A stretch of 27,555 nucleotides of DNA. It comes from a virus. The stretch is from the IMG/VR virus record IMGVR_UViG_3300042889_001436, positions 1-27,555 of that record; one strand, 5' to 3'. Positions 1 through 27,555 of this stretch are shown in pieces. The first letter of the stretch is position 1; every line of letters starts with the position of its first letter. Made by a program: the position numbers and the translations under genes. The notes beneath the pieces are model-generated. The model had not been told where the DNA came from, searched no databases, and was given only the letters and a program-made list of their open reading frames with translations.

Positions 1-1474
1 AAACTTTATTAATTACCGGCAGGGCAACTGTAAAAGCTTCCTTCGTAGCTGCTCCCATATTAAAGAAAGCTTCGACTATTCCCTTTAGTCTTTCGCCGAA
101 CTGTATGTAGATATCTTTGTTCTTTACGCCAAGGTTTGAAAGGTGCTTAACGTTGTCGCCAATTGACTTGAAAATTTCAACTAACGGGAGACCAAACGTT
201 TTTATTATTACTGAGCCACCTTCTCGAAGTGGAGCCAAGGAGTCTCTGACATCCCTAAATTCAGCAGCAAAAGCCTTAAAACCATCCGCCGTTCTTTTCC
301 ACCATCCAGAAGCAGCAGGAAGAAATTTTCTAAACAAGTTGATTGAAAACTCTTCTGTTTTTGCTGCCAAGTTAACCATGGCTGGCAAAACTCCACCCCT
401 ACCGAATGCTGCAAAGTCGCCACTAAGTCTTCTAAAAGATTGTCTAAGACCAGAAAATATTTTATCCATTGCGTCACTAAGAGGTGCAAGCAGTCTTCTA
501 CCAACGTCACCAAGCTCGACATACATGTTGGTCATCATTGCTTTGAACTTGCCAAAAATTGTTCCAGCAACCGTGTCGGCTTGACCAGAAACGCCAGCTT
601 TCTTAGCCAGCTTTCCAGACATCAGGTCTTGCAGCAGTTTTCCAGTATCGCCTACGTTGTTACCTTTGAACAGGTTGGAGAATGCTGGGCCAACTTCTTG
701 TGCGGCGGCTTTTAGTTCACCCGCAAAGTCGGTATTAGCTTTGGCTCCACGTTGAATAAGGCTTAGAAAGTTTGCAGCACCCTGTAGTTGCTTGTCTTGA
801 TTGGGTCCGGCACTAACGAAGTCAGCCATCGCTTCTAGCTGCTTAATCATTTTTCCGTCAACTTTTGCGTTCTTTGACGCAGTCGCGTATGCAGAGCTAA
901 GCGATTTAACACCGTACGATGCAAGTGTTGCGTTAGTCATCATCATTCGCATTGCGTCTGCTGATTGCTCCAGTCCTGTTCCGAGGGTTTTAGAGTCTTT
1001 GTAATTAAACGCATACTGTGCAGCTTGAAACTCCTGGAACGCCGCAGCCGCGGCCATCGCCGCAGCCCCTATGGCCGCTAGGCCACCAGCAACAGCCTGC
1101 ATGCTCCATTTATACGCCTTCATGACTGCGTTTCCAATAGCAAATGCTGCGTTTACGCTGGCTAATGAAAGTGCCGTAACAGCAAATTCAAGACCCATTC
1201 CTATAACGGCATAAGTAACGACTCTTGCCATTTTAAGGGCTTTGCTACCAACTTTTTCTATAAGCGTAAGTTCTCTAACGAGTTGTTTTGCGCCTTTTGC
1301 GTTTGTGGTCACCTGAGTGTTGGCAAGACCCATCTTTCCGGCGAGACCACCCATCGCTCTTTCAGCTGCGTTTCCCTGTCTTCCGAGTGCGAGCAGCTGT
1401 GTTTGCAGAAGCGCTAATTGCTTCTGGTCCTTAACATCAATGTCAACTACTACTGATACGCGTTCGTCAGCCAC
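1..1474 (-). CDS. Tail tape measure protein, N-terminal part (runs off left edge)
   Basis: The minus strand is open from a GTG at 1474 to the window edge, giving about 491 codons with no stop. The in-frame TAA at 1493-1495, just upstream, leaves GTG 1474 (GTGGCTGAC, encoding V/M-A-D) as the only good start. The protein begins with a charged helical stretch, then has a long Ala/Gly-rich hydrophobic segment (roughly residues 85-140, including GGLAAIGAAAMAAAAAF). After that come helical repeats rich in Lys, Ala and Phe. This pattern, and its place directly after the frameshifted tail assembly chaperone pair, is the classic position of the tape measure protein, which sets tail length and lies inside the tail tube. 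The C-terminus, where lytic domains often sit, is outside the window. Confidence 0.85.
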   Translation of the reverse strand, partial: MADERVSVVVDIDVKDQKQLALLQTQLLALGRQGNAAERAMGGLAGKMGLANTQVTTNAKGAKQLVRELTLIEKVGSKALKMARVVTYAVIGMGLEFAVTALSLASVNAAFAIGNAVMKAYKWSMQAVAGGLAAIGAAAMAAAAAFQEFQAAQYAFNYKDSKTLGTGLEQSADAMRMMMTNATLASYGVKSLSSAYATASKNAKVDGKMIKQLEAMADFVSAGPNQDKQLQGAANFLSLIQRGAKANTDFAGELKAAAQEVGPAFSNLFKGNNVGDTGKLLQDLMSGKLAKKAGVSGQADTVAGTIFGKFKAMMTNMYVELGDVGRRLLAPLSDAMDKIFSGLRQSFRRLSGDFAAFGRGGVLPAMVNLAAKTEEFSINLFRKFLPAASGWWKRTADGFKAFAAEFRDVRDSLAPLREGGSVIIKTFGLPLVEIFKSIGDNVKHLSNLGVKNKDIYIQFGERLKGIVEAFFNMGAATKEAFTVALPVINKV

Positions 1475-1492
1475 CTGAATCCCAAATGCTAC

Positions 1493-2178
1493 TTAATAGC
1501 CTTGAGCTTTACGCTCAGAGGCGGCACGGTCTGCCTCTATAACTTTAGCACAAGCAGCTCTAATTACCCACTCTTCTGGAGTGCAGTCCAGCAGTCGAAT
1601 GGGGTCTGTTCCGAAAAGCTCCCCTAAGCGGGCTGCAGTCACTATTCTGCCGTCAGACGGCAGGTCGTCTAGGAGGGCTTCGTAGGGTTTTCTTGTTGCT
1701 CCACGGTGTCTCCGTATCCAGCAGCGTCGATGATTGCCAGTGCGGCAGCTTCAACGTGTGGGTCGAGACCAAAGAAAGCAATAACAGCATCTGGCAGTGC
1801 GCGTGTAGCGCCGGTCATCTTAAGAACTGCTGGTGAAGCAAATCCAAGCGACTTACCTTCTTCAAGCACTTCTTCACCATTGAGGTAGATTCCGCGAGCC
1901 GTGTGTCCAATTACTTGGCATGCGAACCTTGTTGCGTCAATACCGTTCTTTGAATCAAGTCCAGAGTTTTTCTGCCAGGCCTTGATTTGCTGCTGAGTGA
2001 TGTTTGGACTAACTAGCAGTTGAACGCCTGGGCGTTCTGGCACTGTGAGGAAGATTTCAGGGCGCTGAACCTTTTTACTCACAAGGGCTTTGAGTTGGTC
2101 GAGAACGTTTGCGTCTTCATCAATGATGGGTGGCGCGGACGATGACGACGGGTCGAATTCTTCGTATAAATTGCTCAT
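1493..2178 (-). CDS. Tail assembly chaperone, long form made by -1 ribosomal frameshift
   Basis: The zero-frame ORF (start ATG 2178, MSNLYEEFD) stops with TAG at 1669-1671. A second ORF in the -1 frame continues to a TAA at 1493-1495 and has no start of its own. Joining them at the slippery site gives about 228 residues, 165 upstream and 63 downstream. The second part (KPYEALLDDLPSDGR, then AARLGELFGTDPIRLLD and EEWVIRAACAKVIEAD) looks like the T part of lambda G/GT-type chaperones. Such proteins coat the tape measure protein and recruit tail tube subunits, and most actinophages encode them by -1 frameshift just upstream of the tape measure gene. Here the gap to the tape measure start is 18 bases. 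No strong ribosome binding site is visible before ATG 2178. Confidence 0.85.
1669..2178 (-). CDS. Tail assembly chaperone, short (unshifted) form
   Basis: This 169-residue protein is the product when the ribosome does not shift; it ends QQENPTKPS. It starts with an acidic, Ser-rich tail (MSNLYEEFDPSSSSAPPIIDED) followed by a compact alpha/beta-looking body. It corresponds to lambda gpG, the more abundant of the two chaperone forms. It lies between tail tube and tape measure, the usual place. The gene shares its whole length, except the last five codons, with the long form. Confidence 0.85.
   Translation of the reverse strand: MSNLYEEFDPSSSSAPPIIDEDANVLDQLKALVSKKVQRPEIFLTVPERPGVQLLVSPNITQQQIKAWQKNSGLDSKNGIDATRFACQVIGHTARGIYLNGEEVLEEGKSLGFASPAVLKMTGATRALPDAVIAFFGLDPHVEAAALAIIDAAGYGDTVEQQENPTKPS
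1684..1690 (-). promoter_or_regulatory. -1 ribosomal frameshift slippery heptamer A AAC CCT
   Basis: In the zero frame the codons read GAA AAC CCT, so the heptamer A-AAC-CCT fits the X-XXY-YYZ rule exactly. After slipping, both tRNAs re-pair on AAA and CCC and translation continues TAC GAA GCC in the -1 frame, which is open for another 63 codons. It sits five codons before the zero-frame stop. A GC-rich stretch follows, including a short inverted repeat (CTGCCGTCTGACGGCAG) that could act as the stimulatory stem. Confidence 0.85.
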
Positions 2179-2194
2179 AGCAGAGACAATAGCA

Positions 2195-2214
2195 CACTAT
2201 CTATGCAGGTAGTG
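2195..2214 (-). other. Small inverted repeat between tail tube and chaperone genes
   Basis: Arms CACTATCT and AGGTAGTG on the plus strand surround a 4-base loop, with one imperfect pair. In the 55-base gap after the tail tube stop this could be a weak attenuator or RNA-processing hairpin reducing chaperone expression relative to tail tube. It lacks a T tract, so it is not a convincing intrinsic terminator. Confidence 0.3.
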
Positions 2215-2233
2215 GTGTAAAGTAATTAACTTA

Positions 2234-2677
2234 TTATTGTGTTGGTGCGCCAGAGATTGCGAACGTAAGAGCAAAAGTTGCTGGAGCACCCGAGGATGCG
2301 TCACCTTCTGGCTCGGACAAACCAACAAGAAGGGCTTGTGCGTAAACGCGCTCTGATTGAGAATTCTTCAAGTCGCAGTCAGTGTCGTAAATCTTAATTT
2401 CGTAGTATGCACGGCCGACTTTGGTACGCAAAGCGTTGAGAGTCGTTCTCAAATCTGCATCGTAGTGCTTAGTGAGCGTGATGTCTCCGACTTCGGATGG
2501 TGCACATAGTGTCTCTGGGAAAGGGTTGCCGCCTGTGTAGATTTTTTCTACCGAAGCGGTGATTTCTCCACCAGAAACTTGTGCAAAGTAACCGCTCAAG
2601 TTCGGGCCAGTTACGGCCCCTCCTGCTAGTGGTGTGATTTCGGCAATAATTTGCCTCTGAGCTAGTTTTTGTGCCAC
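2234..2677 (-). CDS. Tail tube protein
   Basis: 147 residues, starting at a GTG (GTGGCACAAAAA) with a clear GGAG six bases upstream. The protein is beta-rich with no signal peptide or membrane segment, and it has the size and composition of a contractile-tail tube protein (T4 gp19-like superfamily). This protein polymerises into the inner tube through which DNA passes. Placement supports the call: it follows tail sheath by 11 bases and precedes the chaperones. I recognise no sharp motif, so the call rests on size, composition and gene order. Confidence 0.75.
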   Translation of the reverse strand: MAQKLAQRQIIAEITPLAGGAVTGPNLSGYFAQVSGGEITASVEKIYTGGNPFPETLCAPSEVGDITLTKHYDADLRTTLNALRTKVGRAYYEIKIYDTDCDLKNSQSERVYAQALLVGLSEPEGDASSGAPATFALTFAISGAPTQ

Positions 2678-2688
2678 TTAATTCTCCG

Positions 2689-4143
2689 TTATACCAGTGT
2701 TGAAGTGAGGTTGGATTTTGTTATTTCGACTTCGATTGTGTCACCAACCGAAGAAACTCGAGCACCTACTTTTGCCTTAATGACACCAGTAGACAGTTGA
2801 GACAGCGGGTTGATGGCATCATTGACCACAACGGTGTAACCGGGGTCAATTTGCTTACCAAACGCATCGAATGCTTCGTACAAGCCACCACCAACGCGGA
2901 TTCTTTCCATGATTCCGGTCAGTGTTGCTGCAACACGCGAGAAGGTTGAGCGTCTGCCATCGATTGGAAGGAAGAGCAATGCTTCAAGAGCGTTTTCTGC
3001 TTCGTAAACAACCTGATTCAAGACTTCTCTCGAGATAATAAATCTAAAGTTGTCTGTGTCGTCAGACGCAGAACGTGCTCCGTAGATTCTTGTCGTTCCA
3101 TTGATGACCTTGATTGCGTTGATGTAACCCTCATCAAGAGTGTCTGCCTCTGACTTGGAGTAAGCAGTGACCGGCGAAATGACGAAGGAAGCCTGTGAGC
3201 GCTCTCCTGCATATGGGTTCCATGAACCATATGCATTATGTATAGCTGCACGCTTTCCGCAAACGTAACCATCTGGTGGAATTGTTGATGTGAGTGAACC
3301 GTTTGGAATCTTCACCCATGGGTGGAAGAAGGCAGCAAATTCAGCTCCGTCATCGCCTGCATAGGCTGCTGCGTCTGTTACAGCAGTAGCAACGGAGGCA
3401 CCGTTGTCAAATCCAAGAATAGCAATTCTTCTTCTGTCTGCAGCGTGAGCGATAAGTGCATCACGAACTGTTGAAGAAGTTTGGCCAGGTGCGCAAATTG
3501 CGCCAGGTCCAAGGTCTTCAGTAAAGAGGCCAATCGCAGTTACGTAGTCGGCGGCTGCAACAGTTGCATCGTCTGTTCCGCCAGCAAAGTTTCCTGTGGC
3601 TGCTACAGGGATTCCTGACACGCCTTCGTCTTCTGCTGTCACGTACAAAGCAGCCGTTGCGCTGTTATTAATTTCAGCAACAGCCGCCGCGACGGTTGTG
3701 TTTGCTCTAGTGGTGTAAACAGTCACGCCGTTTAACGTGATTGCTATTCTAAACGTGACTCCAGACGTTGGTTGTGTAACCACTGCCTGAAGAACACCAC
3801 CATGTGCCCATGTTCCCTTGCCAGCAGCAGTTAAAGTAATAACTGCGGTTCCGCCAGTCTTGTCGAGCTCAAGAGTTGCCTCTGTTGCGTCGGAGCCAAT
3901 AACTCTGGAAACATAAGCGCGTGAGCCGCCCTCTTCGAAGAATGTCTCAATTGTCTGATGGGTATATCCAGCGGTTGCAACACCACCATAGATATCCTGA
4001 TAATCAGAAAGACTTGTAATCAGATGAACGGTACCGTCTGGTCCGCGCTCTGTTAGTCCAGCGAGGAACATCGTTGCTGTTGCTGCTGTCTGTGCGTTAG
4101 TGGGGCCTGTGCGGACCGCCGTTGTAACAATTACACCTGGCAT
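2689..4143 (-). CDS. Tail sheath protein (contractile tail)
   Basis: 484 residues beginning MPGVIVTTAVRTGPTNAQTA. A short N-terminal strand followed by 'FLAGLTERGPDGTVHLITSLSDY' (two parts of a familiar sheath opening), then 'QTIETFFEEGGSRAYVSRV', is the recognisable N-terminal region of phage tail sheaths. A beta-rich insertion occupies about residues 95-200 (VTFRIAITLNGVTVY region). The C-terminal third (LEALLFLPIDGRRSTFSRV ... IRVGGGLYEAFDAF) is the conserved core that contacts the tube. The sheath wraps the tube and contracts on adsorption, so the phage is myovirus-like. A strong ribosome site (GGAGG, five bases before ATG) precedes it. Confidence 0.93.
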   Translation of the reverse strand: MPGVIVTTAVRTGPTNAQTAATATMFLAGLTERGPDGTVHLITSLSDYQDIYGGVATAGYTHQTIETFFEEGGSRAYVSRVIGSDATEATLELDKTGGTAVITLTAAGKGTWAHGGVLQAVVTQPTSGVTFRIAITLNGVTVYTTRANTTVAAAVAEINNSATAALYVTAEDEGVSGIPVAATGNFAGGTDDATVAAADYVTAIGLFTEDLGPGAICAPGQTSSTVRDALIAHAADRRRIAILGFDNGASVATAVTDAAAYAGDDGAEFAAFFHPWVKIPNGSLTSTIPPDGYVCGKRAAIHNAYGSWNPYAGERSQASFVISPVTAYSKSEADTLDEGYINAIKVINGTTRIYGARSASDDTDNFRFIISREVLNQVVYEAENALEALLFLPIDGRRSTFSRVAATLTGIMERIRVGGGLYEAFDAFGKQIDPGYTVVVNDAINPLSQLSTGVIKAKVGARVSSVGDTIEVEITKSNLTSTLV

Positions 4144-4199
4144 TGTTTCCTCCGTCCCATCTGTAAATTAGAAGGGCTATTTGTATTGAGACTAATCAG

Positions 4200-4205
4200 A
4201 TTATA
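4200..4205 (-). promoter_or_regulatory. Possible -10 promoter element upstream of tail sheath
   Basis: The minus strand reads TATAAT, a perfect sigma70-type -10 hexamer, in the 66-base gap between the 155-residue gene and tail sheath. The gap otherwise has no reason to exist in such a tightly packed cluster. No good -35 (TTGACA-like) is seen at 16-18 bases upstream, so this may be a weak or activator-dependent late promoter for sheath and tube, which are needed in many copies. Confidence 0.4.
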
Positions 4206-4209
4206 CTGA

Positions 4210-4677
4210 CTATTCATTGTCTTCTGGCGTACCTTTGGCATCATCGTCGGACAAATTGTTTTCTGTTGGCTGAACTTCAGCTTCGAGCTCTGTTTTTTCG
4301 TCATTATCGTGCTCGACGGGCACTGAAACGATTGACGCCAGTTCAGCCACAGCAGCGTCTTGCTGGGGCGATGAAGTAGATTTGCTGGATTTTGACTGGC
4401 GCTTTTTTTTTGGCATTTCTTCTTCTGTGTCAAGCGTTATCGAAGAATTGGTAGTAAAAGAAACAATCTTAATTTTTTTAGTAGCCAGAAGATTCTCAAG
4501 GCGTTCGTTGTTGGGCGACAAAAGGGCGTATGCATACGGCATAAGCTGTACGTCGTCAGTTATTGTCAGGAGCTCTGCTCTTGAATTTTTTATTTGCACA
4601 GCATCAGAAAACTCCTGTGGGAGTTCTTTGTGCTCTCCAGTAAGAGCCTTACAGTATTCGGGGTTGTTGATGTCCAT
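4210..4677 (-). CDS. Hypothetical protein with acidic/lysine-rich tail, neck-tail region
   Basis: 155 residues. The first 75 or so form a compact-looking domain (MDINNPEYCKALTGEHKELP ... NNERLENLLATKKIKIV). The rest is low-complexity: a basic patch (PKKKRQSKSSKS) followed by a Glu/Asp-rich tail. The start is well supported by AGGA four bases before ATG 4677, one base after the preceding stop. I do not recognise the family. Its position between the probable tail terminator and tail sheath suggests a virion or assembly protein. Two other genes in the window (19195-19431 and the start of 19452-27140) have similar Lys/Glu-rich low-complexity segments. Confidence 0.65.
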   Translation of the reverse strand: MDINNPEYCKALTGEHKELPQEFSDAVQIKNSRAELLTITDDVQLMPYAYALLSPNNERLENLLATKKIKIVSFTTNSSITLDTEEEMPKKKRQSKSSKSTSSPQQDAAVAELASIVSVPVEHDNDEKTELEAEVQPTENNLSDDDAKGTPEDNE

Positions 4678-4678
4678 T

Positions 4679-5290
4679 TTATCCTAAGGGGAATTGTTGC
4701 TGTGGGTTTCCTGTTCCGAGAACCTCAATATCGTATTGAGATACAGCCGGACCAAGGTCTTCTCTTGTAATGACTTCATCTAATAATAGGTCATAACCTA
4801 TGTATGCACCAGCAAGGACCCTGTCGCCCTTGAGTAGGGTTAGTTCAGAAAACTCTTCAGACAAGGTTGTTTCCTCTATACGGGCGTGCCTGTCGGTATC
4901 CAGCCTGGCTAAACACGGATAATCAAGCAACGCAGAGCGGACAACGGTAGTTAGCCTGTCTCTCATTAGGGTTGTTTCTTCCGAACCTTCGGTCCTAACC
5001 CATACGTAGGTGCGCATTCCGTACGTAACCCTGTAGAGAGGGTCTAGCGTGCTCCCGTCATATTCAAGTCTATTAAACGATTTTGTGTTAATAGCTACTG
5101 TTATGACAATTGGCCACTGGTCTAATGCGAGTGGTTCGTACACGAGGTAATCAGTAGGGGCAGGAAGTGCAATATCGTCTAGACCCCATCCGTTTCTGTA
5201 TTTTATAAGCCTTGTTGGGATGTCTTGCGATAGGTATTGGGACACATAGGACTTTGCTGAGTGTGCACCATGCATTAGTTCTCTGGTCAT
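4679..5290 (-). CDS. Probable tail terminator / tail completion protein
   Basis: 203 residues, ATG overlapping the previous stop (TAATG). Features: an N-terminal helical region (MTRELMHGAHSAKSYVSQYL), then alternating strands including 'WPIVITVAINTKSFNRLEY', 'YRVTYGMRTYVWVRTEG' and a helix 'LMRDRLTTVVRSALLDYP', which together resemble the fold order of tail terminator (lambda gpU/T4 gp15-like) proteins. The C-terminal part (DRVLAGAYIGYDLLLDEV) adds more beta structure. Gene order also fits: connector, MuG/gp10-like neck protein, then this, then sheath. These proteins cap the tail and join it to the head. No exact family motif is visible, so the identity is moderate. Confidence 0.6.
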   Translation of the reverse strand: MTRELMHGAHSAKSYVSQYLSQDIPTRLIKYRNGWGLDDIALPAPTDYLVYEPLALDQWPIVITVAINTKSFNRLEYDGSTLDPLYRVTYGMRTYVWVRTEGSEETTLMRDRLTTVVRSALLDYPCLARLDTDRHARIEETTLSEEFSELTLLKGDRVLAGAYIGYDLLLDEVITREDLGPAVSQYDIEVLGTGNPQQQFPLG

Positions 5291-5757
5291 TAAAGCATCT
5301 CGCCTCTAGCTATCCAAGCCGCCGAAGATGACCCAACTGATTTAGAAAATCCTGCTGGTTCAAAAACAATTTTACGCTTCGGCATTTTGCTTGTTCCGTA
5401 CTGGTGGAATTTAGCATATTCCAGACGGGTTCCGATTTGCATTTTAGTTGGCGTAACGCTGAATATAGAATCGCCCGTTGCTCCCGAAAGGCTGGCTGCA
5501 AGCCTGCCGCTTCTAACCAGAGGTGGAGCGCCTGGGAATCTACTTAGTTTCCATGCTGCATACTGTGGACTTAATGGTGACCACCCACCAGACGGAAGAC
5601 CACCAAGAGAAAAGTTAGAAGCAGACGCAGCGGAAAGCTCAAGTTTTGCTTTAGCAAATACCGGAGCAAAGTTTGTTGAGCGTAGCTGCATAGCAATTAG
5701 CTTTGCTTCTACTTCCGCTATCCCTTTTATATTTATGGATATGCGAGGCTTGCTCAT
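5290..5757 (-). CDS. Phage virion morphogenesis protein (Mu gpG / HK97 gp10-like neck protein)
   Basis: 155 residues from the ATG at 5757 (MSKPRISINIKG). That ATG shares one base with the upstream stop (TAATG); a GTG seven codons earlier is possible but less likely. Recognisable family signatures include 'GGWSPLSPQYAAWKLSRFPG', 'PPLVRSGRLAASLSG', 'IGTRLEYAKFHQYGTSKMPK', and the closing 'P.R.IVFEP'-type segment. 'W.PLSP.Y...K' with 'L..SG.L..S' and 'YA.FHQ.GT' is the pattern of the Mu gpG family, a neck/tail-completion protein. It lies between the connector and the tail terminator candidate, as expected for head-tail joining. Confidence 0.8.
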   Translation of the reverse strand: MSKPRISINIKGIAEVEAKLIAMQLRSTNFAPVFAKAKLELSAASASNFSLGGLPSGGWSPLSPQYAAWKLSRFPGAPPLVRSGRLAASLSGATGDSIFSVTPTKMQIGTRLEYAKFHQYGTSKMPKRKIVFEPAGFSKSVGSSSAAWIARGEML

Positions 5758-6617
5758 TAGATTCTTCTTCTTCTCCACCTACGCAAGGCAAGCAGTTCAC
5801 GTTCTGTAAAACCGGTTTCAAGCGGAGCCACATTTCGTGGATTAAGGTCCTTGATACCAACAACGTCATCATGCATGTTTTGCATTTCACGAGTAGCAGC
5901 ACGCAATATAAAAAGCTTAAACATGCTTATCGCGTCACCGTCTAACCCACCGGTATAAGTAACTTCCACTATATCGTTTGGAAAACCACGGTACATCTCA
6001 AGTCCGTATCTGTGGACTACGTAGTCGTTGCCAACAGCAGTAGCTGTTCCTGTTGCGTCAGTTGTAACCCCAAGTGAAGAACTCATGTCGCCAACCGTAA
6101 AGGTGGTTGATGTGACAGCTGTTATTTCTTTTCCAGACACGTTGTAACCGCTTGGAGCCATGTCTTTGACAGATACACGCTGTCCTATCGTGAACTTATG
6201 TGCTGCAGCCGTGTAGGTCACCGACGTACCGGTTCTTGCTGCGGCAGTTACTGACGCTTCCCTCTGTAGGGCTTCTCCAAGATTTGTACCAGTTTCACCA
6301 AGGCTTTTAATTCTTACCTTGCTTACATTTACCACGGGCGTGTTTCTTAGACTAATCACTACTGAAGGCTGAATGTAATTCAAAACATTTCCGGTCGTAT
6401 CAAGGCTTGAGTCGTAAAAGAAAGAAGTGGCTGGAACACCTTGAAAATAGCTAGGGATTACATGTTGTTCAACAAACTCATCAACTTCAACTGGTCTCCT
6501 CAAAAAGGCTTCTAGTTCTGATTGAAGACCCTCAAGAACTAGTTCAGCGGCATCCTGCTGACGCAATGACAAAGAGATGTCCATATACGTGACAAGGTCA
6601 GATTTAGATACAAGCAT
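5757..6617 (-). CDS. Head-tail connector/adaptor with inserted beta domain
   Basis: 286 residues. The N-terminus is helical and acidic (DLVTYMDISLSLRQQDAAEL ... LEAFLRRPVE), as in head-tail connector (HK97 gp6-like) proteins, and the C-terminus returns to helices (ISMFKLFILRAATREMQNMH). Between them, residues about 128-195 form a separate beta-rich insertion with the pattern 'HKFTIGQRVSVKDMAPSGYN ... ITAVTSTTFTVG', a module that recurs in phage virion proteins. The strand 'FPNDIVEVTYTGGL' is also typical of this adaptor family. The product likely forms the ring below the portal. The very basic end (RRWRRRRI) may touch DNA in the channel. Its stop overlaps the next ATG. Confidence 0.75.
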   Translation of the reverse strand: MLVSKSDLVTYMDISLSLRQQDAAELVLEGLQSELEAFLRRPVEVDEFVEQHVIPSYFQGVPATSFFYDSSLDTTGNVLNYIQPSVVISLRNTPVVNVSKVRIKSLGETGTNLGEALQREASVTAAARTGTSVTYTAAAHKFTIGQRVSVKDMAPSGYNVSGKEITAVTSTTFTVGDMSSSLGVTTDATGTATAVGNDYVVHRYGLEMYRGFPNDIVEVTYTGGLDGDAISMFKLFILRAATREMQNMHDDVVGIKDLNPRNVAPLETGFTERELLALRRWRRRRI

Positions 6618-6630
6618 TAGCTTATGCCAA

Positions 6631-6852
6631 TCAGGTTGCGCGGCCTAGGCGAAGGTTGCGTCGTTCTCTTAATAGAGACGCTCCTTCACCACGTTGCGTT
6701 CTAGACCTACCACCTCCGGTAGTGTCCGCTAGTCGACGTACGGCGTAAGAGGTTGCTCTTTTCCACCATGAAGGAAGCTTGCCTCCTGGTTTGACATCCG
6801 CACGCGTAGGGGCGGGTAATTCACTGTCTGGGATATTGTTGGAGTTTGGCAT
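6631..6852 (-). CDS. Small basic hypothetical protein
   Basis: 73 residues, start ATG 6852 with GAGGT six bases upstream, a good ribosome site that argues the gene is real. The first half is Pro-rich (MPNSNNIPDSELPAPT), then comes 'LPSWWKRATSYAVRRL' and an Arg/Gly-rich tail (GGGRSRTQRGEG, RERRNLRLGR) likely to bind nucleic acid. It lies between the ParB-like gene and the connector, so it could be either a DNA-binding protein or a minor head component. I recognise no family. Confidence 0.55.
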   Translation of the reverse strand: MPNSNNIPDSELPAPTRADVKPGGKLPSWWKRATSYAVRRLADTTGGGRSRTQRGEGASLLRERRNLRLGRAT

Positions 6853-6894
6853 AGCTACCTCGCTGTGTAGTTAATGCCACCAGTTTACACCTTT

Positions 6895-7452
6895 TTACCT
6901 GTCAGGATTTGGTGGACGCTCCAAAACGATATTTTCTATCTTGCCGGAAGGTGCCTCTACCGGCACCCAAGCTTTAGAGTAAGTATGTTCAGAAATCTTG
7001 CGCATCTTGATTAGGGACCCGTCCAGCATCATGTCAATTTCCATAACGTTCATCCCAAGCATGGACTGAAGTTCACGAACATCATATGCGCCAGACTGGT
7101 TAATTTTTTTAAGTAGTCTTGACATGTGGTGTGAAACTACGTTGCCTCGTCCTCGATTTAACCGTATATGCATCACCATCGCGTCAATTTCACTGCAGTC
7201 AACAACTTGAGCCAGAACTTTTCCGCCAGAAGACTTAAGTAAAGCTTTGTCGTTTTGTAACGAAACGTACCTGTGAAATCCGTCAATAATTGTCATTGAT
7301 TCTTTTCGAACAACTAAAGGACTAAGAACGCCGTATTCGCGTATTGACTCCGTCAGTATTTTTAAATCTGGCTTCAGTACATGGGTTGCGCGCCATGGTG
7401 CAGGCGATAGTAAACCAAGATTGACGGTTTCCAGCTCTATGCTTGCTTTCAT
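6895..7452 (-). CDS. ParB-like nuclease-fold domain protein
   Basis: 185 residues. Residues 12-105 match the ParB/Srx N-terminal domain: 'LKPDLKILTESIREYGVLSP' (helix plus strand), 'LVVRKESMTIIDGFHR' with the conserved I-D-G-x-H-R (56-61), and a 'LNRGRG' box at 98-103 replacing the usual N-R. These domains are CTPase switches in true ParB, but in phages they appear as DNA-binding or nicking proteins near terminase and recombination genes. A helix-turn-helix-like region follows (VRELQSMLGMNVMEIDMML). The ATG overlaps the previous stop (TAATG) with AGGTG seven bases ahead. There is no parA nearby, so a classical partition role is unlikely. Confidence 0.8.
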   Translation of the reverse strand: MKASIELETVNLGLLSPAPWRATHVLKPDLKILTESIREYGVLSPLVVRKESMTIIDGFHRYVSLQNDKALLKSSGGKVLAQVVDCSEIDAMVMHIRLNRGRGNVVSHHMSRLLKKINQSGAYDVRELQSMLGMNVMEIDMMLDGSLIKMRKISEHTYSKAWVPVEAPSGKIENIVLERPPNPDR

Positions 7453-7793
7453 TATTGCACCTGCGCGCGCACGTTTGCATTGAGGGTGCGAAGGGCATCA
7501 ATGCTTGTGCGCACAGATAGAAGTTTTTCCCTTTTTGCCTTCATTAGGCCTTCGGCTATTTTGTGGTCAAACACTTCATCGCTCAACTTGTAGTCAGCCC
7601 ATGCTTCGCGTTCTTTGATTGAACCTTTGGCTGATAGGTACTCTTTTGCCCAATTGGTTTTGTAAAGAGCTTCTTTCTTTGCAGCATCTTCGGCAAGGCG
7701 CTCAAAGGCTTCTGTTTCTTTTTCAAGCTCTTCAATCAGGTCAAGCAAACCGTTTTCAACATCTACTTGACTTATCGGTGAATTACGAGGCAT
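7452..7793 (-). CDS. Small helical protein, possibly UvsY-like
   Basis: 113 residues from ATG 7793 (MPRNSPISQVDVENGLLDLI), which overlaps the ruvC-like stop as TAATG and has a GGGAG upstream. A TTG twelve codons earlier is possible but lies inside the neighbour. The protein is almost wholly helical and charged: a coiled-coil-like first half (LIEELEKETEAFERLAEDAA), then 'WAKEYLSAKGSIKEREAWAD' and a C-terminal 'REKLLSVRTSIDALRTLNAN'. The layout 'Y...WAKEYL...GS...R...A' ending in 'SIDALRTLN' is one I associate with a widespread actinophage family. It also resembles T4 UvsY (recombination mediator) in size and helicity. Location beside recombination genes fits, but the function is unproven. Confidence 0.7.
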   Translation of the reverse strand: MPRNSPISQVDVENGLLDLIEELEKETEAFERLAEDAAKKEALYKTNWAKEYLSAKGSIKEREAWADYKLSDEVFDHKIAEGLMKAKREKLLSVRTSIDALRTLNANVRAQVQ

Positions 7794-8323
7794 TAGAGGC
7801 TCTCCCTTACTTGGTCTAACGGAGACCAATCTACCTTAGACAGGGAGGAAATGCTTGTTTCAGACCATTCATATTGGGATTTATTTAAATACTTTAAACC
7901 CATTTGCTCCAGAAGCCATGCGTCGCATTCGTCGTCTCCTCCAGCGCCAGAAAAAATAATCCCTGTTTTTGCAGATATTGAAGAAACTACTTCACTCTTT
8001 CCGGCGTTACCTTTTCCTGTAGCAAATTTTGCTCTGCATGTCGGGGGCACCTCCACGTATGGGATTCCTTTCTCCCACAACTTCATTCTTACTGCTCCAC
8101 CCATTTCGCCAATGCTGTGCGCTTGACTATTTCTGGAAGCAAACGAATAGCCTTCAATGATGGCGCAAACTACATTTTTGGAAAAGCATAAATCCAAAAT
8201 GGCAGAAGAGACAATATGGAGCCTTTCTGCCCCACGGGCTTTCGTGGAGATTACAGATGTTTCACCGTTAATCGAGACCCCTGTTGACGTTAGGCTCAAA
8301 TCTAGGCCTATTAAAAAACTCAT
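7793..8323 (-). CDS. RuvC-like Holliday junction resolvase
   Basis: 176 residues with an RNase H-like resolvase fold. Motif I 'LIGLDLSLTSTGV' supplies Asp8. Motif II 'CAIIEGYSF' supplies Glu57. Then 'KFATGKGNAGKSEV' (100-112) matches the RuvC 'K..TG.G.A.K..V' segment, and 'GGDDECDAWLL' supplies the final acidic residues (about Asp131 and Asp134). All catalytic positions appear present. The enzyme would cut branched DNA before packaging and during recombination. It is translationally coupled to its neighbours on both sides (TAATG downstream, ATGA with the tiny ORF upstream). Confidence 0.9.
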   Translation of the reverse strand: MSFLIGLDLSLTSTGVSINGETSVISTKARGAERLHIVSSAILDLCFSKNVVCAIIEGYSFASRNSQAHSIGEMGGAVRMKLWEKGIPYVEVPPTCRAKFATGKGNAGKSEVVSSISAKTGIIFSGAGGDDECDAWLLEQMGLKYLNKSQYEWSETSISSLSKVDWSPLDQVRESL

Positions 8324-8481
8324 GAGGCAACATTAGCCCAAATAGCAAACACCCGCCTATTGGCAGGCGGGTGTCGAGGGCTCGGCAATAATTTGCAACC
8401 TCTGTGCCACGGACAACCGCTAGATATGACCACCTGCCTCTCTCTTTTCGAAAGGTTTAGCGCGCTACAAAATCGTAACAT
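8320..8481 (-). CDS. Possible 37-53 residue Cys-containing small protein upstream of the resolvase
   Basis: An open frame runs from ATG 8481 to a TGA that overlaps the resolvase start by four bases (ATGA), the coupling seen throughout this cluster. The translation includes 'SSGCPWHRGCKLLPSPRHPP' and ends 'RRVFAIWANVAS'. A GTG at 8433, preceded by a GAGAGG, is an alternative start giving 37 residues. A C-P-W-H-x-G-C cluster suggests metal binding. Against it: no good ribosome site before ATG 8481, and the frame contains the strong hairpin at 8349-8374, which could instead be a regulatory RNA structure. Confidence 0.4.
   Translation of the reverse strand: MLRFCSALNLSKRERQVVISSGCPWHRGCKLLPSPRHPPANRRVFAIWANVAS
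8349..8374 (-). terminator. Strong 10-bp GC-rich hairpin (terminator-like or regulatory)
   Basis: Perfect arms ACACCCGCCT and AGGCGGGTGT enclose a 6-base loop. On the minus strand it is followed by TTGCTATTT rather than a clean T run, so intrinsic termination would be weak. It lies 26 bases before the resolvase start and could reduce read-through into it or shape the leader RNA. It also falls inside the small ORF at 8320-8481, and both cannot easily be equally important. Confidence 0.4.
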
Positions 8482-8499
8482 TTAATTAAATAGCTACGA
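8458..8499. repeat. Pair of palindromes just downstream of the HNH gene
   Basis: A perfect palindrome TAGCGCGCTA (8458-8467) is followed by a longer imperfect one at 8473-8499, with outer arms TCGTA/TACGA and a core palindrome ATTTAATTAAAT (8480-8491). Together they fill the space after the HNH stop (8509). The second could form an AT-rich stem acting as a terminator for the upstream genes, or either could be a protein-binding site. Confidence 0.4.
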
Positions 8500-8508
8500 A
8501 GTAAAGAC

Positions 8509-8811
8509 TTATTCTTCCCAGGAATGTTTGGCAAGCCCAAGCTCAAAAGAAAGCTGTGGATAATTACCAATTCTTGTATGGCACTTACGGCACACAGCTA
8601 ATAAATTGTTTTCGTCAAGTATTGAACCACCCTGAGAGCGGCGTACAATTTCATGTATGTCTTGCGAGCGTTGTCTTACATAGGTAGCTTTTTCATCATG
8701 CTCTGCAAAAACAGGACATGCTTCACAGTACGGCTTTTCTTCTAGAAGTTTTTCAACAAGAGGTCGACGAAGGCGATACTCGGCTTCTTTCTTGTTTGAC
8801 CTATGACGCAT
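8509..8811 (-). CDS. HNH endonuclease
   Basis: 100 residues. It has a zinc-binding Cys pair C29-x2-C32 (YCEAC) and a second pair C74-x2-C77 (CRKCH). The HNH core is 'DIHEIVRRSQGG' (D51, H53, E54), with 'ILDENNLLAVC' supplying the Asn and H78 the final His. The small size fits a free-standing phage HNH nuclease of the kind that often assists terminase in HK97-like packaging. Homing is also possible. It starts two bases after the stop of the preceding gene and ends before a 185-base region with palindromes. Confidence 0.9.
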   Translation of the reverse strand: MRHRSNKKEAEYRLRRPLVEKLLEEKPYCEACPVFAEHDEKATYVRQRSQDIHEIVRRSQGGSILDENNLLAVCRKCHTRIGNYPQLSFELGLAKHSWEE

Positions 8812-8813
8812 AG

Positions 8814-9293
8814 CTACATTTTAACGTCGTCAAATTCCCATTTTCCGTCAAGGGTAGCCCAAAGAGCTTCATCAGCAGGAGTTACTTCCATATCGCATTC
8901 TTCCATTAGGAGACGATGCTGACGGATTGCTTTTTCAAACAAGTCGGCGCGAGACAAAAACTCTTCTGCATCCGACATAGCGCAGACTTGGTCAAGCTTG
9001 TTTTCAACATGAAAACGGAATCGCTCAATTTTGTGACGGCGTTCTTCGTATGTAGCAGTAGCGGAAGACGCAAGAGCAACACCAGACTTGCCGAGTTTTT
9101 CGTAGCGCTCAATATCTGCTGACTCGTCATCATTAATGTCCTCAATCTGGTCATTAAGATTATTAATTAACGCCGTTAGTGCTCGTTTCCATCTGTCGCG
9201 ATTTTGAGCCATTGATAGGTATTCTTGCTGGCTGAGGGTTGATTTGTTTTTAACATCTTCAGCAACAATGCGTGCAAATGTGTCGTCGTTCAT
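8814..9293 (-). CDS. Conserved-looking helical protein of unknown function
   Basis: 159 residues from ATG 9293 (MNDDTFARIVAEDVKNKSTL), one base after the nuclease stop. The frame stays open to 9380, but that would overlap the nuclease gene by 86 bases, so the internal ATG is preferred. The protein is strongly helical and charged: 'YLSMAQNRDRWKRALTALIN' then 'LNDQIEDINDDESADIERYE', a linker, and 'EERRHKIERFRFHVENKLDQV'. It looks like a coiled-coil protein from the same actinophage accessory set as its neighbours. The location between Cas4-like nuclease and HNH suggests a DNA-metabolism role, but no catalytic motif is visible. Confidence 0.7.
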   Translation of the reverse strand: MNDDTFARIVAEDVKNKSTLSQQEYLSMAQNRDRWKRALTALINNLNDQIEDINDDESADIERYEKLGKSGVALASSATATYEERRHKIERFRFHVENKLDQVCAMSDAEEFLSRADLFEKAIRQHRLLMEECDMEVTPADEALWATLDGKWEFDDVKM

Positions 9294-9294
9294 G

Positions 9295-10074
9295 CTAATT
9301 CCAATATGTGCAGATTGACTTTTTGAAAATACACCAGTCGCATAATTTTGTTGGGATAGTTTCCCATTCATTGTTTCCATATGATTTTTCTATTTCCTCA
9401 CGTACTTGTACAACGGTATCTACCGCTGCTTGGATTTCTGATGGCTTTGGGGTGTTGGTTAAACGAACTCCATCTTTTAGATACAGGAGTTCGAGCTCGT
9501 ATCCGTCAAAGTTGTAATCACGAGCTAATGCAGCAGCATAAAGTGTCAGCTGAAAAAATTTACCAGCAGAAAACCGTGGATTTGGCGTTTTCCCAGTTTT
9601 GTAATCTGTAATTTTTGCAATGCCGTCTTCTTCATTCCATCTGTCAATAAAGCCCTTAATACGAACCCCTTCAAGGTCTGTATTGAGTTCGTGCTCTACG
9701 CCAGACGGAGTGATTGTTGTTGGGTCTTCAAGCTGAAAAAGGTTTTCTACACACCACCAGGACATCCATCGGAATTCATTTAGGCTTAGCGTGCCGAGGT
9801 ATGGTTTTACTTTTTCTTCCCATTCTCCGGAAACCCAAAGCTCACGACATATTTCTTTTGCAAGGGTCAACTTGCGTTCTTCAAGAGGAAACTCTTTGTA
9901 CATCGTTTCAAGAACTTCATGGACAAAGTTACCCATAAGGGTTTGCATTGTAGGAGGTTCTGATATTTTGTCAATACGTGAAAACTTAAATTTCAATGGG
10001 CATTGCTGAAATGTTGAAATTGACGACGCGGATAGATACTCAGGAAGGGGTCCTTGCTCATTCAGAGTCGACAA
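9295..10074 (-). CDS. Cas4/RecB-like PD-(D/E)XK exonuclease with Fe-S cluster cysteines
   Basis: 259 residues. 'LSASSISTFQQCPLKFKF' (14-31) is the classic opening of the family, carrying Cys25. 'GNFVHEVLE' has His52. 'GFIDRW' (Asp144) and 'ITDYKTGK' (Asp157, Lys159) form the nuclease centre, and 'QLTLYAAAL' (Gln175, Tyr179) is motif IV. The C-terminus has C245-x2-C248 and C255, which with Cys25 would hold a 4Fe-4S cluster as in Cas4 and AddB. It starts at a TTG (10074), supported by a GGGAG six bases ahead and the need to include the first motif. Overlapping the Rad52-like gene by 17 bases, it likely resects DNA ends for that annealing protein. No Cas1/Cas2 or CRISPR is present. Confidence 0.9.
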   Translation of the reverse strand: MSTLNEQGPLPEYLSASSISTFQQCPLKFKFSRIDKISEPPTMQTLMGNFVHEVLETMYKEFPLEERKLTLAKEICRELWVSGEWEEKVKPYLGTLSLNEFRWMSWWCVENLFQLEDPTTITPSGVEHELNTDLEGVRIKGFIDRWNEEDGIAKITDYKTGKTPNPRFSAGKFFQLTLYAAALARDYNFDGYELELLYLKDGVRLTNTPKPSEIQAAVDTVVQVREEIEKSYGNNEWETIPTKLCDWCIFKKSICTYWN

Positions 10075-10744
10075 TTGTTGCTCCCAAATAAATAGCTGCA
10101 GCCTGGGTGTGCAAAAACTCTGCCTCTTCCAAGGTTACTGTTGACTTTTTGGGCACCTCTGCGCCGTCACTATATTCAGACCAGTCTTCGCGCAACTGTT
10201 TCTTTTGTTGCTCGTCAAACTTTTTTGTAAACGACATGAACGCATCCCAAATTTCAGCAATTTCTGAGTTTACGGTTTGCGCTACTGGCTGGGGAGTTAC
10301 TGTTTCAGCACTGCTTTCTGCATACATTGCTTCTTCGCTACGCGCAAGATACAGACCAACACCCATTGTCTGTGCTGCTTTTTTAAGAGCGTCAGAAACA
10401 GCACCCTTCATTTCATCGCCAAGGTCAACGATGTCGCCAGCTTTTGTACGCTTAATCTTTTGGCCACCAATGCCGTCACGTGTTACGTAACCAAATGGAG
10501 CTTCTGCGTACCAAGTCATGCGAACGTGGGCAACAATGTAGTCAGGGTCAAGAGCGTCACGACCGCACGAAATAATTTCAAACGACCAGCTATTCACGCC
10601 GATTACTTTGTTGAGGCGGGTAATCACCTCACTGACAGGGATATAGGTGAGCGATGCTCCGCCTTTGCGCAGTTCGCGTTCCATTTCTGGGGGGAACGGC
10701 TCTGAGAGCATGCTGTATGTATTGGTTGAATTATCTTTTTCCAT
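10058..10744 (-). CDS. Rad52-like single-strand annealing protein
   Basis: 228 residues. The N-terminal region has 'FPPEMERELRKGGASLTYIP' (17-36) and 'VITRLNKVIGVNSWSFEI', the Rad52/Sak family opening, and 'GDEMKGAVSDALKKAAQTMG' (109-128) is the family's hallmark helix. The C-terminal third is variable and acidic, and in this family usually mediates partner contacts. It would bind single strands and anneal homologous DNA in phage recombination. Overlap with the downstream Cas4-like exonuclease makes a nuclease/annealase pair comparable to lambda Exo/Beta. It starts with ATG 10744, five bases after the preceding stop. Confidence 0.88.
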   Translation of the reverse strand: MEKDNSTNTYSMLSEPFPPEMERELRKGGASLTYIPVSEVITRLNKVIGVNSWSFEIISCGRDALDPDYIVAHVRMTWYAEAPFGYVTRDGIGGQKIKRTKAGDIVDLGDEMKGAVSDALKKAAQTMGVGLYLARSEEAMYAESSAETVTPQPVAQTVNSEIAEIWDAFMSFTKKFDEQQKKQLREDWSEYSDGAEVPKKSTVTLEEAEFLHTQAAAIYLGATIVDSE

Positions 10745-10749
10745 TGTAT

Positions 10750-11274
10750 TTACTTAGCCTTTCGTATAACGATATTTGTTTTAGCTTCTGAAGTTTCGCA
10801 GAATCGGTCAGCATTGATTCCTATTTTTGCAAGTTCTTTAACACGCCAGTATGAAGGGGCGCAATAGTCGAGCAGTTTGACAATCATCTCCTGCTGCGTC
10901 ATTGACACTTCGCCTGTTTCCATATCGACAGCCATGTCAGACAAGCGAGATGCAATGTTCTTGGCAAGCTCTACGTGTTGCCACGTCTTGCGGTCAGCTC
11001 CTGTTTTCTTTTCAACCTTCACTCCACTTGTAGTGACTATTTCTGGCATGTTTCCCATTGCATCAATTAGCAACTTGCAACATACGTCGTACACCAAAGT
11101 AAGGTCGTTTTTAAAAGCATGCAGCTGAGTGATGCATGAAGCAAGCTCTTCTGCGTTAACAGAACTAGACAAACTATGAAAAGATTCGTCTGCGTTCATT
11201 AGAGCCTTATTTAGCTCGTCGATGATGTTATTCCAGGAGTCGATTGTCGACCCTGTATCCCCTTCAATTGTCAT
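10750..11274 (-). CDS. Conserved phage protein of unknown function
   Basis: 174 residues, ATG 11274 with a strong AGGAG upstream. The second half has a pattern I associate with an actinophage family: 'VEKKTGADRKTWQHVELAKN', 'DMAVDMETGEVSM', and 'LLDYCAPSYWRVKELAKIGI' followed by 'NADRFCE'. The first half is helical. No catalytic residues are evident. It sits between terminase and the Rad52-like gene, as the first member of the recombination group, and may act with those proteins on DNA. Confidence 0.75.
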   Translation of the reverse strand: MTIEGDTGSTIDSWNNIIDELNKALMNADESFHSLSSSVNAEELASCITQLHAFKNDLTLVYDVCCKLLIDAMGNMPEIVTTSGVKVEKKTGADRKTWQHVELAKNIASRLSDMAVDMETGEVSMTQQEMIVKLLDYCAPSYWRVKELAKIGINADRFCETSEAKTNIVIRKAK

Positions 11275-11299
11275 ATATCTCCTAGATAGTTAGGTACTG

Positions 11300-12604
11300 T
11301 TAGATGAGTATAGCGGTGGGTCTGCGTTGTGGCAACCCCAAACCTGCAAGATGTGTAAATGCTCCAACAGCGGAGTCCACCTGGTCGTCGTGGTCACACG
11401 CTTCTGGAAAACCGGAAGCTTCGTCCAACCAGTCTGTAAGCCATGAACCACGAACCAGCCTCACGTTACCATTAGCAACCGAGGCCGCAAAAGGTCTTGC
11501 TCTAGTTACTTTATCGCCAGTTGAACGAATTCCCATAAAATCATAACCAGGCAAAACGTATCGTGCGTACTGGTCAACTAGCGCCTTACCCGAAGAGCCT
11601 GGTTCTTGCTCCATTCTAATTGCAACGGTGTGCCCATCCTCGACTGCTGTCTGATGAACAAATTGTTCCACTTTTTCGTTTTTAACCCGAGCTTTTCTAA
11701 CATCTAAAATGTACGCAATACCTTGGTCAAACAACATCAGTGTCCCAACTGTCCAGTCAGGATTCGGATTTGAATGGTTTGGTTCTGTTGCGGCAAGGTC
11801 CCAGAACCTAACAGCCCTAGCTGCAGATGTGACATTGGGCACTTCATGCGGGTCGACAATTACAAAACTTTCTCTATCAAACATTGTTCCTAGAGATGTG
11901 GCCCACCAGTCACCCATTTCTAAGCGCCTGCGCTCAATGGGGTCCAGGGCAGAAAGTGCTTGCCGGTATGACTCAGCGTCAATACCAGGGTTATCTGTAA
12001 GCATTGATGGGACAAATATACGGCCAGACTCAAGACCTTCTATGATGAAACGCTGGCGAACCCAGTTGGGGGCCGGGTTGGATGCAGCGCGCATTCTTAG
12101 GGGGACTTTAGATAGTTCGCCAGTAGCGGGTCGACGAAGACGAGAGAAAAGGTACCTATAGTCAGACTCTCTAATTTCTGTTACTTCGTCCATCCCAATG
12201 AACTGAAATTCAGAACCCTTGTATCTCAGGTAGTCGTTGGTGTTATTTAGATACCCAAACGATATTCTGGCACCAGACGGAAACGTAGCTACATAGCTAT
12301 TAGCGTTCCAGTGGATATCGTCATAATTGGATATCCAGCTTTTAAATCTGTCCATAAGGGCTCCGGGAAGGGACAGGTCGGCATATGTGCGCCTAAACAA
12401 TATTGCAGAATATCCCGGAACATCAACGTATTGCAGTGCAGCCATAAGCAAAGCAGAGCTCTTACCGCCGCCTGCAGCGCCACCAAATAGCCCTTCCATA
12501 GCGTACGAGCGCAAAAATACCTTCTGAGTAAATGACGGTTCTTCCGGGCAATAGCCCGCCGTTTTAGGCTCAAGATATTGCAATACTTCATTCCAATTGG
12601 TCAT
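11300..12604 (-). CDS. terL: Terminase large subunit
   Basis: 434 residues. The ATPase half has Walker A 'GGAAGGGKS' (41-49), 'ILFRRTYADLSLPGALMDRF', Walker B 'FIGMDE' (135-140, Asp139-Glu140), and a coupling region 'RMRAASNP'. The nuclease half has RNase H-like residues in 'VRFWDLAAT' (Asp269), 'IRMEQEPGSSGK' (about Glu332) and 'HDDQVDSAVGAF' (Asp406-Asp410). It packages DNA through the portal and cuts concatemers. An AGGA five bases before ATG 12604 supports the start. No small terminase subunit is visible nearby. It is transcribed away from the portal gene, which is unusual. Confidence 0.96.
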   Translation of the reverse strand: MTNWNEVLQYLEPKTAGYCPEEPSFTQKVFLRSYAMEGLFGGAAGGGKSSALLMAALQYVDVPGYSAILFRRTYADLSLPGALMDRFKSWISNYDDIHWNANSYVATFPSGARISFGYLNNTNDYLRYKGSEFQFIGMDEVTEIRESDYRYLFSRLRRPATGELSKVPLRMRAASNPAPNWVRQRFIIEGLESGRIFVPSMLTDNPGIDAESYRQALSALDPIERRRLEMGDWWATSLGTMFDRESFVIVDPHEVPNVTSAARAVRFWDLAATEPNHSNPNPDWTVGTLMLFDQGIAYILDVRKARVKNEKVEQFVHQTAVEDGHTVAIRMEQEPGSSGKALVDQYARYVLPGYDFMGIRSTGDKVTRARPFAASVANGNVRLVRGSWLTDWLDEASGFPEACDHDDQVDSAVGAFTHLAGLGLPQRRPTAILI

Positions 12605-12667
12605 GTTTGTCCTGTCCGAGGGTAATTTCCTACTAGTATTGAATCATCAGGTTCAAATGGAGTATAA
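12605..12667. promoter_or_regulatory. Divergent intergenic region between the two arms
   Basis: Only 63 bases separate the terminase start (minus) from the small membrane gene (plus), so any promoters for both arms must sit here or inside neighbouring genes. On the plus strand a TTGTCC (12607-12612) lies 18 bases before TACTAG, a poor but possible -35/-10 pair. The minus strand has a TTGAAC without a well-spaced -10. Both coding regions have good ribosome sites inside this gap. Confidence 0.3.
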
Positions 12668-12835
12668 ATGAAATTTAAGCTGCCTAGGATTGGTAGAACA
12701 GTAGCTGCCAATATACTGATGGGTTCGTTTATAATTATGACCTCAGTTGGTGCGTTTTGTATCGATGTTTCCGTGGGTTTCATTACCCTTGGCGTAACAT
12801 CTGGGTTAATGGGTTTCATCCTAGGAATGGAATAG
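12668..12835 (+). CDS. Small two-helix membrane protein
   Basis: 55 residues (MKFKLPRIGRTVAANILMGS ... ending FILGME), too short for routine cut-offs. A basic N-terminus (K, K, R, R) is followed by two hydrophobic stretches (about residues 13-30 and 35-53) joined by a short Asp-containing turn (CID), a hairpin with both ends inside under the positive-inside rule. ATG 12668 has a GGAG five bases upstream, an excellent ribosome site. It ends nine bases before the portal gene, so the two are probably co-translated. A frame of similar length on the opposite strand has no proper ribosome site. The function is unknown: holin-like, superinfection exclusion or assembly at the membrane are all possible. 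Confidence 0.7.
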   Translation: MKFKLPRIGRTVAANILMGSFIIMTSVGAFCIDVSVGFITLGVTSGLMGFILGME

Positions 12836-12844
12836 TCGAATTAT

Positions 12845-15130
12845 ATGGCTTGGAATGCAGGCACTAACAAGGCGGAAAACGCTGGACAGCAGAAATCAAT
12901 ACTGACGCCGGGCGCGCCTATTGCGTTTAATACCGGCATGGCTGGAAAGCCATACAGAGATTCCTGGGATATTGAGCGGGCCTATAGAGAGGGCATGGCC
13001 AAGGTCACTTGGGTAAACCGCTGTATCGACGCTATTGCTGGAAACCAAGCAAGGCTCCCAGTCATGCTTAGGAAAGATAATTCACCAGACGGTAAAATTA
13101 TCACCAACAATAAAGAAAATAAAATACTTGACATTTTGAATACAAAGTCAAATATGGGAGAAAACTCGTTTGTATTTAGATACAGGCTTTCTTCTCAGCT
13201 CCTTTTGTCTTCTAGAGGGGCTTTTATAGAAAAGATTAGGGGTCGCGATGGTTCCATTGTTGCCCTTCAGCTTCTGCCGCCACAGCACACAGCGCCAATT
13301 CCAGACCCAAAAAGGTTTGTTTCTGGGTTTGAAGTCGACATGCGGAATGGAACTAAAGTCTATTTAAAACCAGAAGATGTTATCTGGATTAGAAAACCAC
13401 ACCCGCTAGACCCTTACCTATCTCTGACGCCTTTAGAGTCTGCTGGAGTAGCCATTGAAATTGAAAACCTTTCAAAGCTCTATAACCGAAACTTTCTTTT
13501 AAATGACGGCAGGCCGGGCGGCATGATTGTCGTTAGGGGGGAAATCGACGACGACGACAAAGAGGAACTTAGGTCTAGGTTTAGAGGCAACATAAACAGG
13601 GCTGGTTCCATAACTGTTGTTTCTTCTGATGAGGGCGTTGATTACGTTGATACCGGCGCAAGCCCAAGAGACGCAAACTACATCCAAATGCGTCAAATAA
13701 CCAAGGAAGAAATACTTGCTTCTTTTGGTGTTCCAGAATCGGTCATAGGAAACGCTTCCGGCCGTACTTTTTCCAACGCCGGCGAAGAGCATAGAGTCTT
13801 CTGGAATGAAACTTTGCTCCCTCATTTGGAGCTAATCGCCAGAGGACTTGACGAACTTGACGATGAGCACTACATAGACTTTGATACCTCGGACGTCCCA
13901 ATCCTTATTCTTTATAAGCAGGAGCGAGAAAGATACCTCCTTGATGAATTCCAAAACGGACTCATCAGTGGTAACGAATACCGCGCCCAAACAGGCAGGA
14001 ATAAAATTGACTCCGACCTAATGCAAGCAATGCTTGCCAACCCGAACCTCACCCCAATTGGCTATACGGACAAGAAGTTTGACTCCCAGGAGCAAGCAGC
14101 TCAGATGGCGGCACAGCAGGGTGGTGGAATGCCTGGTGGAATGCCTGGTGTTGCTGCTGCAGGAATGATGCCGGCCCCAGGGCCAGAACAACAAGCAGAA
14201 ATGCCTGCCCAGATACTCAGCCTGCAAGAGCCAGGTGCCGCCGGTGCCCCTCCAGGAGGCATGACAGAGGCTTTAGCGGCAGAACAGGCAGCATCAGCCA
14301 ATATGGCTATGCAGCCGTCTCCAAGCGCGCTCTCAGCGTTCAATCCCAGCCAAATGATGTCTAAGTCTCTGTCTCAGGACGCTGAAGGATACGAATGGGA
14401 CATAAAGGCTGACGAAAGTACTGATAGCTGGACAGAAATTCTGGACAGAAATCTAGAAAGATTCATAGAACGCCAGCAGCGTGTAGTTATGGAAAAAGCT
14501 GGCGGTGCCAAGGCTAGGAAATCAATAGAAACGGGTTCTCTTGATGTAGAGAGCATCTTCGACATATCTGTCTGGAACAAGCAAATTGAAGAAGATTTGC
14601 GTCCTGTTTTTTCTGGGATACTGAAAGACGCATCGCAATTAGTGAACGAGCAGACTTCCATGCCAATAGAAATGGACGAAGAGGAAGTAAAACAGTACCT
14701 CGACGCTCAGGTTGAAAGAGTTATAAAAACAAACTCAACAACAAAAGAGGAAGTTGCATCTGCAATATTGATTGCTACAGCTTTGTCAAACGACGAAGAC
14801 AGGGTTGGCATGCTTAAGGCGGCATTGGCGGCTATTTTTATTAACCTGCTTTCCAAGCGCAAGCGCTCAATTGCGGAACACGAAGGTCAGACTGCATATA
14901 ACGCAGGTTTGTACTTTGGAGCAAAACAAGCCGGAGCTGCCAGTAAAACATGGGTTACACGAAAAGATTCAAACGTACGCGGCGAGCATAAGCTCCTAGA
15001 GAGCAAGACAGTCAGTCTGACAGACGGCTTTTCCGTTGGTGAAAGTTTCTTACGTTTTCCAGGAGACCCAGAAGCACCACCACATCTCACAATGAACTGC
15101 AGATGCAAGCTTCGTTTTAGGATTGAATAA
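12845..15130 (+). CDS. Portal protein fused to MuF-like head morphogenesis domain
   Basis: 761 residues. Residues 1-390 are a HK97-type portal: 'WVNRCIDAIAGNQARLPVML', 'LQLLPPQHTAPIPD', 'LKPEDVIWIRKPHPLDPYLS', 'NFLLNDGRPGGMIVV' and 'EILASFGVPESVIGNASGRT'. A Gly/Met/Pro/Ala-rich linker (about 420-510, GGGMPGGMPGVAAAGMM) leads to a helical C-terminal region ending in a MuF-type signature, 'SKTWVTRKDSNVRGEHKLL' then 'FPGDPEAPPHLTMNCRCKLR' (about 700-758). Portal forms the dodecameric DNA gate, while MuF proteins sit in the head and in other phages are separate. The ATG has only a weak ribosome site, so coupling to the membrane gene upstream is likely. Confidence 0.9.
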   Translation: MAWNAGTNKAENAGQQKSILTPGAPIAFNTGMAGKPYRDSWDIERAYREGMAKVTWVNRCIDAIAGNQARLPVMLRKDNSPDGKIITNNKENKILDILNTKSNMGENSFVFRYRLSSQLLLSSRGAFIEKIRGRDGSIVALQLLPPQHTAPIPDPKRFVSGFEVDMRNGTKVYLKPEDVIWIRKPHPLDPYLSLTPLESAGVAIEIENLSKLYNRNFLLNDGRPGGMIVVRGEIDDDDKEELRSRFRGNINRAGSITVVSSDEGVDYVDTGASPRDANYIQMRQITKEEILASFGVPESVIGNASGRTFSNAGEEHRVFWNETLLPHLELIARGLDELDDEHYIDFDTSDVPILILYKQERERYLLDEFQNGLISGNEYRAQTGRNKIDSDLMQAMLANPNLTPIGYTDKKFDSQEQAAQMAAQQGGGMPGGMPGVAAAGMMPAPGPEQQAEMPAQILSLQEPGAAGAPPGGMTEALAAEQAASANMAMQPSPSALSAFNPSQMMSKSLSQDAEGYEWDIKADESTDSWTEILDRNLERFIERQQRVVMEKAGGAKARKSIETGSLDVESIFDISVWNKQIEEDLRPVFSGILKDASQLVNEQTSMPIEMDEEEVKQYLDAQVERVIKTNSTTKEEVASAILIATALSNDEDRVGMLKAALAAIFINLLSKRKRSIAEHEGQTAYNAGLYFGAKQAGAASKTWVTRKDSNVRGEHKLLESKTVSLTDGFSVGESFLRFPGDPEAPPHLTMNCRCKLRFRIE

Positions 15131-15134
15131 AGCT

Positions 15135-15160
15135 ACTTTTATTAAACGTTTAATGAAAGT
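15135..15160. repeat. 26-bp near-perfect palindrome between portal and protease genes
   Basis: Arms ACTTTTATTAAAC and GTTTAATGAAAGT are complementary at 12 of 13 positions, the exception being a pair that would wobble in RNA. There is no spacer, so it is better suited to a dimeric DNA-binding protein than a hairpin, though a stem with the centre as loop could end transcription after the portal gene. It begins four bases after the portal stop. Confidence 0.5.
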
Positions 15161-15164
15161 ACCT

Positions 15165-15201
15165 GCGCCATAATTAGCGCATTGCGTATTATCATTAGAA
15201 T
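15165..15201 (+). promoter_or_regulatory. Possible promoter before the prohead protease gene
   Basis: TAGAAT (15196-15201) differs from the sigma70 -10 consensus at one base; a weak TTAGCG lies 16 bases upstream. The 94-base gap here is the largest in the plus arm and also holds a palindrome directly upstream, giving a plausible terminator or operator followed by a promoter. The -35 match is poor. Confidence 0.3.
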
Positions 15202-15224
15202 AGCTCTCCCCGAAAGGTAAACAC

Positions 15225-17516
15225 GTGTCTAGCAACGTCTCCGACTTTACTGTAACTCAATACAAGGCAAACCCAGGCCAAGTAAACGTCAACGAAGCAC
15301 AGGGCATTGTTGAGTGTTTTGTTGCTGCGTTGGGCAACAAAGACAGCGTTGGTGATATTTGTTTACCAGGTTGCTTTAATTCCTCTCTAAAAAGAAGAAA
15401 ACCTCGTGTTGTATGGGGACATAACTGGAACGAACCAATCGGCAAAGTTTTAGAGATTTATGAGGTTGGGCCAAATGACCCAAGGCTTCCAGCAAAAATG
15501 AGGGCCAAAAATGTTGGCGGTCTATTTGCAAAAGTACAGTTTAACCTTATGTCGGAAAAAGGAAGAGAAGCTTTTAGTAATGTCGCTTTCTTTGGGGAAG
15601 AACAAGAATGGTCAATCGGCTACAAGACCCTCGACGCAGTTTTTGACACAACACAACAGGCCAACCTCCTTAAAGAGGTTGAACTTTACGAAGTGTCCCC
15701 AGTTCTGCATGGAGCAAATCAACTAACTGCAACTCTCTCGATTAAAGCCGATGATGCGGAGTCTGACGGAGGAATGCACCAAAAGTTTCACGCGGGCACC
15801 CTGTATGCGCCAACGGAAACAGCACAAAACCCTGTCACTGGAAGAATGGGGGCTTTGGCTCGTCATATAAATATGCACTTCGGCGGAGAAGTGGTAATCA
15901 GAAGCGCCGAAGAAAACATAGTCATCTTTGACCTAACAAGAGACGGAACGACAGAAACCCTCCGCTCTAGCTATCACTCCCCCAACGGTGTCGATTTTAT
16001 GTTTGGCTCTGCTCAGGCTGTTCGTGCAGAAGTCGTATATATGCCCGTTAATGGTTCTGCCGGAACCCGAGTTGCCGGCAGTGAGGATGAAGGACATGGC
16101 GGATGTGGTTGTGGCGGAGCTTGCGGAGGAGCAAAATCTGACTGTGGTTGCGGTGGAGAATGTGGCGGCTGTGGTGTTAAAGACGCATTTCCGTCATGGG
16201 ATGACTTTAAATCAGGCAATCCAGGAACTCATCTATTTGTAAAAACAGCGGATGCAAACCTATACGAAGCGGCATTAACCGTTGCTGAGTACCATGGTTT
16301 TGGGGTTGAACTATTGAGCGACGGATTTGCCGTACCAAATATTGACTGGTATGGCTCTGATGCTTCCAATGCGCTAATAGTTGCATGTGACTCAATTAGC
16401 GAAAAAGCAGCAAGGCCAGGTCGTGTTGCTCGTGGTGCTGCCGTCACACCCAGGCGGGGAGTATCGCTAAAGCCAGCAAGCTATGACGGCGACAATGATG
16501 GATTTAGGACCGGCCCTACAGGGTTGGACAATATTCCTTACGTTGCCAACCCATTCGGCGGAACATCTCTTGAGCCAAGGATGATGCCTACTAGAGAAGA
16601 GCCTAAAGAAGTTCCTCGTGAAATACCTCAACAAGAACCAATCAGGCAGCCAAAACGCACTCCTCGCAAGAACCCACAAGAAATACCTCAGAAGGAGCCG
16701 GTCAAAGAGCCAGTAAAAGAACCGGTAAAAGAGCCTGTCAAGGAACCACAAAGAGAACCACAGAAACCCCCTACGAAGGTTCCAGAAAAGGAACCACAAA
16801 GAGAGCCGGCGCGTCCTACTCCTGCTCCTACTCCGGTACCAAGTGAGCCAACCAGAACACCAACGCCGAATGTTCCAGACCCTCCTGGACGTAAGCCAAA
16901 AGAAAAACCTAAACGAAGAGAACAGCCTCAGCCAATTCTTCCCGGAAGAACAAAACCAGGCGTTGAGCCAGGTAAAAAACCAGACCCAAGAAAAAAGCCA
17001 GGACCTCGCATTCCAATTGAGCCAAGGCCTGCGCCTGCTCCAAGGCCGCCAGTAGAGCCGCCAAAGAAGCCAAAGAAAGAACCAAAGCCAGGAAGAAAAC
17101 GTCCTGTTCCGTTTGTTCCTGACCCAACAAAGCCAATTAAGCCAGACGTTCCGTCTCCAACTCCGGACCGTCCGCGCGTTCCTGAAAGACCGCGACGCAT
17201 ACCGGTACCAGCACGTTATACCCCCTCGGTTAGAGGGGCATGGAAGTCGGATGTAGCTGAAGTGTTTATATCTATATCTGATGATAAAGATATGCAGGTT
17301 AAGTCTGGTCTTCAATTTGACACTCGAGATATTGATTCTGTTGTTATCGAAGTATCCGTAAATGAGATGTTTGAATTAAAATCACTCATAGACCCAGTGC
17401 TTGAATACCACGGAGTCGACGCCAAAGCAACAGAATATGGAATACAAATTTTTAGGTATTCACAATTAACAGATGAGGCAATCTCGGCACTGTCAAGTGT
17501 AATTGAAAATTTCTAG
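15225..17516 (+). CDS. HK97-type prohead protease with very long Cys-rich and Pro-rich C-terminal extension
   Basis: 763 residues, several times the usual 150-250. It starts at GTG 15225 with GAAAGG seven bases ahead. Residues 8-172 are the protease: 'VVWGHNW' (His66), 'EQEWSIGY' (Ser130) and 'VELYEVSPVLHGAN' (about 152-165) are its His, Ser and third-residue motifs. Then follow a beta-rich domain (about 180-285), a Cys/Gly cluster with seven Cys between 294 and 316, an alpha/beta unit (about 320-395) and a D-G-D-N-D-G calcium-loop-like site (421-426). About 210 residues of Pro/Glu/Lys/Arg repeats come next, and a final alpha/beta unit (about 680-763) seems to repeat the one at 320-395 (both contain E-Y-H-G). 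The protease matures the prohead; the tail could be scaffold- or DNA-interacting. Confidence 0.88.
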   Translation: MSSNVSDFTVTQYKANPGQVNVNEAQGIVECFVAALGNKDSVGDICLPGCFNSSLKRRKPRVVWGHNWNEPIGKVLEIYEVGPNDPRLPAKMRAKNVGGLFAKVQFNLMSEKGREAFSNVAFFGEEQEWSIGYKTLDAVFDTTQQANLLKEVELYEVSPVLHGANQLTATLSIKADDAESDGGMHQKFHAGTLYAPTETAQNPVTGRMGALARHINMHFGGEVVIRSAEENIVIFDLTRDGTTETLRSSYHSPNGVDFMFGSAQAVRAEVVYMPVNGSAGTRVAGSEDEGHGGCGCGGACGGAKSDCGCGGECGGCGVKDAFPSWDDFKSGNPGTHLFVKTADANLYEAALTVAEYHGFGVELLSDGFAVPNIDWYGSDASNALIVACDSISEKAARPGRVARGAAVTPRRGVSLKPASYDGDNDGFRTGPTGLDNIPYVANPFGGTSLEPRMMPTREEPKEVPREIPQQEPIRQPKRTPRKNPQEIPQKEPVKEPVKEPVKEPVKEPQREPQKPPTKVPEKEPQREPARPTPAPTPVPSEPTRTPTPNVPDPPGRKPKEKPKRREQPQPILPGRTKPGVEPGKKPDPRKKPGPRIPIEPRPAPAPRPPVEPPKKPKKEPKPGRKRPVPFVPDPTKPIKPDVPSPTPDRPRVPERPRRIPVPARYTPSVRGAWKSDVAEVFISISDDKDMQVKSGLQFDTRDIDSVVIEVSVNEMFELKSLIDPVLEYHGVDAKATEYGIQIFRYSQLTDEAISALSSVIENF
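16692..16739 (+). repeat. Four 12-bp tandem repeats encoding K-E-P-V
   Basis: Four successive codon quartets of the type AAG GAG CCG GTC lie in frame and encode K-E-P-V four times, with a fifth degenerate unit (K-E-P-Q). The codons differ at third positions, so the protein sequence, not the DNA, is kept. This is the most regular part of the Pro-rich region that spans about 16575-17215. Confidence 0.85.
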
Positions 17517-17523
17517 GAAGTAA

Positions 17524-17736
17524 ATGAGTTCATCAAGATTTTCAAGACCGAAACGACCCAATAACGTCAGCCAGACCAAGCCTGTTATGGGTTATGCTAA
17601 ACCTACAGGACAACCTCAAAAATCATATAAGTATCACTGCATGGTGACTGGAGAAAAACGAATTTCTCCATGCGGCGGATGCTCTAACCCCAAGGGTTGT
17701 TTATCCAACTCTATGCAGTACAAGGAGACAGAATAA
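17524..17736 (+). CDS. Small Cys-rich putative metal-binding protein
   Basis: 70 residues; ATG 17524 follows an AGGAAG and lies seven bases after the protease stop. The N-terminus is basic and Pro-rich (MSSSRFSRPKRPNNVSQTKP). The second half has Cys39, Cys50, Cys53 and Cys59 in 'YHCMVTGEKRISPCGGCSNP', a zinc-finger-like spacing (C-x10-C-x2-C-x5-C). It overlaps the next gene by one base (TAATG). I do not recognise the family. Being in the head module, it may be a minor head protein or help assembly. Confidence 0.7.
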   Translation: MSSSRFSRPKRPNNVSQTKPVMGYAKPTGQPQKSYKYHCMVTGEKRISPCGGCSNPKGCLSNSMQYKETE

Positions 17737-19193
17737 TGGCTGAATCACCAGTTGTAAAACTAAACGCAGACGGCGAGGTCGTTGCGTGTGCCAAAGGCCT
17801 TGACGGCGGCGAGTGCGGATACACACCAGGAGCAAAAGTTTGCGGTAAATGCGGTGCTGTTGCATCACAAATGAAGGGCGCTATGCCTGGTGTTGCGGGA
17901 AGCATGGGAATGGGTGGCGGAGTACAATTGCCACCGCGCATGGTGACACGCAAGCCGGGAACCCCTCTTAACGCCGCTAGTCCTTCTATGTTGGACGAAG
18001 AAGACGACGAAGACATGATGGATGATGAAGACATGATGGATGATGAAGAAGACGACATGGGCGAAGAAGACGACGACATGATGGATTCTGAAGAAGACAA
18101 AATGTACGACGAAGACGAAGATGATGACATGTTTGTTCGTCGCGCTGCTCCTAAAAAGAAGCGTAGCGTTGTCGCCATGGAAGACGCAGAAATGGAAATG
18201 GAAGACGAGGACGAAGACGAAGACTACGCAACCGCTGGAATGGTTCGCGCAAAAATGAAGCGCAAGCGTATGGCTACGCTCGGCTTTAAGTCTTCCGAAT
18301 TTGACAAAGATGCATACATCTGTTCTTTTGACAGAAAGGTATACCCTGGCGGTACATCTGTTTGCGATAGCTGCCCAGGTGGTTGCGTTTCCGAAAAGGG
18401 AATGCCTTCACTGATTGAGGTTGAAGGAATTGCGGAAGACATGTTCAGAGGAAAAGTTCTTGACTCTGGATACAGCGATGAAGCAGACCTTTTTGTTGTT
18501 GACGTTGAGCGCAAGGATGGAAAGCCTGTTGAAATCTTCTTTGATGGTTCAAGCGGTGAAGTCATGGGCTGGCACCTTCTTAACAATGAAGTGATGCAAG
18601 TCAAGTCGGCACTTGAAAACAAGGTAATGATTAGCTTCGGCGAAGCGGCAGATATTGCTGTAAAGACCGTAGAGGGCGACATTGTTGCTGTCGAGCCAGA
18701 CGTTTTTGAAGGCTTTGATGTTTACGCAGTAGAAATCGAAGGCATGAACGGAAAGTCTTATGACGTTTTTGTTGCCCTTGATGGCGAGGTTCTCGGATAT
18801 GACGAGTACACGCAGGAAGAGGCTTCTGAAATTGAATCCGAAGCTGCTGAAATTGCACTTAAGCGTGCTTATAACGGAGACACTCGCGACAACATGGCAA
18901 AGAAAGGAACAGCCCTTTCAGATGGCTCTTTCCCAATTGCTGATGATTCGGACCTTCGCAATGCAATTCAAGCATACGGCAGAGCAAAAGACAAACCAGC
19001 AGCAAAAGCACACATCATGAAGCGCGCAATTGCTCTTGGCAAGGAAGACTTGATTCCAGTCAGCTGGGTTTCCAAGGCAGACATCGACAAAGCAAAGGCT
19101 GGAGAAAAGTCAGCAGAGGGCAACTTCTTGTCAACGCTGTTGGAATTTGAAATGCTTGCAGCAGAAGACAACACTGAAGAAAGCGGTAATTAA
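17736..19193 (+). CDS. Acidic head-module protein with Cys clusters, PepSY-like repeats and a conserved C-terminal phage domain
   Basis: 485 residues from ATG 17736, with GGAG nine bases upstream; a TTG further up is less likely. In order: a zinc-ribbon-like N-terminus (C18, C27, C36, C39); a Met/Pro/Gly linker; an extreme Asp/Glu/Met stretch (86-132) followed by a basic patch (KKKR); a second acidic and basic pair (148-179); a second Cys cluster (C196, C210, C213, C217). Two PepSY-like units follow (about 222-282 and 297-356, for example 'ISFGEAADIAVKTVEGDIVA' and 'DVFVALDGEVLGYDEY'). The C-terminus (388-444, 'GTALSDGSFPIADDSDLRNA', 'HIMKRAIALGKEDLIP') is a module I have seen in actinophage head proteins. 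A scaffold or protease-regulator role is possible, as PepSY domains often inhibit proteases, but unproven. Confidence 0.75.
   Translation: MAESPVVKLNADGEVVACAKGLDGGECGYTPGAKVCGKCGAVASQMKGAMPGVAGSMGMGGGVQLPPRMVTRKPGTPLNAASPSMLDEEDDEDMMDDEDMMDDEEDDMGEEDDDMMDSEEDKMYDEDEDDDMFVRRAAPKKKRSVVAMEDAEMEMEDEDEDEDYATAGMVRAKMKRKRMATLGFKSSEFDKDAYICSFDRKVYPGGTSVCDSCPGGCVSEKGMPSLIEVEGIAEDMFRGKVLDSGYSDEADLFVVDVERKDGKPVEIFFDGSSGEVMGWHLLNNEVMQVKSALENKVMISFGEAADIAVKTVEGDIVAVEPDVFEGFDVYAVEIEGMNGKSYDVFVALDGEVLGYDEYTQEEASEIESEAAEIALKRAYNGDTRDNMAKKGTALSDGSFPIADDSDLRNAIQAYGRAKDKPAAKAHIMKRAIALGKEDLIPVSWVSKADIDKAKAGEKSAEGNFLSTLLEFEMLAAEDNTEESGN
18009..18044 (+). repeat. Two 18-bp tandem repeats in the acidic segment
   Basis: The 18-base unit beginning GAAGACATGATGGATGAT occurs twice in direct succession and encodes E-D-M-M-D-D twice. 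Related but degenerate copies continue to about 18080. Likely made by replication slippage and tolerated in a disordered acidic region. Confidence 0.9.
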
Positions 19194-19194
19194 C

Positions 19195-19431
19195 ATGAAA
19201 AAACTTACAGCAGAAGAAAGAGCAGCTAAAAGAGCAATCTTGCAGCAGGAAACTGAAGCTATTATTAAAGCTAGCAAAGATAAGCCAAAAAGCAAAAAGT
19301 CGACACCCGTCGATGAAGCAAAAACGGAAGATAAGAACGATGATGTTAAACCTGTCGAAGAGTCAAACGCTATTGAATCTTCTGACGTCGTTCTCGTTGA
19401 TGTTGCAGAGCACGAATCAGCAGCTGAGTAA
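19195..19431 (+). CDS. Small charged low-complexity protein
   Basis: 78 residues from ATG 19195, one base after the preceding stop. An in-frame start 16 codons earlier lies inside the neighbour and is less likely. The first third is a Lys/Ala/Glu helix (MKKLTAEERAAKRAILQQET), the middle is Lys-rich and disordered (KDKPKSKKSTPVDEAKTEDK), and the end is acidic with a hydrophobic stretch (SSDVVLVDVAEHESAAE). It resembles nothing I can name. Its charge pattern is close to the first 60 residues of the giant protein that follows 20 bases later, so it might be a small scaffold or chaperone-like partner. Confidence 0.6.
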   Translation: MKKLTAEERAAKRAILQQETEAIIKASKDKPKSKKSTPVDEAKTEDKNDDVKPVEESNAIESSDVVLVDVAEHESAAE

Positions 19432-19451
19432 GAAATCACTGGGAGAATCCA

Positions 19452-22400
19452 GTGAGCAATGATAATAGTTTTGCCGACAAGGCTATAAATAAATTTGCAT
19501 CTAACAAAGATGCTTCACTATCTATTTCTTTTCCTTCTATAAAAGCAGACGATTCCAAATCTAAAGAAGAGCCTGCTGACAAAAAAACAACAGCGGAAAA
19601 AGAATCTAAAGCCGAGTCTGCATATGAAGACTATTTGGAAAACTGGCAACAGGGCGACCGCATACCTCTTATCCCTCCTGGGAAAGAATTTATTCTTTGC
19701 AGGGTAAACCTAAATCCTTTAAGCGCTGAAAAAGAAGCCGGGTATTATGACACGCCTGAGCTAACAAAAAAACCATACAAAAAATCTTCTCCAGAAGAGC
19801 AGCTAATTGAATTCAAGAATCTTGGACCAAAGCTAAGCGAAAGCCTGACTTCTATCCTTGGGCGAGTTGCTAAATCACGTGGACTATGGATTGACGACAA
19901 AAATAAACTGCGTTGCCCTCCTGGTTCACCTGCAGCAAACCAGTTCACTGACATAACTGGTAGTAACTGCTTTATACCGTCTCCTCAAACCGCTGCCGGC
20001 TCTGCTCGCAGAGCGGTTAGAAGAGCAGTAAATGGAGCCGATGTGCTTTCATCTCCTCTTGGTGGAAGAACTGATACATCATCTGCGGGAACAGCACAAA
20101 GAGTGCAGGCATATACGACAGACGATTTTGCCATGGTCAACGCTGCAATGGGTGTTGGTGGAAGAATCGGAATGCCGGGAAGACTCAAGGGTCCGGTCTG
20201 GAGCAGGGAAGCAGCAGTCCGAGGAGCTAGAGAAGGAAAAGAATCTTGGCAGCTTGGCGCAAGAGAGCAGCGAGAACGCGGAAAAATAGCAACAACCCAA
20301 GCGGATGTTCTTCATAGAAGATTTATGGGCCAAGGCGCTCCTGCTGGGCTTACACGAGCTGCGCGCAGAACAGTCAGGGCGATGGATAGACAAATTGCGT
20401 CTCCGTCTAATTATTTACTTCCAAGCGGAAATCCTGTAGGAGACATTCTCAATAAGGGAAACTTTACGAGAGCCATGCAGGAAATACTTCCAAACGTCGA
20501 CCCCAACGAGATTGAAAAAGCTTTTAATGAGTCAATTCCAGCAGGATTAACGCTAAAAGAAAGAATGGAAGCACAGCTTGCTATGCGCACATTTTTTGAA
20601 GCAATGATTTTTGAGGCAATTCAAAACCCAAAACATTTTAGGTGGGTGACACAATTTAATACAGGGCCAATAAAAGGGGACCCAAGTTGCGCATTTGAGA
20701 TAAAACTTGCTGAATTCGCCCCAAGCCCACTCAGCGGAGGTCGTCGCGCTGGTGTAGCTGTAACAAACCTTGCTCGAGCAGGAAGGGTTGGAGAAACTGG
20801 CGGAATGCATGTAGAAATGAACTTTAATCCCCTCGCTGCCTACCTGTATACAAGAGGTGCGGGCAGAACAAAGTTTTCAGACGGAAGCGGTGAATTTGAT
20901 TCAATAGAGGGGAAAGCGTTGTACCTAGGAGTGCATGAGTCCGGCCATATGGTTGACTTCGGAGAAAAACTTAAAGCACTAGGACTGGACCCAGATACTT
21001 TATCAAGGTTTGGGAAAACGACAACACTCGTCACGACTCCCAGTGGACCAGCAAGACAACCAAATTTTTACTCCAGAGGGTGGGATATTGACTGGTCGAT
21101 GGTAACCAATCCATCCGGAAATGCCAGCGTTCAAGACATGATGGATGCTGCCGCAGCGTTGCAAACAAACAGTTATACAGGTGGGCGCTTTGGTGGACGA
21201 AGAATTGACCTTCAGGACGATTTAAACAAATTTCATTTTGGTTTTGCTGATGCTTTTACGAACAACATTAATACAACAGAAGCAGAACACACACTCATGG
21301 CGCAGTTCGCAGGTGGCGACTATGCACTAGATAGCCCAATCGAAGCAAGAGCTGAATTTTACGTAACAAGACGTCTTTTTGGCGAATCAACCAAGTTTCC
21401 ATCTACTGTTTATCCGCCATACGGGCCGCTAAAAGTTGCAGACCAGAACCTTGTTGAAAAATTTGCAGAGACAGAGGCTATTAGAAGAGCCACTCAAGAA
21501 GTGGAAGATGGATTACTTACAGTTGCAGCAAAACCAGCGCGAACACTAGTACTTCAGGGCGAAGTTTTAAACGAGCTAAGAAATGCAGGGCGAGATACTT
21601 TTGGCATACCGTCAGGAGGCTGGAACGTGTCTGGCCTTATGTCTACCCCCGGAAGAAATGGAAGACTTTCGCTACATGCGCGCAGAGTACAAGACCTTGT
21701 CGCCGCTACAGAAATTCAAACCCAAAGAAGACGTCGTGGAACAAACATCCCATCCGGTGTTTCTGGGAAAATGTCAACGCCAGAAATTAGAAAACCATCT
21801 CGTCCTCGTGAACCAGACAATGGTCCGTATACGGGAAGATTCCTTGAAATATTTAGCGGTGTAAAAGATTTTGCGGATTTTAGAGATAGATACAGAAAAG
21901 AAGACGTTATCTATTTTGACTATGAAACAACAGGTTTTGGCGCTGACGGAAACATGCCGGTTCAGATTGGCGCAGTGCGCATGCGTGGTGGACAGGTTGT
22001 AGAACGGTTCAACGTATTCGTTAACCCTGGAATACCACTTGGTGAATGGGCTCAAAAGAATCTAAAAGACGGAAGCGGAAATCCTCTTACTGACGCTTGG
22101 CTTGCACAGCAAGAATCATTAAAAGGTGCCCACGAGAAGCTAATTGAATTCTTTGGTGAAGACGCCCTAATTGGTGGTCAATACACTCCGTTTGACCTTG
22201 AAGTGTTTGACAGGGTAACAAAAGACCTTGGCATCTCTTATAAGCCAGGCGGTGTTATTGACTCTAAAGCACTGGCTGATGAAACGTTGCCTCGCTGGAC
22301 ACCTGATAAGCCAGATGGCCCAACGATGGTTGACCCTAAGACTGGCGACAAAAAGGGCTCAAATAGCCTGGGGCCGCTAGCTGAATACCTTGGAGTTGAC

Positions 22401-25400
22401 CTTGGCGATGGTTGGCATACCGCTGATGCTGACGCTGAAGCATCCGCGCTCGTAACCGAGAGAATGCTTGATAGAGCAGTTGCTAATCCAGGCACGACTC
22501 CAAAAACAATTCTTGACCCAGAAGAAATGCCAAATATTGTTGAGCGTCGCCGTAAAAAATACGCAGCCGACATGGAGCAATACGAGCGCGACAAGATTGA
22601 CTACGAAGCTGCGGTGAGTGGAAAAATGAGCGTTCCTCAATTTGAGACCGCTAATGGCTCAACATACGAACGCCAGCCAGATGGAAGATATAAGCGCAGA
22701 AAAGACCCTGTTCGCAGTACGACAATGGATGGCCCTGTTGAGAAAATTCAGAAAAAGACATCAGCAGAAGATATTGCAAAAGATGCTGAATCTGCAGAAA
22801 AGCTCAGAACTGAACAAAAGCGTCTAGAGTCAATGTCCGACGGTGAGTTGGATACTTTATTCTCAGACGGCGAATATACCTATGTAGTTCACTTTGGAGC
22901 AGAAGAAATTACTGGCGGAGAAATGGACCCAGCAAGGTCTGTTGGAGCTGGTGACTCTTTTGACGCCGACACTCGCGGAATAAATAAAACCTACTCTGAT
23001 GCATTTATTTCTCAGTACAATGTTGATAAAGCAACTTCGGAGCACGTTTCTAGTGTTGTGGACACATTAAAGAACGAAGGGCAAATTGATAGCCCTCTAA
23101 GCGGAACCGTACCGGGAACAGCAGTCAATCCGTACGATTCGATTTATTCTGGTTACTACATGAAGAAGGGGGCTCGGCGCGACAGATTTTCCCAAGACAG
23201 AGATAGACCATGGCCGGACGCAGATGACCTTACTGAAATGGGAATGACTAGAGAAGAACTTATTGATTCTTTAGAAAAAAACACAGTTCCTGTACTCGAA
23301 GATAGATGGAAACCTAAAACGGAAACTGTCAAAAAGCTTGAATCAAACGACGGTCAATTTACTAGCGCGTTTACGGTTGCTGGGGTTGTTTCAGGAAAGG
23401 ACAATCCAGAAGCATACGGAGGAAGATACTCCGAAGGGTACGATGCCGCAACAGCAGACAGACAAGACAGGATTAACTCTTTTGCTCAAAGCCCCAGAAT
23501 GGGTATCCACATTCTGCGCGTAAAAATGGGAGAAGACGCCACACGCCTAGGTTTTGGAAGCAAAACACAGCGTGAAGTCCACATGCTCGGAAAGCACAAA
23601 GTTGTCGCCTCGATGGCTGCACCAACGTGGGGTAAAAGAGTAGACCTAGAAGGAAGAGATTTTTTCAAAGGCTGGATGGCTGATGTTGTTAAAAAAGACA
23701 AAGCTGCAAAAGCGGCAGAAGCAGCAGGAAAACCAGCAGATGTAGTCGAAACAACATTTGACAATACCGTTTTCTTGACTCCAGATGCTAAATATGCTGT
23801 TCAGCTTGCTGCAGATAGGGGTCGTCATATAGGCAGCAATGGTGAATTGATGGGTCTGTCATACGATGATAGAAACCTAAACACTGCAAATCTCTTAAAG
23901 TTGCGTCGCGATGGAGATACCTTTGACGAAGCTTTTGAAAAAGCTGGCGGAGTTATTTCCCACTATCCAATCAGTAGGTCTGAAATTCGTGAGTCTCCAC
24001 AGGTTGGATTAAACCCGTTTGAGTGGGACAATGACGGAAAAAGAACTCATACGGGAAGTCCTGTTTCTTCCGTTACAAGAAGACCGGGCAATGACGTAGA
24101 CCAGACACCGTCGGCAGGTTCTGGGGTATCCGGAAAAATGACAACTGCACAGGCGGAAAAAAGAAAATCTATTGTTGATGACAAGCTTGAACGGTACAAA
24201 AAAGCAGTTCAAGAGTACGACGAAAAAGGTACAGGAGAATGGAATGGTGCCGAGCACGGAGTCGTGACCGCCCTCCCTGCTGTAAGTGATGCGGCGCTTC
24301 ATCTTGACAGGGTAGACATACCGCCAAAAAACTTAAACCTCCGCGAAATAGCTGCCAAAAATGCCGACGAAAAAGGTCTAACTGGAGCAGATAAAGAAAA
24401 ATTCATAGCCGACGAACTTAAAACTCGTCGCGCCGACATGGCTAGAAAAATTCAGTTTCTTGAGAGAGAACAAAAACTTGCAGAAAAACTTATTGAGTCA
24501 AAACGCGTACGCTCGGAACAGAACGTTCTTGACATAGAAGACATATCCCCAGAAGAGATAGAAAAGCTCAAAGCTGAATCTGCTGAAATACGCAGACTTA
24601 AAGCGTCAGACTCCGCAGAAGACGAGGAGCGTTTTACTGCTTTATTTTCAGACGGAGAAACTAGGTACTTAACTCATGGTGGTGAGTCAGAGCTCAGAGG
24701 AGGAGTATTACAGGGCTCCGCGTCTGTTGGTGCTGAGTCTTCATATTCAGGTGGCCTTGGCGGCGGCAGCGGAGATACACGCGGCTTAAATAACGAGATG
24801 GTTGCAGGAATGAAGGGGAGGGTTTTATCCTGGGAAAAATCTATACCTATCCTAGATAAAGCAATCAAGGAAGCAGAAGACAGCGGAACATTCACATACC
24901 GTGATATCGATGCCGAATATGCATTCAGGGGTGTTGCTGATTTTTATAACAAAATAAGAAAATCTAATTTTGGCACAGTATTTAACATTACAGACGAGAC
25001 CGGTCTTACAAAAGAACAGTGGATTGAGAAGTTAAAGGTTCAAAGAAACGCATTTGCAAAAGACTTAGAAGTTGAAAAAAACATCCTTTCAAGAATAGAA
25101 AAAGATGAATATCAATTTTTGTCGGCAGAATTAGCAGAAAAATTTGCAGATTACGGAATGGGATATTTTGGACGATATTCCCATAGGCAGATACCAGCAG
25201 AAATATCTAAAAACCTAGGTGGTGGAACAGACATAGCCGCAGGCATGGGTCTAGCTGGGAAAGAAATAAAAGACCCCGAAATGGCTCAAAGATGGCTTGA
25301 CTCTTTGCGCGGAACTGTTTGGGTTACAAAAGGTAAAAGAGATACTGAGTGGACCGGCAGGCTTGGCCCTCCATTGCAAGAAGTTCAAATTCTTGGAAAA

Positions 25401-27140
25401 ACAAAACCAATTGTTGGATTTTCTTCAAAAAAGAATGACAAAAACCTTCTTGCCGAAATACTGCCAGCGCTACTTGCAAGAGCAATAAATGACGACAAGA
25501 ACAACGGTGGAACAATAAGACCTCTAGTAGTTGGTGGTCGCATCGATGCAGGTTCTGGCGTATCTGGCAAAATGTCGTCTCTTACTCCAGAACAGATGAC
25601 GGTTCGCAACGAATCAATCAGAAAAGGTATTGAAGAAAACGGTGGAAGCTGGGGGGATTTTGTTCCAGACTCCTACCGTGATTCAATAGCCGAAATAGAC
25701 GCAGCATCGTGGGCTGCCGGTGGTCAATTTAATGTTCAAAAACCACTCACAAAAGAGCAAACACAAAAGGATATTGACTCATTTGTTGGCAGGCAGTATC
25801 AAGAGATACAGGCGCATCTGCGTGGAGAAAAAGGAGACTTCAGGTTTATTAATTATGACCTGGGATTTTTAGAACACCTCCGCCAAATGACGCCGGAACA
25901 GTTTGCACAAGAAGTCCGCGATGCAAATATTTCTTTTCATGCCGGCATCGACCCACGAGTACGGGTTCAAGTTCCGATTCCAGAACTTACATCAGTGCTT
26001 GCCAATGGGTATAAAACAACTCATGAAGTACGCAGCGACCACAGCCCAAAAGCAATTCGTCTGCCTTACGAAGCATCTATCGGCATACACCCTAAAACTC
26101 CAGCAAATTTACGACCAGCGTCAGGATACATAGTTCATCAAGACTGGCTCGAGGCTGAACTGCAGGCAGCGAGCAAAGACATAGAAGCCCAAGGGCTTGA
26201 AAACGCCCATCCAGAGCTATTGGCACGTGGCGAGACGCTAAACATAGTTAAAAAGGGCAGAGGGCCGGTCGATATCTATGGCGGCATTGAAGTTGTACTT
26301 AGACCAGAAGTTGCTGAAAGAACTAGATACCTACACGGCGATTCTTTGAACACAAAAGGCTCACCAACGCCAATGACGGGAACAGATATAACATCAATTC
26401 AAAAAGGTCTAATGATTAACTATGAGGCTGGAAACTCTTTAACAGAATTACTGTATGGGCACTGGAGTAAAAACCATGGAGCTTCCCACCGCCACATGAT
26501 TAGGGATGCGGAAAGCATGCCTAAAGGTGCCTACTACTCGGGTCCTGAAACTTGGAAAAATGAAACTTACATGGAAGCCCTTATAGCCGGCTCTTTTGAC
26601 TCCGGAGACATTGACGAAATAGTCATGAGCGGGCTCGATAGCGTTCCTTTTAACTGGGTTTTTGATAGCGAAGCTAAGCCACGAGGCATGAGAACACAGC
26701 AGACCTATGGTGCAACCCCTGCAACCGGAAGAGTGTACCCTCCAGCAATATCTCATTTGCGAGATGAAAAACAGCTAATTGAGAAACTAGGATTCACTCC
26801 AGAAGAAGCAAAAATAGGCGCACGAATAGCAACAGATAAATTTTTTGCAGAAGATGGCCAACCTAGCTGGATAAGAAGAGAAGTTCATTTGTTTGCGGCT
26901 ATAGAAATGAAGGAAGCGCTGGAAAAAAAGGGTATCAAGTTTACTCTTAAACACGAAAAAGGTCTTGACGTTTTTGACCCAAAAATAGTTTACCCTGATG
27001 CTCCGGATGGTTCTACAATAAAAGAAGCCCTAGTCATGGCTGTTGAAGAACATCTGAAGAGCGTGGTTCGTGAAGAAATAGCAGAAGCTGGCAGAAAAGC
27101 CCAAGAACAAGCGTCATCACCAGAAAAGGTAGCTGTGTAA
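19452..27140 (+). CDS. Giant multidomain virion-associated protein: metallopeptidase-like, DEDDh exonuclease and three ADP-ribosyltransferase-like cassettes
   Basis: 2562 residues; starts at GTG 19452 with GGGAG six bases ahead. Segment 1 (1-774): a charged disordered start, 'KLRCPPGSPAANQFTD', then a gluzincin-like peptidase with 'LGVHESGHMVDF' (HESGH, 495-499) and a likely third ligand in 'SPIEARAEFYV' (Glu631 or Glu635). Segment 2 (775-1059): a DnaQ-like exonuclease with 'YFDYETTGFG' (Asp823, Glu825), 'GGQYTPFDLEVF' (Asp915) and 'HTADADAE' (His989, Asp994), a complete DEDDh set. Segments 3-5 (1060-1563, 1564-2041, 2042-2562) each hold an ADP-ribosyltransferase-like unit. Cassettes are bounded by V-S-G-K-M-[S/T] with Met at 774, 1059, 1563 and 2041; a variant (V-S-G-L-M-S) has Met730. 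Probably an internal head protein injected with DNA, possibly cut by the prohead protease. Exonuclease: strong; peptidase: good; transferase units: moderate. Confidence 0.85.
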   Translation: MSNDNSFADKAINKFASNKDASLSISFPSIKADDSKSKEEPADKKTTAEKESKAESAYEDYLENWQQGDRIPLIPPGKEFILCRVNLNPLSAEKEAGYYDTPELTKKPYKKSSPEEQLIEFKNLGPKLSESLTSILGRVAKSRGLWIDDKNKLRCPPGSPAANQFTDITGSNCFIPSPQTAAGSARRAVRRAVNGADVLSSPLGGRTDTSSAGTAQRVQAYTTDDFAMVNAAMGVGGRIGMPGRLKGPVWSREAAVRGAREGKESWQLGAREQRERGKIATTQADVLHRRFMGQGAPAGLTRAARRTVRAMDRQIASPSNYLLPSGNPVGDILNKGNFTRAMQEILPNVDPNEIEKAFNESIPAGLTLKERMEAQLAMRTFFEAMIFEAIQNPKHFRWVTQFNTGPIKGDPSCAFEIKLAEFAPSPLSGGRRAGVAVTNLARAGRVGETGGMHVEMNFNPLAAYLYTRGAGRTKFSDGSGEFDSIEGKALYLGVHESGHMVDFGEKLKALGLDPDTLSRFGKTTTLVTTPSGPARQPNFYSRGWDIDWSMVTNPSGNASVQDMMDAAAALQTNSYTGGRFGGRRIDLQDDLNKFHFGFADAFTNNINTTEAEHTLMAQFAGGDYALDSPIEARAEFYVTRRLFGESTKFPSTVYPPYGPLKVADQNLVEKFAETEAIRRATQEVEDGLLTVAAKPARTLVLQGEVLNELRNAGRDTFGIPSGGWNVSGLMSTPGRNGRLSLHARRVQDLVAATEIQTQRRRRGTNIPSGVSGKMSTPEIRKPSRPREPDNGPYTGRFLEIFSGVKDFADFRDRYRKEDVIYFDYETTGFGADGNMPVQIGAVRMRGGQVVERFNVFVNPGIPLGEWAQKNLKDGSGNPLTDAWLAQQESLKGAHEKLIEFFGEDALIGGQYTPFDLEVFDRVTKDLGISYKPGGVIDSKALADETLPRWTPDKPDGPTMVDPKTGDKKGSNSLGPLAEYLGVDLGDGWHTADADAEASALVTERMLDRAVANPGTTPKTILDPEEMPNIVERRRKKYAADMEQYERDKIDYEAAVSGKMSVPQFETANGSTYERQPDGRYKRRKDPVRSTTMDGPVEKIQKKTSAEDIAKDAESAEKLRTEQKRLESMSDGELDTLFSDGEYTYVVHFGAEEITGGEMDPARSVGAGDSFDADTRGINKTYSDAFISQYNVDKATSEHVSSVVDTLKNEGQIDSPLSGTVPGTAVNPYDSIYSGYYMKKGARRDRFSQDRDRPWPDADDLTEMGMTREELIDSLEKNTVPVLEDRWKPKTETVKKLESNDGQFTSAFTVAGVVSGKDNPEAYGGRYSEGYDAATADRQDRINSFAQSPRMGIHILRVKMGEDATRLGFGSKTQREVHMLGKHKVVASMAAPTWGKRVDLEGRDFFKGWMADVVKKDKAAKAAEAAGKPADVVETTFDNTVFLTPDAKYAVQLAADRGRHIGSNGELMGLSYDDRNLNTANLLKLRRDGDTFDEAFEKAGGVISHYPISRSEIRESPQVGLNPFEWDNDGKRTHTGSPVSSVTRRPGNDVDQTPSAGSGVSGKMTTAQAEKRKSIVDDKLERYKKAVQEYDEKGTGEWNGAEHGVVTALPAVSDAALHLDRVDIPPKNLNLREIAAKNADEKGLTGADKEKFIADELKTRRADMARKIQFLEREQKLAEKLIESKRVRSEQNVLDIEDISPEEIEKLKAESAEIRRLKASDSAEDEERFTALFSDGETRYLTHGGESELRGGVLQGSASVGAESSYSGGLGGGSGDTRGLNNEMVAGMKGRVLSWEKSIPILDKAIKEAEDSGTFTYRDIDAEYAFRGVADFYNKIRKSNFGTVFNITDETGLTKEQWIEKLKVQRNAFAKDLEVEKNILSRIEKDEYQFLSAELAEKFADYGMGYFGRYSHRQIPAEISKNLGGGTDIAAGMGLAGKEIKDPEMAQRWLDSLRGTVWVTKGKRDTEWTGRLGPPLQEVQILGKTKPIVGFSSKKNDKNLLAEILPALLARAINDDKNNGGTIRPLVVGGRIDAGSGVSGKMSSLTPEQMTVRNESIRKGIEENGGSWGDFVPDSYRDSIAEIDAASWAAGGQFNVQKPLTKEQTQKDIDSFVGRQYQEIQAHLRGEKGDFRFINYDLGFLEHLRQMTPEQFAQEVRDANISFHAGIDPRVRVQVPIPELTSVLANGYKTTHEVRSDHSPKAIRLPYEASIGIHPKTPANLRPASGYIVHQDWLEAELQAASKDIEAQGLENAHPELLARGETLNIVKKGRGPVDIYGGIEVVLRPEVAERTRYLHGDSLNTKGSPTPMTGTDITSIQKGLMINYEAGNSLTELLYGHWSKNHGASHRHMIRDAESMPKGAYYSGPETWKNETYMEALIAGSFDSGDIDEIVMSGLDSVPFNWVFDSEAKPRGMRTQQTYGATPATGRVYPPAISHLRDEKQLIEKLGFTPEEAKIGARIATDKFFAEDGQPSWIRREVHLFAAIEMKEALEKKGIKFTLKHEKGLDVFDPKIVYPDAPDGSTIKEALVMAVEEHLKSVVREEIAEAGRKAQEQASSPEKVAV
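20931..21359 (+). other. Metallopeptidase-like domain (HESGH) inside the giant protein
   Basis: 'HESGHMVDF' at 495-503 is a HExxH zinc site of the form seen in anthrax lethal factor-type peptidases (HExGHxxD). A downstream 'SPIEARAEFYVTRRLFG' (residues 629-645) supplies Glu631/Glu635 as the probable third ligand. The spacing of about 130 residues is longer than in minimal gluzincins, so structure prediction would settle it. Confidence 0.65.
21918..22433 (+). other. DnaQ-like DEDDh exonuclease domain inside the giant protein
   Basis: Residues about 820-1000 carry all five DEDDh positions: Asp823 and Glu825 (motif I), Asp915 (motif II), His989 and Asp994 (motif III, H-x4-D). Secondary-structure order matches DnaQ-like exonucleases. 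It would degrade DNA or RNA 3' to 5'. It occupies one cassette bounded by V-S-G-K-M motifs. Confidence 0.88.
22857..23620 (+). other. ADP-ribosyltransferase-like unit 1 of 3
   Basis: Begins 'LFSDGEYTYVVHFGAEEITGG' in two overlapping stretches (about residues 1136-1156) with the His-x-Gly resembling ART motif I, then 'SVGAGDSF' and 'DTRGIN', and ends with 'TQREVHMLGKHKVVASM' (Glu1375), a motif III-like strand. Unit 2 shows the same order, which supports a common fold. The ART assignment is by motif shape only. Confidence 0.5.
24642..25430 (+). other. ADP-ribosyltransferase-like unit 2 of 3
   Basis: Begins 'LFSDGETRYLTHGGESELRG' (about residues 1731-1750), followed by 'SVGAESSYSGG' and 'GDTRGLN', and ends with 'QEVQILGKTKPIVGFS' (Glu1977). 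Clear paralogue of unit 1: the openings share L-F-S-D-G-E, H-x-G, the S-V-G-A motif and D-T-R-G. Confidence 0.55.
25935..26680 (+). other. ADP-ribosyltransferase-like unit 3 of 3 (more distant)
   Basis: 'SFHAGIDPRVRVQVPIPELT' (His2163) opens the unit; 'DIYGGIEVVLRPEVAERTRY' and 'YMEALIAGSFDSGDIDEIVM' (Glu2375) follow. The last stretch (E-A-x-I-x-G ... D-I-x-E-I-V) resembles the catalytic strand of ART domains found in other phage MuF and toxin proteins. It is only weakly similar to units 1 and 2. Confidence 0.5.
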
Positions 27141-27482
27141 ATGAGAAAAATACTTATGGGTAAATTTGATGGTGGTTCACTGTACTTTGTACTTGACAAC
27201 CCACAGATGAGCGGAATTGTAAAAATTGACAAAGTAGAGACGCCTGTTGATTTCTGGTCATTTGTTGACAAAAGAAAAGACGTCAAGCCCATCAAAGAAA
27301 CATCCATGCAGAAAGAGTTATGGAGAATGAAGTTCTCCGACCAGGAATGGTTAAAACAGTTTTACCCTCAAGGTGCCAAAACTGTTGACGTAGCACGTAA
27401 CCCATACAACGAAAAAGCTGCTGCAGCGCTTGACGTGTGGGATACTGTAAATGCCAGAATATTCAAGCGACGCAGCCTTTAA
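27141..27482 (+). CDS. Hypothetical protein after the giant gene
   Basis: 113 residues, ATG directly after the giant gene's stop (no gap). The N-terminal half is beta-rich (MRKILMGKFDGGSLYFVLDN, then SGIVKIDKV), and the second half helical (QKELWRMKFSDQEWLKQFYP ... NEKAAAALDVWDTVNARIF). Adjacent start and stop suggest co-translation with the giant protein, so it may be its partner, chaperone or immunity protein; nothing in the sequence proves this. I recognise no family. The next visible start lies about 50 bases downstream. Confidence 0.65.
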   Translation: MRKILMGKFDGGSLYFVLDNPQMSGIVKIDKVETPVDFWSFVDKRKDVKPIKETSMQKELWRMKFSDQEWLKQFYPQGAKTVDVARNPYNEKAAAALDVWDTVNARIFKRRSL

Positions 27483-27531
27483 ACCTACCCTGATGCAGGA
27501 AAATAACAGCGTACAATTGCATTAGGCCCGT

Positions 27532-27555
27532 ATGGCAGCTGTGTGGAGATACAAG
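27532..27555 (+). CDS. Possible start of the next gene (cut by right edge)
   Basis: ATG 27532 (MAAVWRYK...) has an AGG five bases upstream and is open to the edge, but only eight codons are visible. The 49 bases before it contain no other plausible gene. In head modules of this type the major capsid or a capsid-decoration gene would be expected somewhere beyond. Confidence 0.3.

Follow-up and report, generated by a model that had tools for sequence, protein, structure and literature searches.

A prohead protease with a long modular tail carrying a duplicated alpha/beta unit in the head-gene run of a bacterial virus

The window analysed here is the whole stretch of 27,555 nucleotides forming positions 1 to 27,555 of IMG/VR record IMGVR_UViG_3300042889_001436, and it belongs to a virus of bacteria. 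A host assignment via cellular genomes was discarded as unreliable, with matches only to three contigs of marine metagenome-assembled genomes. A run of head genes occupies the plus strand. The portal protein, fused to a MuF-like domain (12845..15130; Pfam Phage_portal 5e-50, Phage_Mu_F 6e-8), lies directly upstream of the prohead protease gene (15225..17516), followed by a small gene (17524-17736), a PepSY-domain gene (17736..19193) and a gene for a giant polyvalent, or multi-domain cargo, protein of 2562 aa (19452..27140). A Phage_capsid gene is found downstream of the cargo genes in nine larger relatives. On the minus strand, positions 10058-10744 encode a Rad52-family single-strand annealing protein (Pfam 4e-12), located between the terminase and the tail-sheath-side genes.

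The protease frame is intact, with a GTG start at 15225, 763 codons and a stop at 17514-17516, and its product carries a tail of 590 aa C-terminal to the S78 prohead protease domain. This domain (residues 12-175; 15258..15749, plus strand) matches Pfam PF04586 over residues 23-170 (7.1e-11, 42.9 bits against a cut-off of 21) and PHROG 80 (8e-26), and resembles T4 gp21 in the full-length model with a Z of 9.4. Residues H66, S130 and H162 are invariant in 25 aligned relatives, and from family knowledge we take them to be the candidate catalytic residues. By profile match and invariant serine and histidines, the protein belongs to peptidase S78, with proteolysis as its putative activity. A scan of IMG/VR with the window protease returned 80 loci, of 217 relatives in all. 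Many distinct relatives share one order of parts, namely protease, domain B, Cys/Gly cluster, unit 1, acidic D-x-D-x-D-G loop, Pro-rich spacer and unit 2. The original prediction had raised the case of protease and tail being separate genes joined by an assembly error. Such an assembly or annotation artefact is ruled out with near certainty, because the fusion recurs in many independent virus contigs from different samples, among them L003, L004, L009, L054 and L060.

The protease domain ends in a conserved junction at Lys174-Ala175 (15744..15749, plus strand), a putative self-cleavage site in which S-I-K is followed by Ser or Ala. Lys174 is invariant in all 25 aligned relatives, with Ser, Ala or Thr following in 24 of them; across the 55 distinct relatives with a readable junction, S-I-K is present in every one and Ser, Ala or Thr follows in 54. 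Isolated S78 phages carry V-K-S, V-K-A or V-K-E at the end of the protease domain, and the capsid proteins of the relatives mostly carry K-S or K-T near the end of the N-terminal coiled region. The HK97 capsid protein is cut between Lys and Ser near the end of its N-terminal coiled region. The linker spanning residues 162-204 has low model confidence and is probably flexible. The invariant lysine junction, the capsid K-S/K-T parallel and the probably flexible linker together make it likely that the protease frees its tail by self-cleavage after Lys174. Alternatively, Lys174 may be conserved for folding and not for cutting. The prohead protease gp245 of SPN3US, which removes its own C-terminal propeptide, provides a precedent (PMC10052503).

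Several parts precede or separate the two units of the tail. Domain B (residues 203-267; 15831..16025, plus strand) is modelled by AlphaFold as a helix and four strands, with weak cystatin-like and NTF2-like fold similarity (Z up to 6.8 in the full-length model). It starts with P-V-T-G-R-M-G, and the stretch N-P-V-T-G-R-M-G resembles the S-G-x-M peptide described below, although it may belong to the first helix of the domain. The Cys/Gly-rich cluster (residues 289-318; 16089..16178, plus strand) contains seven cysteines at positions 294, 296, 300, 307, 309, 313 and 316, with C294 and C296 nearly invariant among relatives. The calcium-loop-like motif D-G-D-N-D-G (residues 421-426; 16485..16502, plus strand), a putative metal-binding site, has a similar counterpart in many, not all, relatives. 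The spacer (residues 440-675; 16542..17249, plus strand) comprises 236 residues with 30% Pro, 12% Lys, 11% Arg and 10% Glu, a net charge of +27 and predicted disorder, mostly below pLDDT 50. It contains a short run of K-E-P-V units, by which its length may change through repeat slippage. In relatives the distance from unit 1 to unit 2 differs greatly and inserted domains break up this stretch, the spacer position holding SGxM and helix-turn-helix inserts; compared across the family, the spacer is a variable slot where other phages insert whole domains. The description from which the analysis started, a normal protease to about residue 172 followed by a long tail with a Cys/Gly metal-site-like cluster, a calcium-loop-like D-G-D-N-D-G and a P/E/K/R region between two units, was borne out in each of these parts. 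The full-length AlphaFold model has a pTM of 0.27, and the relative placement of its domains is therefore untrustworthy.

Unit 1 (residues 320-396; 16182..16412, plus strand) has the order beta-alpha-beta-beta-alpha, and unit 2 with a preceding strand pair (residues 677-763; 17253..17513, plus strand) closes the protein; both are defined by profiles and AlphaFold. The original prediction held the two to be copies of one domain. A single-pair alignment was only suggestive (p 0.005-0.015), whereas profiles built separately from 18 unit-1 and 20 unit-2 sequences aligned significantly in hhalign, with a probability of 94.8% and an E-value of 4.8e-8 over 52 columns. With the unit-2 profile, unit-1 sequences are found at values as low as 1e-5; with the unit-1 profile, real unit-2 sequences reach 17.8 bits, whereas none of 4000 shuffled ones exceeds 9.2 bits. 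Because the family profiles align significantly, unlike the single pair, the stretches at about 320-396 and 677-763 are, at profile level, truly related as a duplicated unit, and the predicted kinship holds. Two homologous units flank the spacer in 24 distinct relatives. In the tree, all unit 1s separate from all unit 2s with a branch support of 0.992, and the single unit of a sister clade falls on the unit-2 side. Because of this separation, the tree fits one ancient duplication older than the clade, its rooting being uncertain. The two units of a given phage are 11-20% identical (17% on average), close to the 16% between phages, giving no sign of recent exchange between units.

The E-Y-H-G-[F/V] sequence that the original prediction placed in both units does occur in the window protein, at E355-G358 and E727-G730, but is not a conserved hallmark, the relatives having DYYR, EYHH, EFYG, HHGF or others at this position. 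The AlphaFold model of the unit reaches a mean pLDDT of 90.5, with a short leading helix before the beta-alpha-beta-beta-alpha core. A Foldseek search against the PDB gave nothing under E 0.1 (best E 0.11), a sequence-profile search against the PDB gave nothing significant (best E 0.38), and no Pfam family was matched. In VIA-align the highest score goes to a designed beta-sheet protein (Z 7.2 over 61 residues), with designed ferredoxin-like folds next; this Z lies below kinship level, and the unit has no clear match in the PDB. Within the loci and ten larger records, units occur in the protease and in the split gene of L076-type phages and nowhere else.

Relatives of the window phage distribute the tail over different genes. 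The sister clade has only one unit, and its C-terminal module is homologous to the window strand pair and unit 2 (hhalign probability 98.3%), unit 2 being the C-terminal element in both the two-unit and the single-unit clade. In L075, L076 and L078 the protease stops before unit 2, which is encoded by the gene directly downstream, together with a helix of sequence K-S-G-R-V-I-S-N-R-N-M. The single-unit clade has the G-R-V-I-S-N-R-N helix ahead of unit 2, and its copy there gives a match to PHROG 3017 'head maturation protease' (5e-4). Microbacterium and Arthrobacter capsid proteases have C-termini that align with this helix. This scaffold-type helix is absent from the window protein; as the alignments read, the window clade lost it or never had it.

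The neighbouring PepSY-domain gene, whose start is assumed at the ATG at 17736 within a frame of 498 codons (17697-19193), encodes a Cys-rich N-terminus, an acidic stretch, the PepSY domain and a C-terminal module (frame residues 371-469; 18807..19103, plus strand). BLASTP aligns this module with the last module of the GMA6 protease at 51% identity over 100 aa (1e-23). Because of the split unit 2, the shared scaffold helix and this GMA6 module next door, tail pieces switch between fused and free, and on these comparisons the tail is a modular scaffold or core region whose pieces are fused or free.

Whole domains are also inserted into the tails of relatives, DUF6321 (2e-30) following the protease domain and Sigma70_r4 domains (2e-10, 3e-13) following the spacer. 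In L076 (5998-8952) the tail combines a DUF6321 domain with two helix-turn-helix units of the sigma-70 region-4 type, inserts hinting at ejected transcription factors. In L007 (5914-13596) a single frame, 2770 codons long in the record, encodes at least 2561 aa. It joins protease, unit 1 and Pro-rich spacer to some 2000 residues of additional domains, shows three matches to sigma-70 region 4 and carries eight P/I-S/T-G-S-M copies at junctions.

The giant protein of the window carries an exonuclease domain at residues 821-1001. A zinc-metalloprotease-like H-E-S-G-H motif lies near residue 495 in its first segment, where Pfam gave no match. Residues of about 1059-1562 and 1563-2040 look alike by eye, sharing L-F-S-D-G-E-x-x-Y, G-A-x-x-S and D-T-R-G in this order, and are likely, to judge from these shared motifs, a second internal duplication. 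The peptide [I/V]-[S/T]-G-x-M-[G/S/A] recurs between the domains of giant cargo proteins near the protease and behind the spacer in the protease tails of relatives, enriched roughly 15-40 fold over shuffled proteins. The window giant protein contains five copies on the plus strand, V-S-G-L-M at 21627..21641 and V-S-G-K-M at 21759..21773, 22614..22628, 24126..24140 and 25560..25574, with the copies at 21759 and 22614 bracketing the exonuclease domain. In the relatives G012 (34833-66608) and G002 the run from protease to capsid spans about 34 kb of mostly multi-domain proteins with 18-19 S-G-x-M motifs each, shuffled proteins averaging below 1. In about 80% of copies Met is followed by Gly, Ser, Ala or Thr, and the x residue is modestly tied to the phage (p 0.024). 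A degenerate pattern at the DNA level gave the same strand-specific excess, its backward control being near zero. Nearly every copy differs at synonymous sites, which points to selection on the peptide; explanations by repeated DNA or by an internal ribosome start were rejected, the copies being nearly all different DNA with serine codons of both families. The peptide was not found in the capsid proteins of the relatives, which weakens a reading as cleavage site, and it may serve as a candidate cleavage or docking signal.

The explanation preferred here, with chances that we regard as evenly balanced, is that the protease is translated together with its own scaffold or core region, an unusually long, modular tail from which it releases itself after Lys174. 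The tail would hold the protease inside the growing prohead through the C-terminal unit 2, and perhaps also through its paralogue, unit 1. The disordered, basic, Pro-rich spacer would give reach and may touch DNA or an acidic neighbouring head protein. Once the shell has closed, self-cleavage behind Lys174, in the flexible linker, would free the tail, which would leave as fragments or remain as an internal head protein; the tails of relatives bearing DUF6321 or sigma-region-4 inserts may be expelled along with the DNA. A scaffold role fits because of the position of the tail and its link to the capsid-protease scaffold helix. Against it stand the absence of the scaffold helix from the window clade itself, the units, which match no solved scaffold or capsid-binding fold at a best Foldseek E of 0.11, and the nearest isolated phages (GMA6, Cantare and Chidiebere), whose tails are acidic whereas the window tail has a basic Pro-rich coil. 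A rather unlikely alternative treats the tail mainly as cargo, a polyvalent-type internal head protein riding on the protease, kept in the head and injected to act on the host, with units and spacer as packing and linker parts. The sigma-70 region 4 and DUF6321 fusions, the L007 polyprotein with its eight junctions and the adjoining genes for giant polyvalent proteins bearing S-G-x-M speak for it, as does the packaging of polyvalent proteins in heads and their injection (PMC5512222). No effector domain was recognised in the window protein, however, and polyvalent proteins are counted by at least two effector-type domains, a number that the tail does not reach; unit 2 also stays C-terminal in most relatives, a better fit to a structural role.

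The tethered two-headed scaffold of the original prediction, in which both units bind head subunits simultaneously and the spacer sets their distance, now appears improbable. Much of its basis stands: the duplicated unit is real and flanks a net basic, disordered spacer in the 24 relatives, the tail lies in the protease gene of many contigs, and its position and helix link fit a scaffold. Two tethered heads are not family-wide, however, given the single-unit sister clade and the separate unit-2 gene of L075, L076 and L078, by which covalent tethering is dispensable in relatives, and the inter-unit stretch varies widely in length and holds inserted domains. It is quite improbable that the units form an intramolecular pair, one two-lobed domain in which the unit-1 sheet is completed by the strands before unit 2 while the spacer loops out. 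In the full model, structural matches do cover a single ferredoxin-like sheet from residue 335 to about residue 690, but the low pTM, the low pLDDT near residues 680-698 and the relatives with only one unit weigh against such a pair.

The modular cargo system beside the protease is a more interesting lead than the two-headed scaffold. Tentatively, S-G-x-M could be the recognition site through which giant cargo polyproteins are processed by this head protease or loaded into the head. In relatives, the genes lying from protease to capsid devote as much as about 30 kb to multi-domain proteins, one of them fused to the protease; these would then be cut inside the prohead into individual injected domains.

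The locus shares with peptidase family S78 (HK97-type, PF04586) the gene order of portal, protease, cargo where present, and HK97-type major capsid protein. What sets it apart is the length of the tail, 590 aa, and the presence there of a Pro-rich spacer and a pair of paralogous alpha/beta units, other members having no tail or a shorter acidic or helical one. The best isolated-phage relatives of the protease domain, from GMA6 and Chidiebere (Gordonia) and Cantare (Brevibacterium), show 39-43% identity and end in V-K-S/E, but their acidic tails lack the units, and the last GMA6 tail module is found in the neighbouring window gene. Protease-scaffold fusions are known from lambda gpC/Nu3 and herpesvirus UL26. 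These resemble the window protein in having the protease first, a putative release site, a flexible linker and a C-terminal part expected to bind the shell, whereas no sequence relation to them was found for the window tail, whose partner and cleavage are putative. The giant-phage protease SPN3US gp245 removes its own C-terminal propeptide, as the window protease is predicted to do with its tail, and many internal head proteins of SPN3US are cut by the prohead protease (PMC10052503, PMC5694885); its protease and cleavage motif are different, and no duplicated tail unit is known there. Polyvalent proteins (PMC5512222) and P1 DarA, an inner-shell lining protein cleaved by the P1 prohead protease (PMC12810830), are likewise multi-domain proteins of the head region, but the window-type domains sit on or beside the protease, separated by the repeated S-G-x-M peptide. 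A literature search found no report of a protease with such a tail, of a phage polyprotein or of a Lys cleavage residue in HK97. A protease with a scaffold or core tail is a known kind of protein.

The tail of a capsid protease can, on this evidence, be rebuilt freely, with a duplicated fold, a disordered spacer, DNA-binding inserts and pieces either fused or encoded next door. These fused and free pieces amount to natural experiments on the loading of internal head proteins by phages. The S-G-x-M peptide is conserved at the protein level and not at the DNA level, and it can be tested directly as a candidate signal for processing or loading common to giant head-cargo proteins. If it is indeed cut, such cargo would be the phage version of a viral polyprotein.
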